Of a stretch of 64,000 bases of DNA, positions 1 to 64,000 are shown piece by piece. Source of the DNA: Lunatibacter salilacus (GTDB lineage Bacteria; Bacteroidota; Bacteroidia; Cytophagales; Cyclobacteriaceae); assembly GCF_009797935.1 (NCBI RefSeq), contig NZ_VOLC01000018.1:62001-126000 (forward strand). The letters run 5' to 3'. Both the position numbers and the translations under genes were made by a program. The notes beneath the pieces were generated by a model. That model made no database searches, was not told where the DNA came from, and saw only the letters and a list, made by a program, of their open reading frames with translations. The stretch's first letter is position 1, and every line of letters starts with the position of its first letter.

Positions 1-274
1 GATAAATCGCACTGTCCCCATAAGCGTCAGCATCCAAAAAGTGTTTTTCAGCTTCCCCTTTTACCGCATACCTTCTCCGGTCTGGGTTTACCGCATTTTC
101 GGTGATGTAGGTAATGTTTGCCTTAAAGAAACCGATCATCTCAGGAGGCAAACTGAATACCGCCTGCCGGTTGATCTTTTTATGGGCATAAAAACCCCAG
201 GCATACCCGGGCTCCGAAGAAGCAATCAGAGCCAGGCAGAGGGTACACCAAAGTAATAGTTGAAACTTCCCCAT
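1..274 (-). CDS. Secreted zinc-dependent phospholipase C/S1-P1 nuclease-like protein (partial)
   Basis: The reverse strand has an open frame from an ATG at 274-272 to the window edge, giving the first 91 residues; the rest lies outside. Residues 1-25 form a Sec signal peptide (short basic start, long LLLWCTLCLALI core, small residues before the cut). The predicted mature protein starts W-G-F-Y-A-H-K-K. A tryptophan at the mature N-terminus followed closely by a histidine is the zinc-binding pattern of the phospholipase C/P1 nuclease fold, and Bacteroidota carry a secreted family beginning this way. Only the N-terminus is visible, so substrate and completeness are unknown. The start fits the signal peptide and a GAAGG-like stretch just upstream. 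A forward frame over the same bases has no family features. Confidence 0.6.
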   Translation of the reverse strand, partial: MGKFQLLLWCTLCLALIASSEPGYAWGFYAHKKINRQAVFSLPPEMIGFFKANITYITENAVNPDRRRYAVKGEAEKHFLDADAYGDSAIY

Positions 275-507
275 ACCTTCAAGAAAAATAAACAGTAGGA
301 TAAGTTAGCAAAAATTCGAATAATGAGCAAATGAAAACTCCTCTTTATCAAAGAGATGTCTCCAAATTAAGCCTGATGACCTCGAATGGAGTACTTGTGG
401 TCTAGTGTGCACATACGACTGCCTTAAAAAAATTTTCCTATATTTGCCTTCTCAGAAGCACCAAAGGGGTGACTCTTGCAAATTTTTCCGCTTTAATTTC
501 AATTATT
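275..507. other. AT-rich intergenic stretch between divergent genes
   Basis: No gene is seen between the reverse-strand secreted protein and the rpsT promoter. The stretch is AT-rich with no clear hairpin or repeat; it presumably holds the promoter of the reverse-strand gene, but I see no convincing copy of the TTTG/TAnnTTTG pattern on that strand. Confidence 0.4.
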
Positions 508-538
508 TTTGCGGTTAAAAATAATTCCATTAAATTTG
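508..538 (+). promoter_or_regulatory. Bacteroidota-type promoter of rpsT
   Basis: TTTG at 508-511 and TAAATTTG at 531-538 are separated by 19 bases, matching the Bacteroidota primary sigma factor consensus TTTG-N19/20-TAnnTTTG. The predicted start of transcription is near 545, about 40 bases before the rpsT start codon. Confidence 0.65.
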
Positions 539-583
539 CATTCCAATTCGTCAAATAGGTTTTAGCAATCAAGTAGTATATAT

Positions 584-838
584 ATGGCAAATCACAAATC
601 GGCTCTTAAAAGAATTCGTTCAAACGAAGCAAAGAGATTAAGAAACAGGTACCAAGCCAAAACAACCAGAACTTTTATCAAGCGTTTGAAAAATGCTGAA
701 GACAAAGCTCAGGCTCAGGAACTGTTGAAAGAAGTAACTTCTATGTTGGACAAATTGGCCAAGAAGAACATCATCCATAAAAACAACGCGGCCAACAAGA
801 AGTCAAAATTGACTAAAATGGTTAACGCCTTGGCATAA
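584..838 (+). CDS. rpsT: Small ribosomal subunit protein bS20
   Basis: This 84-residue, lysine/arginine-rich protein starts MANHKSALKRIRSNEAKRLRNR, the hallmark N-terminus of bS20, and has the family's usual length. bS20 is a primary 16S rRNA binding protein of the 30S subunit made of three long helices; the conserved KNIIHKNNAANKKS segment near residues 60-74 is present. The gene stands alone between a Bacteroidota-type promoter and an intrinsic terminator, so it is probably a monocistronic unit. Identification is secure. Confidence 0.97.
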   Translation: MANHKSALKRIRSNEAKRLRNRYQAKTTRTFIKRLKNAEDKAQAQELLKEVTSMLDKLAKKNIIHKNNAANKKSKLTKMVNALA

Positions 839-863
839 TCTCAGCCGTAAAAGATAAATACTT

Positions 864-892
864 AAGCCCTTCCTTACGGTTGGGCTTTTTTT
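864..892 (+). terminator. Intrinsic terminator of rpsT
   Basis: AAGCCC at 864-869 pairs with GGGCTT at 882-887 around a 12-base loop and runs into seven T. It lies 26 bases after the rpsT stop codon. Confidence 0.75.
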
Positions 893-1024
893 GTTGGGCA
901 ATTTTTAATATTTTTATCGGGTTCCGGCGACAAAGTCCATACTTCGAGATGGGGAAGATTTTAAACACATTCCATTCGCCGCACATTTAGAAAAGGTAAT
1001 TTTTGTAACCCGAATTTTTGTCAG

Positions 1025-1720
1025 ATGGGAGAAAATTCATCGATACCGATTTCCCTACTTGCAGAGGAAGACCGACCCAGGGAAAAATTGTTGCTGAAAG
1101 GAAAGGCATCCCTAACGGATGCGGAGCTGATTGCTATTCTCATAGGTTCAGGTACCACTTCTCTCAGTGCTGTGGACTTGGCTAGAAACATTCTAAGAAG
1201 TGTGGATAATGACTTGGCCCAGTTGGCAAGGATGACCGTAAAGGACCTGCAGCGCTTTAAAGGAATTGGAGAGGCCAAAGCCATTTCCATAGTCAGTGCC
1301 CTGGAATTGGGCAGAAGGAGAAAGGAATTGGAACCGCAGAAAAAGGTGAAAATCCAGAGTTCAGGGGATGTCTACCAACTTATGAAGCCGGAATTGATGG
1401 ACGAAACGGTAGAATTTTTTTACATTATTTTGCTAAGCAATTCCAATCATGTCATACGAAAACACCTGATCAGTCAAGGAGGATCCAACGCAACCATTGT
1501 CGATCCAAAGGTAATTTTTAAGCAGGCCATGGACTATTTTGCCTCCTCCATCATTTTGGTTCACAACCACCCTTCCGGGAACCTAAAACCTTCGAGACAG
1601 GATGAAGAACTGACTAGAAAATTACAAGCTGCTGGGAAAAGTTTGGAGCTTCCGGTGATAGATCATGTTATTTTCGGAGATAGTGGCTATTTTAGCTTCG
1701 CCGATGAAGGCAGAATGTAA
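1025..1720 (+). CDS. radC: RadC family JAB/MPN domain protein
   Basis: The 231-residue protein has the RadC layout: a helical N-terminal part, a helix-hairpin-helix-like segment near residues 78-96 (KGIGEAKAISIVSALELG), and a C-terminal JAB1/MPN metalloprotease-like domain. The metal-site motif is intact: H180-N-H182-P-S-G followed by D193, the H-x-H-x10-D pattern. RadC was once linked to DNA repair, but its molecular role remains unclear; the JAMM motif suggests a zinc hydrolase. It stands after the rpsT terminator and 9 bases before the DUF1684 gene, so the two are probably co-transcribed. Family assignment is firm, function is not. Confidence 0.93.
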   Translation: MGENSSIPISLLAEEDRPREKLLLKGKASLTDAELIAILIGSGTTSLSAVDLARNILRSVDNDLAQLARMTVKDLQRFKGIGEAKAISIVSALELGRRRKELEPQKKVKIQSSGDVYQLMKPELMDETVEFFYIILLSNSNHVIRKHLISQGGSNATIVDPKVIFKQAMDYFASSIILVHNHPSGNLKPSRQDEELTRKLQAAGKSLELPVIDHVIFGDSGYFSFADEGRM

Positions 1721-1729
1721 CTTAGGCCT

Positions 1730-2347
1730 ATGAACCAAAAAAATATTGTAATCCTGCTAATTGTTGTCGTGGTATTGGGGTCTCTAATTTATACGCTTTC
1801 GGGAGGAGAGAGTACAGAGCAATATACTGAACGGATAGAAGCTGAGCGTGAGCGGCAGTTTAAATACCTAAAATTCAATTTTGAGTCTCCATTGACCGAA
1901 CCCCAAAAGAAAGAACTGGACAAGCTTAGCTTTTATCCCGTTGATGAATCCTATAAGGTAAAGGCACGCATGGAGCCCATTGAGGTAAAGAGAATGGTGC
2001 AAATTCCGCTTACAGACGGATCGGTGGAGAAATATGTGCGACATTCTTTTGCTGTTTTTGAACTTAACGGTCAGGAAGTTAAGCTTTTGCTTCTTCAAGC
2101 AGCGGATGAAGTGGACAAGAGGAATTTCTTTTTAGCTTTTGCGGATCAGACAAGCACCGAGGAGACGTATGGAGGAGGCCGATACCTTAATCTACGACAG
2201 GATGGTCAGCGCTCTATAACCATTGATTTTAATCTTGCTTTCAATCCCTATTGTGCGTATAACCCTGATTATGCCTGCCCTATTCCCCCCAAAGAAAACA
2301 TCTTGGAAATCCCGATACCTGTAGGTGAGAAAAATTACTCCAAATAA
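1730..2347 (+). CDS. DUF1684 family protein, membrane-anchored
   Basis: The 205-residue protein has one N-terminal membrane segment (residues 5-23, NIVILLIVVVVLGSLIYTL), then a soluble domain. The C-terminal part carries the DUF1684 signature: G-G-G-R-Y-L-N-L, D-F-N-L-A-F-N-P-Y-C-A-Y-N, and C-P-I-P-P-K-E-N followed by I-P-V-G-E. The family is common in Bacteroidota and has no agreed function. The single N-terminal segment would place the domain outside the cytoplasm (inference). It follows radC closely and is followed by pheT after 54 bases that may hold a separate promoter. Confidence 0.85.
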   Translation: MNQKNIVILLIVVVVLGSLIYTLSGGESTEQYTERIEAERERQFKYLKFNFESPLTEPQKKELDKLSFYPVDESYKVKARMEPIEVKRMVQIPLTDGSVEKYVRHSFAVFELNGQEVKLLLLQAADEVDKRNFFLAFADQTSTEETYGGGRYLNLRQDGQRSITIDFNLAFNPYCAYNPDYACPIPPKENILEIPIPVGEKNYSK

Positions 2348-2348
2348 A

Positions 2349-2379
2349 ACGTTAGCGCGGTACATTTCTCTTAAATTTG
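2349..2379 (+). promoter_or_regulatory. Possible promoter of pheT
   Basis: TAAATTTG at 2372-2379 matches the -7 box exactly and lies 22 bases before the pheT start codon. The expected upstream box is poor (only GTTAG near 2351), so this is a weak call. Confidence 0.35.
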
Positions 2380-2401
2380 CGGTTTACCTACGATTGAATA
2401 C

Positions 2402-4813
2402 ATGAAGATTTCTATACAGCGACTCAAAGATTATATCCCATTTGACCAGACATCCGAGGAAATTGCCTCCATGCTGACCGCTTCCGGATTGGAAGTGGAA
2501 GGCATTGAAGGTTTTGAATCCGTCAAAGGGAGCCTGGAAGGAGTGGTCATCGGAGAAGTCCTGACCTGTGAGTCCCACCCCAACGCAGACAAACTCCGAC
2601 TAACCACCGTCGACATAGGTACGGGCGTAGTGCCTATCGTATGTGGTGCTCCCAATGTGGCGGCAGGCCAAAAAGTAGCGGTAGCCACTGTCAACACAAC
2701 CCTATATACAGCTTCCGGGGAAAGCCTTCAAATCAAAAAGTCTAAGATCCGGGGCGAGGTTTCCGAGGGCATGATTTGTGCCGAGGACGAATTGGGAGTA
2801 GGAGATAGCCATGAAGGTATTATGGTCTTGGATACCGATTTGTCCAATGGCACACCCGCAAACCAGTTGGTTCCCATTTTCAAAACGGATGTCCTTGAAA
2901 TAGGCCTTACTCCAAACCGGGCCGACGCGGCTTCACATCTGGGCGTAGCGAGAGATCTAAGAGCTTTGTTGAAAAAGGATTTTAGCCTGCCCTCTGTAGA
3001 GGAATTTAATGTGGATTCTGCTGAGAACATAATCGACGTGCAAGTGGAGAGCGCGGTTGATTGTCCCCGATATGCGGGTTTAACGATAAGCGGCATCCAA
3101 GTAGGTCAATCTCCTGAGTGGCTGCAAAACTATCTCAAAGCCCTAGATTTGGAGCCAATCAACTGCATCGTGGATGTAACCAATTATATCCTTCACGACC
3201 TGGGGCAGCCGCTTCATGCCTTTGATGCCGACAAGATTTCAGGAGGTAAACTAATTGTCAAAAAACTCCCCAAGGAAACCAAATTCGTCACGCTGGACGG
3301 AAAGGAGCGGAAACTTTCCGGCGAGGAACTGATGATCTGTGATGAGCAGGGAGGTCTATGTATTGGAGGAGTTCTGGGAGGATTGGAATCCGGGATCAGT
3401 GATTCCACCACGTCCATTTTTCTTGAAAGTGCCTGCTTTTCTCCCGATGTAATACGGAAAGGAGCCCAGTTTCATGGAATCAAAACAGATGCATCCTTTC
3501 GTTTTGAGCGGGGGACAGATCCCAACATGCCTGTGTATGCGCTAAAACGCGCAGCGATGTTGATCAAGGAAATTGCCGGAGGGCAACTCTCTTCCCCGAT
3601 TACCGACCTCTATCCCGTACCGGTTGAAGACTTCAAAGTTCCGGTCAAGTACAAACATATCGATCGGTTGATCGGGAAGCATATACCGGCTGATGAAATA
3701 AAGGAGATATTGGAGTCGCTTGAAATTCGAGTAGAAGACGAGGATTCGGTAGGATTTACAGCCGTTGTCAAACCATACCGCGTTGATGTGACCCGGGAGG
3801 CGGATATTATCGAAGAAATACTAAGAATCTATGGATTCGAATCCATTCCTTTACAGGAGAACTACCAATCAGATTTTCTCGCCTCACATCCTGAAAAGGA
3901 TGCCAATAAGCTGCAGTATCGGGTTACCGAACTCTTGGCGGCCCAAGGATTTCACGAGATATTGACCAATTCCCTGACCAAAGCTGCCTATACGGAAAAA
4001 TCAGGCTATTTGGATACTTCTCAAGATGTGGTAATAATTAACAAACTCAGTGAAGACCTCGGTGTGTTAAGACAGACCTTGCTTTTCTCCGGATTGGAAG
4101 TGCTTTCCCATAATATCAACCGGCGGCAAAAGGACCTCAAATGCTTTGAGTTTGGTTCCGTATATCAAAAATCGGAATCTGAATACCGGGAAGAGAAGCA
4201 TTTATCCATATATATGACAGGAAATGTCACTTCGGAAAGCTGGTTGGCACCCGCTACGAAAGTCCAGTTCCCAAATTTGCATGCGGTAGTGGAAACGCTG
4301 TTTCTAAAACTTAACTTGGGTCAACCCGCTGTGAAAATGGTGGAGCAGGCCCCTTTTGAATATGGGCTTGAGCTATTTATCCGTGATTCCTTTGTTGGTA
4401 CACTCGGATTGCTGCAATCCCCAATCACCCGGCTGGCAGAAGTAAAGCAGGACGTGTTTTTCGCTTCGCTTAATTGGGGATTAATGCTGGAACTGGCATC
4501 AGGGATTCAGCGGTTCACCGAAATCTCGAAATTTCCTGAAGTCCGGAGGGATTTGTCTTTGGTAATTGACAGGGAAGTTTCTTTTGACTCCCTTCAAGAG
4601 CTATCACATCAGATAGGGGGGCCGTTGTTAAAAAGGATCGGCGTATTTGACGTTTACAAGGGAGATAAAATAGATGCTTCCAAGAAAGCCTATGCCTTGA
4701 GTTTTTTCCTTCAGGACAATACCAAGACACTTACGGATAAAGTTATTGATAAAACAATGAACCGACTCATGCTGGCTTTTGAAAAGGAAGTAGGGGCTTT
4801 GATCAGAAAATAA
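2402..4813 (+). CDS. pheT: Phenylalanine--tRNA ligase beta subunit
   Basis: This 803-residue protein has the full-length bacterial PheT domain order: a B1 segment at the N-terminus (MKISIQRLKDYIPF), an EMAP-type tRNA-binding domain around residues 40-155 (SHPNADKLRL, VCGAPNV, CAEDELG), B3/B4 editing domains around 205-380 with the conserved IDVTNYILHDLGQPLHAFD stretch, B5 around 405-475, a class II synthetase-like core, and a C-terminal ferredoxin-fold anticodon-binding domain from about 710. It pairs with PheS to charge tRNA-Phe and edits Tyr-tRNA-Phe. pheS is not in this window, so the subunits are encoded apart. The stop is one base before the next start, placing the following small genes in its operon. 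Confidence 0.97.
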   Translation: MKISIQRLKDYIPFDQTSEEIASMLTASGLEVEGIEGFESVKGSLEGVVIGEVLTCESHPNADKLRLTTVDIGTGVVPIVCGAPNVAAGQKVAVATVNTTLYTASGESLQIKKSKIRGEVSEGMICAEDELGVGDSHEGIMVLDTDLSNGTPANQLVPIFKTDVLEIGLTPNRADAASHLGVARDLRALLKKDFSLPSVEEFNVDSAENIIDVQVESAVDCPRYAGLTISGIQVGQSPEWLQNYLKALDLEPINCIVDVTNYILHDLGQPLHAFDADKISGGKLIVKKLPKETKFVTLDGKERKLSGEELMICDEQGGLCIGGVLGGLESGISDSTTSIFLESACFSPDVIRKGAQFHGIKTDASFRFERGTDPNMPVYALKRAAMLIKEIAGGQLSSPITDLYPVPVEDFKVPVKYKHIDRLIGKHIPADEIKEILESLEIRVEDEDSVGFTAVVKPYRVDVTREADIIEEILRIYGFESIPLQENYQSDFLASHPEKDANKLQYRVTELLAAQGFHEILTNSLTKAAYTEKSGYLDTSQDVVIINKLSEDLGVLRQTLLFSGLEVLSHNINRRQKDLKCFEFGSVYQKSESEYREEKHLSIYMTGNVTSESWLAPATKVQFPNLHAVVETLFLKLNLGQPAVKMVEQAPFEYGLELFIRDSFVGTLGLLQSPITRLAEVKQDVFFASLNWGLMLELASGIQRFTEISKFPEVRRDLSLVIDREVSFDSLQELSHQIGGPLLKRIGVFDVYKGDKIDASKKAYALSFFLQDNTKTLTDKVIDKTMNRLMLAFEKEVGALIRK

Positions 4814-4814
4814 G

Positions 4815-5099
4815 ATGGTTTACGAGGAACTTCAGCGGTTGGAAAAAATAACCGAGCATATTATCCGAAAGGTGAAAATGCTCGAACGGGAGAATGAGGG
4901 GCTAAAAAACGAGCTGAAAGCCTGTCAATTCGAACTAAAAGAGAAAGACGAAGCACTGGAGCATTTTAAAAATCAAATTAAAATTAGTAAAATTGTAAAG
5001 AACATACCGGTAGAGAACAAAGATTCTGCTGAACTGAGAGAAAGAATTGACAATTATATAAATGAGATTGATAAAATAATTACCCACTTGTCCGAATAA
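4815..5099 (+). CDS. Small coiled-coil protein, candidate ZapB-like partner of ZapA
   Basis: The 94-residue protein has no recognised catalytic motif. Residues 5-60 show heptad spacing (RLEKITEHIIRKVKMLERENEGLKNELKACQFELKEKDEALEHF in outline) and would form one long coiled coil; a shorter helix follows at 70-94. It starts one base after the pheT stop and ends one base before zapA. A short coiled-coil gene directly before zapA is the usual arrangement in Bacteroidota. By position and architecture it could act with ZapA at the division ring as ZapB does elsewhere, but I see no direct sequence likeness to ZapB, so this is inference. Confidence 0.75.
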   Translation: MVYEELQRLEKITEHIIRKVKMLERENEGLKNELKACQFELKEKDEALEHFKNQIKISKIVKNIPVENKDSAELRERIDNYINEIDKIITHLSE

Positions 5100-5100
5100 T

Positions 5101-5385
5101 ATGGAAACTCTTTCGATACGACTTAAAATAGGAGATAGGGAATATCCTATGAAAGTGAAGGTCCAAGATGAAGCCAAGATCAGACGGGCGGGTAAATTGA
5201 TCAATGAAAAACTAAAAAGGTATCGAGAAGAGTTTGGCTTGGACGATAAACAGGATTTACTGGCCATGGTGGCCTTCGACAGTATGATGGAAGCGTTGGA
5301 ACTTAATGAAACCAGCGCCGAAGGCAGCGAGAAAGTGAAGACGACAATCCAGGAGATTAATGCCCAATTGACATCTATTTTATAG
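5101..5385 (+). CDS. zapA: Cell division protein ZapA
   Basis: The 94-residue protein matches ZapA: an N-terminal alpha/beta head (SIRLKIGDREYPMKVK, then EAKIRRAGKLINEKL) followed by a helical tail with the conserved DKQDLLAMVAFDSMMEAL stretch. ZapA binds FtsZ and bundles filaments at midcell. It sits in a pheT - coiled coil - zapA unit with single-base gaps, so the three are probably translated from one message. No 6S RNA-like hairpin is visible in the 75 bases before rny, although ssrS follows zapA in some other phyla. Confidence 0.92.
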   Translation: METLSIRLKIGDREYPMKVKVQDEAKIRRAGKLINEKLKRYREEFGLDDKQDLLAMVAFDSMMEALELNETSAEGSEKVKTTIQEINAQLTSIL

Positions 5386-5460
5386 ACTTTATATAATATT
5401 CAGCAATAACCTTTCAGCGACAGAATTTTTTTCTCCGGTGATATAACTAAATTAATATCT

Positions 5461-7029
5461 ATGGAGATTTCAATAATATACCTAATAGCAGCCGGCGCGG
5501 TCGGTATCCTGCTAGGAGCCCTTCTTGCGGGCTTGCTAATTAAAAATAATAGCAAAACTATCGAAGCTGAGGCCAGGGAAAAGGCCAAGAGTATCCTTAG
5601 GGAAGCGGAAATTACGGCAGAAGGGGCGAAAAAAGACAGAATTCTTGAAGCCAAAGAGAAATACCTCCGGTTAAAGGCAGAATTCGAAGAAGACGTAAAT
5701 AAAAAGAAAAACCTGTTACTCACCAATGAGAACAAACTGAAGCAGCGTGAGCAAGTCCTTTCAAAGGAAATGGAGCAGATCAAGCGCAAAGAAGCCGAAT
5801 TGGACAGTAAAAAGGAAAACCTCAGTGCCCAGTTGCATTCTGTTCAGGTGAAAAAGGAGGAGTTGGATAGGGTGACGAATCAGCGTATAACGGATCTGGA
5901 AAAAGTGGCCTTACTCACCAAGGAAGAGGCACGTGAGCAGCTTATAGAGATGTTGAAAGACGAAGCAACTACAAGGGCTTCATCCCACATCAAGGATATC
6001 CTGGATCAGGCAAAACTTACCGCTACCAAGCAGGCTAAGAAAATTGTGTTGGATACCATTCAGCGTACCGCTACCGAACATGCCATCGAAAACTGCGTTT
6101 CCGTGTTCAATATTGAAAGTGACGACGTAAAAGGGAAAATTATCGGCCGGGAAGGAAGAAATATCAGGGCGCTGGAAGCAGCTACAGGTGTGGAAATCGT
6201 GGTAGATGATACCCCTGAAGCAATCATCATTTCTGGATTTGACCCTGTCCGAAGAGAGGTCGCCAGACTGTCCCTTCACAGACTGGTACAGGACGGAAGG
6301 ATCCATCCGGCGCGTATAGAAGAAGTAGTCGCAAAAACCGAAAAGAACATCGACGAGGAAATCATTGAAATTGGTGAAAGAACTTGTATTGAACTGGGCA
6401 TTCACGGATTGCATCCGGAACTGATCAAGATGGTCGGAAGGCTACGGTTTAGATCTTCCTACGGACAAAACTTGCTGCAGCACTCTAGGGAAGTAGCCAA
6501 GCTTTGCGCAACCATGGCTGCGGAAATGGGAATCAATGCCAAAATGGCGAAAAGAGCCGGTCTTTTGCATGATATCGGAAAGGTATATCCGGAAGAAGCG
6601 GAACTTCCTCACGCCATCCTAGGTATGGAATTGGCCAAAAAATACAAGGAGCATCCGGAAGTGATCAACGCCATCGGTGCCCACCACGATGAAATCGAAA
6701 TGACCTCCATGCTTTCGCCAATCGTCCAGGCCTGTGATGCCATTTCAGGGTCCAGACCAGGTGCAAGAAGGGAAATTATGGACAGCTATATCAAGCGTCT
6801 GAAAGATCTTGAAACGCTTGCTTTAAGCTTTGACGGAGTGAATAAGTGCTTTGCCATGCAGGCTGGCCGTGAGTTACGTGTCCTAGTCGACGCTGATAAC
6901 GTGGATGATGCTACGGCCGGTAAACTTTCCTTTGATATCTCCCAGCGTATAGAGAAGGAAATGCAATATCCCGGACAAATTAAAATCACTGTCATCCGTG
7001 AGATGCGGGCTGTTAATTACGCCAAATAA
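5461..7029 (+). CDS. rny: Ribonuclease Y
   Basis: The 522-residue protein has the RNase Y architecture: an N-terminal membrane helix (residues 5-27), a long charged coiled coil (about 30-200), a KH RNA-binding domain (about 210-280, with the [13 protein letters not shown] loop), and an HD phosphohydrolase domain with H370-D371 (LLHDIGKV) and a later GAHHDEI metal segment. RNase Y is a membrane-tethered endoribonuclease that starts mRNA decay in organisms that often lack RNase E. Length and all domains are intact. It has its own 75-base upstream gap and a strong terminator. Confidence 0.96.
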
Positions 7030-7051
7030 TTCACTCACAAAAAAAACATTG

Positions 7052-7082
7052 AAGGGTATGGAGAAATCCATGCCCTTTTTTT
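7052..7082 (+). terminator. Intrinsic terminator of rny
   Basis: AAGGGTATGGA at 7052-7062 pairs with TCCATGCCCTT from 7067, with one wobble pair and a GAAA tetraloop, followed by a run of seven or more T. It begins 23 bases after the rny stop. Confidence 0.8.
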
Positions 7083-7220
7083 GTTTCTTCAATTACACGA
7101 GTCTTTGTTGGAAAAGGTATAATGGTTATTGGTAAAAACGCAGGCACGGCAACGCAAATTAGAATGTTTTTCTCTTCATATATCACCACTATTCTCTAAC
7201 CTTAATTAACTTCATACAGT

Positions 7221-7272
7221 TACCATAGACCCATAGACCTATAAACCATAAACTTATCAACCTATCAACCAA
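7221..7272 (+). repeat. Low-complexity word tract before the DUF2461 gene
   Basis: A short tract built from variants of CCATAGAC, CTATAAACC and TTATCAACC, running to within 8 bases of the next start codon. It is the mildest member of a set of such tracts in this window (see 35541, 45151, 48235, 48995). Confidence 0.5.
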
Positions 7273-7279
7273 ACAAAAA

Positions 7280-7960
7280 ATGGAAAATCAATTGCTGAAA
7301 TTTTTAAATGAGTTGGCTGAAAATAATTCCAAAGAATGGATGGATGCCAACCGGGATTGGTATTTGGAAGTAAAAGCCTATTTTTTAGAAGAGGTTGCCG
7401 AGATGTTAAAGGGACTTATTCCGATTGAGCCGGGACTTGAGGTTCTTCGTCCTAAAGATTGCGTCTTTCGCCAAAATAGGGATGTGCGTTTCAGCCCGGA
7501 TAAAAGGCCTTATAAAACAAACTTTGCGGGCTATTTTTCTATAGGTGGGAAAAAATCCCCCGGGCCGGGTTACTACCTGCATGTGCAACCGGGAGAAAGT
7601 TTTCTCGCCGGTGGAATTTGGATGCCGCCTGCAGATGTAATCAAGAAAATCCGTATGGAAATTGATTATAGTGGGGAGGAGTTGGAGCAATTGTTCCAAG
7701 AGCCAACCTTTAAAAAGACTTTTGGTGAAATGGAAGGAGAGCAGCTAAAAACAAGTCCCAGGGATTATGAACCGGACCATCCCTACATACACTATTTACG
7801 CTACAAAAGCTTTATCGTCTCCCGACCGATTGCTGATAAAGCAATCCAAGACAGTTCCTACAAGCAGGATGCATTAACTTCCTTTGCCATTATGAAACCC
7901 TTTCATGACTTTCTCGCCAGAGCCTTGGAGGATGTGGAAGATGGAGGCCGATTATTATAA
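7280..7960 (+). CDS. DUF2461 domain-containing protein
   Basis: The 226-residue protein matches the DUF2461/TIGR02453 family: an N-terminal helix pair (LLKFLNELAENNSKEWMDANRDWYLEVK), the conserved R-x-N-R-D-V-R-F-S-P-D-K-R-P-Y-K-T segment around residues 67-84, then GYYLHVQPGESFLAGGIWMP. The family is widespread and has no established biochemical function. Length is typical. Its 3' end overlaps the convergent HAD phosphatase gene by six bases, so transcripts from the two strands collide here and no terminator fits between them. Confidence 0.85.
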   Translation: MENQLLKFLNELAENNSKEWMDANRDWYLEVKAYFLEEVAEMLKGLIPIEPGLEVLRPKDCVFRQNRDVRFSPDKRPYKTNFAGYFSIGGKKSPGPGYYLHVQPGESFLAGGIWMPPADVIKKIRMEIDYSGEELEQLFQEPTFKKTFGEMEGEQLKTSPRDYEPDHPYIHYLRYKSFIVSRPIADKAIQDSSYKQDALTSFAIMKPFHDFLARALEDVEDGGRLL

Positions 7961-8779
7961 TAAATACTTTTCGATGGCGATAGCAACGCCGTCTTCAGTG
8001 TTTTTAGCGGTGATCTCATTAGCAACAGCCTTTACCTCATCCCTAGCGTTTTCCACGGCTACACCCATCCCCACGCCGGCGAGGAGATCTATATCGTTGT
8101 AATTATCGCCGAAGGCCATCACTTCTGCCATGGAAATGTCAAAATAGGTGCTTAACACTAGCTCCAATCCTGATGCCTTGGAAATTGCCTTTGGGGCAAT
8201 TTCTATATAGGTGTCTTTGGAGCGGTAAAGATGCAGGTTGTTTCCCAGTTCTTTCTGAAGAGAGGTAAAAAGTTGGTCAATTTCCTCTGCATCACCCATG
8301 CACATCACCTTATGCGCTCCGGCAGCCTCATTTTCCCATTTTTCGATTACTTGGGCATGTGAGCTGATGACTGACTGCACCTTGGTTGCCAGCTCTTCTT
8401 TTCGTGTCCATTTATCCATATGAGGTGCATACCATTCATCGGCATGGTAGAGGCTGATGTGAATGGAAGTTCCGAGGGCCATTTCCAGAATTTTTGTACA
8501 ATCTTTTAAGGATATGTATACAGAGTCTACAGGCTGATGAATTGTTTCACTTGTGTCCATACCCAAAACATACCCTCCGTTGTAACAAATCAACGGATTG
8601 GATGTCCGGTTGATCTCTTGGAGTAAATGAGTCATCGCCGACGGCATGCGCGAGGAGGCAAGAATGATGGGGAAATCCGAAGGGAGGCGGCTGAATGCAG
8701 TTTTTGTTCTAGCTGATATTTGTCGGGTGCTGTCCAGAAGTGTACCGTCGATATCAGTGCAAATGGCTCGGATTTTCAT
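7955..8779 (-). CDS. Cof-type HAD-IIB family sugar-phosphate phosphatase
   Basis: Read from the ATG at 8779 the protein has 274 residues. It opens MKIRAICTDIDGTLLD, motif I of haloacid dehalogenase phosphatases with the nucleophile and acid aspartates (D-x-D), followed by ILASSR (motif II) and, near the C-terminus, AFGDNYNDIDLL (motif IV). An HAD-IIB cap lies in between (about residues 85-190). Cof-type enzymes dephosphorylate sugar phosphates or pyridoxal phosphate in the cytoplasm; specificity cannot be read here. An in-frame ATG at 8824 would add 15 residues before motif I; homologues start just before motif I, so I use 8779. Confidence 0.88.
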   Translation of the reverse strand: MKIRAICTDIDGTLLDSTRQISARTKTAFSRLPSDFPIILASSRMPSAMTHLLQEINRTSNPLICYNGGYVLGMDTSETIHQPVDSVYISLKDCTKILEMALGTSIHISLYHADEWYAPHMDKWTRKEELATKVQSVISSHAQVIEKWENEAAGAHKVMCMGDAEEIDQLFTSLQKELGNNLHLYRSKDTYIEIAPKAISKASGLELVLSTYFDISMAEVMAFGDNYNDIDLLAGVGMGVAVENARDEVKAVANEITAKNTEDGVAIAIEKYLL

Positions 8780-8874
8780 GGCTTCAAAGTCTTTTAATTT
8801 CAAATACGCAGCAAAGGTACCCATATCCCGGTTAAAAACTTCACCGATCCGGGGAATGGTATCTCAATTAACCT

Positions 8875-9063
8875 TCAATCACCTGAGCCTTCAGGAGTGG
8901 GACTATTCTTTTTATCAGGCAATCTTCCTGCTTTTTTTAAGGCATCATGAATCAACCACTCCAGCTGTCCGTTGGTGCTCCTGAATTCATCCGCGGCCCA
9001 CTTCTCCACGGCTTTCATCAGTTTTTCATCTATACGTAGTGCAAATGGCTTCTTTTGTGGCAT
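8875..9063 (-). CDS. Arc-type ribbon-helix-helix DNA-binding protein
   Basis: The 62-residue protein has an N-terminal strand (PFALRIDEKL) and two helices (LMKAVEKWAADEFRSTNGQLEWLIHDALKKAG), the arrangement of Arc/MetJ-type ribbon-helix-helix regulators; the F-x-L-R-I strand would enter the DNA major groove as a dimer. It is the last gene of a reverse-strand group after an SPFH protein and a membrane PH-like protein, a combination seen in other Bacteroidota. It may regulate this group: a palindrome lies in the operon leader (10534-10548). No toxin gene is adjacent. Confidence 0.8.
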   Translation of the reverse strand: MPQKKPFALRIDEKLMKAVEKWAADEFRSTNGQLEWLIHDALKKAGRLPDKKNSPTPEGSGD

Positions 9064-9100
9064 TTCATCTGTTTATTTTTTCTTTTTTACTGGTCAGATG

Positions 9101-9120
9101 CCTGCTTGTCGGCAGACAGG
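9101..9120. repeat. CCTGC...GCAGG palindromic element
   Basis: A 20-base near-palindrome, CCTGCTTGTC-GGCAGACAGG, between two genes of the SPFH operon. It is related to two better palindromes at 10859-10879 and 10926-10945 (7-base CCTGCCT/AGGCAGG arms). Confidence 0.55.
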
Positions 9121-9180
9121 GAATCTCGCATGTAGGATAGTCATCCCTTTTTGTGACGGTTACACCATACTCGTTTTCAT

Positions 9181-9660
9181 CTAATTTTCACTTTCCCATT
9201 CAGCCACCATCGACCTTATCTCTTCGGGTTTCAGTGTGCTGAGTTCAAACTGCTTATTTTTCAGCGTTACCAATACGGAATACTTGTTGTTAAAGGCATA
9301 GACCCAATGATCAATTCTATAACGGATTCCCATTCCTCCCAACCGCCATTGGGGGCCTATTTTCTTTACTTCCATGGAGACAATTTCCTCCCTGGGAAAT
9401 TTTCTCCAACTGCTGATAATAGGTAGGCATCTGTACTGCAATCCGTATCGGTCTATCCTTGTTTCCAGTTCAAGATTCCAAAATAGCCATATCACGATTC
9501 CAATTAAACCTATAGAAATTAAAACCCCAATATATCCATCTTCGCCAATCTCTCCTGAAATCCCCCAAACTGTCAGGAGAATTGCCATTGGTACCTGGAT
9601 AAATACCAGCAGGTACATGACCCATGAGCTTCTGAAATTTTGTGTCTCCTTGACGACCAT
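9181..9660 (-). CDS. Two-TM membrane protein with a C-terminal PH-like domain
   Basis: The 159-residue protein has two predicted membrane helices (about residues 12-32 and 42-62) and a soluble C-terminal part rich in beta strands (LETRIDRYGLQYRCLP, EEIVSMEVKK, KYSVLVTLKNKQFELS), ending in a short helix. This resembles small bacterial membrane proteins with a PH-like domain, but I do not recognise a named family. It sits 4 bases after the SPFH gene on the same strand, so the two are probably co-translated and could form one membrane complex (inference). Confidence 0.75.
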   Translation of the reverse strand: MVVKETQNFRSSWVMYLLVFIQVPMAILLTVWGISGEIGEDGYIGVLISIGLIGIVIWLFWNLELETRIDRYGLQYRCLPIISSWRKFPREEIVSMEVKKIGPQWRLGGMGIRYRIDHWVYAFNNKYSVLVTLKNKQFELSTLKPEEIRSMVAEWESEN

Positions 9661-9664
9661 TTGG

Positions 9665-10513
9665 TTACTGGTGAAGTGTACCTACATTCACAATAGGACT
9701 TGCGGATTTGTCAGAGCACAAGACCACCATCAGGTTGCTTACCATGGCTGCTTTTTTCTCATCCTCGAAATCAATAATCCCCTTGATCTTTAAATCTTCC
9801 AAAGCCATTTCCACCATACCCACGGCACCGTCCACGATTTTTCGCCTGGCCGCCACTATGGCTGTTGCCTGTTGTCTTTGAAGCATCGCCGAGGCGATTT
9901 CTGAGGAATAAGCCAAGTGGGAAATTCTAGCTTCTATCACTTTGATTCCGGCATGTTGCAGCCTGTCTGCGATTTCTGCTTCCAAAGAGTGGTTGACTTC
10001 TTCCAACCCGGAGCGTAGGGTTATTTCGGCATTTTCTGCCTCAAAATCATCATAGGGATAATTTCCAGCCATTTTTCGTACAGCCGCATCTGTTTGCAGG
10101 TGAATGAAGTTTTCATAATCTTCCACATCAAATGTGGCTTTGAAGGTATCTTCTACCTGCCAAACAACGATCGTACCAACCATAACTGGGTTTCCGATTT
10201 TGTCGTTAACCTTCAGTGGCTTGTTTTCAAAATTCCGTACCCGCATGGAGATTTTCTGTTTGGTTATAAAGGGAATTACCCAAAAAAAGCCGTTTGCTTT
10301 TACCGTTCCTTGGTAGGCACCGAATAAAATTAACACCATCGCTTTATTTGGCTGTAAAGTAAAGAATCCCGGACCGATAAAAGCGGATAGAATTCCGCAG
10401 ACAATTCCGAGAGCGGGTATTCGAAGAACAAATGAAACAATGGTTCCTGCAAGAAATAAAATGGCAACCATTACCATGGTATAGCCTGATTGGGGTTTGA
10501 CGATTTTTTCCAT
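9665..10513 (-). CDS. SPFH (stomatin/prohibitin/flotillin/HflK-C) domain protein
   Basis: The 282-residue protein has two adjacent N-terminal hydrophobic segments (about residues 10-30 and 33-55), then an SPFH/Band 7 domain: ALVLFGAYQGTVKANGFFWVIPF, RVRNFENKPLKVNDKIGNPVMVGTIVVWQVED, and a helical region with EVEAEIADRLQHAGIKVIEARISHLAYS-like features and the QRQQATAIVAARRKIVDGAV stretch. SPFH proteins form membrane-bound oligomers that organise microdomains or modulate proteases. It leads a three-gene operon with the PH-like and RHH genes. Confidence 0.88.
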   Translation of the reverse strand: MEKIVKPQSGYTMVMVAILFLAGTIVSFVLRIPALGIVCGILSAFIGPGFFTLQPNKAMVLILFGAYQGTVKANGFFWVIPFITKQKISMRVRNFENKPLKVNDKIGNPVMVGTIVVWQVEDTFKATFDVEDYENFIHLQTDAAVRKMAGNYPYDDFEAENAEITLRSGLEEVNHSLEAEIADRLQHAGIKVIEARISHLAYSSEIASAMLQRQQATAIVAARRKIVDGAVGMVEMALEDLKIKGIIDFEDEKKAAMVSNLMVVLCSDKSASPIVNVGTLHQ

Positions 10514-10847
10514 AGTTAATATATATTAAAGTGATATCAAAATGATATACGAATGAATTGCTTTTTTGTTGAAAAAACAAGCATTATTTTAAATATTTTT
10601 TTATGCAAGAATCTGGAAGATAAATCGATAGGTGGAATAGGAATAAATTATTACAGTAACTAAAGTCAGTAAATTCGTTTCTTGTCTATAGAAATAAAAA
10701 TATTTTATCACGTAAAAAGATTAAAAAATTTAACAGTAAGCTATTTAATATGGTTAAGTAATGAATAAATAAAAATTGGGAAAAGAGTGTTTTTGCTTTT
10801 AAAGTTGATAATCACTATCTTAACTTTTCGTCCAAAATAATAAACAT
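10514..10847. other. AT-rich intergenic region with a palindrome near the SPFH start
   Basis: No gene is seen. Besides the palindrome at 10534-10548 the stretch is AT-rich without a clear terminator. It separates divergent units: the SPFH operon on the reverse strand and the Mo-hydroxylase cluster on the forward strand. Confidence 0.4.
10534..10548. promoter_or_regulatory. Palindrome ATATCA-AAA-TGATAT, candidate operator
   Basis: A perfect 6-3-6 inverted repeat centred 28 bases before the SPFH start codon, on the leader side of an operon whose last gene encodes a ribbon-helix-helix protein. Short palindromes at such positions are typical of RHH autoregulation. The link is inference. Confidence 0.4.
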
Positions 10848-10858
10848 ATGAAATCGAG

Positions 10859-10879
10859 CCTGCCTACCGGACAGGCAGG
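10859..10879. repeat. CCTGCCT/AGGCAGG palindrome
   Basis: Perfect 7-base arms around ACCGGAC. It interrupts leader element copy A in frame. Its reverse complement, minus one loop base, recurs at 10926-10945. Confidence 0.75.
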
Positions 10880-10925
10880 CATGACGTGATCGTCACTCAT
10901 TGGGATGATTATAGTAGTTAGATTC

Positions 10926-10945
10926 CCTGCCTGACGGTAGGCAGG
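10926..10945. repeat. CCTGCCT/AGGCAGG palindrome, inverted copy
   Basis: Perfect 7-base arms around GACGGT. The loop is the reverse complement of the one at 10859-10879 less one base, so the two are a divergent inverted pair 46 bases apart. Confidence 0.75.
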
Positions 10946-11024
10946 TTCCGAATAAATTCGTGACAGGCTATCCCGACTTTCAGTACGGGCAAGTTATGAC
11001 CTTTGAAAAATAAATTATAAACCT

Positions 11025-11480
11025 ATGAAAATAAATGTAAATGGAAAGGAGCTGACCATAGATGTCACGGCAAATCCCAGCCTTCTGGAGGCCTTGCGGG
11101 AGCAACTTGATCTGACAGGGACCAAATATGGCTGTGGGGAAGGGGCCTGTGGCGCATGTAAGGTCCTGGTCAATGGAACTCCTTTACCTGCCTGTATTAC
11201 CCCCGCAGTTACGGTGCAGGGGAAAAAAGTGATCACCATCGAAGGGTTGGAAACTAACGGAGAACTGCATCCTGTACAACAGGCGTTTTTAGAGGTGGAT
11301 GCATTCCAATGTGCCTATTGCGCACCTGGAATGATTATCAATGCGGTGGCTCTGTTGGAGAAAAACTCCAATCCAACCAAACAGGAGATTGTGGATGCCA
11401 TGAATGGCAATATCTGTAGATGCTGTACTTATCCGCAAATCGTGGAAGCCATTTATCAAGCCGGAAAACAACTCGCATGA
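11025..11480 (+). CDS. [2Fe-2S] subunit of a molybdenum hydroxylase (isoquinoline 1-oxidoreductase alpha-like)
   Basis: The 151-residue protein has both iron-sulfur motifs of the xanthine oxidase family small subunit: the plant-type ferredoxin set C37-x4-C42-x2-C45-x11-C57 and the second set C96-x2-C99 with C131-R-C133 (CAYCAPGM, ICRCCTY). It passes electrons from the molybdenum site to an external acceptor. It has no signal peptide, whereas the two large subunits downstream have Tat signals, so it would be exported folded as a passenger. There is no FAD (CoxM-type) subunit nearby, which fits the isoquinoline-oxidoreductase branch that hands electrons to a cytochrome. The stop overlaps the ATG of leader element copy B (ATGA). 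Confidence 0.92.
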   Translation: MKINVNGKELTIDVTANPSLLEALREQLDLTGTKYGCGEGACGACKVLVNGTPLPACITPAVTVQGKKVITIEGLETNGELHPVQQAFLEVDAFQCAYCAPGMIINAVALLEKNSNPTKQEIVDAMNGNICRCCTYPQIVEAIYQAGKQLA

Positions 11481-11560
11481 AATCGAGCACAACGAGAACC
11501 TTACACGCAGGGATGATTATGGTTGCGAGATTCTCCCGAATAATTCGGGACAGGCTATGA
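11477..11560 (+). repeat. MKSS mini-ORF leader element, copy B (intact frame)
   Basis: ATG at 11477 overlaps the stop of the [2Fe-2S] gene as ATGA and opens a 27-codon frame beginning MKSSTTRTLHAGMIMVARF and ending TGA at 11558-11560. Over the first 19 codons it aligns without gaps to copy C (40135). The tail holds a CCGAAT/ATTCGG palindrome. It could be a translated coupling peptide or a mobile repeat that happens to keep a frame. Confidence 0.6.
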
Positions 11561-11586
11561 GGCCAAAGAAAAACAAATATAAACGA

Positions 11587-13719
11587 ATGAAAAAGTCAAT
11601 GAATTCCCAAATGGACCTCTACCCGGAGCAGTATGAGCTTCATCAGCAGGATTTAATCCGTGGACCCATTTCCCGAAGGAAATTCTTCAAACGAATGGGA
11701 CTGGGGATCGCCTCCTTTGTCGTGGTGTCGGATGTGGTGTCCGCCGAAATCCTGAACCAGTTGGATCCCTCGCTCGCTGAAGACGCGATAGCATCTTGGA
11801 TACATATTGACGAATCAGGAAAAATCACTGTATTTACAGGTAAGGTGGAAGTGGGACAAAATATCCGGACTTCTCTGGCCCAAGTCGTGGCGGAAGAGCT
11901 TTTTGTAGAGGTAGAAGATATTCACCTTATCATGGGAGATACAGACCTTACTCCGTACGATAGGGGGACCTACGGTAGCCTGACTACGCCTCAGATGGCA
12001 CCTATATTGCGAAAGGCGGCAGCATCCGTGCGTGAATTGCTTAAAGAGACCGCAGCCAAAGAATGGTCCGTTGGCAAAAGCGGACTTCAGATGGAAAAGG
12101 GTATAGTTATTCATCCAAGTAACGGCAAACGCCTAAGCTATTCCCAGCTTTCCCAAGGCAAGAAACTTTTTCAGCAGGTGGATAGCGAAGTAGCCGTGGT
12201 GCCTGTGTCTTCATGGAAAGTGGCAGGTACATCGGTTCCCAAGATAGAAGGGAAGTCATTTATTACAGGGAGGCACAAATACGTTTCGGATATGGCCTTG
12301 CCTGGAATGGTTTATGGCAAAATTCTACGTGCCCCCGCTAACGGGGCCAAGCTGAAAAACTTGGATACCTCACGGGCGGAATCCATGGAAGGTGTAACTG
12401 TGGTCAGAAACGGAGACTTTGTAGGGGTGACCGCTCCTGATTCTCCCACCGCCAATATGGCTTTGGCTATGTTAGAAGCCACTTGGGATCGGACGCCCCA
12501 GCCCTCCCGAAAAGACCTATTCGGCCATTTAAAAAAAACAGCCAGAAATCAACCCGAATCAAAATCAGAGCTAACTGACGCCTTAAGCCAGGCCTCATTC
12601 AAGCTAAATCAAACATTTACAATTGACTATATCGCTCATGTGCCCTTAGAGCCAAGAGCCGGTGTGGCCGAATGGAAAGGGGATAAACTTACCGTATGGA
12701 CAGGAACCCAACGTCCCTTTGGAGTCCAGGAGGAATTACAAAGAGCATTTGACATTCCTAAAGAAAACGTCCGGGTAATCATGCCAGATACCGGCTCCGG
12801 TTATGGTGGTAAACACACTGGAGAAGCAGGCATTGAAGCCGCCAAACTAGCTAAGGCTACTGGCAAGCCGGTAAAAGTAACCTGGACAAGGGAAGAAGAG
12901 TTTAAATGGGCCTACTTGAGACCGGCAGGGGTGATCGATGTCAGAAGTGGAATGGATTCCTCGGGAAAAGTCACGGCTTGGGAATTTCATAACTATAACT
13001 CTGGCAATGCCGGCATACAGGCACCCTATACCATTGCAGCCAAACACGATCAGTTCTTGGCTGCGGATACCCCTCTCAGGCAGGGGTCTTACAGGGCTTT
13101 GGCATCCACTGCAAATATATTTGCCATAGAATCCCAGTTTAACGATCTGGCGGCGGAAATTGGATCTGATCCCCTGGGATTTCGGTTAAAACACCTGCAG
13201 GATGAGCGCTTAACTAATGCCTTGACAGCTTGTGCCGATAAATTTGGCTGGGATAAGTCCCGGAAAAAGGACCATGGATTTGGCATTGCCTGTGGCGCTG
13301 TCAAGGGTGGTTTTGTTGCTACCTGTGCGGAGGTGAGTGTGCATCCGGAAACCGGAGAAGTGAAAGTGATACGTTTGGTCACTTCCTTTGAATGCGGTGC
13401 GATCATAAATCCCCGACACTTGGAAAGCCAAGTAGTTGGGTGCGTGCTTCAAGGCCTTGGTGGAGCACTTTTCGAGGCGATAGATTTTAAAGAAGGAGAA
13501 GTATTAAATGCGTCAATTTCTGGATACCGGGTACCACGATTTGCGGATATTCCGGCCATTGAGGTGGTTCTGCTTGACAGAAAGGATTTACCTCCGGCAG
13601 GTGCAGGTGAGGCGCCTATAGTCGCTGTCGCTCCGGCTATCCGAAATGCGATATTCGAAGTAACGGGTAAAAAGCTCAACCACCTTCCCATGATCCCAAG
13701 CGGTAGCATCACTGTATAA
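11587..13719 (+). CDS. Molybdopterin-binding large subunit of a molybdenum hydroxylase, Tat-exported (copy 1)
   Basis: From the ATG at 11587 the protein has 710 residues. R30-R31 in S-R-R-K-F-F-K followed by a hydrophobic stretch is a twin-arginine signal, so the enzyme is exported folded with its cofactor. The body matches the isoquinoline 1-oxidoreductase beta/aldehyde oxidase type: GSGYGGKHTGEAGIEAAKLA, RQGSYRALASTANIFAIES, and the late G-A-G-E675-A-P where the xanthine oxidase family has its catalytic glutamate. It would hydroxylate an N-heterocycle or oxidise an aldehyde in the periplasm; the substrate is not readable. An upstream in-frame start at 11404 runs through the [2Fe-2S] gene and leader repeat and is rejected. 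A paralogue follows. Confidence 0.92.
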   Translation: MKKSMNSQMDLYPEQYELHQQDLIRGPISRRKFFKRMGLGIASFVVVSDVVSAEILNQLDPSLAEDAIASWIHIDESGKITVFTGKVEVGQNIRTSLAQVVAEELFVEVEDIHLIMGDTDLTPYDRGTYGSLTTPQMAPILRKAAASVRELLKETAAKEWSVGKSGLQMEKGIVIHPSNGKRLSYSQLSQGKKLFQQVDSEVAVVPVSSWKVAGTSVPKIEGKSFITGRHKYVSDMALPGMVYGKILRAPANGAKLKNLDTSRAESMEGVTVVRNGDFVGVTAPDSPTANMALAMLEATWDRTPQPSRKDLFGHLKKTARNQPESKSELTDALSQASFKLNQTFTIDYIAHVPLEPRAGVAEWKGDKLTVWTGTQRPFGVQEELQRAFDIPKENVRVIMPDTGSGYGGKHTGEAGIEAAKLAKATGKPVKVTWTREEEFKWAYLRPAGVIDVRSGMDSSGKVTAWEFHNYNSGNAGIQAPYTIAAKHDQFLAADTPLRQGSYRALASTANIFAIESQFNDLAAEIGSDPLGFRLKHLQDERLTNALTACADKFGWDKSRKKDHGFGIACGAVKGGFVATCAEVSVHPETGEVKVIRLVTSFECGAIINPRHLESQVVGCVLQGLGGALFEAIDFKEGEVLNASISGYRVPRFADIPAIEVVLLDRKDLPPAGAGEAPIVAVAPAIRNAIFEVTGKKLNHLPMIPSGSITV

Positions 13720-13812
13720 TTAGACTTACAAACAGATACTATCCGTAAAATGATGACGGTATGGAGGAGTAGCTCTAAAATAAGGTGTTTGAAGTAAAAT
13801 AATGGAAGTATC

Positions 13813-15924
13813 ATGACGAAAACAAAAGCAAACCCAACCCTGAAAGCTAAAAGTGGGATTTCGAAGTCTGCGGTGACTAATTTGAGTCGAAGGACATTTT
13901 TCAAACGAATGGGTGTAGGTGTAGCTTCTTGCGTGATGCTATCCGATATAGTGATGGGGGAGATGCTAGCTGCGGATGCGGCGGATAGCTTGGCCGCTTG
14001 GATTCACGTCAGTGATACAGGAAGGATAACCGTTTTTTCGGGAAAGGCGGAAGTTGGTCAGAATATTCGTACATCCCTCACACAAGTGTTGGCTGAGGAG
14101 CTGTTTGTTTCGGTAGATGACATTGACTTAATTTTGAGCGACACCATGCGTACCCCATACGACCGTGGCACAACCGGAAGTCGAACTACACCACAAATGG
14201 TTCCTCTGCTGAGGCGAGCAGCAGCGACTGTTCGGGAGATCTTATTGGAGACTGCAGCGGAATCTTGGAACTTGGAAAAACAGTCCTTGGACTTGGAAAG
14301 GGGAACCATCGCCCACCCTTCAAACGGCAAGAAATTGAGTTATGCGGACTTGGTGTCCGGAAAGAAGTTGCTCCGGGATGTAGATTCTTCCGCCCCATTG
14401 GTTCCTGTGGAACAGTGGAGAATTGCCGGAACATCAGTTCCAAAGATAAACGGAAGGGATTTCATTACGGGTCGGCATAAATATGCTTCTGACATGACGC
14501 TTCCCGGAATGGTATATGGAAAGATATTAAGGAGCCCCGCCGTAGGTGCTGAATTGATTGAAATTGATACCTCTGAGGCGGAACGTATGCCTGGCGTTCA
14601 GGTAGTGAAAGACGGATCATTTATAGGGGTAACGGCGAGGGACTCATCCACTGCCCAAGTCGCTCTCGCACTGATCCAGGCAAAGTGGAGACATTCCGAG
14701 CAGCCATCCCGCAGTAATTTATTCGAGCATCTGGTAAGCAAATCCAAAAATTCCCCTTCCCCTAAAAACGGTGTTGAAAAAGCATTTACCCAGTCTTCCA
14801 TTCAACTGGAGCAGGAGTTCTTAATTGATTATATTGCCCATGTTCCGCTGGAACCCCGGGTAGGAATGGCGGAATGGAAAGGGGATAAACTTACTGTGTG
14901 GACAGGTACCCAAAAACCCTTTGGTGTACAGGAAGACTTGAGTAACGAATTTGGTATTTCCAAAGGCAATGTTCGGGTGATCATGCCGGATACGGGATCA
15001 GGATATGGGGGGAAGCATACCGCTGAAGCAGGCGTTGAAGCAGCCAGACTGGCCAAAGCAGTCGGAAAGCCAGTAAAGGTAAGCTGGACGCGTGAGGAAG
15101 AATTCAAATGGGCTTATCTGCGTCCCTCGGGAGTAATACGGGTAAAATGTGCAGGAACTGATTCTGGAGGCTTGTCTTCTTGGGAAATTTACAATTTTAA
15201 TTCCGGGGGATCTGGAATTGAGTCTCCGTATGAGGTCGATACAAAACACCACCAATATATTTCCTCAGATCCTCCCTTGCGTCAAGGTTCTTATAGAGCT
15301 TTAGCATCTACGGCCAATACCTTTGCCATGGAAAGCCAAATGAGCGACATGGCGGATTTGTTAAGTATGGATAGCTTGGATTTCAGATTGAAATATCTCA
15401 AAAATGAACGCCTAAGCAATGTGTTGGTAGCCGCAACAGAGAAATTTGGATGGAAGCGCAGCAAAGCCCCCGGGTCCGGATATGGGTTGGGATGTGGGAC
15501 CGTAAAAGGAGGATTTGTGGCATCCTGTGCCGAAGTAGAGGTAGATGTCGCTACCGGAGAGGTTTCCATCACACGCATAGTTACTGCATTCGAATGTGGT
15601 GCGATCATTAATCCCAGGCATCTGGAAAGCCAAATCACCGGTTGTGTGTTACAGGGGTTGGGTGGAGCCTTATTTGAAGCAATTGAATTTGAGCAGGGAG
15701 TTGTTACAAATGCATCTTTATCCAGCTATAGAGTACCACGGTTTAAAGATGTCCCTGTAATAGAAACGGTATTGGTCAACCGACCTGATCTCCCTTCTGC
15801 CGGGTCCGGCGAAACGCCGATCATAGGGGTGGCACCTGCCATTCGAAACGCTATTGCCGATGCTTGCGGTGTGAAAATCAATCGACTCCCAATGTTACCG
15901 GATGGCCGTCTTCCAAGAGTTTGA
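13813..15924 (+). CDS. Molybdopterin-binding large subunit of a molybdenum hydroxylase, Tat-exported (copy 2)
   Basis: The 703-residue protein is a tandem paralogue of the preceding gene, alike along its whole length with long identical blocks (for example VWTGTQ and IMPDTGSGYGGKHT) but clearly diverged at both ends. It has its own Tat signal, R26-R27 in S-R-R-T-F-F-K, and keeps the late glutamate, E667 in G-S-G-E-T-P. Both copies look active, so they may share one [2Fe-2S] subunit while acting on different substrates, or form a mixed enzyme. The start follows a 93-base gap without the MKSS leader element seen before copy 1. A terminator follows. Confidence 0.92.
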   Translation: MTKTKANPTLKAKSGISKSAVTNLSRRTFFKRMGVGVASCVMLSDIVMGEMLAADAADSLAAWIHVSDTGRITVFSGKAEVGQNIRTSLTQVLAEELFVSVDDIDLILSDTMRTPYDRGTTGSRTTPQMVPLLRRAAATVREILLETAAESWNLEKQSLDLERGTIAHPSNGKKLSYADLVSGKKLLRDVDSSAPLVPVEQWRIAGTSVPKINGRDFITGRHKYASDMTLPGMVYGKILRSPAVGAELIEIDTSEAERMPGVQVVKDGSFIGVTARDSSTAQVALALIQAKWRHSEQPSRSNLFEHLVSKSKNSPSPKNGVEKAFTQSSIQLEQEFLIDYIAHVPLEPRVGMAEWKGDKLTVWTGTQKPFGVQEDLSNEFGISKGNVRVIMPDTGSGYGGKHTAEAGVEAARLAKAVGKPVKVSWTREEEFKWAYLRPSGVIRVKCAGTDSGGLSSWEIYNFNSGGSGIESPYEVDTKHHQYISSDPPLRQGSYRALASTANTFAMESQMSDMADLLSMDSLDFRLKYLKNERLSNVLVAATEKFGWKRSKAPGSGYGLGCGTVKGGFVASCAEVEVDVATGEVSITRIVTAFECGAIINPRHLESQITGCVLQGLGGALFEAIEFEQGVVTNASLSSYRVPRFKDVPVIETVLVNRPDLPSAGSGETPIIGVAPAIRNAIADACGVKINRLPMLPDGRLPRV

Positions 15925-15966
15925 TTTTTTAAAATATGATATAAAAGTTTAAGTCGATCTTTCAAT

Positions 15967-15995
15967 AAATCTCTATTGGGAGATTTGTTGTTTTT
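15967..15995 (+). terminator. Terminator of the Mo-hydroxylase cluster
   Basis: AAATCTC at 15967-15973 pairs with GAGATTT at 15980-15986, followed by a T-rich stretch. It sits between convergent operons and overlaps the last two bases of the reverse-strand gene's stop region. Confidence 0.6.
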
Positions 15996-18132
15996 AATTC
16001 ATTACGAGTTCATCCACCATAATCCAAGCCTTTTGGCCTTTTGCTCCGTGCCATGCGGGTAGGGAGGCTATTGGTTGGGCGATGAAGCGCATTTGCTCGA
16101 TTCCCTGGCCTGAGAATGGAATTTCTATCTGGGTGAGGGCATTTTTGTCCTCCTGGGTAGGCTGCCGGGGTTTGTGTTTTTTTGACAGCGTCCATTCCCC
16201 CCCGCCTTTTTTGGTCCAGATCTCCACTTCGGCGGGAGGAAAAAACCGCGAACCGTTGTTGTACCAGATCGAAAGTGACATGGAATTGATGTCAGTGGGC
16301 GCCTCAAATTCCATTTCCACCTCCAGGGGGCTGTTGAGAAAACCCAGCCAGTTGAGGTTCCACGAGTCCGGTATTGCCTTGGCCTTGTCGAACAGGCTGG
16401 CAACTCCGTCTCCCTTGTACCTGTCGGCCGGTGGGTATGTAAGTTCATAGGATTTTGGGCTGATGTCCGACTGGATAAATTCCGCGGAGGATAAATTACT
16501 GCCAGTCCATCCCGGAGAGAAGGCCCGTGCTTTCAGGGTAAGGTTTTCGGAGATTTCCAGCGGCCCCTCATAAAGTGAATAGTTGCTGCTGTCCGGTTCA
16601 GTGCCATCCAAGGTGTAGAAGATGGACGTACCCTGTATGGGATGTTTGATTTCAACCTGAAGTTTCTCCTTGAAAAAAGCGTTGTCGAATTTGATTACGG
16701 GCGGATTCAGTTGATAGACGGTGCCGTCATCCTTATAGCCTGTCTCCACCCTGGTATTTGGCAGGGCTGCTTTTATTTGGTCAACCACTTGGGGTTCCAG
16801 CCCCGTGTTCCATAGAAACAGTTGCCGGAGATTTTTGAGTTTTTCCAACTCCACTGCGGCAGTGGGTTCCAGCGGATTCCCCGAAAGGGAGAGCAGACGG
16901 AGGTTTTCCAATCCGGAGAGCTGACCAATTCCTTCACCCTTTATGGAGGCAAAGTTGAGGTATAGGCGTTCCAGGTTGGGGAAGTTGCTCAGTTCGGCCA
17001 TGGTCGCATCGTCGATCGGCATGTTGTTCAGGTTCAGAGACACCGTCTGTTGCCGCACGGGGGCAAGTTCCGCCAGGGATTTTGGATCAAAGGCGGCCCT
17101 CCCGAAGTAGCTCACGGACAGGGCGGGGGAATTCATTCCCAATGCCTGCACCTTTCGGTAGAAATTGGTGAGTTCCCTGACTTTCCCGGCATCCGCCTTG
17201 GGAAAGTCATAGGTTTTTTCCACGTTGGAGAATTTGGCCACCGCAAGCCTGAAAAATGAGGTGGTGTCGGGCATCGCAAGCAGTTTTCTTTCAAACTCGG
17301 CACCACTGTCTATCCAGGATTCCAAAATTGCCTTTTCCTCGTCCGTCAATTGAGGTTTGCCCTTGGGGGGCATATGGTCTTCATCTTCCAGTGGGAGGTG
17401 GATACGCTGGAAAATCAGGCTGTTATCCCTATCCCCCGGTACCACGGCCGGTCCGGATTCCCCTCCTGTCGTGATAAACTCCGGCCTGTCCATGCGGAGT
17501 TCCCCCTTCTGTTTGGAAGCTTTGTGGCAGCTGACACACTTTTTCTCCAGGATGGGCATGACTACATGGGCAAATACCTCGGCATCTTCCAAATCCACAA
17601 TTTGCTCCCCACTCCCGGCAAGGGGCGCGGTGACGAAGTCTTCCCCGTGGGTGATGGAGGCTCCAAGGTGGCCGGATACAAGTAGAGTGGCAGTGATAAA
17701 GGCCAGGCCCGCATTGCGGAGTGCGGGGGGGGATTTTTCCAGGTACACATATAGCAGGGAAGAGCCCCAGAACACGGCCAGTCCCGTCCATTTGTGCCAG
17801 TGTAGGGCATCAGCCTCGTATCCCGGTTCCCGGGAAAGCAGCATTCCGGCGATAACCGTGAAGGATGCCGCGAGGCATCCTGTCAAAAGAAGGCCGTTTC
17901 CGTAATGGCGGGAATCACTTTTGTCCCTCATCAGGGATGGAAACGCCAGTACGACTACTGCTATCAACAGTACGGCAATGGGAAAGTGGAGAACCAGCGG
18001 GTGCAGTCTCCCGAACACGTGTAGCCAATCGGGTATGACTAACCGGTTTTCAGCAAGTACTAGAACTAAAACAAACACGTGGGTGCCGAACAATACCTGT
18101 TCGGCGGCACTCTTTAATTTTTGGGTTGACAT
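15994..18132 (-). CDS. Multidomain membrane cytochrome: DUF2231, c-type heme, LRR and chitobiase-like domains
   Basis: Read from the ATG at 18132 it has 712 residues. The first 160 hold about five membrane helices of DUF2231 type (RLHPLVLHFPIAVLL). A planctomycete-type cytochrome c domain follows, with C199-V-S-C-H203 and a likely distal Met in H-M254-P-P-K. Residues about 335-450 form four or five leucine-rich repeats, 480-560 a chitobiase/beta-hexosaminidase C-terminal-like beta domain (FYTLDGTEPDSS), and the rest a beta-rich, discoidin-like end. It looks like a membrane-anchored periplasmic electron carrier with recognition domains. It ends a three-gene operon. An upstream TTG start at 18174 is possible but less likely. 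Confidence 0.85.
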   Translation of the reverse strand: MSTQKLKSAAEQVLFGTHVFVLVLVLAENRLVIPDWLHVFGRLHPLVLHFPIAVLLIAVVVLAFPSLMRDKSDSRHYGNGLLLTGCLAASFTVIAGMLLSREPGYEADALHWHKWTGLAVFWGSSLLYVYLEKSPPALRNAGLAFITATLLVSGHLGASITHGEDFVTAPLAGSGEQIVDLEDAEVFAHVVMPILEKKCVSCHKASKQKGELRMDRPEFITTGGESGPAVVPGDRDNSLIFQRIHLPLEDEDHMPPKGKPQLTDEEKAILESWIDSGAEFERKLLAMPDTTSFFRLAVAKFSNVEKTYDFPKADAGKVRELTNFYRKVQALGMNSPALSVSYFGRAAFDPKSLAELAPVRQQTVSLNLNNMPIDDATMAELSNFPNLERLYLNFASIKGEGIGQLSGLENLRLLSLSGNPLEPTAAVELEKLKNLRQLFLWNTGLEPQVVDQIKAALPNTRVETGYKDDGTVYQLNPPVIKFDNAFFKEKLQVEIKHPIQGTSIFYTLDGTEPDSSNYSLYEGPLEISENLTLKARAFSPGWTGSNLSSAEFIQSDISPKSYELTYPPADRYKGDGVASLFDKAKAIPDSWNLNWLGFLNSPLEVEMEFEAPTDINSMSLSIWYNNGSRFFPPAEVEIWTKKGGGEWTLSKKHKPRQPTQEDKNALTQIEIPFSGQGIEQMRFIAQPIASLPAWHGAKGQKAWIMVDELVMN

Positions 18133-18166
18133 ATGGGTATTTAAGGTTACTGGCAGCTTTGTCCGG

Positions 18167-19624
18167 TTAGGCAATCAGCCCGCTGACGGCCTTGCCGGAG
18201 ACATCAGTCAGCCGGAATCTTCTTCCCTGGTGGCGGAAAGTCAGCCTTTCGTGGTCCAGCCCCAGCAGTTGGAGCATGGTGGCCTGGAAGTCGTGAACGT
18301 GCACGGGGTCTTTGGTGATATTATATCCGAACTCATCCGTCTCGCCATAAACGATTCCCGGCTTCACGCCGCCCCCTGCCATCCAGATGGAAAAGGCCCT
18401 TGGGTGGTGGTCCCTTCCGTAGTTGTCCGCAGAAAACCGTCCCTGGCAGTAGTTGGTCCTTCCAAACTCGCCACCCCAAATAACCAGGGTCTCGTCAAGC
18501 AGGCCACGCTGCTTGAGGTCCGTGATCAGTGCGGCGGATGCCTGGTCGGTGTCAAGGGCCTGACCGGCCATCTCGTTGGGGAGGTTTCCGTGCTGGTCCC
18601 ATCCCTGGTGGTAGATCTGTACGAAACGCACCCCGTTTTCGGAGAGCTTTCGGGCCAGCAGGCAGTTGGCCGCATAGGTGCCGGGTACCAGGCACTCAGG
18701 TCCGTATAGCTTGACGATACTGTCCGGCTCCTTGGTGATGTCGGTCACCTCGGGAACAGCCGTCTGCATCCGGTAAGCCATTTCGTATTGTTGGATCTTG
18801 GTGGTGATTTCGGGGTCGCCGAAGGATTCGTAGTTAATCTGGTTGAGGCTGGCCAACTTGTCAAGCATCCGCCTGCGGTCCGTCCTGTCCATTCCTTCGG
18901 GGTCGGAAAGGTAAAGCACGGGCTCTTCGCCGCTGCTAAACTGCACCCCCTGGTGCACGGAGTCGAGAAAGCCGTTGGTCCAAAGTTTGGAGTAAACGCC
19001 CTGTCCGTTGCCCTTTCCCCTGGAAAGAAGCACGCAGAAGCCGGGCAGGTTGTTGTTTTCGCTTCCCAGCCCATAACTCAGCCAGGCACCCATGCTTGGA
19101 CGGTTGCCCACCTGTGCGCCGGTCTGGAAAAAAGTCAATGCGGGGTCGTGGTTGATCGCCTCGGTATGCATGGACCTGACGATGCAGATGTCATCGACTA
19201 TTTTTGCCGTATGGGGGAAAAGATCGCTGATCCAAGCTCCTTCCTGCCCGTATTGTTTGAACCCGTGGTGGGATCCCACCATGGGAAAGGAGGACTGCCC
19301 GGCTGTCATGCCCGTGAGGCGCTGCCCCTGCCGTATTGAGTCGGGAAGCTCCTCACCCATTCGTTTGCTGAGTTCCGGCTTGTAGTCGAAGGATTCCAAC
19401 TGGCTGGGTGCTCCATTTTGGAATAAATAGATCACCCGCTTTGCCTTTGGCGCAAAATGGGGGATGTTTGCCATCAGTTTGTCCGTATCCAATGAAGGTT
19501 TTCCGCTAAACAGGTCCGGTACCAGCAGTGACCCCAAGGCCAGGCTGCCCAGCCCAAGGCTTGCCTTGGAGAGAAACTTTCTCCTGTTTTCGTTGAGTCC
19601 GCCTTCCAATCTTTCCTTTTCCAT
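18167..19624 (-). CDS. DUF1501 family protein, Tat-exported
   Basis: The 485-residue protein begins with R14-R15-K-F-L-S-K and a hydrophobic stretch, a twin-arginine signal. The body has DUF1501 features: KRVIYLFQNGAPSQLESFDYKP near the N-terminus, HHGFKQYGQEGAWISDLFPHTAKIVDDICIVRSM, and the late VIWGGEFGRTNYCQGRFSADNYGRDHHPRAFSIWMAGGGVKPG region in outline. The family has a sulfatase/alkaline-phosphatase-like fold and is nearly always paired with PSD1 cytochromes; its activity is unknown. It starts one base after the PSD1 stop, so the two are co-translated. The reading frame is richer in G+C than the flanking core genes. Confidence 0.9.
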   Translation of the reverse strand: MEKERLEGGLNENRRKFLSKASLGLGSLALGSLLVPDLFSGKPSLDTDKLMANIPHFAPKAKRVIYLFQNGAPSQLESFDYKPELSKRMGEELPDSIRQGQRLTGMTAGQSSFPMVGSHHGFKQYGQEGAWISDLFPHTAKIVDDICIVRSMHTEAINHDPALTFFQTGAQVGNRPSMGAWLSYGLGSENNNLPGFCVLLSRGKGNGQGVYSKLWTNGFLDSVHQGVQFSSGEEPVLYLSDPEGMDRTDRRRMLDKLASLNQINYESFGDPEITTKIQQYEMAYRMQTAVPEVTDITKEPDSIVKLYGPECLVPGTYAANCLLARKLSENGVRFVQIYHQGWDQHGNLPNEMAGQALDTDQASAALITDLKQRGLLDETLVIWGGEFGRTNYCQGRFSADNYGRDHHPRAFSIWMAGGGVKPGIVYGETDEFGYNITKDPVHVHDFQATMLQLLGLDHERLTFRHQGRRFRLTDVSGKAVSGLIA

Positions 19625-19625
19625 A

Positions 19626-21947
19626 TCAAGTTCTTGTTATTGCTTCTTCCAAATTATACAGGGCTACCACGACCTGCATCAGGGCAGCCGCCCCGGGGGT
19701 TTTTAAGGTGTCGCCCACAGGTAATTTCCCGACGGACACTGATTTGAGCAGTTCCTCCGGACGGGTTTCAAACCTGCCCATTTCCTCGGCGTAATAGCCC
19801 GCGAGCAGGGATATTTCTTCGTCTTTCGGTTCCCTGCAGACGATTCGCACGAAGGCCTCCGAGATGGCTGCTTCCGCATCCGCACCATGTTTGTCAGCCA
19901 GCGAGGAGGCCAGCGTGCGGGCTGCTTCCAACACCAGGGGATCATTCAACATGGCTAAAGCCTGTAACGGGGTGTTTGTACGGCTTCGTGTAACTTCACA
20001 CAGGTCTCTGTTACTTCCGTCAAAGATAATGGGTTTCGGTGGGGGTGATGTAAGTTTGATAAACGTGTATAGTCCCCTGCGGTAGAGGGCATCTCCTCGG
20101 TCCTGCCGGTATACGGCCAGTTCGCCCCTCCCGGAGGTGGAGGCCTCCCACAACCCTTCGGGCTGGTAGGGCTTCACACTGGGTCCGCCGACTTCCCGGA
20201 CCAACAATCCACTGCTGGCCAGTACGTGGTCCCGGATGTGTTCCGCATTCAGCCTAAGCCGGGGAGCCCTGGAAAGATAAATATTTTCCGGGTCGCGTTC
20301 CAAGTTGCTCCGGTTAACTTCGGCTGACTGCTGGTAGGAAGCCGAAGACACGATTTTTTTGACAAGGTACTTGACGTCCCAGCCGCTTTCCCGGAAGTCC
20401 ACGGCAAGCCAGTCCAACAGTTCAGGATGTGATGGCAAGTCGCCCTGCATGCCGTAGTCGCCGGCGGATTTCACGATGCCGCTGCCAAACAGTTCCTGCC
20501 AGATCAAGTTTACGAAAACACGGGCGGTAAGGGGGTTTTCCTCATCGAAGGTCCACTCGGCGAGGCCTAGCCTGTTTTTGGAATATTTGGAGTCGTTGAA
20601 CGCGAATATTTTCTCCGGGGTGGAAGGGGTCACGGCTGTGGTGGGGGCATCATATATTCCCCTGTCCAAGATGTAGGTGGTGCGGACGGTATCGGAGAAA
20701 TCCTCCATCACCGAAACCATGATCCGGCTGCTGTCCTTGTGGTTGATAAAGTCCAGTACCCCGGTTAAATCCTCATTTTCCACCCACATGATGGGTGTCT
20801 TGGCAGGCTTGGACACGCTCACATCGCCCTCATAACCCTTTTCCGGTGTGTTGTTGAAGAAGGAGAAGAGCTGGAAATAGTTCTCCTGTGAGATGGGGTC
20901 ATATTTGTGGTCGTGACACTGGGCACACTCGACGGTGAGTCCCAGTATTGCCTTGGTGAACGTATTGGTCTTGTCCAAAATGTATTCTATGCGGTATTCT
21001 TCCTCGATGACACCACCCTCCTCGGTATACTTGTGGTTGCGGTTAAAAGCCGTCGCGAGGATTTGTTCTTTATTGGCATCCGGGAGAAGATCTCCGGCAA
21101 GCTGCCAGGTGATAAATGTGTCGTAGGGCAGATTTTGGTTAAATGCATGTATAACCCAGTCGCGGTAGGGCCATTGGGTTCTGATGTTGTCATCCTGGTA
21201 ACCGTAGGAGTCGGAGTACCGGGAGATATCCATCCATAGCACTGCCATACGCTCCCCAAAGGCGGTGTCAGACAGCAGTCTGTCAATTATTTTGTCTGTG
21301 GCTTCCGGGCTGTCATCTTCAACATACTCACGGACCATCTCCGGTGAGGGGGGAAGTCCTGTCAGGTCAAAACTTAGCCGCTTGAGTAGGTGTGCTTTTG
21401 AGGCCGGGTCGTTGGGTTCCATCCCGCGCCGCTCCAAGGCGGCAAGCACGAATGCGTCTATTTCATTTTTGGCCCATTCACCGGAACCTGCTTTGGGAAG
21501 TTGCGCCTTTACGGGGGGTACGAAAGCCCAATGGGGTTCATATTTAGCTCCTTGTGCGACCCATTTCCGGATGGTTTCCTTTTCTTCCCCGCTGAGCTTC
21601 AGGTTGGATTCAGGGGGAGGCATCATCTCGTTTTCGTCCGTTGCAAAGAGGCGGTTTACGACTTCTGAGGAACGGACGTCACCGGGAACAATGGCGTGGG
21701 CGGAAGGGTTTTCCTTCAGGGCGGCGTATGCACCCTCTTCCGTGTCCAGCCTCAGGCCAGCCTCGCGCTTGTTGGCGTCCGGGCCATGGCAGGCAAAACA
21801 GTTGTCGGATAGTATCGGACGGATGTGGAAGTTATAGCTGAGTTGGTCACTGTCGACAAGGGAGGAGGAATTGTCTCCTTTTTGGCTACAGGCTGCTGCC
21901 AAGTAGAAGACAAAAATAAGAATTAGGTGAACAAAGCGTTTGAGCAT
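19626..21947 (-). CDS. PSD1-type cytochrome c lipoprotein (DUF1549/DUF1553)
   Basis: The 773-residue protein has a lipoprotein signal with the lipobox ending at C20 (YLAAAC). A planctomycete-type cytochrome c segment follows with C50-F-A-C-H54 and a distal M-M-P-P near residue 110, then the paired PSD1 domains: DUF1549 (about 145-350, with DAFVLAALERRGMEPNDPA and RMAVLWMDISRYSDSYGYQ parts) and DUF1553 (about 460-720, LTARVFVNLIWQELFGSGIVKS, CEVTRSRTNTPLQALAMLNDP). Such proteins occur in large numbers in Planctomycetota and Verrucomicrobiota, less often in Bacteroidota, and sit with DUF1501 partners. It heads the operon and would be membrane-anchored on the periplasmic side. Confidence 0.92.
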   Translation of the reverse strand: MLKRFVHLILIFVFYLAAACSQKGDNSSSLVDSDQLSYNFHIRPILSDNCFACHGPDANKREAGLRLDTEEGAYAALKENPSAHAIVPGDVRSSEVVNRLFATDENEMMPPPESNLKLSGEEKETIRKWVAQGAKYEPHWAFVPPVKAQLPKAGSGEWAKNEIDAFVLAALERRGMEPNDPASKAHLLKRLSFDLTGLPPSPEMVREYVEDDSPEATDKIIDRLLSDTAFGERMAVLWMDISRYSDSYGYQDDNIRTQWPYRDWVIHAFNQNLPYDTFITWQLAGDLLPDANKEQILATAFNRNHKYTEEGGVIEEEYRIEYILDKTNTFTKAILGLTVECAQCHDHKYDPISQENYFQLFSFFNNTPEKGYEGDVSVSKPAKTPIMWVENEDLTGVLDFINHKDSSRIMVSVMEDFSDTVRTTYILDRGIYDAPTTAVTPSTPEKIFAFNDSKYSKNRLGLAEWTFDEENPLTARVFVNLIWQELFGSGIVKSAGDYGMQGDLPSHPELLDWLAVDFRESGWDVKYLVKKIVSSASYQQSAEVNRSNLERDPENIYLSRAPRLRLNAEHIRDHVLASSGLLVREVGGPSVKPYQPEGLWEASTSGRGELAVYRQDRGDALYRRGLYTFIKLTSPPPKPIIFDGSNRDLCEVTRSRTNTPLQALAMLNDPLVLEAARTLASSLADKHGADAEAAISEAFVRIVCREPKDEEISLLAGYYAEEMGRFETRPEELLKSVSVGKLPVGDTLKTPGAAALMQVVVALYNLEEAITRT

Positions 21948-22180
21948 TTTTTTGGGTTGTTAATTCTATTTCTTAATTTCAAATTTGATTAATTTTCCAA
22001 CAAAAACCAAAGTAATTTTTTTTATAGGTCGGAATGGCATTTGCTGGAGACTATTGGCATTCGGAGCGGGAGCAGATAAGTCCCGGGAGAGGTGATGTTC
22101 TGTCAACGTATTGAACGCCTTCAGTTATTAGCAACAAAAAAAACAGGAGATTAGTTTGGTACCCATTTCATGGAGGGCAT

Positions 22181-22208
22181 AAAAAAAAGCTGCCAATAAG
22201 CAGCTTTT
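22181..22208 (-). terminator. Intrinsic terminator of the accBC operon
   Basis: On the reverse strand AAAGCTGC and GCAGCTTT flank a six-base loop and run into at least seven T. It starts six bases after the accC stop. Confidence 0.8.
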
Positions 22209-22213
22209 ATGAG

Positions 22214-23566
22214 TTAAACCTTTTTGATGTTGGAGAAATCAAACGTTTCCAAAAACTTGGTTGTAAAGTTTCCAGCCTTAAATTCCTTGTCTTCCAACAA
22301 CGCGAGATGAAAAGGAATGGTTGTTTTGATTCCATCTATGACGAATTCTTCCAAAGCCCGCTTCATCCGCACGATCACCTCTTCTCTGGATTGTCCGCTG
22401 ACGATCAATTTAGCAATCATCGAGTCATAATTTGGAGGGATCACATATCCCGCATATACGTGGCTGTCAATCCGTACCCCTCTTCCACCGGGAAGATGAA
22501 GGTTTATAATTTTTCCCGGGCTGGGCCTGAATCCGTTGGAAGGATCTTCCGCATTGATCCGGCATTCCATGGCAAATAGCTTCGGGTAATAATTCTTCCC
22601 ACTGATGGGTTCTCCCACGGCTACTTTGATTTGTTCTTTAATCAAATCGAAATCTGTTACCTCTTCAGTAATGGGATGCTCCACCTGAATACGGGTATTC
22701 ATTTCCATAAAATAGAAATTCCGGTGCTTATCAACCAAAAATTCTACTGTACCCGCACCCTCATAAGCGATGGCTTCTGCTCCTTTGATGGCCGCAAGGC
22801 CCATTTGATCGCGCAATTCGTCCGTAATAAAGGGCGAGGGAGTTTCTTCTACGAGTTTCTGGTGGCGGCGTTGAATTGAGCAGTCCCTTTCGGATAGGTG
22901 GCATGCGCGCCCACGACTGTCTCCAATGATCTGTATTTCAATATGGCGTGGTTCTTCCACAAACTTCTCCAGATAGAGGCCGTCATTTCCAAAAGCGGCT
23001 GCGGATTCCTGTCTCGCATCATCCCAAGCTTTTTTAAATTCGGCAGGTTCCTTCACGATCCGCATTCCCCGGCCTCCGCCTCCTGCTGTTGCCTTGAGGA
23101 TAATCGGATAGCCGATCTTATCGGCAATTTTCAATCCCTGCTCAACATCCTTAAGTAACCCCTCCGATCCAGGGATCGTGGGCACACCTGCTTTAGCCAT
23201 GGTCGCTTTTGCGGTGGCTTTGTCTCCCATTTGATTGATCATTTCGGGGCTGGCACCGATGAATTTTATTCCATACTCTTCACAGATTCTGGAGAATTCG
23301 GCATTCTCCGAAAGAAATCCATAACCGGGATGGATGGCATCAGCATTTGTGATTTCAGCTGCCGCAATGATTCGGGGGATGTTCAGATAAGAATCCTTGC
23401 TGGGTGCAGCACCTATACAAACCGCCTCGTCAGCGAACCTAACGTGAAGACTGTCCTTGTCAGCAGTGGAATATACAGCCACCGTTTTGATGCCCATTTC
23501 CTTGCAAGTCCGAATGATGCGTAGAGCTATTTCCCCTCTGTTAGCTATTAATATTTTTTTAAACAC
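22214..23566 (-). CDS. accC: Acetyl-CoA carboxylase, biotin carboxylase subunit
   Basis: The 450-residue protein is a full-length biotin carboxylase: N-terminal [26 protein letters not shown], the ATP-grasp glycine loop ([14 protein letters not shown]), [22 protein letters not shown]-like and [16 protein letters not shown] segments, [21 protein letters not shown] with the catalytic Glu/Arg, and the C-terminal DSMIAKLIV stretch. It carboxylates biotin on BCCP with ATP and bicarbonate in the first step of malonyl-CoA synthesis. accB is directly upstream on the same strand and a terminator follows, so the two form the end of a fatty-acid unit. Confidence 0.97.
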
Positions 23567-23599
23567 TTTTTTCTGAGTCAGTTTTTTGCGTAATCAATT

Positions 23600-24076
23600 T
23601 TACTCTGCCACCTCGATTAAAAACAGGGGTTGGTCGAATTCAACTGGAGAGGAATTTTCCACCAATACTTTTACGATCTTTCCTGAAATCTCAGCATCAA
23701 TTTCGTTGAAAAGCTTCATGGCCTCGATAATTCCAACAGTTTGGCCGGCCTGAATGGTGTCACCTACGCTGACAAATGGTCCTGTTTCCGGGTTGGATGA
23801 TCGGTAAAAGGTGCCTATCATGGGAGATTTAATTTCTTTGTGGCGGATATTGACTTCATCTGCCGAAGTACTGCTTGGTGAAGGGGTATTTTGTGGACTG
23901 GGAGCACTATTGTGGGAGGTTACCATCTGGGCCGGTGTTTCCACCATGCGAACAGCAGCTGGTGCATCAGCACTTTTTTTTATGGAGAGCTTAAACTCAT
24001 CCGTCTCTATTTTTACTTCGGCTAGGCCTGAATGGGAAATAAAGTCAATCAACTCTTGTATCTCTTTGGCTTTCAT
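23600..24076 (-). CDS. accB: Acetyl-CoA carboxylase, biotin carboxyl carrier protein
   Basis: The 158-residue protein has the AccB pattern: an N-terminal helical part (KAKEIQELIDFISHSGLAEVKIETDEFKLSIKK in outline), a Pro/Ser/Ala-rich linker (about 48-75), and a C-terminal biotinyl domain with E-A-M-K121, the lysine that carries biotin. It shuttles carboxybiotin between AccC and the carboxyltransferase. It is placed between efp and accC in the order fabH-efp-accB-accC common in Bacteroidota. Confidence 0.96.
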   Translation of the reverse strand: MKAKEIQELIDFISHSGLAEVKIETDEFKLSIKKSADAPAAVRMVETPAQMVTSHNSAPSPQNTPSPSSTSADEVNIRHKEIKSPMIGTFYRSSNPETGPFVSVGDTIQAGQTVGIIEAMKLFNEIDAEISGKIVKVLVENSSPVEFDQPLFLIEVAE

Positions 24077-24192
24077 AATTCATTTATTTGGTAGGTGCTA
24101 TAGGATAAGCTGTAACACGATGGGGCAGAATTATAGGTCTTTAAACTTTTCAAGCCCTCTAATGTAATAAAATTTAATGAAGGTTTTTGTAT

Positions 24193-24756
24193 TTATTTCA
24201 CTCTTTCTGAATAAGAACCGTCCCGCGTATCTACTTTAATCAGGATGTCCTGGTTTACGAAAAGAGGAACCATTACCACCGCTCCGGTTTCCAAAGTAGC
24301 CGGCTTCAGCGTATTCGTTGCGGTATCTCCCTTGATTCCGGGCTCTGTATAGGTGATCATCAGTTCCACGAATGCAGGTAACTCTACACCCAATGGTTTT
24401 TCCGTTTCAGCATGGATAAGGATGTCTACCATTTGGCCTTCCTTCAATAATTTTGGACGCTCAATAAGTGACTCTTCGATGGGTATTTGCTCAAAAGTTT
24501 CCGAATCCATGAAGTGATAGCCCATGTCATCTGCATAGATGAATTGATGGGGCCGTTTTTCGACACGGGCAGTGGTGACTTTTTCTCCGGAATTAAAAGT
24601 TTTGTCCAATACCTTACCGGATGTTAGGCTTTTTAATTTGGTCCTTACAAAAGCCGGACCTTTGCCCGGTTTTACATGTTGAAATTCGACAATGGTCATG
24701 ATGTCGTGGTTGAATTCCAAACATAACCCATTCTTAAAGTCTGCGGTACTTGCCAT
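24193..24756 (-). CDS. efp: Elongation factor P
   Basis: The 187-residue protein has the three EF-P beta domains: the KOW-like first domain with the loop K-P-G-K32-G-P-A-F, whose lysine tip reaches the peptidyl transferase centre, the [31 protein letters not shown]-type second domain, and a C-terminal OB domain ([34 protein letters not shown] in outline). It rescues ribosomes stalled at polyproline. Length and motifs are typical. It lies between fabH and accB on the same strand. Confidence 0.96.
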
Positions 24757-24788
24757 TGGTTGATTTGTTTAAGTAATTGGTTAAGAGC

Positions 24789-25787
24789 TTATTTGGTGTC
24801 ATATCCCCACTTGAGGTAGATGGAGCCCCAGGTAAAACCACCGCCAAAGGCAGCAAGGATTAAGTTGTCTCCTTTTTTCAGACGGGATTCATAGTCCCAT
24901 AAACAAAGGGGTATGGTGCCTGCGGTGGTATTTCCATATTTTTCGATATTTAACATGACTTTTTCCGGACCGATACCCATTCGGCTAGCCGTGGCGTCTA
25001 TGATTCGTTTGTTTGCCTGATGCGGTACAAGCCAGTCGACATCATCTCCGGTCAGGTTATTCTTGGCCATGATTTCGGCACTCACTTCCGCCATGTTGGT
25101 GACGGCGAATTTATATACCGTAGATCCTTCTTGGAAAATGTAGTGTTCTTTTCTGGCAATAGTCTCCAAACTAGCTGGACGAAGACTGCCACCTGCTTTC
25201 ATGTGCAGGTAATCGGCTCCCCCTCCATCTGAATGCAATATGGAATCCACGATTCCCAAATCTTCCGTCGTAGGCTCCAATAACACAGCTCCCCCACCGT
25301 CTCCGAATATGATACAGGTAGACCTATCTTCATAATTGACAATAGCGGACATTTTATCAGCACCAATTACGATTACTTTTTTGTGAAAGCCCGTTTCAAT
25401 AAACTGGCTGCCCACGGTCAGTCCATATAAAAAGCCTGAGCATGCGGCAGAGATATCAAAACCATAGCTCTTATTGGCACCAACATTGGCCGCTACCAAG
25501 TTGGCGGTAGAGGGGAAAAACATGTCCGGGGTGACGGTAGCACAAATAATCAGGTCAATTTCATCAGGTGAAGTGTTGGTTTTTTCAAGCAAACCTTTTA
25601 CTGCCTCAGTGGCTATGACGGAAGTACCTTGATGGTCTCCCTTTAAAATTCGTCTTTCTTTGATGCCTGTACGGCTGGTAATCCATTCATCATTGGTATC
25701 TACTAAGGTTTCAAGTTCCTTATTGGTCAGTACATAGTCAGGTACCCAACCGTGTACTCCAGTGATGACAGCTCTGGTTTTTCTCAT
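24789..25787 (-). CDS. fabH: Beta-ketoacyl-ACP synthase III
   Basis: Read from the ATG at 25787 the protein has 332 residues and starts MRKTRAVITGVHGWVPDYVLTN, the normal FabH N-terminus. The catalytic triad is intact: C116 (DISAAC-S-G-F), H256 (VPH-Q-A-N-K) and N286 (KYGN-T-T-A-G). It condenses acetyl-CoA with malonyl-ACP to start type II fatty acid synthesis. An in-frame ATG at 25880 would add 31 basic residues; it has a good AGGA site 8 bases upstream and lies just after a strong promoter, so the longer form cannot be excluded. The usual neighbour plsX is not seen. Confidence 0.95.
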   Translation of the reverse strand: MRKTRAVITGVHGWVPDYVLTNKELETLVDTNDEWITSRTGIKERRILKGDHQGTSVIATEAVKGLLEKTNTSPDEIDLIICATVTPDMFFPSTANLVAANVGANKSYGFDISAACSGFLYGLTVGSQFIETGFHKKVIVIGADKMSAIVNYEDRSTCIIFGDGGGAVLLEPTTEDLGIVDSILHSDGGGADYLHMKAGGSLRPASLETIARKEHYIFQEGSTVYKFAVTNMAEVSAEIMAKNNLTGDDVDWLVPHQANKRIIDATASRMGIGPEKVMLNIEKYGNTTAGTIPLCLWDYESRLKKGDNLILAAFGGGFTWGSIYLKWGYDTK

Positions 25788-25909
25788 GGAATGTTTTCTT
25801 TTGGATGTAGCTTTGACCGCTTGCCTATATTCCAGTAGCCGCCTCTTTGGGTAGGCAAGGAATCGGTTCAAAACCAGCATCTTTGTTTTCCTTTAATTAA
25901 AAGGAATGC

Positions 25910-25941
25910 CAAAATTATTTAAAATGTAGGTGTCCACCAAA
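25910..25941 (-). promoter_or_regulatory. Bacteroidota-type promoter of the fabH-efp-accBC unit
   Basis: On the reverse strand TTTG (25941-25938) and TAATTTTG (25917-25910) are separated by 20 bases. The predicted transcript starts near 25903, about 20 bases before the alternative fabH start at 25880 and 115 before the one used here. Confidence 0.65.
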
Positions 25942-26327
25942 GATTTTTCAAAGTTGATGAAATAAAAATCGGTTTCGAAGGCTTTAATTCTGCGAAATCA
26001 AATATATTTCTACCACCTTTGATGCCGTACACCGATAGGAAAAAAATCAATTAATCTCTTCGTTGATTCAACGTGATTAATGGAATAAGGGTCATTGTGA
26101 GGAAGCGCAATTAATTACCTGTCAACAGTTTAATTTCAAACATTAATTGCTTCTGATTGTGCTATGTAGAGAAGAAACTAAGGGGTGCCTCTTTCGTCCA
26201 AGATGTAGGAAAGGACAAATCGATCGTACGATTTGCCTTTTCCAAATATTTTGAGACAGGACGTTTTTTTATGGACCAAGTCGCTACAGTATGCGTAATG
26301 TTGATGGTATAAATAATGAAGTTGGCA
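25942..26327. other. Intergenic region with a degenerate dispersed repeat
   Basis: No gene is seen. 26091-26165 begins GTCATTGTGAGGAAGCG and contains a 9-base inverted repeat (GCAATTAAT at 26107-26115 with ATTAATTGC at 26142-26150); it resembles the dispersed CATTGCGAGGA...GCAATC repeats known from Bacteroidota genomes, in decayed form. A 7-base inverted repeat CAAATCG/CGATTTG lies near 26216-26235. Neither looks like a terminator. Confidence 0.45.
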
Positions 26328-27500
26328 TTATGCTTCTACTTTACTAGTAACCTTGGAATCGGACATGATACTATGCAGGTCTTCATCGATAATTTCTTTC
26401 TTTAGATCGGCATGCTCCAAAAATAGCTCATAGACCATGTCAAGCTCCACTTTGTTAATGGGATATCCTATTTTGTGAAGGCGAAAGGCCAGGGCAGCCC
26501 GCCCGCTTCGTGCCGTAAGGACAATCATGGATTCATCCACACCTACATCCACCGGGTCAATGATTTCATAGGTCTCCCGGTGTTTGATGACACCGTCTTG
26601 GTGGATCCCCGAAGAATGCGCAAAGGCATTAGAACCTACAATGGCTTTATTTGGCTGCACCAGCATACCCATCCGTTCGGCCACAAGGCGGCTAATGGGG
26701 TTTAACAGTTTTGAGTTAATTCGGTTGGTGACATTCAATCGGGGGTGCTGCTTCATGATCATGGCCACTTCCTCCAAGGAGGTGTTTCCGGCTCTTTCCC
26801 CAATGCCGTTGATAGTGCATTCTACCTGCCGGGCACCGTTCATGACAGCAGATATGGCATTTGCGGTAGCTACGCCTAGATCATTGTGACAATGTGCCGA
26901 AATGATCACGTTTTCAATCCCGCGGACATTGTCCACCAGGTATTTGATTTTCGCACCATACTCATCGGGGAGGCAGTATCCGGTGGTGTCAGGGATATTG
27001 AGAACCGTGGCCCCAGCCTTAATAGCGGCCTCGCAGACCCTGGCCAAATATTCGTTTTCGGTTCTTCCTGCATCTTCCGCATAGAACTCGACATCCTCCA
27101 CATATTTTTTGGCATGTGCCACCGCTTCCCCCGCCCATTCCAGGATTCTTTCCCTAGTACTTTGGAACTTATATTTTATGTGAGAGTCAGAGGTCCCAAG
27201 ACCTGTATGGATCCTAGGTCGTCTGGCATACCTCAGTGCGTCTGCCGCTACTTCAATGTCTTTCTTCACTCCCCTGGACAGGGCACAAACAATAGGTTCA
27301 AATACGTTTTTAGAAATCTCTACCACCGAATTGAAATCTCCCGGGCTTGAGATTGGGAATCCGGCTTCAATCACATCAACCCCAAGCATTTCGAGGTGTT
27401 CTGCAATTTCAATTTTTTGTGGTGTGTTAAGCTTACAACCGGGGACTTGTTCCCCATCTCTTAGGGTGGTGTCAAAAATTAATACGTGACCTGTATCCAT
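26328..27500 (-). CDS. leuA: 2-isopropylmalate synthase, short form without the C-terminal regulatory domain
   Basis: The 390-residue protein has the DRE-TIM synthase barrel: [15 protein letters not shown] at the N-terminus (catalytic R/D), [26 protein letters not shown], the metal-binding [11 protein letters not shown], and [15 protein letters not shown]. It would condense acetyl-CoA and 2-oxoisovalerate, the first step of leucine synthesis. Typical bacterial LeuA is about 510 residues with a C-terminal leucine-sensing domain; here only a short linker region follows the barrel, so feedback control should be lacking or different. Homocitrate or citramalate synthase activity cannot be excluded from sequence alone. 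No other leu gene is nearby. Confidence 0.85.
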
Positions 27501-27642
27501 AATTTACCGTTTGTTTTTAGAACTTCTAATGTAAAACCTTATGGGTTCTTGCTAAATTGATATATCTTTATTGTTCCGACATCCAAAGTATTAAATAAAT
27601 ACCTAATATACTGAAAATCAAATAAATAATCATTTTAAAATT

Positions 27643-29205
27643 ATGATACCCACTTCTAAAAAAGATTTTTTATTTGAATTGATAAAAAACTTGTCACCCG
27701 CCGAGAAGCGTAGTTTTAAGCTTTTTGCCAATCGGTTGGAGGCCAATCAAGAGGCGAAATTTATCCAATTATTTGATGTGATGGAGAAGTTGGAAGTCTA
27801 CGATGAGGAAGCATTGCTGGACAAAGCACCCGTGACTCGGAAGCAACTCGCCAACATGAAATCCCATCTATATAAGCAAGTGCTTGTGAGTTTGAGATTA
27901 ATTTACGCCGACCGAAACGTGGAACTGCAACTAAATGAACAGATTGATTTTGCCCGGATTCTATACAACAAGGGGTTGTATATGCAGAGCTTGAAATTGT
28001 TGGAAAAGGCAAAACATACGGCAAACCAATATTTTCTGGACACCATTGTCCTGCGTGTTGTAGAGTTGGAAAAAGTCATTGAATCTCAACACATCACCCG
28101 AAGCATGCGCAATCGAGCGGAGACACTCAGCAGTCAGGCCGATGAGTTGGTCGTTCATGTGACCAAGAAAAACACATTCAGCAATTTATCCCTACAGCTC
28201 TATGGCCTGTACCTGAAAACCGGCTATGTTAAGGACGAGGAGGGAAAAAAACGTGTCGAGGCGTTTTATTACAGTAACATGCCCGAATTTGACATGCAAC
28301 AATTGGGGTTTTATGAAAAGCTCTATCTTTTCCAGGCCCAAGTTTGGTTTTATCACATCACACAGGATTTTCCACTCTGCTTCCGGGCCTCTCAGCGCTG
28401 GGTGGATTTGTTCGATGAGTACCCGTATATGCGTAAGGTAGCAACGGGCAATTACCTGAAATCCTACCATTATCTTTTAGATACGCTGTTTTACCTGGGG
28501 CATTACGAGAAATTCACCGAAGTGCTCCAGTTGTTTAAGGACAATTTGGCAGCCGCAGATTTTCAGATGGACGATAATTGCCGCTTACTTGCCTTTTTAT
28601 ATGTGTATTCCAACACGTTGAATATTCACTTTATGCGGGGGGAGTTCTCCAAAGGAGTCAACGAAATAATGCCACAGCTCACCAAAGAAATGCGAAAGCT
28701 GGAGAACAAACTGGATGTCCACCATCAGGCAGTCCTACACTATAAGATTGCCTGCCTTTATTTCGGTGCGGGCGAAAACCTGCATGCCATTGGGTATTTG
28801 GATAAAGTGATCAAGCGAACGGGAGTAGGACTTAGTGAAGACCTGCAGTGTTTTGCCCACATCCTAAAATTGATCTCCAGCTATGAAGCGGGATTGGATG
28901 AGAATCTCGACATACAAATCAGAAATGTATATAAGGTATTGGTCAAAATGGATGATTTACACCAGGTTCAAAGGGAGATGATTTCCTTTATCCGTCAGCT
29001 GGGTCAGATTTTTGATTATCAGTTGAAAATGGCATTTATCGATCTGCGGGAAAAACTAAAACCCTTTGAATCCCACCCCTATGAAAAACGAGCCTTTTTA
29101 TATTTGGATATCGTCTCTTGGCTTGAAAGCAAGATTGAAAACCGCTCCGTGCAGGAGATCATACAGGAGAAATTCCGTGAAAAAATGAAAGCCATCGAAA
29201 AGTAA
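27643..29205 (+). CDS. Conserved helical repeat protein of unknown function
   Basis: The 520-residue protein has no signal peptide, membrane helix or catalytic motif that I recognise. It is almost entirely helical, with tandem helix pairs resembling TPR/HEAT-type repeats (ILYNKGLYMQSLKLLEKAKHTA, ETLFYLGHYEKFTEVLQLFKDN-like units) and a basic N-terminal part (FELIKNLSPAEKRSFKLFANRL). I recall similar unnamed proteins in other Bacteroidota. It is monocistronic, divergent from leuA across a 142-base AT-rich gap and ends in a large hairpin before convergent rpmF. A scaffold role would be a guess. Confidence 0.75.
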   Translation: MIPTSKKDFLFELIKNLSPAEKRSFKLFANRLEANQEAKFIQLFDVMEKLEVYDEEALLDKAPVTRKQLANMKSHLYKQVLVSLRLIYADRNVELQLNEQIDFARILYNKGLYMQSLKLLEKAKHTANQYFLDTIVLRVVELEKVIESQHITRSMRNRAETLSSQADELVVHVTKKNTFSNLSLQLYGLYLKTGYVKDEEGKKRVEAFYYSNMPEFDMQQLGFYEKLYLFQAQVWFYHITQDFPLCFRASQRWVDLFDEYPYMRKVATGNYLKSYHYLLDTLFYLGHYEKFTEVLQLFKDNLAAADFQMDDNCRLLAFLYVYSNTLNIHFMRGEFSKGVNEIMPQLTKEMRKLENKLDVHHQAVLHYKIACLYFGAGENLHAIGYLDKVIKRTGVGLSEDLQCFAHILKLISSYEAGLDENLDIQIRNVYKVLVKMDDLHQVQREMISFIRQLGQIFDYQLKMAFIDLREKLKPFESHPYEKRAFLYLDIVSWLESKIENRSVQEIIQEKFREKMKAIEK

Positions 29206-29227
29206 ACAATGTAAAATATGGCTGGGG

Positions 29228-29272
29228 TATATACACAAAAACCAACCTGGGTACAGGTTGGTATTGTATATA
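29228..29272. terminator. Two-tier hairpin between convergent genes
   Basis: An inner stem ACCAACCTG/CAGGTTGGT (29241-29262) with a GGTA loop is flanked by outer arms TATATACA (29228-29235) and TGTATATA (29265-29272). No long T-run follows on either strand. By position it probably ends transcription of the 520-aa gene and shields rpmF. Confidence 0.55.
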
Positions 29273-29290
29273 TGCAAGAATGTAGCCTTT

Positions 29291-29482
29291 TTAGGCCATT
29301 ACTTCTTTTTCCATGATGACCTGTCCTTTGTAGTACAGTTTACCATCAAGCCAAAATGCCCTGTGTCTTAAGTGGATTTCTCCGGTGGTAGGACATTGAG
29401 AAAGACCTGGAGCTGTTAACTTGTAATGTGTTCTCCTTTTATCTCTTCTGGTTTTCGAAATTTTCCGTTTAGGATGTGCCAT
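29291..29482 (-). CDS. rpmF: Large ribosomal subunit protein bL32 (zinc-less type)
   Basis: The 63-residue protein starts [22 protein letters not shown], the conserved bL32 N-terminus. The C-terminal half has one cysteine ([25 protein letters not shown]) instead of the two CxxC pairs of zinc-binding L32, the form usual in Bacteroidota. It lies 17 bases after the DUF177 gene, the common yceD-rpmF pairing. The fatty-acid genes that normally follow it are about 3.4 kb away here. Confidence 0.95.
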
Positions 29483-29499
29483 TTCTTATTTTATTAAAA

Positions 29500-30045
29500 T
29501 TATTTTTTATTCTTAAGTTTCTTCAATTCTTCCCACAAGGGGTTGTTTTTCGGTTCGCTGTCGACTTCCCCCTCAGGGTTCTCGCTGCTGTAGACAAGCT
29601 TACCGTCCTCGTCGTATTCTTCCTCCTCATCTTCCCCATATTTGGGATGAATGCGCTTGAAAGGGACTGCAAGCAGGATAAACTCGTAAATGAGCTGGGC
29701 CACATTAATGGTGGCCGTGTCATTGGTGATGATGAAAATCTCATCACTTAGCTCCTTTTCCTCCGGTCCATACTTGTAAAGTACACGTTCTTTTACGTGT
29801 AGTGGATGGTCGTATTTCTCCAAACTTCTGTCACAGGTCAACTCGACTGTCCCTGATATGTCAAACCAAGCCTCAATGACCGAAGCCTGTTTCAATAAGG
29901 TGACTTTCACTTGGAGTGAGCCATTCGGAGCAATCTCGTTGCCTTCAAAATAACTCAAAAACTCCCCGCCTATCTCAAAAGGAAATACATGCTCCCCTTC
30001 TTTTAGACGTATGATATCAATATCAAATGACCGTAAGAATTTCAC
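29500..30045 (-). CDS. DUF177 (YceD) family protein
   Basis: The 181-residue protein begins at a GTG (30045-30043) preceded by a good AGGAGG site. The central region has the DUF177 pattern (SGTVELTCDRSLEKYDHPL, FIITNDTATINVAQLIYEFILLAVPFKRIHP) followed by an acidic tail and a lysine-rich end. YceD proteins are linked to 23S rRNA maturation and are encoded before rpmF in most bacteria; the same order holds here. The CxxC-like pair is reduced to single cysteines. It has its own promoter and is separate from pdxA upstream. Confidence 0.87.
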   Translation of the reverse strand: MKFLRSFDIDIIRLKEGEHVFPFEIGGEFLSYFEGNEIAPNGSLQVKVTLLKQASVIEAWFDISGTVELTCDRSLEKYDHPLHVKERVLYKYGPEEKELSDEIFIITNDTATINVAQLIYEFILLAVPFKRIHPKYGEDEEEEYDEDGKLVYSSENPEGEVDSEPKNNPLWEELKKLKNKK

Positions 30046-30074
30046 TGTTCCCTCCTTTTGCTAAATTAAGACCG

Positions 30075-30106
30075 CAAATTTAGGCAATTTTATTTTATAT
30101 ATGAAA
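30075..30106 (-). promoter_or_regulatory. Bacteroidota-type promoter of DUF177-rpmF
   Basis: On the reverse strand TTTC (one mismatch to TTTG) and TAAATTTG are separated by 20 bases; the -7 box lies 29 bases before the GTG start. Confidence 0.55.
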
Positions 30107-30123
30107 GGTAGTCTCTAATTATT

Positions 30124-31143
30124 TCACTCCTCTTCCCAATTCCCCTTTCGGCAGATAATTTCATAGGCCTGAAACAGTGCCGCTCTCATGGATCCTTCGT
30201 TGGCCATGTTTTTCCCAGCAATGTCGTAGGCGGTGCCGTGGTCCGGGCTTGTCCGGATGATAGGAAGTCCTGCCGTAAAGTTCACGCCGGTTTCAAAGGA
30301 AATGGTCTTAAAGGGAATCAAGCCCTGATCGTGGTACATCGCCAAGATACCGTCAAATTTGCGGTGATGCAACATGCCGAAGAAACCATCGGCAGGATAC
30401 GGGCCAAATACAAGTGCTCCTTTATCTTTATAATCCCGGATTAACGGTTGAATAATCTCAATTTCTTCTTTTCCCAAGAGCCCGTCCTCTCCCGCATGCG
30501 CATTTAGCCCCAATACCGCAATCCTTGGTTTGGAGATGCCAAAATCATCTTTTAACGACTGGATCATGATGTTCAGCTTTTCGCGTATGAGCTGAGGTGT
30601 AATGAGATCCGCAACTGCCCGGATAGGAACGTGGGCAGTTACCAAACCCACACGCATGTCCTCAGAAACCATAAACATCATGCTTTTTTTAGATTCAAAG
30701 GCCTCGGTCAGGTATTCGGTATGGCCAATGAAGTTGTTTTCTGGTGTATGAATGTTGTTTTTATTAAGCGGGGCTGTGACCAGGGCATTCAGGTGGTTAT
30801 CTTTAAGATCAGCTACCGCCTGGCTGAGGGCGGCCAAAGCCATCTTTCCCGCTTCGGCGGTTTCCACGCCGGGTATTATCTCCGGGCTCTCAGGAAGGAC
30901 GTTGATGACATTTATTTTTTTATGGTGTACCTCGGAAATGTTTCTGATCTGCATGAAGTTGAATTCTTCCAGTCCCAGGTTTTTTTTGTAAAATGTAAGC
31001 ACTTTGCCATGTCCATAGATCACCGGCGTGATGATCTTGTGTAGTCGGCTGTCCTGCAGGGCCTTTATCGTGACTTCGGCTCCTACGCCATTGATGTCTC
31101 CGATGCTGATTCCTATGACGGGCTTACTTTTTTTGATATTCAT
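30124..31143 (-). CDS. pdxA: 4-hydroxythreonine-4-phosphate dehydrogenase
   Basis: Read from the ATG at 31143 the protein has 339 residues and starts MNIKKSKPVIGISIGDINGVGAEV. PdxA motifs are present: TAPLNK, FIGHTEYL, LGLNAHAGEDG, GPYPADGFF, MYHDQGLIPFK and RTSPDHGTAYDIAGK, carrying the metal-binding histidines. It oxidises 4-phosphohydroxythreonine in the DXP-dependent pyridoxal phosphate pathway, consistent with dxr in the same window. A TTG at 31194 would add 17 residues before the conserved start and is rejected. Confidence 0.95.
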   Translation of the reverse strand: MNIKKSKPVIGISIGDINGVGAEVTIKALQDSRLHKIITPVIYGHGKVLTFYKKNLGLEEFNFMQIRNISEVHHKKINVINVLPESPEIIPGVETAEAGKMALAALSQAVADLKDNHLNALVTAPLNKNNIHTPENNFIGHTEYLTEAFESKKSMMFMVSEDMRVGLVTAHVPIRAVADLITPQLIREKLNIMIQSLKDDFGISKPRIAVLGLNAHAGEDGLLGKEEIEIIQPLIRDYKDKGALVFGPYPADGFFGMLHHRKFDGILAMYHDQGLIPFKTISFETGVNFTAGLPIIRTSPDHGTAYDIAGKNMANEGSMRAALFQAYEIICRKGNWEEE

Positions 31144-31375
31144 ATGTCTACTTGGTTCGAAATGCGAATTTGTCTGTACAATTAAGTCTGGCAATTTAGT
31201 AAATTCCCCGCATTATCATCCAACTTCCTGCCGACAATGGGTAATTTAACAATTTGGGTATTTAAAAAAGGAAAACCTTTTTTCTTTCTTCCAACATTCC
31301 GATAAGTCTAGGGAAATAGTAGAAAGGTTACATAATATTGTTTTACTTTTGCCCTCTGAAAACCCAGGAGCAATT

Positions 31376-32158
31376 ATGGACAAGGTACGGGCAAAAAAGT
31401 ATTTGGGTCAGCATTTTCTAAAGGATTTGCAAATTGCCGAGCAAACAGCCATGGCTGTAACAGGACATAGAAATGTCCAAACCGTACTGGAAATTGGGCC
31501 AGGTATGGGGGTACTCACGGATTTTCTGCTAACCCAACCTTGGGACCTTCACCTCATAGAAATAGACAAAGAGTCCATCGCATACCTGGCGAAAAAATAT
31601 CCGGACCTCCAGGAAAAGACCATCCATGCCGACTTTCTGAAAGTGAATCTCCGGGATTTGACCATACAGCCCTGCGCGATTGTGGGTAACTTTCCCTATA
31701 ATATTTCTTCACAGATATTTTTCAAGGTACTCGAGAACAAAGGGCAGGTTATGGAGGTGGTGGGTATGCTGCAGAAGGAAGTTGCTGATCGTCTAGCCTC
31801 CAAAAAGGGCAACAGGACCTATGGCATATTAAGTGTGCTGCTTCAGGCGTTTTATGATGTAGAATTACTCTTTGATGTCCCTCCCCATGTGTTTGATCCT
31901 CCCCCTAAAGTCAACTCTGCGGTAATCCGGGTCCGCCGAAACGACGTAGAGCAGCTATCCTGTGATGAAAAGTTGTTCTTCAGGGTGGTAAAGCAGGCAT
32001 TTAGTACCCGGAGAAAGACGCTCCGAAATGCACTCAAACCCATGGGTCTGTCCGAGCAACTAAAGGAAGACCCCATGCTCGATCTGAGGGCAGAACAGCT
32101 CGGAGTTGAAGAATTCGTTTCCCTAACTCAAAAAATACAGGCGTCGTGGAATCCATAA
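31376..32158 (+). CDS. rsmA: 16S rRNA (adenine(1518)-N6/adenine(1519)-N6)-dimethyltransferase
   Basis: From the ATG at 31376, preceded by an AGGAG site at 31366, the protein has 260 residues. It has the KsgA/RsmA features: VRAKKYLGQHFLKD, the SAM loop LEIGPGMGVLT, IEIDKESIAYL, and the catalytic N-F-P-Y-N-I-S motif, then the helical C-terminal lobe with FSTRRKTLRNAL. It dimethylates two adjacent adenines near the 3' end of 16S rRNA. The 3' end overlaps the mgtE GTG start by 13 bases. A TTG at 31349 is possible but lies before the ribosome site. Confidence 0.96.
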   Translation: MDKVRAKKYLGQHFLKDLQIAEQTAMAVTGHRNVQTVLEIGPGMGVLTDFLLTQPWDLHLIEIDKESIAYLAKKYPDLQEKTIHADFLKVNLRDLTIQPCAIVGNFPYNISSQIFFKVLENKGQVMEVVGMLQKEVADRLASKKGNRTYGILSVLLQAFYDVELLFDVPPHVFDPPPKVNSAVIRVRRNDVEQLSCDEKLFFRVVKQAFSTRRKTLRNALKPMGLSEQLKEDPMLDLRAEQLGVEEFVSLTQKIQASWNP

Positions 32159-33513
32159 GACTATTTGAACTTTCGAAGGAATACCTGGAAAGCTTGCGCG
32201 AAAGTATTGCTGTAGAAGATGTGGCATTTATACGGGTATCCATGGAGAATGCCAACAAAGCAGACATAGCTGCTTTGTTGGACGAACTGACCATGGAGGA
32301 GGCTTTATTTGTCCTACGGAATCTGGATCCTTCCTTTTCTGCGGATGTACTGATAGAGCTGGATGAAGATCCGCAGTATAAGGTGATAAAGGCAATGGAA
32401 CCCGCCGAGTTGGCGACCCTTATTGATGAGATGGAGTCGGATGATGCGGTGGATGTCCTGAATCAATTGGTTGTCACCGACAGGGAAGAGGTCATCCGTC
32501 AGTTGGAGAAAAAGGAAAAATCCCTGCATATCCTGGAACTGCTCCGCTATGACGAAGACAGCGCGGGTGGCTTGATGGCCAAGGAAATTATCAAGGCCAA
32601 TCAAAACTGGTCTGTGGTTCAAACGATTGATGAGATCCGCAGGCAAGCGGAGAATGTGGATAAAATCTTCTCCATCTATGTCGTAGATAATCAGGAGAAA
32701 CTGATGGGCAGGGTAGCTCTGAAAAAAATAATTCTGGCTGCGGCGGACACAAGGATTTCCGACCTCTATGAGGACAACATTATTTCTGTGCCCACCCATA
32801 TGGACGGGGAAGAAGTTGCCGAAATCATGCGGAGATATGACCTGGAGGCTGTGCCTGTAGTGAACGTGAAGAATAAGCTGGTAGGAAGGATTACCGTCGA
32901 TGACATCCTGGATTTGATCCGGGAACAGGCGGAAGAGGACATTCAGGCCATGACCGGTATCTCCGACGATGTGGAGGAGTCCGATTCGGTATATCGCCTG
33001 TCAAGAGCCCGTTTGCCTTGGCTGCTGATCGGGATGGTCGGAGGTCTTCTTGGTGCCGGTTTTATCGGTTTTTTCGAAGAGGGGCTCAATGCCGTGACCG
33101 CTTTGGCTTTTTTTATACCTCTGATTACTGCCACGGGTGGCAATGTTGGAATCCAGTCCTCCACCCTGGTCGTACAGTCTTTGGCAAACAAATCAGTATT
33201 TGAGGACTCCTTGTTCAAGCGGCTGGTGAAGGTGTTGGTAGTTGCGCTGTTGAACGGGCTGGTGTTGGCTTCGTTTGTGTTACTTACGGTAGTCTTTGCG
33301 TATGGACAGCCGATTGAATTTGGGTTGGTGGTTTCTATTGCCTTGTTTAGCGTTGTTTTACTGGCATCATTCATGGGGACACTCACTCCCATCCTTTTGG
33401 ACAAGGTAGGCATCAATCCGGCCATGGCCTCTGGTCCGTTTATTACTACCGCAAACGATTTGTTGGGCTTGGCGGTATATTTTTCGGTAGCCATGCTGCT
33501 GCTTAAAATGTAA
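32146..33513 (+). CDS. mgtE: Magnesium transporter MgtE
   Basis: The 455-residue protein begins at a GTG inside the rsmA 3' end, so the two are translationally linked. It has the MgtE order: an N-terminal superhelical domain (about 20-130), tandem CBS domains (about 140-260, with SAGGLMAKE, VDDILDLI), a connecting helix and five membrane helices (about 285-455) including the PLITATGGNVGIQSSTLVVQ selectivity segment. MgtE is a gated Mg2+ channel closed by Mg2+ binding in the cytoplasmic domains. Length is typical. Confidence 0.95.
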   Translation: MESIRLFELSKEYLESLRESIAVEDVAFIRVSMENANKADIAALLDELTMEEALFVLRNLDPSFSADVLIELDEDPQYKVIKAMEPAELATLIDEMESDDAVDVLNQLVVTDREEVIRQLEKKEKSLHILELLRYDEDSAGGLMAKEIIKANQNWSVVQTIDEIRRQAENVDKIFSIYVVDNQEKLMGRVALKKIILAAADTRISDLYEDNIISVPTHMDGEEVAEIMRRYDLEAVPVVNVKNKLVGRITVDDILDLIREQAEEDIQAMTGISDDVEESDSVYRLSRARLPWLLIGMVGGLLGAGFIGFFEEGLNAVTALAFFIPLITATGGNVGIQSSTLVVQSLANKSVFEDSLFKRLVKVLVVALLNGLVLASFVLLTVVFAYGQPIEFGLVVSIALFSVVLLASFMGTLTPILLDKVGINPAMASGPFITTANDLLGLAVYFSVAMLLLKM

Positions 33514-33526
33514 ACCAAATTAAACT

Positions 33527-34459
33527 ATGCATGTCTTAATTATAGATTTGATGCATTCGAGCATCATTCCTCTCCTGGAGCAGGAAGGGTATTCAGTGGA
33601 TTACAGACCGGAGATCTCCCGGGAGGAAATCCTCGACACCATTGGATCCTACACAGGACTGGTCATCCGGTCCAAGACGCCGATTGACCGCCCAATTCTT
33701 GAGCGGGCGAGTCAATTGAAATTTGTGGCCAGAGCTGGGGCCGGATTAGATAATATTGATTTGGACTACTTGGAATCTAATCAAATAGCCCTCTATCACG
33801 CGCCCGAAGGAAATCGAGATGCGGTCGGTGAGCATGCCGTGGGGATGATACTGGCTTTGTTTAATAAATTTTTGCAGTCAGATACGCAGATACGGAAGGG
33901 AATTTGGGACAGAGAGGCTAACCGGGGGGTAGAACTTGCCGGCAAAACAGTCGGCATCTTCGGGTATGGAAATATGGGCAGGGCATTTGCCAAGAGGCTT
34001 CGTGGATTTGATGTGCGGGTCTTAGCCTATGACAAATATGTGGGTGGTTTTGGAGATGAATATGTACGGGAGTCTACTTTTGAGGAGATCCAGCGAGAAG
34101 CCGATATATTAAGTATCCATGTACCCCTGACGGAAGAGACTCGCTATTATTTCACCCTGGAGGTTCTGGAGCAGTTTTCCAAGCCCTTTTACCTGATCAA
34201 CACAGGCAGGGGAGAGGTGATTTCTTTCGACACGCTCAATGAGTCACTTTCCCGCAACATCCTGCAAGGTGCCTGCTTGGATGTGTTGGAAAATGAACGG
34301 ATACATGCCTTGAGCGCCAGCCAGCAGACATCCTTCAGGAGCTTGGCTCAGAGACCCAACGTGTTGTTTTCTCCCCACGTAGCTGGCTGGACATTTGAGT
34401 CTTACGAAAAAATAAATCAAGTGCTGGTAGCGAAGATTTCCGGGAAGTGGAGCGGTTGA
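33527..34459 (+). CDS. D-2-hydroxyacid dehydrogenase, phosphoglycerate dehydrogenase-like
   Basis: The 310-residue protein is a D-isomer specific 2-hydroxyacid dehydrogenase. The NAD fold has G-Y-G-N-M-G near residue 147, and the catalytic Arg (INTGRGEV), Glu (CLDVLENE) and His (SPHVAGW) are in place. The C-terminal ACT domain of classical SerA is absent, so it is a short-form enzyme; 3-phosphoglycerate or another 2-hydroxyacid could be the substrate. It begins 13 bases after mgtE and may belong to the same transcript. Confidence 0.88.
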   Translation: MHVLIIDLMHSSIIPLLEQEGYSVDYRPEISREEILDTIGSYTGLVIRSKTPIDRPILERASQLKFVARAGAGLDNIDLDYLESNQIALYHAPEGNRDAVGEHAVGMILALFNKFLQSDTQIRKGIWDREANRGVELAGKTVGIFGYGNMGRAFAKRLRGFDVRVLAYDKYVGGFGDEYVRESTFEEIQREADILSIHVPLTEETRYYFTLEVLEQFSKPFYLINTGRGEVISFDTLNESLSRNILQGACLDVLENERIHALSASQQTSFRSLAQRPNVLFSPHVAGWTFESYEKINQVLVAKISGKWSG

Positions 34460-34483
34460 GAAGACCACATTTTGGGTAGTTAA

Positions 34484-34515
34484 ATTGTAAAATAGGAATT
34501 CTTACGTTATCTTTG
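34484..34515 (+). promoter_or_regulatory. Bacteroidota-type promoter of greA
   Basis: ATTG at 34484-34487 and TATCTTTG at 34508-34515 are 20 bases apart. The predicted transcript starts near 34522 and carries a leader of about 78 bases. Confidence 0.6.
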
Positions 34516-34544
34516 TAGTTACAAATCGTAGAATAGGTAAAAGA

Positions 34545-34568
34545 AACGGTCTCAGTATTGAGACCGTT
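34545..34568 (+). terminator. Hairpin in the greA leader, candidate attenuator
   Basis: AACGGTCTCA and TGAGACCGTT form a perfect 10-base stem with a GTAT loop, followed by ATTTTGTTTATT. It lies between the predicted greA promoter and start codon, so it can act as an early terminator; it might also end transcripts of the upstream dehydrogenase. Confidence 0.7.
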
Positions 34569-34599
34569 ATTTTGTTTATTAGGAGTCAATCAAACGAAT

Positions 34600-35076
34600 A
34601 TGGGAAACATACAGTATTACACCGAAGAAGGTCTGAAAAAACTCAAAGACGAGCTTCAAGAATTGAAAACAAAGGGTAGAACAGACATTGCAAAGCAAAT
34701 TGCGGAGGCAAGGGACAAAGGTGACTTGAGCGAAAATGCTGAATATGATGCCGCCAAAGATGCACAAGGCCACCTGGAGCTAAAAATCGCCAAACTTGAA
34801 AATGTTGTCGGCAATGCCAGGGTATTGGACAACTCCAAACTGGACACTTCGAAAGTAGGCATTTTGAGCACAGTGAAAATCAAAAACGTTAAAAACGGTA
34901 TGACCGTGACATATACCCTCGTGTCGGAAGAAGAAGCCGATCTGAAGGCCAATAAAATTTCCTTGGCCTCACCTTTTGGAAAGGGGCTATTGGGTAAGAA
35001 AAAAGGCGAGATTGCGCAAATCCAGGCACCTGCTGGAATGGTGGAATTCGAAATATTGGATATATCCCATGACTAA
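34600..35076 (+). CDS. greA: Transcription elongation factor GreA
   Basis: From the ATG at 34600, after an AGGAG site at 34581, the protein has 158 residues. The N-terminal antiparallel coiled coil (about 1-76: YYTEEGLKKLKDELQELK, DLSENAEYDAAKDAQG with the acidic tip) and the C-terminal globular domain (IKNVKNGMTVTYTLVSEEEAD, SPFGKGLLGKKKGE) are both present. GreA enters the RNA polymerase secondary channel and stimulates transcript cleavage to rescue backtracked complexes. An earlier ATG at 34558 lies within the leader hairpin and is rejected. Confidence 0.96.
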   Translation: MGNIQYYTEEGLKKLKDELQELKTKGRTDIAKQIAEARDKGDLSENAEYDAAKDAQGHLELKIAKLENVVGNARVLDNSKLDTSKVGILSTVKIKNVKNGMTVTYTLVSEEEADLKANKISLASPFGKGLLGKKKGEIAQIQAPAGMVEFEILDISHD

Positions 35077-35084
35077 ATTATTTT

Positions 35085-35113
35085 TCCCGGTTAGGTTCTA
35101 ATCGGGATTTTTT
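35085..35113 (+). terminator. Intrinsic terminator of greA
   Basis: TCCCGGTTAG and CTAATCGGGA pair with one wobble around a short loop, followed by six or more T, nine bases after the greA stop. Confidence 0.75.
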
Positions 35114-35133
35114 GTGACCAAAACAACCCAATC

Positions 35134-35535
35134 ATGTCAACCATCTTTACCAAAATCATCAACCGTGAAATACCTGCCTACATTGTGGCGGAAGATGAGC
35201 ACAGCATTGCTTTTTTGGATATTATGCCGTTGGTAAAGGGCCATTTATTGGTTGTCCCCAAAAAGGAAGTGGATTATATTTTTGATTTGGAGGATGAGGA
35301 CTATTCCAACCTACTCCTATTTTCCAAAAAAGTTGCGAAAGCGATGGAATCCGTCATCTCCTGTACCCGAATAGGCGTGGCTGTGATCGGATTGGAAGTC
35401 CCCCATGTACATATTCACCTAATCCCTTTGCGCAGTATGGGTGATATTGATTTTAGCCGCCCCAAGCTGAAGCTTTCCGAAGAGGTAATGAAGGAGATTG
35501 CCGCAAAAATTTCGGGTGCATATAACACACTTTAG
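35134..35535 (+). CDS. HIT family protein
   Basis: The 133-residue protein has the histidine triad fold: SIFTKIINREIPAYIVAEDE at the N-terminus, LLVVPKKEVDYIFDL, and the nucleotide-binding motif H-V-H-I-H-L-I-P near residue 90-97. HIT proteins hydrolyse phosphoramidate or dinucleoside polyphosphate bonds; the cellular substrate is unknown. Length is slightly longer than the 115-residue average, as common in Bacteroidota. It is separated from greA by a terminator. Confidence 0.9.
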   Translation: MSTIFTKIINREIPAYIVAEDEHSIAFLDIMPLVKGHLLVVPKKEVDYIFDLEDEDYSNLLLFSKKVAKAMESVISCTRIGVAVIGLEVPHVHIHLIPLRSMGDIDFSRPKLKLSEEVMKEIAAKISGAYNTL

Positions 35536-35540
35536 GAATT

Positions 35541-35743
35541 ACGAATTAAAAATTACGAATTACGAATTTAACTCATAACCCATCACTCATCACTCATACC
35601 CCATAATTCATCACTTTTCACTTTCCACTATTCACTTTCAACCATAACCCATCATTCAAATTACGAATTAAAAATTACGAATTCAACTCATAACCCATCA
35701 CCCATCACCCATCACTCATAACTCATAACTCATCACCCATCCC
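35541..35743. repeat. Low-complexity intergenic word tract
   Basis: About 200 bases fill the gap between convergent genes with variants of a few words: TTACGAATTAAAAATTACGAATT (twice), AACTCATAACCCATCACTCAT (several), and CATCACTTTTCACTTTCC. The two blocks of the TTACGAATT word are separated by the CATAACCC words, so the pattern is word shuffling rather than a clean tandem array. No frame or hairpin is seen. Confidence 0.8.
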
Positions 35744-37204
35744 CTATTTTATACTATAAGACTGCATAAAGGGTTGGCCGTTTGGCGTGATTCCTTCTAT
35801 ACGAAGTCTGCCGCTGAATTCCTCCAAATATTTCCCCAGCTTCTTTGGATCATTGGCTGGTTGGCCGTTCACTTGTGTGATTATAAATCCATTTCCAAGC
35901 CCTAGGTCACTAAGGTAACCGCGGGTCATTCCAGTGATTTTAACACCGTATTCGATATTCATCCTGTCTTTTTCTATGGAGTTTACAGTCTCCAACTTCG
36001 CACCTAGCAGGGGAGAGGTGTAAAACTCCCTTTTGATCACACCAGTCCCGCCAAATAAATTCTGAAGCGTAAGTTGCGCAGTTTCGGTTTTGTTTCCCCT
36101 TAGGAATGTGACACTAACTTGGTTTCCAGGGTAGTGGTAGGATAGCGCTTCTTCAAAGCTGCCTTTGCCTGTAATGGGGGTACCCTCAATCGATTTGATC
36201 ACATCATTTCGTTTCAATCCAGCTTTTTCTCCCGCACCTTCCCGGATCACATGCGATACGATGACGCCATCCAACGATTTAATATTCATTTCCTCTGCCA
36301 ATTCTGGAGTGATTTCGACCACATCCACGCCTGGTATTGCTTTCTGCACTTCCCCAAATTCAATCAGGTCATTGGCTATTTTACTGGCTATATCCACTGG
36401 AACAGCAAACCCATACCCAGTATAGGAACCGGTTCTTGACAGAATGGCGGTATTTATACCGACAAGATTTCCTTCCGTATTCACCAAAGCACCACCGGAG
36501 TTGCCGGGATTAATGGGGGCGTCTGTCTGTATAAAGGATTCCAGAGGAAATTCTCCTCCCATGATATTTATTTGCCGCTCTTTGGCTGACACGATACCTG
36601 CAGTCACAGTAGAGGTAAGGTTAAATGGGTTCCCAACCGCAATAACCCATTCACCAATTTGAAGGTCCCTGCTACTTCCCATGGTAATCGCAGGCATGTT
36701 TTGGGCTTCAATTTTTAAGACAGCAATGTCTGTGTTGGCATCGGCTCCTATCAAGCTGGCTTTGTAGGTCCTTTTCTGGTGTACTACCTCAATCGTCTCC
36801 GCACGGTCAATCACGTGGTTGTTGGTGATGATGTATCCATCCCCGCTGATGATCACCCCTGATCCGGTACTCACACGCTGTTGGGGGACGCCCTGACCGA
36901 AGAAATAATCAAAAATGCTATACCTGCGGGTATCTGTTCCTGAAAAATTTTTTATAAAAACCACCGAGTTGGTACTTTTTTTGGATGCTTCGATAAAAGA
37001 AACGGGTTGGTTGAAAACACTTGGTTTTTCTGCGGCTTCATCTACTTCCACATCATAAAAATTGGACGTCTGACGATTCCATCTCTCTACTTCCGCTATC
37101 GGATCAATGCCGGTATCCGTTTCAACAATAATGGAGTGAAAAAACCACGCCCCAAGTATGCCGCTAAAAAAGGCTAGGATTGTTGTTTGCAAGGTTTTAC
37201 GCAT
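35744..37204 (-). CDS. HtrA/DegP-type serine protease with PDZ domains
   Basis: The 486-residue protein has an N-terminal membrane segment or uncleaved signal (residues 5-25), a trypsin-like protease domain with the full triad H130 (TNNH), D159 (NTD) and S236 (PGNSGGAL), and two PDZ domains (about 280-375, ending GNQVSVTFLRGN, and 390-486). It degrades or chaperones misfolded envelope proteins in the periplasm. Only one such gene is visible here. Upstream lies a 234-base AT-rich gap shared with divergent dxr; the downstream side is the word tract. Confidence 0.93.
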   Translation of the reverse strand: MRKTLQTTILAFFSGILGAWFFHSIIVETDTGIDPIAEVERWNRQTSNFYDVEVDEAAEKPSVFNQPVSFIEASKKSTNSVVFIKNFSGTDTRRYSIFDYFFGQGVPQQRVSTGSGVIISGDGYIITNNHVIDRAETIEVVHQKRTYKASLIGADANTDIAVLKIEAQNMPAITMGSSRDLQIGEWVIAVGNPFNLTSTVTAGIVSAKERQINIMGGEFPLESFIQTDAPINPGNSGGALVNTEGNLVGINTAILSRTGSYTGYGFAVPVDIASKIANDLIEFGEVQKAIPGVDVVEITPELAEEMNIKSLDGVIVSHVIREGAGEKAGLKRNDVIKSIEGTPITGKGSFEEALSYHYPGNQVSVTFLRGNKTETAQLTLQNLFGGTGVIKREFYTSPLLGAKLETVNSIEKDRMNIEYGVKITGMTRGYLSDLGLGNGFIITQVNGQPANDPKKLGKYLEEFSGRLRIEGITPNGQPFMQSYSIK

Positions 37205-37438
37205 GTTGTCTCAATTTTCGTTCACTTTCTGGTTAACGATAATATTTACGAATTAACTGAATATTACGGCTAATTTTAAAAACGAAATGTATGCCAAAAG
37301 CATTAAGTCTGAAAAAGAGTCAAAAAAAACAGTGAATACTGATTGAACCTTGTAAATTTGTCAGTCAATAAGCGAAAGCCATTCCTAATTTTCTTTCTGC
37401 CTTATTAAAATCACCAGGTAGAAATCTTAGAATTGAAC

Positions 37439-38602
37439 ATGTCAGAAAAAAGAAGCGTAGCAATTTTGGGCTCTACGGGAAGCATAGGTACTCAGACCTT
37501 AGATGTTATCCAACGTCACCCGGATCGGTTCCAAGTAGAAGTCCTCACTGCCCAGAACAACGCGGATTTATTAATTTCCCAAGCGTTACAATATAACCCA
37601 AATGCCGTCGTCATTGGCAATGAATCATTGTATGAGCAGGTGAAATCAGCTTTGGCGCCACACGATATCAAAGTATATGCCGGCCAGGCAGCCATTGCAC
37701 AGGTAGTGGAAATGGACACTATTGACGTGGTTCTGACGGCCTTGGTAGGATATGCGGGGTTGATTCCCACGATGCGGGCTATAGAAGCCGGAAAGCCAAT
37801 TGCCTTGGCCAATAAGGAAACCCTTGTGGTGGCAGGAGAGTTGGTTACGGCGTTGGCCAGATCCAAGGGAGTGAACATTTATCCGGTGGATTCTGAGCAT
37901 TCCGCCATTTTTCAGTGCTTGGTAGGAGAATTTCACAATCCCATTGAGAAAATTATCCTTACGGCCTCCGGGGGCCCATTTAGGGGAAAGGACACCGAGT
38001 TTCTCCGCCATGTTACCAAAGAACAGGCCCTAAAACACCCCAATTGGGATATGGGTGCCAAGATTACCATAGATTCCGCTTCGTTGATGAATAAAGGGCT
38101 TGAGGTAATAGAAGCAAAGTGGCTTTTTAACCTGACTCCGGCACAAATTGAAGTCGTGGTACACCCCCAATCCATAATACATTCTTTGGTTCAGTTTGAA
38201 GATGGTTCCATCAAAGCACAACTTGGACTACCGGATATGCGTATTCCCATTCAGTTTGCTTTGTCATATCCCGACCGGCTGTTTTCGGATCTTCCGAGAT
38301 TTGATTTTGGGAGGTATCCTTCACTTACATTTGAGGAGCCCGATATGGATACCTTTAGAAACCTGAAACTGGCCTTTTCCGCGTTGGAAAAGGGGGGTAA
38401 TGTGCCTTGCGTACTAAACGCTGCCAACGAGATTGTGGTGGCTGCATTCCTAAAGGATAAGGTGGGTTTCTTGGAAATGTCATCAGTAATTGAACAGAGT
38501 ATGGATAAAATTGGTTTTATTGCGTCCCCTTCTTTGGAGGATCTTATTCAAACAGACCAGGAGACAAGATTAATTACAGAAGAAATAATCAGGAATAAAT
38601 AA
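37439..38602 (+). CDS. dxr: 1-deoxy-D-xylulose 5-phosphate reductoisomerase
   Basis: From the ATG at 37439 the protein has 387 residues. It starts KRSVAILGSTGSIGTQTLDVI (NADPH fold), and has ALANKETLVVAGE, VDSEHSAIFQCL with metal ligands, TASGGPFR, ATIDSASLMNKGLEVIEA-like and VVHPQSIIHSLVQF segments. It makes 2-C-methyl-D-erythritol 4-phosphate, the committed step of the MEP isoprenoid pathway. A TTG two codons earlier is also in frame. TAAATTTG at 37353-37360 could be its -7 box, with no good partner box. rseP follows after one base. Confidence 0.96.
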   Translation: MSEKRSVAILGSTGSIGTQTLDVIQRHPDRFQVEVLTAQNNADLLISQALQYNPNAVVIGNESLYEQVKSALAPHDIKVYAGQAAIAQVVEMDTIDVVLTALVGYAGLIPTMRAIEAGKPIALANKETLVVAGELVTALARSKGVNIYPVDSEHSAIFQCLVGEFHNPIEKIILTASGGPFRGKDTEFLRHVTKEQALKHPNWDMGAKITIDSASLMNKGLEVIEAKWLFNLTPAQIEVVVHPQSIIHSLVQFEDGSIKAQLGLPDMRIPIQFALSYPDRLFSDLPRFDFGRYPSLTFEEPDMDTFRNLKLAFSALEKGGNVPCVLNAANEIVVAAFLKDKVGFLEMSSVIEQSMDKIGFIASPSLEDLIQTDQETRLITEEIIRNK

Positions 38603-38603
38603 T

Positions 38604-39923
38604 ATGGATACGTTGATAATGGTTGCTCAGTTGTTACTGGGCCTGTCGATTTTAGTAGGGCTTCATGAATTGGGCCACTTGCTGACGGCAAAAATGTTTG
38701 GGATGAGGGTGGAAAAGTTTTCCATTGGGTTCCCTCCAAAAATCGCAGGATTTAAATATGGCGAAACGGAATATTCAATCGGCGCCATTCCCTTGGGTGG
38801 GTTTGTGAAAATTTCCGGTATGGTCGATGAGTCCGTGGATATGGATCAATTGTCTTCAGAGCCACAGCCGTGGGAGTTTCGATCAAAGCCCGCCTGGCAG
38901 CGGTTGATTGTGATGCTGGGAGGGATTATCGTTAATGTCGTTACGGGAATACTGATATTTGTATTTCTTGTGTACGACCGCGGTGAAACCTACTTCTCCA
39001 GAGACCAGGTATTGGAACACGGTATTGTAGCTTATGAAATAGGCGAACAGATTGGCTTTCAGGATGGAGATAAGGTGTTGGATATCAATGGTGAAATCTA
39101 TCAATCCATCAATGATTTGAGTAGCGGGGACGCACTGTTGAGTAATAATGGATACTACACCGTTGACAGGAATGGGGAGCGCGTGACCGTTCCTATACCC
39201 CGGGGTTTTATCAATTCGTTTTCTGACAAGGAGAGCATGTCCAGATTTGTCAATATCCGCTTTCCTTTTGAGGTAGGGGAGGTGACTCCGGACCAAGGGG
39301 CTGAATCTGCCGGTATAAAGTCCGGAGACAAAATCCTGGCCGTAGACGGGAAAGAGATTTATTATTTCGACGAACTTCAAAAAGCACTTGCTGAGAAAGA
39401 AAACCAGCGCGTGGAGATCCTTATTGAAAGGGAAGGGAACACTTTTGCTGTGGAATCAGCGGTAAGCGATGCTGCTACCATCGGAATTGCAGTTAGCAGC
39501 CTGCTGGAACCCGTTCGGAAAAAGTATTCTTTTGCGCAATCAGTGCCCTTGGGAGTGAAAAGGGCGTTTGAAGTCGTCATTGTCAATGCACGGGCGATGG
39601 GTAAGATGTTTACCGGGGAGGTTTCTGCCAAAAATGTTAGTGGACCCATCGGTATGGCCAAAATATATGGTTCCACTTGGGATTGGGTGAAATTTTGGTC
39701 CATAACTGGGCTTATATCCATGATATTGGCATTTATGAATTTTCTACCCATACCGGCATTGGACGGAGGACATGTCATGTTTATATTATATGAAATGATT
39801 TCCGGCCGCGCACCCTCAGACAGGTTTTTGGAAAACGCACAAAAAGTGGGGATGGTAATCTTGTTGATGATTATGGTGTTTGCCATCGGCAATGATATCG
39901 TGAAGCTTTTCGTGGGGAGTTGA
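38604..39923 (+). CDS. rseP: RIP metalloprotease RseP (site-2 protease)
   Basis: The 439-residue membrane protein has the zinc site H21-E-L-G-H25 in its first helix, the GIPLGGFVKISGM-type loop, two PDZ domains in the middle (about 130-230 and 225-300), and the second signature N-F-L-P-I-P-A-L-D-G-G-H near residue 385 with the third zinc ligand. Site-2 proteases cut membrane-spanning anti-sigma factors and signal-peptide remnants. The dxr-rseP pairing with a one-base gap is conserved in Bacteroidota. A strong terminator follows. Confidence 0.95.
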   Translation: MDTLIMVAQLLLGLSILVGLHELGHLLTAKMFGMRVEKFSIGFPPKIAGFKYGETEYSIGAIPLGGFVKISGMVDESVDMDQLSSEPQPWEFRSKPAWQRLIVMLGGIIVNVVTGILIFVFLVYDRGETYFSRDQVLEHGIVAYEIGEQIGFQDGDKVLDINGEIYQSINDLSSGDALLSNNGYYTVDRNGERVTVPIPRGFINSFSDKESMSRFVNIRFPFEVGEVTPDQGAESAGIKSGDKILAVDGKEIYYFDELQKALAEKENQRVEILIEREGNTFAVESAVSDAATIGIAVSSLLEPVRKKYSFAQSVPLGVKRAFEVVIVNARAMGKMFTGEVSAKNVSGPIGMAKIYGSTWDWVKFWSITGLISMILAFMNFLPIPALDGGHVMFILYEMISGRAPSDRFLENAQKVGMVILLMIMVFAIGNDIVKLFVGS

Positions 39924-39951
39924 TGGCAGTCGGATAATACACGATGGATGG

Positions 39952-39987
39952 AAAAAAGGAAGCGGTTTGTAACCGCTTCCTTTTTTT
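39952..39987 (+). terminator. Strong intrinsic terminator of dxr-rseP
   Basis: AAAAAGGAAGCGGTT and AACCGCTTCCTTTTT form a 15-base stem around a 3-base loop with a T-run of seven. It overlaps the predicted lon promoter (39966-39997). Confidence 0.85.
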
Positions 39988-39997
39988 GATATATTTG
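39966..39997 (+). promoter_or_regulatory. Promoter overlapping the rseP terminator, probably for lon
   Basis: TTTG at 39966-39969 and TATATTTG at 39990-39997 are 20 bases apart, an exact consensus. The upstream box falls in the loop side of the terminator hairpin. The predicted transcript starts near 40004 and has a leader of about 255 bases before lon. Confidence 0.55.
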
Positions 39998-40134
39998 AGA
40001 AATATTTCGTTTTTCCCTTTTATACTTTTAATTTACTCCCTGAAAATACTGACAATTTGGGTAATCGTAAATACTGGCATAGGGCTTGTTTAATCTGTTG
40101 GATATTGGAAAGATAATCTTTTAGCTTTAATTTA

Positions 40135-40212
40135 ATGAAATCGAGCATGACAAAAGCGTCACACGAAGGGAAGAATATCATGGCGAGATTCCATGTGGCA
40201 ACTGAAAAATAA
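40135..40212 (+). repeat. MKSS mini-ORF leader element, copy C (intact frame)
   Basis: ATG at 40135 opens a 25-codon frame that begins MKSSMTKASHEGKNIMARF and ends TAA at 40210-40212. It aligns codon for codon with copy B (11477) over 19 codons. It lies in the predicted lon leader, followed by AAAAATAATAATAAAC and another start codon. Confidence 0.6.
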
Positions 40213-40222
40213 TAATAAACAC

Positions 40223-40261
40223 ATGAAATTTGGCATCAGCAATGTCATACTGACTATATGA
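40223..40261 (+). CDS. Possible 12-residue leader peptide coupled to lon
   Basis: A frame of 12 codons, [12 protein letters not shown], starts 10 bases after copy C of the MKSS element and its TGA overlaps the lon ATG as ATGA. This spacing is typical of translational coupling. With no homologue seen it may be chance; the call rests on the overlap and on the A-rich site before the ATG. Confidence 0.3.
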   Translation: MKFGISNVILTI

Positions 40262-42744
40262 GTAATTTCGGCAATCAATTATATCAATCGTTAATGATGG
40301 GTGATTATTCAGGTGAAGGGGATCTCATTCACCTGATTACGGATGAGGAGGATGAATCTGCGACCAAGGAAGAATTTTTTTCTGATGAAATACCCATACT
40401 TTCTGTAAGAAATACCGTTTTATTTCCAGGTGTTGTTATTCCGATTACGGTAGGAAGACAGCGTTCTATCCGCCTGGTGAAGAAGGCTCAGAAAGGAGAT
40501 AAACTTATAGGGGTATGTGCGCAGAGGAATCCAAACATGGAGGACCCTTCATGGCCGGATATCTATTCGGTGGGCACATTGGCAAAAATTATTAAAATGA
40601 TTGTGTTGCCGGACGGTAATACCACAATCATTATTCAGGGAAAAAAACGATTTAAGATTCGGGAAGAGATTTCCGATGATCCCTATTTTTTGGCTAAGGT
40701 AGATTACCTCGATGAATCATTCCCGGCAGATAACAAAGAGATTGAAGCACTGGAGCAATCCCTGAAAGAAGCGGCGTTTAAAATTCTTCAACTCAATCCG
40801 GAAATACCCCGGGAGGCCCAAGTGGCTTTGGATAATATCGACAGTACCTCTTTCTTGACGCACTTTTTGTCTTCAAACATCAACGCGCCTGTGGAATCCA
40901 AGCAGCGGCTATTGGAGATTAATGAGGGGATCGAAAGGGCGACATTGCTGCTTGAATTTATGATGAAGGACATTCAGATGCTGGAGCTGAAGAGTGAGAT
41001 TCAGAAGAAAGTCCATACAGATATCGATCAGCAGCAACGTGACTATTTCCTACGGCAGCAGATGAAAGTGTTGCAGACGGAACTGGGGGAAGAAGGGTCA
41101 GAAAAGGAAATCGACGACCTGCTCGCAAAAGGGAAAAAGAAAAAATGGCCTGTAGAAGTGGCCAAGCATTTTCAGAAGGAAGTCCACAAAATCCTGCGCA
41201 TGAACCCATCCGCAGCGGAGTATCCCATTGCGTTAAACTATGCGGAAGTAATGGTAGAGCTTCCCTGGAATGAATACACAAACGACAACTTCGACCTGCA
41301 TAGAGCGAAGCGGATATTGGATAAGGACCATTTTGGTCTGGATAAGGTGAAGGAGCGGATCATTGAATACATGGCTGTTCTCAAACTGAAAAATGACATC
41401 AAAGGCCCCATACTGTGCCTTTATGGCCCACCCGGTGTAGGGAAGACCTCATTGGGTAAATCCATCGCACGGGCATTGGGTAGGAAATACATACGCATGT
41501 CCCTGGGAGGGCTTCATGATGAAGCCGAGATTAGGGGACACCGTAAGACCTACGTAGGTGCCATGCCAGGAAAGATAATCCAAAACATGAAAAAGGCCAA
41601 GTCGTCCAACCCGGTCTTCGTGCTGGATGAAATTGACAAAATCAGTTCTGACTTCCGTGGGGATCCTTCATCCGCATTTCTGGAGGTTTTGGATCCCGAA
41701 CAAAATTATGCGTTTACGGACAATTTCTTGGAAGTGGAATATGACCTTTCCAAGGTGCTTTTCGTGGCAACAGCCAATTCCTTGGATACTATTCAGCCCG
41801 CACTGAGGGACAGGATGGAGATCATCGAGGTGACTGGATATACACTGGAGGAAAAGGTGGAAATAGCAATCAGGCACTTAATCCCCAAACAACGAGCTGA
41901 CCATGGCCTCAAAGCCAAAGATATACAGTTTAGCAGGGAAGCCATTGTCAAAGTCATTGACGATTATACCCGGGAATCAGGGGTAAGAAGTTTAGAGCGT
42001 TTGTTAGGTAAGGTGATCCGGAATATTGCAAAGTCCATTGCCATGGAGGAACCGTATAAGAAAAAAGTAACCCCCCAAATGGTCCGCAAAATTCTGGGCG
42101 GGGAGGTATTTGATAAAGAACTTTACCAAGACAACAGCCTAGCCGGCGTGGTGACAGGCTTGGCCTGGACTTCCGTAGGCGGGGAGATATTGTTTATTGA
42201 AGCCAGTCTAAGCAAAGGAAAAGGAAAATTGACCCTTTCCGGCCAACTTGGAGATGTCATGAAAGAATCAGCCATGACGGCGATTTCCTACTTGAAATCC
42301 AAATCGGAAAAAATAGGGCTTGATCACCGGGTATTTGATCAGTATGACCTGCACATACATGTGCCTGCGGGAGCGGTTCCGAAAGATGGACCTTCTGCGG
42401 GAATTACCATGTTGACAGCTATAGCATCGGTCTATACTCAGCGAAAGGTGAAATCCAAATTGGCCATGACTGGTGAGATTACCCTCCGTGGGAAAGTAAT
42501 GCCTGTTGGGGGTATCAAGGAGAAAATCCTGGCCGCAAGAAGAGCCGGGATTAAGGACATCATCCTGTGCAAAAAGAATCAAAAGGATATAGATGAGATT
42601 GAGGATATTTATCTGAAAGGCGTAACCTTTCACTTCGTTGAGCATGTACAGGAAGTTTTGGATATCGCATTGTTGGATGAATTGGTAGATGAGTCGGTAC
42701 AGTTTACCTTTGAGTCTTCGTACCAAAAGTCCATTGAAAGTTAA
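40258..42744 (+). CDS. lon: ATP-dependent protease Lon
   Basis: The 828-residue protein has the LonA order: an N-terminal substrate-binding domain (about 40-245, [21 protein letters not shown]), a coiled-coil linker, an AAA+ module (about 345-585, GPPGVGKTS with K396, [10 protein letters not shown]), and a C-terminal serine-lysine protease domain with S713 (PKDGPSAG) and K756 (GGIKEK). It degrades misfolded and regulatory proteins in the cytoplasm. The N-terminal acidic extension (about 35 residues) is somewhat long. Its leader carries a mini-ORF element, a possible coupled peptide and a promoter within the upstream terminator. Confidence 0.97.
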
Positions 42745-43741
42745 TGGAAGCCATATAGTTTGTTGCTTGGGGATGCTGTTGGCCATGGTATCCAGACCGG
42801 GGTTAGCCCAATCTTCAGGCCGAGCATTCGGTTTTCTGAATCAGCCAAGCTTTACAGGCTTGGCTGGTTTGGGTGGCGTTAATCTGACATCTACGGGGGA
42901 TCCGATGATGTTTCTTTCGAACCCAGCTTTATCCGATTCCCTGCATCAAAAAAAAATTTCACTTCATTACCTGAATTTTCCGGGAGACATTCAAGTGGCC
43001 ACCCTGGGGTACTTGCTGCCGGGACCGATAGAAAGTACTATCAGTCTTGGTCTCCAATACTTCAATTACGGGGAATTTGAAGGTTTTGACGATACGGGGT
43101 TCCCACTTGGTACCTTTAGCGCCAATGAGTTTGCGCTGACAGCAGGATTGGGTAAATCCTTTGGCGTGTTTAGGTATGGGGTAAATGCCAAATTGTTGGG
43201 CTCAGTGCTGGAAAGCTATCAGGCTTATGCGCTGGCCATGGATTTTGGCGTCACTTATCGTCATCCGCAGCAGGACTTGGTGTTGGCTGTAGTAGCCAAG
43301 CAGGTGGGCGTTGTCCTGAAAAATTACTTCGAGGATGTTCCACTCTCCCTTCCTGCTGACATACGTGTAGGTGCGAGTTACAAGGCAACCGAAATGCCGA
43401 TAAGGTTTCACCTTTCTGTTCGGAATTTGATTGGAGATGCGGACGCCTTTCTAGCCATTCCACAGGAAGAGCAAGCAATTGGGGAAAGGATTTTCCGTAG
43501 AGTGGTGTTGGGAGCGGAGCTTTTAGTCCATGAATCGGTTCAACTGAGAGCGGGATATAACCACCTCATTCGGAAGGAATTTGCCGCCATTGGGGGGCAG
43601 GGGATGGGAGGCTTTTCGGGAGGTCTGCTGTTTTCGTCCAAGAAATTCGCTTTCTCATATTCCCGCATGTTTTACCATGTGCCGGGGGGAACCCATCTAA
43701 TGGGAATAAGTACAAACTTAAATGAGTTGAGGAAGTTTTAA
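42689..43741 (+). CDS. porQ: Type IX secretion system protein PorQ
   Basis: The 350-residue protein resembles PorQ, an outer-membrane beta-barrel-like protein tied to the type IX secretion system of Bacteroidota: after the signal comes GRAFGFLNQPSFTGLAGLGGVNL, then DPMMFLSNPALSDSLHQKKISLHYLNFPGDI and repeated beta strands to the C-terminus. The 5' end overlaps lon by 56 bases if the ATG at 42689 is used; a TTG at 42734 would give a cleaner signal peptide ([12 protein letters not shown]) and only an 11-base overlap. No other T9SS gene is in the window. Confidence 0.82.
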   Translation: MSRYSLPLSLRTKSPLKVNGSHIVCCLGMLLAMVSRPGLAQSSGRAFGFLNQPSFTGLAGLGGVNLTSTGDPMMFLSNPALSDSLHQKKISLHYLNFPGDIQVATLGYLLPGPIESTISLGLQYFNYGEFEGFDDTGFPLGTFSANEFALTAGLGKSFGVFRYGVNAKLLGSVLESYQAYALAMDFGVTYRHPQQDLVLAVVAKQVGVVLKNYFEDVPLSLPADIRVGASYKATEMPIRFHLSVRNLIGDADAFLAIPQEEQAIGERIFRRVVLGAELLVHESVQLRAGYNHLIRKEFAAIGGQGMGGFSGGLLFSSKKFAFSYSRMFYHVPGGTHLMGISTNLNELRKF

Positions 43742-43762
43742 CCTCAGCATAAAACAGATACG

Positions 43763-45148
43763 ATGAATCACTTGACACCAAAGCAAATAGTAGCCGAACT
43801 GGACAAATACATCATAGGCCAGCACGATGCCAAAAGAAACGTAGCCATCGCTTTGCGAAACAGAATTCGAAGGCTAATGGTCAAATCGGACCTGCAGAAG
43901 GATATTGTGCCCAACAACATCCTGATGATAGGGTCTACAGGCGTAGGGAAAACGGAGATTGCCCGGCGACTTGCCAAAATCGCCAATGCGCCTTTTACCA
44001 AGGTGGAGGCTTCTAAATTTACGGAAGTAGGCTATGTGGGCAGGGACGTTGAATCCATGGTTAGAGACTTGGTAGAGCAGTCGGTGAACATGGTCAAAGA
44101 GTCCAAAAACGAAGAAGTAAAGGAAAAAGCAGCCGTCATCGTGGAAGACGTCCTGTTGGATATCTTAATACCTCCTGTCAAAGGGGCAGGTTTTAGCACC
44201 ACCGGAACATCCACCAATTTCAACCCCGAAAATGCCTCAGAGCAGGAGCTTAATGAGCGGACTAGGGAGAAATTCCGGGAGAAGCTGAAAAATGGGGAGC
44301 TGGAAGACAGGAGAATAGAAATAAACGTTAAGCAGTCCGCCCCCTCGGGTATAGGGATGATAGGTAATGGTATGATGGATGATGCCAGTATGGCAGGTAT
44401 TCAGGACATGCTTAGCAATATGATGCCCAAGCGTACCAAAAAGCGTAAAGTGACCATCAAAGAAGCGCGCAAAATATTGATGGAAGACGAGGCTTCAAAG
44501 CTGATTGATTTTGATGAGGTAAAGGAAGAGGCCATCCGGCTTGCGGAGAATAACGGAATTATCTTCATTGATGAGATCGATAAGATTGCTTCCAAATCTG
44601 GGAAAGGCGGTTCAGGACCGGATGTCAGTAGGGAAGGTGTACAGCGGGATTTGTTGCCCATCGTTGAGGGAAGTGCTGTCAATACGAAGTACGGGATGGT
44701 GCATACCGACCACGTGTTGTTTATTGCGGCAGGAGCCTTTCACGTTTCCAAGCCATCTGATTTGATACCGGAGCTTCAGGGTAGGTTTCCGATCCGTGTG
44801 GAGCTGCAAAGCCTAACGCGGGATGATTTTTACCGCATCCTCAAGGAACCCAAAAACGCATTGACCAAGCAATACAGTGCACTCTTTGAAGCGGAGGAGG
44901 TATTTCTGGATTTTGCGGACGATGCGATGGAGGAGATTGCCTCCCTGGCATTTACCATCAATGAAGAGGTGGAAAATATCGGTGCGAGGCGTTTGCATAC
45001 GGTCATGAGTCACCTGCTCAATGAGTTCCTTTTTGAAGTTCCAGATACCATCGGGCCGAACAGCAAAATTATGATCACCAAGGAGATGGTCACGGAGAGG
45101 TTAAGTTCATTGGTTAAGAACAGGGATCTGTCGCAGTATATTCTATAG
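43763..45148 (+). CDS. hslU: ATP-dependent protease ATPase subunit HslU
   Basis: The 461-residue protein has HslU features: MNHLTPKQIVAELDKYIIGQHDAKRNVAIALRNR in outline, the Walker A loop GSTGVGKTE near residue 57, the intermediate domain (about 110-240), Walker B IIFIDEIDKIA, and the C-terminal end DLSQYIL that docks into HslV. It unfolds substrates for the HslV protease. hslV is usually adjacent but is not found on either side here. It follows porQ after 21 bases. Confidence 0.96.
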   Translation: MNHLTPKQIVAELDKYIIGQHDAKRNVAIALRNRIRRLMVKSDLQKDIVPNNILMIGSTGVGKTEIARRLAKIANAPFTKVEASKFTEVGYVGRDVESMVRDLVEQSVNMVKESKNEEVKEKAAVIVEDVLLDILIPPVKGAGFSTTGTSTNFNPENASEQELNERTREKFREKLKNGELEDRRIEINVKQSAPSGIGMIGNGMMDDASMAGIQDMLSNMMPKRTKKRKVTIKEARKILMEDEASKLIDFDEVKEEAIRLAENNGIIFIDEIDKIASKSGKGGSGPDVSREGVQRDLLPIVEGSAVNTKYGMVHTDHVLFIAAGAFHVSKPSDLIPELQGRFPIRVELQSLTRDDFYRILKEPKNALTKQYSALFEAEEVFLDFADDAMEEIASLAFTINEEVENIGARRLHTVMSHLLNEFLFEVPDTIGPNSKIMITKEMVTERLSSLVKNRDLSQYIL

Positions 45149-45243
45149 AATTACGAATTAAAAATTACGAATTACGGATTGGGAATTACGAATGGAGAAT
45201 GGGAAATTCATAACTATAACCAAATAACCAAATAACCCATCAA
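45149..45243. repeat. Low-complexity word tract after hslU
   Basis: Variants of GAATTACGAATTAAAAATTACG, GGGAATTACGAATGGAGAATGG and CAAATAACCAAATAACCC follow the hslU stop directly. The first word is the same as at 35541. Confidence 0.75.
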
Positions 45244-45600
45244 CCGATTTCAACCCGGGGATTGAGAAATAACGTTTATCTTGCGTTTTGGCCGCTATAA
45301 CCATTAATTACCTTCCACCCCTTACCGCCAAAACCCCTACCCGGTTGGTACAGCGTCCCGTGTCGGAACCGTCTATTACCATCCCACGGACAAATTCTAA
45401 CAACTCCTGTATTGATACGGATTTGTCTAAACGACGGGAATGCAGAGATTAACAGATTCGGGTTTTGGCGGGAAAGTTTGGCTTCTTCAACCATCCCCGC
45501 TGCCAAAACACAATCGAAATATTCGATCCATACCAGGGGCTCCGCTGTCGCTACACCCCTGGCTAATGATTGCGCCCCGTTAGGGCTGGGATCTTCTGAC
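45244..45600. repeat. Structured intergenic repeat, unit 1 (full length)
   Basis: It matches unit 4 (46806-47160) along its length. It starts TTTCAACCCGGGG, has a GTTTTGGC (45285-45292)/GCCAAAAC (45327-45334) inverted repeat, a middle with CGGTTGGTACAGC and GGACAAATTC, a second GTTTTGG/CCAAAAC hairpin (about 45461-45509), and a final stem CCAGGGG (45533-45539)/CCCCTGG (45556-45562). A 72-codon frame across it is probably not a gene. Confidence 0.75.
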
Positions 45601-45667
45601 CCGAGAAAATTGAGGGTAATAATGAACTAAAGCTGTTTTTGTGTTGAACTAACTCATCTGATCCAAC

Positions 45668-45710
45668 CTCCAAAAAAATCTGCGTAAATCTCCGAAATCC
45701 GCGGGCAATT
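45668..45710. repeat. Low-complexity word tract (CTGCGTAAATC type)
   Basis: AAATCTGCGTAAATCTCCGAAATCCGCGGG is a set of imperfect 9-11 base words, another family of low-complexity spacer in this window. Confidence 0.5.
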
Positions 45711-45721
45711 TCCACATAATG

Positions 45722-45876
45722 AGGACTGAGATTAATCTATCCGGGTTTTGGTGGGAGGGGAATGGCACCCCAACCATCTCCGCTGCCAAAACGCGACCTA
45801 CCTGATCCTCCTGGTCCATGGGTTTCACCCACGGCTATTGAGGAGTTGGACCCCTGCCGGGGTCCGGTGCTATGAT
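45722..45876. repeat. Structured intergenic repeat, unit 2 (3' half)
   Basis: It holds the second GTTTTGG/CCAAAAC hairpin and two further stems, CCATGGG...CCCACGG and GGACCCC/GGGGTCC. From about 45750 it agrees with unit 4 (from 47029) over roughly 125 bases with three differences that I can see, so the two copies are recent duplicates. Confidence 0.8.
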
Positions 45877-45940
45877 AAAATTAAAAGAGATTGGGTTAGC
45901 CTTCATTTGTGGGGTCAAAAAGAATTAATTCGGATTGAAT

Positions 45941-46312
45941 TTATTCCAAAATCCCGCTATCCGTCAATATTGCTTTTACTGCTTTGATATCCAATTGCGT
46001 TGCTTGTGAAATGGTTTCCACTGAGACCCCGGCCTTATAAAAATTGATAAAGCTATTCCTTTTCTCCATTTCCCTGCCCTGCGCTTCACCCTTCGCTTCG
46101 CTCGAATCCAGGGCATTTTTCAGATCCCGGTAGTGTTTCAGACTTTCCTCGTAAGCCTTTCGTACTTTTTTGTCCAAATTGACCAATTCCGCTATATCCA
46201 TAACCTTTGCAAATATTTTTTCTTGTATTCCCTCTTTACTCACCTGCTCCCCAAAGAGCTTCTTGAATCCGAAGTCGGTGAACGGGTTGATATTGCGTGC
46301 GATTCCGTCCAT
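45941..46312 (-). pseudogene. Rpn-type PD-(D/E)XK recombination-promoting nuclease/transposase, internally deleted
   Basis: The 123-residue frame joins the two ends of an Rpn family protein: the N-terminal signature INPFTDFGFKKLFGEQ (residues 8-23) runs into IQEKIFAKVMDIAELVNLDKK and the C-terminal AYEESLKHYRDLKNALDSSEAKG with its basic tail. Family members have about 280-300 residues; the missing middle includes the D and E-x-K residues of the PD-(D/E)XK nuclease core. The loss is in frame, so a short product may still be made, but it cannot be a nuclease. It lies between units 2 and 3 of the structured repeat. Confidence 0.8.
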
Positions 46313-46464
46313 GGGAGAATCTGAATGGGTTAGTGTTGTTGATAATGACCTTATTTATATTAAGTTATAGATTTTTTGGAGATTTTAACCAAGGAAAACA
46401 TTAAAAATTTTCAAATCATAGCGTTCCGGGATATAGATCAGTCTCCTCCAAATTAGTCTACACC
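46313..46464. other. Upstream region of the Rpn remnant
   Basis: AT-rich, no gene. It may keep the promoter of the Rpn gene, but I see no clear consensus. Confidence 0.35.
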
Positions 46465-46690
46465 AAAAAAAAATCCCCATAGGGGAGGGCGATATATGAC
46501 GTCAGATAAGGTGAATTGCTCCAAGCGAGGGGACGGCAGAGATTGATATATTCGGGTTTTGGCGGGAAAGGCAGGCTTCTTCAACCATTCCCGCTGCCAA
46601 AACGAAACCGAACGAATCATCCATGTCCTGGGGCTCCGCTACGCTGCACCCCAGGCTACTAAGATTACACCCCTAACGGGGCTAAAAAAA
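46465..46690. repeat. Structured intergenic repeat, unit 3 (5' end and 3' half)
   Basis: It opens with AAAAATCCCCATAGGGG, lacks the first GTTTTGGC hairpin, and has the second hairpin with a perfect GCGGGAA/TTCCCGC inner stem (about 46561-46594), then CCTGGGG (46627-46633)/CCCCAGG (46649-46655) and CCCC-TAAC-GGGG. The CCTGGGG stem differs from unit 1 by a paired change (T-A for A-T). Confidence 0.75.
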
Positions 46691-46777
46691 GCGACCAGCT
46701 ATAATCAAAATTCTCAAATTTGTTGTAAATCAGCGAGCTGCAGATACAGATGCCCAGTCTCCACCAAAACAAAATCC

Positions 46778-47160
46778 AAAAAAATCCCGTAGGGATGGGC
46801 GAAATAGGGTTTCAACCCGGGGGTTAAGGAATTACGTATAGCCGGTGTTTTGGCCGCAAAAACCGTCAATTCTGCAGACGCCTTACCGCCAAAACCCCTG
46901 CGCGGTTGGTACAGCATCTTGTTTCGGAACCGAAGATTATCATCCCTCCGACAAATTCATAAGAATCTGGTATCGATAACGAGTTTGTCAAGCGAGGGGA
47001 TGGCAGAGATTAATATATTTGGGTTTTGGTGGGAGGGGAATGGCACCTCAACCATCTCCGCTGCCAAAACGCGACCTACCTGATCCTCCTGGTCCATGGG
47101 TTTCACCCACGGCTATTGAGGAGTTGGACCCCTGCCGGGGTCCCGTGCTAGGATATAATC
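46778..47160. repeat. Structured intergenic repeat, unit 4 (full length)
   Basis: It opens AAATCCCGTAGGGATGGGCG, then follows unit 1: TTTCAACCCGGGGG, GTTTTGGC (46847-46854)/GCCAAAAC (46888-46895), CGGTTGGTACAGC, a second GTTTTGG/CCAAAAC hairpin, and the end stems of unit 2 type. It is the most complete copy. Confidence 0.8.
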
Positions 47161-47344
47161 AAAAATGAAAATGGATTAGCATTCATTCAAGCCAAACTAA
47201 AAGCTCAGAATCCAGATGTAACCTCTGCAGTATTATGAGTTAAAAGTAGCAGTAAACGGTCAATATTTTTTAGGCATGGTCAATGGTCAACTCATAACTC
47301 ATAACCCATAACCCATTTGAATTTCTACTATATTTCTACCTTTT
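47161..47344. other. Gene-free spacer with a short word tract
   Basis: No gene is seen. 47287-47318 is a short CAACTCATAACCCAT word tract like that at 35541; the rest is AT-rich. Confidence 0.4.
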
Positions 47345-47512
47345 TAATATCCAAAAATATCGAGTATCCACTAATATCAATTCTCAAATATTTCGGCCAT
47401 AGGCCATATTTCAACCATATTTCAATATCAATGAATATCCAATATCTATCAATATCAGTGAATATCCAGTATCCATCAATATCAGCAAATATCCAAAATC
47501 CATCATTTTTAA
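47345..47512. repeat. 27-bp tandem repeat with degenerate flanks
   Basis: Two near-identical 27-base units (47432-47458 and 47459-47485) read TGAATATCCA-R-TATC-Y-ATCAATATCAG, followed by a partial third unit (47486-47512) and preceded by decayed units from about 47345. Both strands are open across the array (a 9-residue repeat DIDGYWIFT on the reverse strand), which a multiple-of-three repeat gives automatically. Confidence 0.75.
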
Positions 47513-47721
47513 ATAAAAATTTGGATATATATCCCAAACGAGTAAATTTGTTACTCATACAATGGGGGTGAGGGGGCGAAGCTGTAGACGGGCAACCCCA
47601 TAGATAATTTTCCCATACATGCATCTGTTCTTTATATTCCAAAAAAGGTAAATCGACCTAAATCAGCCGCTTCCGCTTACTTATTTCTCAGCTCCTCAGT
47701 TTTACGAATTCCCCACCTGCT

Positions 47722-48234
47722 TTGCTAGATTCCCTGATCACCTCCAAAACCCGCGTGAAATTATTAATAAAATTTTTCGCAAACGAAGGCAATCAGGGAT
47801 ACCTGCGCGGACTTGCCGAGGAATTCAACGAGTCTACCAATTCGGTACGGGTAGAGCTTAACCGGCTTTCCAAGGCGGGCTTGCTGGTGTCGCAGCCGGA
47901 CGGAAAAACCAAAAGCTACCAGGCCAACAATAAGCATCCCCTGTTCGGGGAAATCCGCAGCATCGTGGCCAAATACCTGGGGTTTGACCGGCTGGTTGAG
48001 GTGGTGATTCAAAACCTGGGAAACGTGAAAAAGGCCATCATCCTCGGAGATTACGCACAGGGAATAGATTCCGGCACTATCGAACTGCTACTGATAGGCA
48101 AGGACATCAACTTTGACTATTTAAAGTTTCTGATCCAAAAAGCCGAGGAAAAAATCGAACGTAAGGTCCTCGTAGAAGTCCTCGACTCCGAACCCATCCC
48201 CAATCCAAAAGGGTTGGTGGTGTTTGATATTTAG
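47722..48234 (+). CDS. Winged-helix transcriptional regulator of a polysaccharide locus
   Basis: The 170-residue protein starts at a TTG; no ATG or GTG precedes it in frame. Residues 1-70 form a winged helix (LITSKTRVKLLIKFFANEG, SYLRGLAEEFNESTNSVRVELNRLSKAGLLVSQPDGKTKSYQAN in outline) and 75-170 a nucleotidyltransferase-like domain (KKAIILGDYAQGIDSGTIELLLIG). Genes of this type commonly open capsule or O-antigen loci in Bacteroidota, and here it stands just before such a locus. It probably controls it, but this is inference from position. Confidence 0.8.
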   Translation: MLDSLITSKTRVKLLIKFFANEGNQGYLRGLAEEFNESTNSVRVELNRLSKAGLLVSQPDGKTKSYQANNKHPLFGEIRSIVAKYLGFDRLVEVVIQNLGNVKKAIILGDYAQGIDSGTIELLLIGKDINFDYLKFLIQKAEEKIERKVLVEVLDSEPIPNPKGLVVFDI

Positions 48235-48395
48235 ATGAGTTATGGGTTATGGGTGATGAGTTATGAGTTATGGGTGAAGAGGTTGAAAGAGAAAAGTGAA
48301 AAGTGAAAAGTGAACCTCAGACTGGGCTTAAATCTTAAATCACAAATCTTCAATCCCAAATCCAAAATCTGAGATCACAAATATGCTGGCAAAAA
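48235..48395. repeat. Low-complexity word tract after the regulator
   Basis: TATGGGTTATGGGTGATGAGTT-type words (the reverse complement of the AACTCATAACCC words at 35541), then AAAAGTGAAAAGTGAA, then ATCTTAAATCACAAATCTTCAATCCC-type words. Three word families follow one another. Confidence 0.8.
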
Positions 48396-48472
48396 AACCT
48401 AAACTGATAGCGATTAGTAACTGTGTTAGGTGAAATAATAATGTACTTTAATTGTTTAATTTAGTAATCAAA

Positions 48473-48634
48473 ATGAATCTAGAAGAGAAAAAGAAAGAAA
48501 TTGAAAAGACCGAAGTTCGGTTAAAAAAAGAAATGCCCCGAATTTTAAGGGAGATAGCGGTATATGAAAAGTCCCTAAAAGACGGGACTTTAATTACAAA
48601 CCCGAAACCTGCCCCGCAATTCAACCTTGACTAA
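48473..48634 (+). CDS. Small protein upstream of a zeta-toxin remnant, candidate antitoxin
   Basis: From the ATG at 48473 the protein has 53 residues: a charged helix (EEKKKEIEKTEVRLKKEMPRILREIAVYEKSL) and a short proline-rich tail (NPKPAPQFNLD). It overlaps the downstream zeta-toxin start by 8 bases, the arrangement of an antitoxin-toxin pair. I do not recognise a named antitoxin family. It remains intact although the toxin is broken. Confidence 0.55.
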   Translation: MNLEEKKKEIEKTEVRLKKEMPRILREIAVYEKSLKDGTLITNPKPAPQFNLD

Positions 48635-48983
48635 ATCCAAACTTTGGATAATTGCCGGTTGCAATGGGGCGGGGAAATCCTCTTACTCCAAAGCGTTGGT
48701 CGAAGATGGAGTGATGCCTTTTGATTACGATGAGTATTTTTTGAAATTTCACCAAAATATTCTTCCATCAGATCTTCAGGATCAAATGGCACATAACTTG
48801 GCTTTTTAAGAATTGGAAAATCAGATTGAAAAAGCCATTTCTGGAAATATGGATTTTTGTTACGAAACCAATTTTAATTCCACTCCATTATATTGGCCTA
48901 AAAAATTCAAAGATAATGGATACGAAATTCACTTAATATACCTTGTCCTGGAATATATAACGCTTTGTAAAAGAACAAAATAA
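48627..48983 (+). pseudogene. Zeta toxin family kinase remnant
   Basis: The frame starts at a TTG with TKSKLWIIAGCNGAGKSSYSKAL, a Walker A loop (G-x-x-G-A-G-K-S) of the zeta toxin/UDP-N-acetylglucosamine kinase type, and FDYDEYF. It stops at TAA (48807-48809) after 60 codons, yet the same frame continues with family-like sequence (ELENQIEKAISGNMDFCYETNF, GYEIHLIYLVLE) to 48981. A CAA-to-TAA change would explain the stop. Family members are about 190-200 residues, so the C-terminus is lost as well. Confidence 0.75.
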
Positions 48984-48994
48984 CGATATTCAAG

Positions 48995-49092
48995 TAATAC
49001 TAAATCTAAAATCTTCAATCCCAAATCTTCAATCCCAAATCTGAAATCTAAAATCATAAATCTTCAATCCCAAATCATAAATCTGAAATCAA
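48995..49092. repeat. Low-complexity word tract abutting the acetyltransferase gene
   Basis: Variants of AAATCTTCAATCCCAAATCTGAAATCTAAAATC fill the stretch. The last AATCTGAAATC word contains the CTG at 49083 that may be the start codon of the next gene. Confidence 0.75.
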
Positions 49093-49196
49093 CAAAGGAA
49101 ATCGTAGCCCTACCCTACTCCCCTTCCCGAAAAGCAAACTGGAACACGGTACTGGACAGCAGCCTGAACGGCACTTTTCTGCATCGAAGGGAATTT

Positions 49197-50072
49197 ATGG
49201 AATACCATGGGGATCGGTTCACGGATGCCTCGCTTATTCTATATAAAAAGGGACAGCCAATGGCCATCTTTCCCGCCGAACAGGAGGGAAACACCGTCTA
49301 TTCCCACCGGGGCCTTACCTATGCAGGGTGGATCCTGGTCAAGGGGTTAAAGGAGCAAGAAATCGGGGAAATTATCTCTGAAACTTTAGCCTATTATTCG
49401 GATGAAAACCTCACCCAAGTAGAAGTGCGGATGGTTCCGGATTTCTTCGCCAGAGGATCCCAAGACTACCTGCACGCAGGTTTATTAAATCTAGGAGCAA
49501 GAAAAATTGCTAGTGTAACCCACCACTGTACACCGCTGCCATATAAAGTTTCCGACAGGGGCAAGCGCTGGGGAAAAAGACAGGCGGAAAGGAATGGGCT
49601 GGAAATGACCCGTTCTGTTGATCTAAGGACATTTTGGGGAAAAATCCTTGTTCCAAATCTAATGGACCGACACCGGGTATCACCCACGCATAGCTTAGTA
49701 GAAATCGAGAAATTGCAGCAACGGTGTCCAAGTCACATTCACTTTTTTGCCGTCATGAAGAACAGGGAAATGCTCGGTGGAGCTGTGGTGTTTGAGACTG
49801 ATACTACGGCTCATTTACAATATATCGCTGCTAGCTCGCTGGGCAAATCTCTCAGATGTCTGGATATGCTTGTTAGCTGGCTAATTGAAGCAGCTTTTCC
49901 GGATAAAGCCTACTTTAATATGGGGGTTTCCCATATTCCAGCTACTGGGGATATCAACCAAGGACTTGTCCAATGGAAAGAAAGCTTTGGGGGAAAACCG
50001 GTGGAAGCAGCGACCTATCGATTACTCACCAATACACATGCGACCGAATTTTTATTCGAAAACACTTACTAG
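49197..50072 (+). CDS. GNAT/FemAB-like acetyltransferase-type protein of the polysaccharide locus
   Basis: From the first ATG the protein has 291 residues. The N-terminal part (MEYHGDRFTDASLILYKKGQPMAIFPA, VYSHRGLTYAGW) and a C-terminal GNAT-like domain (about 155-280, FFAVMKNREMLGGAVVFETDTTAHLQYIAASSLGK in outline) match a family frequent in Bacteroidota surface-sugar loci, possibly N-acylating an amino sugar. The frame continues upstream of the ATG for 38 codons with family-like sequence (KEIVALPYSP, NWNTVL, NGTFLHRREF), but has no ATG, GTG or TTG there; only CTG at 49083. The true start is therefore uncertain. Confidence 0.75.
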   Translation: MEYHGDRFTDASLILYKKGQPMAIFPAEQEGNTVYSHRGLTYAGWILVKGLKEQEIGEIISETLAYYSDENLTQVEVRMVPDFFARGSQDYLHAGLLNLGARKIASVTHHCTPLPYKVSDRGKRWGKRQAERNGLEMTRSVDLRTFWGKILVPNLMDRHRVSPTHSLVEIEKLQQRCPSHIHFFAVMKNREMLGGAVVFETDTTAHLQYIAASSLGKSLRCLDMLVSWLIEAAFPDKAYFNMGVSHIPATGDINQGLVQWKESFGGKPVEAATYRLLTNTHATEFLFENTY

Positions 50073-50198
50073 AGTCCTCACATCTACTTGACGTATTTCC
50101 AATGTATTCCCTAAATGAGCAATCCCGTGCGCTGTCCTCCCCTTATGGGCAAGCGCAGGTAAATGCCATTTAACGTTTAACACTCATTAGCTAGATTC

Positions 50199-51986
50199 GT
50201 GCTTAAGAAATTCGTCAAAAAATATTTCTATTATTTCTCTTACTTTTACCGGTTTCTGGGACATCGCTTGCTGATCTCCTTCGGACTAAGTATGGGGGTG
50301 GCACTGATGGACGGGCTGGGGCTGACGATGTTTCTTCCCCTGCTGCAAATGCTTGACGGCGGAGAAGGAACGGGAGAAGGATTGGGAAAGCTTAGCTTTC
50401 TGGTAGATGGTTTGGAAGCTGCGGGTATTCCCCTTACCATCCTGTCTGTTTTACTGATGATGGTGGTGTTTTTTGGAATCAAGGGGGTCTTTAAATTTGT
50501 CGAAACCTACTATAAGGTAGTGGTTCGCCAGTATTTTATCCAAAAACTCCGCTATCAAAATATAGACTTAATTGTGGGCTATAGCTACAAGTCCTTTGTA
50601 CTTTCCGATTCCGGTAAGATTCAAAACACACTCAGTGGAGAAATGGAGCGGGTAGTAGGTGCATTGTCTTTTTACTCCAACGTAGTGCAGGCCGGAGCCA
50701 TGGTTTTTGTGTATACCATTTTAGCGCTGACGGTTAATATTCAATTTACGCTGTTGGTTATGGTAGGTGGCTTGTTGTCCAACCTGCTATTTTCGCAACT
50801 GTATAAAAAAACTAAAGGCTACTCCAAAAAAATAACAAGCTTAAACCACGGTTTCCAGGGGTTACTTATCCAGAAAGTAGCTTTTTTCAAATACCTCAAA
50901 GCCACCGGATCACTCGAAACGTTCGGCAAAAAGCTAAAACACAAAATCAGTGATATTGAAAGAAGTGTAAAAAAAATCGGACTAATGGGGGCGGCTATTC
51001 ATGGCTTCCGTGAACCACTGATCGTTATTATCGTTGTTGGTGTGATTTTGATAGAAACCCAACTTCTTGGTGGTAGCCTTTCTGCCATTATCCTTAGCCT
51101 GTTGTTTTTCTACCGAGCCCTTACCTACCTAACTTCCCTGCAAACATCCTGGAACGGTCTGTTGACTTACCATGGCTCCTTGGAAAATCTAAAGGAGTTT
51201 ATAGCCGAATTAAGATCCGGTAAAGACAGGCAGGGTAAGATAAAGCTGGATCGTTTTGAAAAGGAAATGGTATTCAGCAATGTGGGTTTTTCCTACAATG
51301 AAACAGTAATATTGAATGATATCAGCTTTAATCTTCCCAAAAATCAAACCCTCGCTTTGGTGGGTGAAAGCGGTTCGGGTAAAACCAGTCTGATGAACTT
51401 GATGGCAGGCTTGGCACTTCCAGACAAAGGCGAAATACTGGTAGATGGGGTGGCCATGAGGGAACTGGACCGTAACTCTTTACAAAGGCAAATCGGGTAT
51501 ATTACCCAGGAACCTGTAATATTCAGTGATACGGTATATAACAATGTTACCTTCTGGGATGCGGATACGCCGGAAAATCGGCAGCGCTGCCAAGCTGCCC
51601 TGGAGAAGGCTGCGGTATGGGCCTTTGTCGAAGGGCTTCCCGATCAGACAAATTCCCTCTTGGGGACAAATGGCATTATGGTCAGCGGTGGTCAAAAGCA
51701 GCGTATATCCATCGCCCGTGAACTGTATAAGGAGGTGGACTTTCTGCTGATGGATGAGGCTACTTCTGCCCTGGATTCCGAAACAGAACGGGTGATCCAG
51801 GAAAACATCGAAGCCCTAAAGGGCCAATACACCATCGTTATCATAGCGCATAGATTATCCACAGTCAAAAACGCAGACCATATTCTATTGCTTCAAGCCG
51901 GGCGTATTCAGCAGGCCGGTACCTTTCAAGACCTGTTTGAGCATTCGGGGTCTTTTAAAAAAATGGTGGAATTGCAGGAGTTTTGA
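50199..51986 (+). CDS. ABC transporter, fused permease and ATPase (lipid/polysaccharide export type)
   Basis: The 595-residue protein begins at a GTG. The N-terminal half has six membrane helices (about 25-330), the C-terminal half an ATPase with Walker A GESGSGKTS (about 388-396), signature VSGGQKQR, Walker B FLLMDEATSALD and the H-loop AHRLSTV. The MsbA/PglK-like half-transporter form suggests it acts as a homodimer to flip a lipid-linked glycan or lipid. It lies at the start of the polysaccharide locus, followed by FkbM after 27 bases. Confidence 0.92.
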   Translation: MLKKFVKKYFYYFSYFYRFLGHRLLISFGLSMGVALMDGLGLTMFLPLLQMLDGGEGTGEGLGKLSFLVDGLEAAGIPLTILSVLLMMVVFFGIKGVFKFVETYYKVVVRQYFIQKLRYQNIDLIVGYSYKSFVLSDSGKIQNTLSGEMERVVGALSFYSNVVQAGAMVFVYTILALTVNIQFTLLVMVGGLLSNLLFSQLYKKTKGYSKKITSLNHGFQGLLIQKVAFFKYLKATGSLETFGKKLKHKISDIERSVKKIGLMGAAIHGFREPLIVIIVVGVILIETQLLGGSLSAIILSLLFFYRALTYLTSLQTSWNGLLTYHGSLENLKEFIAELRSGKDRQGKIKLDRFEKEMVFSNVGFSYNETVILNDISFNLPKNQTLALVGESGSGKTSLMNLMAGLALPDKGEILVDGVAMRELDRNSLQRQIGYITQEPVIFSDTVYNNVTFWDADTPENRQRCQAALEKAAVWAFVEGLPDQTNSLLGTNGIMVSGGQKQRISIARELYKEVDFLLMDEATSALDSETERVIQENIEALKGQYTIVIIAHRLSTVKNADHILLLQAGRIQQAGTFQDLFEHSGSFKKMVELQEF

Positions 51987-52013
51987 AATATTCCAATCTC
52001 AAAATATACTGAT

Positions 52014-52868
52014 TTGAACTCCCTAGTAAATTTCCTTACCTACACCCTCGCCTATGCAAGAAAAAGCGTAGGAAATCCACATTTTGGTTGGGTGGAACGC
52101 TTGGGGTTGTTTTGGTTATTGATGCAGTTGCTTGTAAAATCAAAATACCATGCAGACAAACCGGTTATCCAACGTGGTTTTGGATTTACCATGTTTGCGC
52201 CTGATCCCCAGTTATTGCTACAACTGGTGCTGGAGATTTTTGTGGATGGGATCTATTATTTCGAAAGTGAAAAAACTGCTCCCAAGATCATAGACGGCGG
52301 AGCAAATATTGGGATTAGTGTTTTGTATTTTAAATACCTGTATCCACAAGCCCATATAGTAGCTATAGAGCCAAACCCTGCCGCTTTGGTATATTTGGAA
52401 CGGAATATTAAGGAAAATAAGCTTTCCCAAATCACCCTTATTCCAGCGGCCCTATCTGCCGAATCGGGAGAAGGTAACCTGCATTATTCACCATGCATTT
52501 CCCTACTAAATGCCTCACTGATGCATGATTCGGAAGTTGACAGAGCAAAAGTATCTACCCATAAGCTCTCCGATTATCTAAGAGGAAACCAGATTGATTT
52601 GGTGAAATTGGATATAGAAGGGGCGGAGGAGCAGGTTATTGGCGAAATTGCCGATCAGGGAGAGATCCATAACGCCAAGCAGTATATTGTCGAATATCAC
52701 CCCTCCGCGGATAGTCCGTCTGGACGTATTTTACTGGAGAGCATATTTAAAGGGATAGGGTATACGCTGGATGAAAAATCACCAGACAAAGGAACTGAAT
52801 CAGCTCCAACTATTTTGAATTTCCTTTACAAGGCCCCCAGATTTCTGCCGGTTTATCATACGGGTTAG
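52014..52868 (+). CDS. FkbM family methyltransferase
   Basis: The 284-residue protein starts at a TTG; no better start is seen. A class I SAM-dependent fold is visible: IIDGGANIGISVLYFKYLYP (SAM loop), IVAIEPNPAALVYLERNI, LIPAALSAESGEGNLHY, and VDLVKLDIEGAEEQVIGEI, which match the FkbM family. Such enzymes O-methylate sugars in polysaccharides or natural products. It directly follows the exporter and belongs to the surface-sugar cluster. Acceptor unknown. Confidence 0.88.
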   Translation: MNSLVNFLTYTLAYARKSVGNPHFGWVERLGLFWLLMQLLVKSKYHADKPVIQRGFGFTMFAPDPQLLLQLVLEIFVDGIYYFESEKTAPKIIDGGANIGISVLYFKYLYPQAHIVAIEPNPAALVYLERNIKENKLSQITLIPAALSAESGEGNLHYSPCISLLNASLMHDSEVDRAKVSTHKLSDYLRGNQIDLVKLDIEGAEEQVIGEIADQGEIHNAKQYIVEYHPSADSPSGRILLESIFKGIGYTLDEKSPDKGTESAPTILNFLYKAPRFLPVYHTG

Positions 52869-52969
52869 TTCTTCCTTAGCTTACCCTAATGTTTCCCTTT
52901 CTGACGACCTGTTATCGAATATTGAAATAGTAAAGTTTTGTATAGCAGAATATTGCACTAAAAATCATC

Positions 52970-53761
52970 TTGGTTAGTAGCATCGAATCGTCTAATAATA
53001 TAAAATCGAATTCCTTTAGTCACTCGGCAGGAAGATGGGCTTGGTCTTTCTTAATGATTGTTACAATTACTGGTTGTGAAAATGGGGAAGTTAATACTCC
53101 AACGATCTGCTTATCATTTGACGACAATTATGTCAATGAATGGGTTGAGCTTTTGCCCTTGTTAGATGAGTATGATGCTAAAGTTACGTTCTTTGTATGT
53201 CGGTTGGGAGAGTATTCGGACAGAGAAAAAGACAGTCTCCGCAAATTAATTGATCATGGGCATGAGATTGGCGCACATGGAGAAATGCATGTTTCCGTAA
53301 ACCAGTATATTAAATCTCATGGAATATTTAGCTACCTCCGAAATGAAATACAAAGCAATGTAGATCAAATCAAGCAATATGGGGTAACTCCCCGCTTTTT
53401 TGCCTTGCCTTATGGAGAGCATAATAAAATGGTAAATTTACTGCTTTGGTTTAAATTTGAAGGAATAAGGGACGTAATCCCCACAAGTTCTTATGAAAAT
53501 GCCCTAATCGATTCGTCAATTAATAAATGGATCTCAAGGTTTTGGGTTGGTTCGTTGGAACTAGATAATGGTAACTTCAATACTATACCTTGGAAAAATA
53601 TTGTAAAGAATGTTACGGACAATGAAACTCGGTTTTTAGTTCATCTACACAAAGTAGGGGATGGAGATGCTTATGAATTGTCTGAGGAGCGATTCCGGCT
53701 ATTATTACAATGGGGAAAAGATAATGGATTTAAGTTTTCGCGGTTTGGGGATGTTTTTTAA
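52970..53761 (+). CDS. Polysaccharide deacetylase family protein, putative lipoprotein
   Basis: The 263-residue protein has a short hydrophobic segment ending in a lipobox-like I-T-G-C36 (residues 24-36) and then a NodB-type domain: ICLSFDDNY with the catalytic/metal aspartates, VTFFVCRLGEY, and DHGHEIGAHGEMH where a metal-binding H-x3-H is expected. It would deacetylate an amino sugar outside the cytoplasm. The start is a TTG; an alternative is not obvious. Sequence and flanks are AT-rich compared with core genes, as in much of this locus. Confidence 0.8.
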   Translation: MVSSIESSNNIKSNSFSHSAGRWAWSFLMIVTITGCENGEVNTPTICLSFDDNYVNEWVELLPLLDEYDAKVTFFVCRLGEYSDREKDSLRKLIDHGHEIGAHGEMHVSVNQYIKSHGIFSYLRNEIQSNVDQIKQYGVTPRFFALPYGEHNKMVNLLLWFKFEGIRDVIPTSSYENALIDSSINKWISRFWVGSLELDNGNFNTIPWKNIVKNVTDNETRFLVHLHKVGDGDAYELSEERFRLLLQWGKDNGFKFSRFGDVF

Positions 53762-53878
53762 TCTAGATTCTGAGCGTATGTTCACTTTCTGTTGACTGGG
53801 ATGGGAGATTTTTACTTCCGATTTTGCAATTAGTGTTTTCGTGGACGGGGTCTGAACTCTCAATGATAATCAGGAAAA

Positions 53879-54808
53879 ATGTCTGTGGGAAGTAAACGTT
53901 CGGTCATTTCGCGTGAAAGATTGGAGGAATTATCCCAACCCAACATAGTTTATGTCATAACCTGCTTTCAACGAGATTTTTTCTGTGATGGGCACTTCGA
54001 TGGAAACTGTTGGAGAGGTTTTTTTTCACTTTATCTTCAAGTCGCATATGGAATTTATTTTGCAAAGAAAAATGGACTTCCGCATAAAGTGGATTTTGGT
54101 AACTTAGATTATTTTTATAGCGATGAGACCAAATTTGAAGGTAACAGAAACTTCTGGGAATATTATTTCGAGATAGACCCCCCGAATTCTTCTTTACGGG
54201 AAGTAATTAATTCCAAATATGAAAACTATCCTTTGCGGATTTGGGACAGGAAATTTTTTAAAAAATTTCACATTGCGGTTTCTTTGGATTTTCGACTTAG
54301 GGACGAAATTAGTAAAGCAATTCAAAATGCCACTATTCAGTTCAGCGGAAATACCATTTTAGGTATTCATGTTCGAAGAACAGATCATTATCAGGAAATT
54401 GCACCGGTGAAGTTATCTTCCTTATATAAGTTGATTAACCGGAGAGTGAACGCATTCGACAAGCTATTTGTAGCAACGGACGACGAGGAAGTTCTTAAAA
54501 CCCTTAAGAAAGCTTACAAGGAAAAGGTAATATATCACTCATCTCTTAGGTCATCTGGAAAAGCACCTATACACGGAGTTCAAAATAAAGCCAATGGATA
54601 TTTGTTGGGAAAAGAGGCCTTAATTGACTGCCACAGTCTTGCCCTATGTGATGAACTTATACTCTCTCCTTCAAATTTATCGTACTGTGCTTTGATAATA
54701 AATCCTAATATCCCCTTTAGAATCGCTGAAAGCTGGGAATCTAAGGTCGACAGGTGGAAAACCCTGGCGGCTTATTATTTAAATGAATGGGGTTTAAGGA
54801 AATGGTAA
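53879..54808 (+). CDS. Fucosyltransferase-like glycosyltransferase
   Basis: The 309-residue protein has no signal or membrane segment. The motif I-L-G-I-H-V-R-R-T-D-H near residue 160-170 is the GDP-binding R-R-T-D pattern of alpha-1,6/O-fucosyltransferase-like enzymes (NodZ/FUT8 type), followed by KLFVATDDEEVL and ALIDCHSLALCDELILSPSNLSY, which fit the second half of that fold. Acceptor and even the donor sugar are uncertain. It is 4 bases before the next frame's TTG, consistent with co-transcription. Confidence 0.75.
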   Translation: MSVGSKRSVISRERLEELSQPNIVYVITCFQRDFFCDGHFDGNCWRGFFSLYLQVAYGIYFAKKNGLPHKVDFGNLDYFYSDETKFEGNRNFWEYYFEIDPPNSSLREVINSKYENYPLRIWDRKFFKKFHIAVSLDFRLRDEISKAIQNATIQFSGNTILGIHVRRTDHYQEIAPVKLSSLYKLINRRVNAFDKLFVATDDEEVLKTLKKAYKEKVIYHSSLRSSGKAPIHGVQNKANGYLLGKEALIDCHSLALCDELILSPSNLSYCALIINPNIPFRIAESWESKVDRWKTLAAYYLNEWGLRKW

Positions 54809-54836
54809 TATATTGATCCCAATAAAACCAAACGTA

Positions 54837-56048
54837 ATGCAACAGATTGGTTGCCATTCCTGTGACAATCAGGAGGTAACTATTAAAGGTATATTTTTTC
54901 AAGGGATTCACATTTTAGCTGAATGTCGGTGTTCAAGTTGTAATTTCGAATTCTTGCATACAATGCCAACTGGTCATGCATTGCAGTTTCCAATTGCACT
55001 CTCACTTCCTGATAGACGGGTGATTAATCTAACACCAGCCAACAAATGGCTAGTATTACCTTTACAGGAAAGTTTTAACAGTAGAAAAACTGTTTCTATA
55101 AAAATAAAACAAAATCGGGTCGTCCAGAGTGACCCTATTCTGTTGAATTGCCTCGACACTTGCTTTGGACATCTATACTCCAAACTATGGAATGCACAGA
55201 CACTTGTAAAGTGGTGCCCGCAAAATGATATCATTGTACTACTTCCAGCCAAATATGCATGGATGGTGCCCAATGAAGTTTCAGAGATATGGATGGTGGA
55301 TGTATCCCTTTTAAATTGCCAGTTCTTTCTGGACGGCTTGGATGAATGGATAAAAAAACAAATGGAAAGATTTGAGAAGGTGCTTTTGAGTCAGGCCTAT
55401 ATACATCTAGATCATCATGCCTATGTAGATTTAGAGCAAATTGTGGGTCAAAAGCGGTTTGATTTAAATCAGTTTCAGCTATTGCCATTAAGAATTACCT
55501 TTATACTGAGAGAAGACCGATTTTGGCACAACAGTCTTATAATGGATTTTCTTTATAAACTATCCGTAAAGTATAAACTGCAACATATTATCAAACCATT
55601 GTTTCTATGGAGACAGAAGCACTTAGTTCATAAGACCATCAAGAACATACAAAATTTGCTGCCGGAAGTTCAGTTTTATGCGACGGGACTTGGAAACAGT
55701 TTGTCATATGCTAAATCACTCAAAGACCTACGGGTGTCGGAAATTAATCTAGAAACAGAAAGGATCTGGAATGCAGTATATGCCCAGTCCCACCTGGTAA
55801 TTGGCGTCCACGGTTCCCACATGCTAATTCCCACAAGCCTTGCAGCTGGATTTATAAATTTACTTCCTCGTTATAAAATAGACCATATCGTGGAAGATTC
55901 GGTTTTGCCTTATACCAATCGCATGTTACAGTTTATGGGGCGGTTTTTGGATGAGTTTTCGACTAGTTCACTGATATCAAATCATGTTGTCAGTTTAATG
56001 AAAACATTTCCGGCTGTTTTTGAAAATACAAATAGGATTCCCGAATGA
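54837..56048 (+). CDS. Unknown protein of the polysaccharide locus, possible glycosyltransferase
   Basis: From the ATG at 54837 it has 403 residues (a TTG at 54813 would add eight). The N-terminus has four cysteines in zinc-ribbon spacing (CHSCDN, CRCSSC). The middle is unlike anything I recognise. The C-terminal segment AQSHLVIGVHGSHMLIPTSLAAGFINLLPRYK (about residues 325-355) resembles the G-x-H-G-S-x-x-x-N-x-x region of GT61-like and other GT-B transferases. A glycosyltransferase role is inferred from this segment and from position between other transferases. Base composition is AT-rich. Confidence 0.7.
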   Translation: MQQIGCHSCDNQEVTIKGIFFQGIHILAECRCSSCNFEFLHTMPTGHALQFPIALSLPDRRVINLTPANKWLVLPLQESFNSRKTVSIKIKQNRVVQSDPILLNCLDTCFGHLYSKLWNAQTLVKWCPQNDIIVLLPAKYAWMVPNEVSEIWMVDVSLLNCQFFLDGLDEWIKKQMERFEKVLLSQAYIHLDHHAYVDLEQIVGQKRFDLNQFQLLPLRITFILREDRFWHNSLIMDFLYKLSVKYKLQHIIKPLFLWRQKHLVHKTIKNIQNLLPEVQFYATGLGNSLSYAKSLKDLRVSEINLETERIWNAVYAQSHLVIGVHGSHMLIPTSLAAGFINLLPRYKIDHIVEDSVLPYTNRMLQFMGRFLDEFSTSSLISNHVVSLMKTFPAVFENTNRIPE

Positions 56049-56453
56049 GAGAATTTAAAATAATGCGATTTTTAAAAATTGAAGTTTATGGTTAATAATA
56101 CTAAAAAGTTAACGGACCCGAATTAAATTTATGGGTAACTTTTTTGATTCTTTTTGTATCAAGACAAAATGAACATGAAGTAAAACAAGGTGTTGGAATA
56201 AAGGATTGAATGGGATTCGACAGAAACAAAGGAAGAATGACGAACCATTCTCAACAACCATTATGGGATTGCTTCGGCTTAATATCGCTTCATTCTCCGA
56301 AAGTCTATTGAAAACAGCAGATTACATAACAAAAGATCATCAGCCATCCCCAAGGCTCGCAATGACGGGACGATTTTGACAAGGAACCGCAAAGCAATCT
56401 CAACACCCACCGATCTCCAATCCTCGCAACGGCAGGATGTTGGACCAACCATA
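56049..56453. other. Spacer with a decayed dispersed repeat
   Basis: No gene is seen. 56265-56370 is bounded by GGGATTGCTTCGG and CTCGCAATGACGGG, which pair in part and resemble the dispersed GATTGCTTCG...CGCAATGACG repeats of Bacteroidota. 56401-56450 is open in the next gene's frame but lacks family features. Confidence 0.45.
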
Positions 56454-57632
56454 ATGTGGAAAAACACCATATACAAACACCCTATCATCCTCCTTTCCCT
56501 GCTATTTATAGCAGTAAACGCCGCACTATATACCAAACTGGGCGTGGTGGTGGACTCAGATACGGAGCGGTTCCTGCAGTATGCCGAGGAAATAAAAACA
56601 AATGGTGTGTTTTTCAAACCTCACGACTTCTGGTATATCGGCTATGCCCTATTTATCCTGGCGGCGAACTCCATTTGGGAATCATTGATGGCCGTCGTCC
56701 TCGCTCAGGCTACCGTTTCCTATCTAGCCCTAATGGCGATTTACCATACCGCACTAAAGCTATATCGGAGTCAAGCACCCGCTATACTTAGTGGTCTGCT
56801 CTTTCTCGGCTTTTTCAAGATTTCGTACTGGAACTTCTGGATCTATGCCGAATCCCTACTTATCAGCCTTACCTGCATTTCCTTTTATTTGGTCGTAAGG
56901 TGGCAGCAGGGAGAGCGATCAATTCCCTTCACCATGCTAGCGGTGCTTGTCATAGGTTATACGTTCTTTGTCAAGCCTACCGGAGTTGCCTTCTTAGCTG
57001 GAATAGTTGCCATGATAATACCCTATGTATGGAATACATTAAAGCATCCCTTTTCCCGAACCACGGGATTTACTGTTATCTTCCTACTCTTTTTTTACCT
57101 GCTCAACCAAATGCTGGCTACGTTCGGCTTTATTAGGGATTATGCCACAGGGGAGATCGTCTACAACATTACTAAAATGGCACACATGGACTACGCCAAA
57201 TGGCTGATGGTGACTCCGCCCAAAAACCTTTACCTACCTGATGAAAACGAGGCAGCACTGCTAAAAGCCGCCAAGCTTGTTCTGGGCAACCCCATTTACG
57301 CTCTTCAGTTGTTTTCGCTGAAGGCTTTCTACTTTCTTGGCTATATACGACCCTATTATTCAGCAGTACATAACCTGGCGGCATTAAGTATATTGCTACC
57401 CTGCTATATCGCCTTTACGAAAACCCTTGGGACTGAGAAAATCGCGCTTTCTTTGCGTCTATTTGCCGGATCCTTTGTTTTGGTGAGTCTGCTTAGTTGC
57501 GCAATGCTCACGGTGGACTGGGATAGCCGATTTCTAATGGTGGTGCTGCCTATTGTGTTTTTGTTTGCTTTAGGCACCCTCGTGAACTGGCTGCCAAGCC
57601 GCATACTACTTAAACTTGAAAAACGAGTCTAG
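56454..57632 (+). CDS. Membrane glycosyltransferase, GT39/ArnT-like
   Basis: From the ATG at 56454 it has 392 residues and about nine membrane helices, the first at residues 9-27 (PIILLSLLFIAVNAALYTK). VVVDSDTERFLQYAEEI after the first helix fits the acidic first loop of dolichyl-phosphate-mannose or ArnT-type transferases that use lipid-linked donors. A TTG at 56376 would add 26 residues derived from a repeat and is rejected. The 3' end overlaps the FAD oxidoreductase start by 17 bases. Confidence 0.75.
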   Translation: MWKNTIYKHPIILLSLLFIAVNAALYTKLGVVVDSDTERFLQYAEEIKTNGVFFKPHDFWYIGYALFILAANSIWESLMAVVLAQATVSYLALMAIYHTALKLYRSQAPAILSGLLFLGFFKISYWNFWIYAESLLISLTCISFYLVVRWQQGERSIPFTMLAVLVIGYTFFVKPTGVAFLAGIVAMIIPYVWNTLKHPFSRTTGFTVIFLLFFYLLNQMLATFGFIRDYATGEIVYNITKMAHMDYAKWLMVTPPKNLYLPDENEAALLKAAKLVLGNPIYALQLFSLKAFYFLGYIRPYYSAVHNLAALSILLPCYIAFTKTLGTEKIALSLRLFAGSFVLVSLLSCAMLTVDWDSRFLMVVLPIVFLFALGTLVNWLPSRILLKLEKRV

Positions 57633-59040
57633 CCCTATCGGAATTATCGGTGCCGGACCGGCCGGACTGACGGCAGCCTACGAATTGGCCAAGCGCGGAT
57701 ATCCAGTGGATATCTACGAGGCAGATAGCGAAGTGGGAGGCATGTCCAAAACCATATCCCTATGGGGGCAGCGCGTGGATTTGGGCCCACATAGGTTCTT
57801 TTCAAAAGACCCAAGGATCAATCGGCTATGGCTGGAAGTTGTGAAAGGGGACTTTAGAACAGTGAACCGGCTCACCCGTGTACACTACAAAGGCAGGTTC
57901 TTCCATTATCCTCTCAAACCTTGGGAAACCTTCCGCAAACTGGGCATACGCGACGGAACGAGATCTATCCTTTCCTACCTGCAGCAACAGGTACGTCCAA
58001 CAAAAGAGGATGACTCGTTTGAAGACTGGGTAGTAAACCGCTTCGGATATGTGCTGTACGAAAAGTTTTTCAAGACCTACAGCGAAAAGCTTTGGGGCAT
58101 ATCCGGCAAAGAGCTCGACAAAGATTTTGCCGCCCAGCGCATCAAAAAACTTACCTTTTTCCAAGCTGTTTGGCAGGGGTTGTGGGGCAAACCCTCGAAT
58201 CACAACTCACTCGTAGAAACGTTTTTATACCCAATAGAGGGCACGGGGATAGTATATAGACGAATGGCGGACTTTGTACGTGCCAATAACGGCCGCGTAT
58301 ATTTAAACACTCCCGTGAACCGCCTGCACACTGGATCAGAAAACGGCATAGGTATAGAGGCCGAAGGGCATCCCATACGTCATTATCGACAGATCATTTC
58401 CACTATGCCACTTACCAAGCTTGTGGAACAGCTCCCTCTCCTCAACCCTACAGCTATAGAGGCGGCCAAAAAGTTATCTTTTCGTAACACATTGTTGGTG
58501 TATTTGCAGGTAAACAACAAGGACCTATTCCCCGACAATTGGATATATGTGCACGATGAGCGCCTAAGAGTTGGCAGAATCACCAATTTTTCGAATTGGG
58601 CACCTGAGCTCTGTTGCGGAAAAGAAGAAACTATATTGTGCCTGGAATACTGGACGGATCCGTCCGGAGAGCTATGGAAAATGCCGGATACTGACCTGAT
58701 CGAGCTGGCTAAAAAAGAAATAGTCCAAGCGGGGTTGGCCAATGTGGAAGATGTACAAGCAGGTAAAGTAATCAAGGTACCCCGGTGCTACCCGGTATAC
58801 CGAATGGGATATAAAAAACAGGTGGATATTATTGCTAAGGCTTTGGAAGAGTATCCCAACCTGCTTGCCATCGGAAGATATGGCTCATTCAAATACAACA
58901 ATCAAGATCACAGTATGCTTATGGGCATATTGTCTTCCGAGAATATTTCTGGGAAACGAAGACATAATCTCTGGCAGGTAAATACAGACTACGGCGTATA
59001 TCAGGAACACCATCAAACGCATGAAATCTCTGAAAATTAA
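57616..59040 (+). CDS. FAD-dependent oxidoreductase, amine oxidase/UDP-galactopyranose mutase-like
   Basis: The 474-residue protein starts at a TTG inside the preceding gene. The dinucleotide fold is clear: IGIIGAGPAGLTAAYELAKRG, then VDIYEADSEVGGMSKT and RVDLGPHRFFSKDP, and the C-terminal FAD segment NLLAIGRYGSFKYNNQDHSM. This combination is found in FAD enzymes of polysaccharide loci related to UDP-galactopyranose mutase and protoporphyrinogen oxidase. The substrate may be a nucleotide sugar or lipid-linked sugar. It sits between two membrane transferases with overlaps of 17 and 20 bases, suggesting a joint function. Confidence 0.85.
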   Translation: MKNESSPIGIIGAGPAGLTAAYELAKRGYPVDIYEADSEVGGMSKTISLWGQRVDLGPHRFFSKDPRINRLWLEVVKGDFRTVNRLTRVHYKGRFFHYPLKPWETFRKLGIRDGTRSILSYLQQQVRPTKEDDSFEDWVVNRFGYVLYEKFFKTYSEKLWGISGKELDKDFAAQRIKKLTFFQAVWQGLWGKPSNHNSLVETFLYPIEGTGIVYRRMADFVRANNGRVYLNTPVNRLHTGSENGIGIEAEGHPIRHYRQIISTMPLTKLVEQLPLLNPTAIEAAKKLSFRNTLLVYLQVNNKDLFPDNWIYVHDERLRVGRITNFSNWAPELCCGKEETILCLEYWTDPSGELWKMPDTDLIELAKKEIVQAGLANVEDVQAGKVIKVPRCYPVYRMGYKKQVDIIAKALEEYPNLLAIGRYGSFKYNNQDHSMLMGILSSENISGKRRHNLWQVNTDYGVYQEHHQTHEISEN

Positions 59041-60571
59041 TTTTTTGTCCAAGCAGGGAAACTCAGCTGTGTCAGAAACCGGCACGATGGATAATGAGGC
59101 GTTGCACCCACTTGTGCTGAAGGTTATTCTTGCATTAGGAGTTGGACTGGCACTTTGGCAATTCTTTTATAACCGCAGTCTTTGGATAGACGAAGCCATG
59201 CTCGCAAACAACCTGCTCAACCGTGATTACTTGGATTTGCTACGCCCGCTGGACGAACGGCAGGCAGCTCCTATTCTCTTTCTCTGGATAGAACGCTTCT
59301 TTGTGCAGATCATCCCACAAACAGAATATGCACTTCGCATATTCCCTTTACTCTTATATATCGGGTCTACAATACTTTTTTTCCGAATCATTCGTGAAAC
59401 TTTAACATTATGGTATAGTCAGGTATTGGCAGTAGTTTTCTTTGCGGTTAATTATCGCCTTATTTATTATGCCTCCGAAGTGAAGCAATATATGGGGGAT
59501 GTGTTTTGCACCCTATTGCTCTTGGTAACGCTAATTGCCACATTGGCAGATACGAAAAAAACTTATTTCCCCTTATCCATCGTTGGGATAACAATTACAT
59601 TTCTATCGAATATTTCACCTATTATCTTGCTGTCAGCCGGCATTTTTCTACTACTCCACACGTATAACCTTAAGGACAGTATTAAGCTAATCCCCCTATT
59701 CGCCACTTGGCTGATTGCATTTGCGACCTACTACGTATTCTTTATACATGGGCACCCTACCAAAGACTATATGCTCGAATTTTGGAGGGCTAGCTTTGGG
59801 TTTATGCCAGATTTAGACAACCCTTGGCGTGTATACCTTTTCTTCAAGGTAAAATTCGTTGTACTTTTCCGTATGATGATGGGTATGGGCATGATCGAGA
59901 AATATGTGATTTTTGGATTGTTCACCGTCGGACTCCTTCTTCATAGAAATAAGAATGAAGTAAAATGGGCAGTATTAATTGGCACTCCCATGCTGGTACA
60001 CCTTATACTTAGCTATTTTGAACAATACCCCCTCGAACTCAGACTGACTATCTACTTTATCCCCCTCACCATTCTACTCACCGCAAAAGGATTTGATTAC
60101 CTTATGCATAAAATTGCGCTTAAAAAAGCCAAACTTGCCTTTATGGTTGCAATAGCACTGACGGTATTCACCGGAACCAGGATCAGCTATGCCGAGATGT
60201 TCCCTATAGAAATCACAGACCTTAAGGGCCTAATGGCTTACGTGCTGGAAGAATCACAGGAAGAGGAACCCATCTACGTAGTCACTATGTCGTCTCCTAC
60301 CGTGAGGTTTTACCGACAAATCGGCACTTTTCCGAAAGACCGTAAATACATCGTAGACAGTCAGGAATCATCGAGCTTAAAGCTGGATATTGAAATTTTC
60401 AGGAACTATACCTCTCCATTCTGGCTATTGTTTACCAATTTAGATAATCCGGATTTTGACGAAACTAGGCGGCAACTGGAAGCTTCCGGAGCGAAAGTAT
60501 TGGATCAGTATTGTGTGGTGGGGGGATGCGGATATATGCTGAGCTATTCAAAAGTAGAAACACATGAATAG
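59021..60571 (+). CDS. Membrane glycosyltransferase, GT39 family
   Basis: The 516-residue protein has about eleven membrane helices. The first periplasmic loop has the acidic motif SLWIDEAMLANNLLNRDYLDLL with D-E, typical of GT39/PMT_2 enzymes that transfer sugars from polyprenyl phosphate. LIYYASEVKQYMGDVF is a further family segment. The C-terminal 110 residues are soluble. Start: ATG 59021, overlapping the FAD gene; ATG 59087 would remove 22 residues. The stop overlaps the ATG of a gene remnant at 60564. Confidence 0.82.
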   Translation: MKSLKINFLSKQGNSAVSETGTMDNEALHPLVLKVILALGVGLALWQFFYNRSLWIDEAMLANNLLNRDYLDLLRPLDERQAAPILFLWIERFFVQIIPQTEYALRIFPLLLYIGSTILFFRIIRETLTLWYSQVLAVVFFAVNYRLIYYASEVKQYMGDVFCTLLLLVTLIATLADTKKTYFPLSIVGITITFLSNISPIILLSAGIFLLLHTYNLKDSIKLIPLFATWLIAFATYYVFFIHGHPTKDYMLEFWRASFGFMPDLDNPWRVYLFFKVKFVVLFRMMMGMGMIEKYVIFGLFTVGLLLHRNKNEVKWAVLIGTPMLVHLILSYFEQYPLELRLTIYFIPLTILLTAKGFDYLMHKIALKKAKLAFMVAIALTVFTGTRISYAEMFPIEITDLKGLMAYVLEESQEEEPIYVVTMSSPTVRFYRQIGTFPKDRKYIVDSQESSSLKLDIEIFRNYTSPFWLLFTNLDNPDFDETRRQLEASGAKVLDQYCVVGGCGYMLSYSKVETHE

Positions 60572-60734
60572 AAGTGAACCGACATTTATAATCCAATCAC
60601 GAAACGGATCGACCCGTCTTCCCAATAAGGTAACTAAAAAATTCTTTGACGAGAAATCAATTCTTGAAACCCTGATAATGCGACTGACCGAAGCATTCCC
60701 TTATAACAAAATAATTGTCGCTACGAATTCCTAG
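60564..60734 (+). pseudogene. N-terminal remnant of an SpsF/CMP-sugar cytidylyltransferase-like gene
   Basis: The 56-codon frame reads TFIIQSRNGSTRLPNKVTKKFFDEKSILETLIMRL in outline and ends IIVATNS-stop. The S-R-N-G-S-T-R-L-P-N-K stretch is the nucleotide-binding start of SpsF/KdsB/NeuA-type cytidylyltransferases, normally 240 or more residues. The sequence breaks at about 60720 and continues as another gene's 3' part. The start overlaps the preceding gene's stop, so the original gene was in the operon. Confidence 0.75.
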
Positions 60735-61035
60735 ATGAAAATAGTAGCGCTTTCGAGAATTTGCTTGAATTAGCTTTATCTCAAAATATCAGCACTTTGC
60801 TAATTACACCAATAGTCCATGGAGCCTATTTTGAATTGATAGATAAAATTAGCTTAGAAAAACAAAGCATTTTGCAAGAGAAATTACAGAAAGCAAATCA
60901 CTGATTAAGTACGTAGACTTCGATCAGCACCGAGATTTCATCGATTCAGATTTTTATGATGAGGATCATTTGAATGGGAAGGGAGCGGAGAAGTTGAGTT
61001 GGATGGTCATCAAAATAGTAAATAATGAGAATTAA
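60722..61035 (+). pseudogene. C-terminal remnant of an SGNH/DUF1574-like hydrolase gene
   Basis: In a different frame from the cytidylyltransferase remnant, YEFLDENSSAFENLLELALSQNI... runs 60 codons to a TGA at 60902-60904; one base back the frame continues LIKYVDFDQHRDFIDSDFYDEDHLNGKGAEKLS to a TAA at 61033. D-x-x-H-L-N-x-x-G-A is the catalytic Asp/His block of SGNH hydrolases and acyltransferases used on cell-surface sugars. The N-terminal part is missing and there is a frameshift, so it is not functional. Confidence 0.7.
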
Positions 61036-61304
61036 AACAGGTAATAAAATAAGGTTTAATTCATATTAACTTATACTCTTTCTCTCTAGATTTTTAGAGG
61101 CAGTTCACTTGAACTGAACGGAATCATCAGGCATTTAAATGATTTGGCCAACTGGACCATTATAATTAAAGTTGAGATCTAGTAGTCAGTTACTAATTAC
61201 CATCAATATATTGTTTTTTCAAATAAGTTTTAAGAAAAATTGCAAAATTGATTGTGTAAAGATTAGAAAAATAGCATTTAGAATTTAGTGTTCTTCAAGA
61301 AAAT

Positions 61305-62381
61305 ATGATACCAGTAACCAAACCATTTTTACCAACTCAGGATGAATACCAAGCATATCTTAACGGGATATGGTCACGCAATTGGTTGACCAACAATGGT
61401 CCGCTGGTCAATGAACTTGAGTTAAAGTTAAAGGAGTATTTAGGAGTGAATCATTTGCTATATTTAGGGAATGGTACAATAGCTATACAAATTGCCATTA
61501 AAGCATTGGAATTAAGGGGTGAAATTATTACCACACCTTTTTCTTACGTGGCAACGACAAGTAGTATCGTCTGGGAAGGTTGTTCACCAGTATTTGTGGA
61601 TATCGATGAAAACACATTTAATATAGATCCAAAAAAAATTGAATTGGCAATTACCGCAAATACATCGGCAATATTGGCTACCCACTGCTTCGGTAACCCT
61701 TGTGATATTGCTGCCATTGATGAAATTGCGAGAAAACATAGTTTGAAAGTTATCTTTGACGGTGCCCACTCGTTTGGAACAAGCTATGAAAATAAATCAG
61801 TTTTTGAATATGGTGATATTACAACAACATCCTTTCATGCTACAAAACTTTTTCATACCATCGAAGGTGGCGCTGTATTTACAACAAAGCCCGACATTTT
61901 AAAAAAGATGGCATTTATGAGGAATTTCGGGCATGATGGTCCAGAGAAATTTAATGGAATCGGAATTAACGGAAAAAATTCTGAGTTTCACGCCGCAATG
62001 GGATTAGTTAACCTTAGATATATGGATGAGATTTTTGCGGTCAGGAAAAGACAATTTCTATATTATGATAAAATTTTAAAAAATTTGAGAGTTAGGAAGC
62101 AAAAACTCAATAAAGATATTGTTTATAACTATGCGTATTATCCTATTGTGTTTGAATCGGAAGAACTAGCCTTATCTTCATTGAGGGAGTTAGAAATTAA
62201 TGGAATTGGAGTCAGAAGATACTTTTATCCGAGTCTATCTTCGTTAGATTATACGGACGGACATACCCCCGTTTCAGATTCAATTTCCTCTCGGATTTTG
62301 TGTATTCCCATCTACCATACACTTTCCCAGGAAGAACAAGACATGATTGCTAGATTACTTTTAAGAACTCAAAATAATTGA
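61305..62381 (+). CDS. DegT/DnrJ/EryC1/StrS family sugar aminotransferase
   Basis: The 358-residue protein is a PLP enzyme of nucleotide-sugar type: MIPVTKPFLPTQDEYQAYL at the N-terminus, TTPFSYVATTSSIVWEGCSPVFVDID, VIFDGAHSFGTSYENKSVFEYGD, and SFHATKLFHTIEGGAVFT with the PLP lysine in H-A-T-K. It resembles enzymes making dTDP-amino-deoxy sugars (FdtB/WecE-like). It overlaps the acetyltransferase gene by four bases (ATGA), so the pair probably makes an N-acylated amino sugar. The region is AT-rich; a 269-base AT-rich gap without visible features lies upstream. Confidence 0.92.
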   Translation: MIPVTKPFLPTQDEYQAYLNGIWSRNWLTNNGPLVNELELKLKEYLGVNHLLYLGNGTIAIQIAIKALELRGEIITTPFSYVATTSSIVWEGCSPVFVDIDENTFNIDPKKIELAITANTSAILATHCFGNPCDIAAIDEIARKHSLKVIFDGAHSFGTSYENKSVFEYGDITTTSFHATKLFHTIEGGAVFTTKPDILKKMAFMRNFGHDGPEKFNGIGINGKNSEFHAAMGLVNLRYMDEIFAVRKRQFLYYDKILKNLRVRKQKLNKDIVYNYAYYPIVFESEELALSSLRELEINGIGVRRYFYPSLSSLDYTDGHTPVSDSISSRILCIPIYHTLSQEEQDMIARLLLRTQNN

Positions 62382-63013
62382 ATATGCTGGTAGCAGGAGC
62401 AGGAGGGCATGCTTTGGATTTATTAGATTTATTGTTAAACCAAAAGCAAACAGAAGATCTTTGTTTTTTTGACAATGTCAATGAGCAAGTTCTTTTTGAA
62501 AACCAATATACTATTTTAAAATCAGAAAAAGAGGTCCTTGAACATTTTAAGCAGTGCCCATATTTTATTCTTGGAATAGGAAGCCCGAGACATAGGAAAT
62601 TTTTTTATGACTGGTTTATCCATTTAGGCGGACAGCATTTTTTCATAAAGGGGGAAGGTGTAGTTTATTCTAACTTTACAGAGAATAACGAAGCAGATAT
62701 ATTTAATTTGTGTTTTGTTGGTGCCAAAACTAAAATTGGAAAGGGTGTTTTAATAAATACAGGCTCGCAAGTTCATCATGAGGTCGTTATAGGTGATTTT
62801 TCCGAAATAAATCCTGGTGCTGTGATTCTTGGGAAAGTGAAAATCGGAAATTTCTCATCTATAGGTGCGAATGCGACTATATTACCGAAAATAGAAATTG
62901 GTGATAATGTGATCATTGGAGCCGGAGCGGTGGTTACAAAAGATGTACCTGATTTTTCAAAGGTAATAGGGGTTCCGGGAAGAGTTGTTGGAAAAGTAAA
63001 TCCCATCATTTAA
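62378..63013 (+). CDS. PglD/NeuD-like sugar O- or N-acetyltransferase
   Basis: The 211-residue protein has the PglD layout: an N-terminal nucleotide-binding-like domain (MLVAGAGGHALDLLDLLL, ILGIGSPRHRKFF) and a C-terminal left-handed beta helix of hexapeptide repeats (about 120-205: IGKGVLINTGSQVHHEVVIG, INPGAVILG, IGANATILPKIEIGDNVIIGAGAVVTKDV in outline). H in VHHEVVIG is the likely catalytic base. It would acetylate the amino sugar made by the overlapping aminotransferase gene. The stop shares one base with the next ATG. Confidence 0.9.
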   Translation: MNMLVAGAGGHALDLLDLLLNQKQTEDLCFFDNVNEQVLFENQYTILKSEKEVLEHFKQCPYFILGIGSPRHRKFFYDWFIHLGGQHFFIKGEGVVYSNFTENNEADIFNLCFVGAKTKIGKGVLINTGSQVHHEVVIGDFSEINPGAVILGKVKIGNFSSIGANATILPKIEIGDNVIIGAGAVVTKDVPDFSKVIGVPGRVVGKVNPII

Positions 63014-63918
63014 TGGAGTTAGCTAAGGTAAGTGTGTGTATGATAACCTACAATCATGCAAAATATATAAATAAAGCCATTCAAGGTGTATTAAAGCAAA
63101 AAGTCAATTTTCCAATGGAGCTGATTATTGCAGATGATTGTTCAACAGATGAAACCTTAGAAATTGTTCAGGATGAAATTTCAAAAAACACAACAGGTGT
63201 GAAAATTGAATTAATCAAAAATGAAAGGAATGTAGGAGTAAATAGAAACTTTATTAATGCACTATATGCTTGCGATGGAAATTACATTGCAATTTGTGAA
63301 GGTGACGACTATTGGGGCGACAATTCTAAGATCCAAATTCAATATGATTTCTTAGAATCAAATCCATCCTTCGTAATGAGTTTTCATGTGGCTGAAACCA
63401 AATTCACTGATGGGAGGAAAGGATATCAGATTCCAAATGTTACCACAAAAAAGAATTTAAGTTTTAGTGATTTGCTAAGTGGATATTATACTATTCCAAA
63501 TCTAACAACATTTCTTAGGAATACAATTAAGGGTAAACTTCCCGACCAATTTTATCAAATTACTAATTGTGATACCTTTCTATTTTTACTTCTGACCCAA
63601 CATGGAGATGCCTATTTTCATTCGAATATAGAGAAGGCTACTCATTTACTCCATGAAGGAGGAATTTGGGGTATGAAGAATGAATATGAAAAATCAATGA
63701 AAAGTTATAGAACATATTCCAAAATTTACGAATATTTTAAAGATCAACGATTGATTGTCACTAAGTCAAATTTTGCAAATTCTATTATTATTTCCGCATT
63801 AAAAAAAGGGGAATATGGGATTGCATTAAAATATTATTTGAAGAATATTTATCATTCTTTTGTAAGTAGAGAGGCAAGGATAGGATTTATTTTGAAACAA
63901 AAAAATTACTTCAAATGA
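63013..63918 (+). CDS. Glycosyltransferase family 2
   Basis: The 301-residue protein has the GT-A fold of GT2: VSVCMITYNHAKYINKAIQGVLKQKV, IIADDCSTDETLEIV, NVGVNRNFINAL and the metal-binding C-E-G-D-D-Y-W. The C-terminal part is helical and typical of Bacteroidota GT2 enzymes. Start and stop touch the neighbouring frames (TAATG, ATGA), so it is part of the operon. Donor and acceptor cannot be read. Confidence 0.92.
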   Translation: MELAKVSVCMITYNHAKYINKAIQGVLKQKVNFPMELIIADDCSTDETLEIVQDEISKNTTGVKIELIKNERNVGVNRNFINALYACDGNYIAICEGDDYWGDNSKIQIQYDFLESNPSFVMSFHVAETKFTDGRKGYQIPNVTTKKNLSFSDLLSGYYTIPNLTTFLRNTIKGKLPDQFYQITNCDTFLFLLLTQHGDAYFHSNIEKATHLLHEGGIWGMKNEYEKSMKSYRTYSKIYEYFKDQRLIVTKSNFANSIIISALKKGEYGIALKYYLKNIYHSFVSREARIGFILKQKNYFK

Positions 63919-63995
63919 ACCTCAATATTGAGGGGGGGAAACCTTTGGTGTGTGTTTGCAAGTTTACATATAACTTGGCTGATTTTAATATGTAG
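63915..63995 (+). pseudogene. Possible start of another GT2 gene, stopped after 26 codons
   Basis: An ATG overlaps the preceding TGA (ATGA) and opens 26 codons that read M-N-L-N-I-E-G-G-K-P-L-V-C-V-C-K-F-T-Y-N-L-A-D-F before TAG at 63993. P-L-V-x-V-C-x-F-T-Y-N is the usual GT2 beginning. A seven-G run (63932-63938) lies within. The window ends before it can be judged; a decayed gene or chance frame are both possible. Confidence 0.35.
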
Positions 63996-64000
63996 GTAAT

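Follow-up and report, generated by a model that had tools for sequence, protein, structure and literature searches.

REP-like repeats of Lunatibacter salilacus, probably chimeras of outer modules that pair with two clades of RAYTs

REP, BIME and REPIN repeats and their TnpA_REP transposases (RAYTs) of class 2, the E. coli type, are dispersed palindromes, often in inverted pairs, whose copies flank a low-copy Y1 transposase gene and whose module type is lineage-specific. In canonical REPs the hairpin has GT[AG]G at its 5' foot (PMC6006769, section 12). The ends of IS200/IS605 elements such as IS608 have a hairpin near a short conserved site, and for IS200/IS605 and TnpA_REP recognition of a folded single strand by the transposase has been described (PMC8266576). 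Among the other Y1 transposases, subclass 1.2 of TnpA_Y1 is defined in PMC6006769 by the motifs DH[IV]H, WQ and Y...Q..HH; Table 1 of that paper gives 'no' under REP for it, and its section 18 describes the members as generally lacking typical terminal IS200 structures. Subclass 2.6, listed there under 'atypical secondary structures', occurs in Bacteroidetes with non-canonical flanking structures and copies elsewhere in the genome. The name RayT is used in Chryseobacterium in PMC11194056, in passages that make no mention of repeats.

We analysed 64,000 nucleotides of Lunatibacter salilacus DNA (contig NZ_VOLC01000018.1, positions 62,001 to 126,000; the window), in which a sequence-only reading had noticed a family of structured repeats of about 360 bp. 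Our preferred reading, to which we give a probability of roughly 0.7, is that the repeats are non-autonomous REP-like (BIME/REPIN-like) mobile elements and that the 360-bp unit is a chimera of modules from two RAYT clades. As in BIMEs and REPINs, the halves of the unit occur singly or as inverted pairs. Unlike the class 2 systems, the repeats have two hairpins per module, a subclass 1.2 transposase, and an extra hairpin, H1, with a central block. The transposases are related to TnpA of IS200/IS605 (PDB matches 2fyx, 2a6m and 2vhg), but no transposase lies inside the element, there are two hairpins and the RAYT is low-copy.

The array is flanked by hslU (43763-45148) on one side and by an open reading frame starting at 47722 on the other. 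Every hairpin that had been described was present in the window, by sequence and by coordinate, and the family is real: the full unit has 46 matches in this genome at E<=1e-3. Unit 1 (45248-45593, plus strand) is a near-full composite of an L-type half, a central block and an R-type half, identified by BLAST and nhmmer homology to other copies, with a match of the right-end model R1 at 45444-45593 (E 4e-49). Its left end is cut inside its H2, which corrects the layout proposed from the letters alone. The H1 of its L-type half (45285-45334, minus strand) is homologous to that of its R-type half (45462-45509, plus strand), as found by nhmmer and pattern. The outer REP-like module of unit 1 (45533-45586, plus strand) has a 'B' linker and was delimited by pattern, covariation and a clade B RAYT match; it consists of H2 (CCAGGGG..CCCCTGG, 45533-45562), the linker CTAATGATTGC and H3 (GCCCCGTTAGGGC, 45574-45586). 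Unit 2 (45721-45865, plus strand) is a solitary right half with a 'C' linker, supported by homology, an R1 match and pattern; a like module flanks the RAYT at locus L149 of genome G072. Its parts are H1 (45745-45792), H2 (CCATGGG/CCCACGG, 45816-45834), the linker CTATTGAGGAGTT and H3 (GGACCCC/GGGGTCC, 45848-45865).

Unit 3 (46538-46689, plus strand; R1 match and pattern) is a solitary right half with a 'B' linker, comprising H1 (46556-46603), H2 (CCTGGGG/CCCCAGG, 46627-46655), the linker CTACTAAGATTAC and H3 (46669-46681). Upstream of it, an isolated H3-like hairpin, TCCCCATAGGGGA, was found by pattern at 46474-46486 (no strand assigned). Unit 4 (46778-47148, plus strand; homology, R1 match and pattern) is a full composite element. 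Its left half, on the minus strand, has H3 at 46784-46796, H2 at 46807-46818 and H1 at 46847-46895; its right half, on the plus strand, has H1 at 47023-47070, H2 (CCATGGG/CCCACGG) at 47094-47112 and H3 (GGACCCC/GGGGTCC) at 47126-47143. The outer REP-like module of its left end (46784-46818, minus strand) carries an 'A' linker, by L-type alignment and a clade A RAYT match, and is shortened relative to the minus-strand type CCCGGGTTGAAACCC-CTATTAAATCGGCC-ATCCCTACGGGAT. Between the two H1 lies the central block (46896-47004, plus strand), which holds CGGTTGG..AACCG (46903-46932) and CATCCC..GGGATG (46941-47002). The window thus has six H1 hairpins (GTTTTGG..GCCAAAAC), three in units 1 and 2, one in unit 3 and two in unit 4. 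The paired change of the terminal stem reported between units 1 and 3 is present in both H2 hairpins given above, as are the different stems reported for units 2 and 4 (starting at 45816 and 47094, and at 45848 and 47126). Units 2 and 4 do agree over about 125 bases, but the best 125-base stretch has two differences rather than the three that had been counted, and over 166 aligned bases there are 11. Directly after the array, at 47344-47505, lie A+T-rich tandem-like repeats of about 27 bp (TCAATATCAGTGAATATCCA...), and short repeats of the AATTACGAATTACG type occupy two intergenic sites of the window (45148-45214 and 35532-35683).

Searching with a profile of the right-hand GTTTTGG hairpin (nhmmer) recovered its left-hand counterpart too, on the other strand. 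This makes the full unit an inverted pair, and the layout proposed earlier holds for its hairpins and central block, except that its two GTTTTGG hairpins are inverted copies of one element. The order within each half is H1, a spacer, H2, CTA with 8-10 nt, and H3. H1 is about 48 nt long (GTTTTGGC..GCCAAAAC) and nearly invariant. Read on the other strand, the H2-CTA-H3 module becomes hairpin, spacer, NTAG, hairpin, with NTAG 7-11 nt 3' of the hairpin foot, unlike REPs with GTAG at the 5' foot. The halves differ in their ends: the R-type has a linker like that of unit 1 followed by a GCCCC..GGGC hairpin, the L-type has CTATTAAATCGGCC and then ATCCCTACGGGAT, and a third tail type (C), seen in units 2 and 4, has the linker of unit 2 ahead of GGACCCC..GGGGTCC. 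Halves were seen singly, in pairs and in tandem arrays, with alternating inverted arrays in L168 and L173.

Covariation was scored across genomic copies and compared with shuffles. The covariation score of 99 matches (95 distinct), a set fitted to the model and hence biased towards it, was 0.249 against 0.108 in shuffles, and none of 500 shuffles scored as high. Of the cells in these matches, 90.8% pair, and 221 changed on both sides compared with 80 in shuffles; one H2 base pair occurs as CG 23, GC 22, AU 16 and UA 12 times. Likewise, 0/500 shuffles reached the observed score for each of two further sets, 32 R-type and 22 L-type copies. H2 and H3 thus covary strongly across copies. H1 is 97.9% paired and almost invariant, indicating that its sequence, not pairing alone, is conserved (five of 32 H1 copies in the set from the window's genome were left out of the alignment for having no recognisable tail, not for poor pairing). 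When partners were slid, pairing fell to 34-61%. Compared with shuffles, the four right halves folded better as single-stranded DNA (z -2.6 to -3.4) and one left half only weakly so (z -1.5); the central block did not (z 0.13). Selection on pairing is supported by these data. Since copies occur in either orientation and as inverted pairs, and since the outer modules flank genes for single-strand-DNA transposases, DNA hairpins are indicated and the structure is most likely selected at the DNA level. The earlier suggestion of selection on structure therefore holds for pairing, while its RNA option is disfavoured, as discussed below.

The outer modules were next compared with RAYT (HUH/Y1 transposase) loci, using R1 (R-type) and a second model, R2 (L-type), both built from the repeats alone. 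At E<=0.001, R1 or R2 matched 10/34 Y1_Tnp loci from 14 repeat-bearing genomes, in which the Y1_Tnp genes found outnumber these 34 loci: R1 at L049, L139, L140, L143, L147, L149, L156, L159 and L164, and R2 at L139, L144 and L149. Neither model matched any of 20 control regions of 6 kb picked arbitrarily from these genomes. New loci were then collected by protein similarity alone as the top matches to one query each, 28 resembling the G001 RAYT L144 (clade A) and 27 the G065 RAYT L157 (clade B); five of the 60 fetched loci (L297, L303, L327, L352 and L353) were left out, their genes having been seen before. R1 (E<=0.001) was present at 25/27 clade B loci versus 2/28 clade A loci (L298 and L313), and R2 at 22/28 clade A loci versus 2/27 clade B loci (L343 and L346); the Fisher values, 4e-11 and 7e-8, overstate independence, since loci within one clade are related. 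The expected module was missing at this threshold from six of the 28 clade A and two of the 27 clade B loci. As judged from these sequence matches, module type follows RAYT clade. For type C tails the correspondence comes from two loci: the modules next to L149 match them, and those next to L147 match less closely.

R1 matches occurred in 40 of 118 family genomes. They were found in 24/28 genomes with a clade B RAYT versus 16/90 without (Fisher 9e-11, kinship ignored), a count made by hand in which presence of clade B meant E<=1e-45, a threshold chosen after viewing the list; the broken copy of the window's genome (8e-43) was counted as present, and G088 (1e-43) and G003 (4e-43) were not. The link of outer modules to RAYTs was visible only with models of whole ends; earlier module searches gave no match in any of four RAYT regions (L071-L074). 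Automatic labelling of RAYT loci as single- or double-hairpin was too strict and then noisy, and was dropped. With hand-set labels, 'double' did not cluster on the RAYT tree (6 changes; 224/500 shuffles as low), and linker types were tested instead.

The RAYTs share with subclass 1.2, as set out in PMC6006769, motifs of the DH[VIL]H, WQ and Y..NQ..HH type, shortness and a mainly Bacteroidota distribution. D-H-[VIL]-H and Y...Q..HH were present in 15/16 RAYT loci (open reading frames recovered by motif search, of the 34 Y1 loci), an assignment to subclass 1.2 by motif alone. Subclass 2.6 has other motifs in the same source (NH[LIV]H and YIH[QN]NP), unlike the RAYTs here; only the Y1 protein of L161 (G067:C23), with NHLH and YIHQNP, resembles it. 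A genome scan gave 581 relatives, the best 80 of which are nearly all from Bacteroidota or other FCB by title; what follows concerns these best-scoring 80, not a random sample. A repeat common to both 600-bp flanks was found at 38/64 testable loci (16/80 were dropped for short flanks, and any shared repeat counted, not hairpins alone), against 0/80 and 1/136 in controls. Flanking repeats thus exist at subclass 1.2 loci, contrary to the 'no' under REP in the table of PMC6006769 cited above. Near these RAYTs, 103/554 hairpin-strands, distributed over 43/80 loci, had GTAG at a distance of 6-9 nt on the 3' side of the hairpin foot, compared with 2/180 in far flanks and 1/140 in control regions. 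At the 5' foot (offsets 0-2), GTAG, counted alone and not with GTGG, was found in 0/554. With GTAG away from the canonical 5' foot, we call the elements REP-like rather than canonical REPs.

H1 stands outside this link. The exact H1 pattern was present in repeat regions of G000, G001, G019/G117 and G032/G124 and in none of the RAYT loci (0/34, 0/80, 0/28 and 0/27), so that the RAYT link covers the outer modules only, and H1 with the central block may be part of another element or factor. Together with the near invariance of H1 and its inversion around the central block, this absence would fit a different account, a MITE derived from an ordinary (DDE) transposon. Its terminal inverted repeats would be the inverted H1, and the outer modules would be REPs of earlier date adjoining the insertion. 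We consider it unlikely, as H1, H2 and H3 stay together in solitary halves and the unit thus reaches beyond H1. An empty insertion site was not found, as synteny is lost downstream of hslU: the next two gene products of the window were not detected in the HslU-ortholog loci of eight relatives, compared over about 1.5 kb of flank each, with one of the eight loci ending at a contig end. The H1 arrays of G019 and G117 lie among apparent polysaccharide genes, and no RAYT gene was recognised inside them (genes named by eye in both cases).

The strong covariation, and the L-type end, which on its outward strand reads as a hairpin and then T's, would also suit a structured RNA, regulatory or terminator-like, in which covariation is due to RNA function. 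This is improbable: the window has no Rfam match, both strands bear copies and inverted pairs exist, and the modules follow RAYT clade. An excess of G.U over A.C mismatches is not consistent either, the G.T to A.C counts being 8:3 in H1, 48:16 in inner H1, 11:13 in H2 and 9:29 in H3. Finally, the sequence-only reading had noted that the family flanks an Rpn nuclease remnant. An Rpn (PF12784) remnant of 123 aa, which matches positions 185-228 of the 229 of the profile, does lie inside the array (45941-46312, minus strand), as a neighbour and not as part of the element. That the repeats belong to Rpn (PD-(D/E)XK) genes and are mobilised together with them could be argued from R1 matches (E<=0.001, within about 1.5 kb) at 4/8 Rpn loci and from the position of both Rpn remnants of this genome among copies. 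We give this very little credence and have rejected Rpn as the driver: only 4/14 repeat-bearing genomes have an Rpn match, the other 10 having none, and at that threshold and distance R1 finds nothing near the full-length Rpn loci (L052, L053, L165 and L166). The repeats do not require Rpn, and the link is at most incidental.

Returning to REP-like elements, the two-hairpin module at the end of each half would be the substrate of small HUH/Y1 RAYTs with subclass 1.2 motifs. By analogy with IS200/IS605 and TnpA_REP, the RAYT would recognise the folded single strand, cut it at or near NTAG, and rejoin modules as single-stranded hairpins; the covariation of H2 and H3 and the clade-specific linker are consistent with this. 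In this reading the full unit has a left end of the clade A module type and a right end of the clade B type, joined via inverted copies of the separate, nearly invariant H1 and the central block, and the chimera may arise through recombination between neighbouring modules. We lean somewhat, and less firmly, towards a broader proposal: subclass 1.2, a Bacteroidota-wide lineage, owns a REP class of reversed geometry in which NTAG follows the hairpin after 7-8 nt, its clades own different modules, and in the chimeras of the window modules from two clades are combined around a third, invariant hairpin, so that two transposases could act on a single element. If this is true, the GC-rich palindromes that are common in Bacteroidota could be assigned to a named enzyme, and a subclass of enzymes for which no substrate is known would acquire one; the existence of two module types, each specific to a clade, would be a natural experiment on hairpin recognition by HUH/Y1 enzymes, and the chimeras would show recombination of such repeats into larger structured elements.

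The copies of the window's genome are probably inactive, given that its only clade B RAYT found (L049, C6:77546-77893), flanked by several outer modules, has in-frame stops and that no clade A RAYT was found in this genome. They are mostly 70-85% alike, which suggests that the family is probably old there. A plain DNA search with the full unit gave matches in 6/59 genomes, its own included. The same genome has an intact subclass 1.2 RAYT, L046 (G000:C12:63946-64398), after which a different type of module is repeated in tandem (GTCCCGTTAGGGAC, 9 nt, GTAG). In G069, 14 strong matches to Y1_Tnp fall into sets with identical scores and look like an active IS200-type element. By eye, a short open reading frame at 48627-48809 of the window resembles a truncated zeta-toxin-like kinase; it contains a P-loop-like stretch, GCNGAGKSS, and a similar open reading frame adjoins the repeats in L168 (15352-16083).
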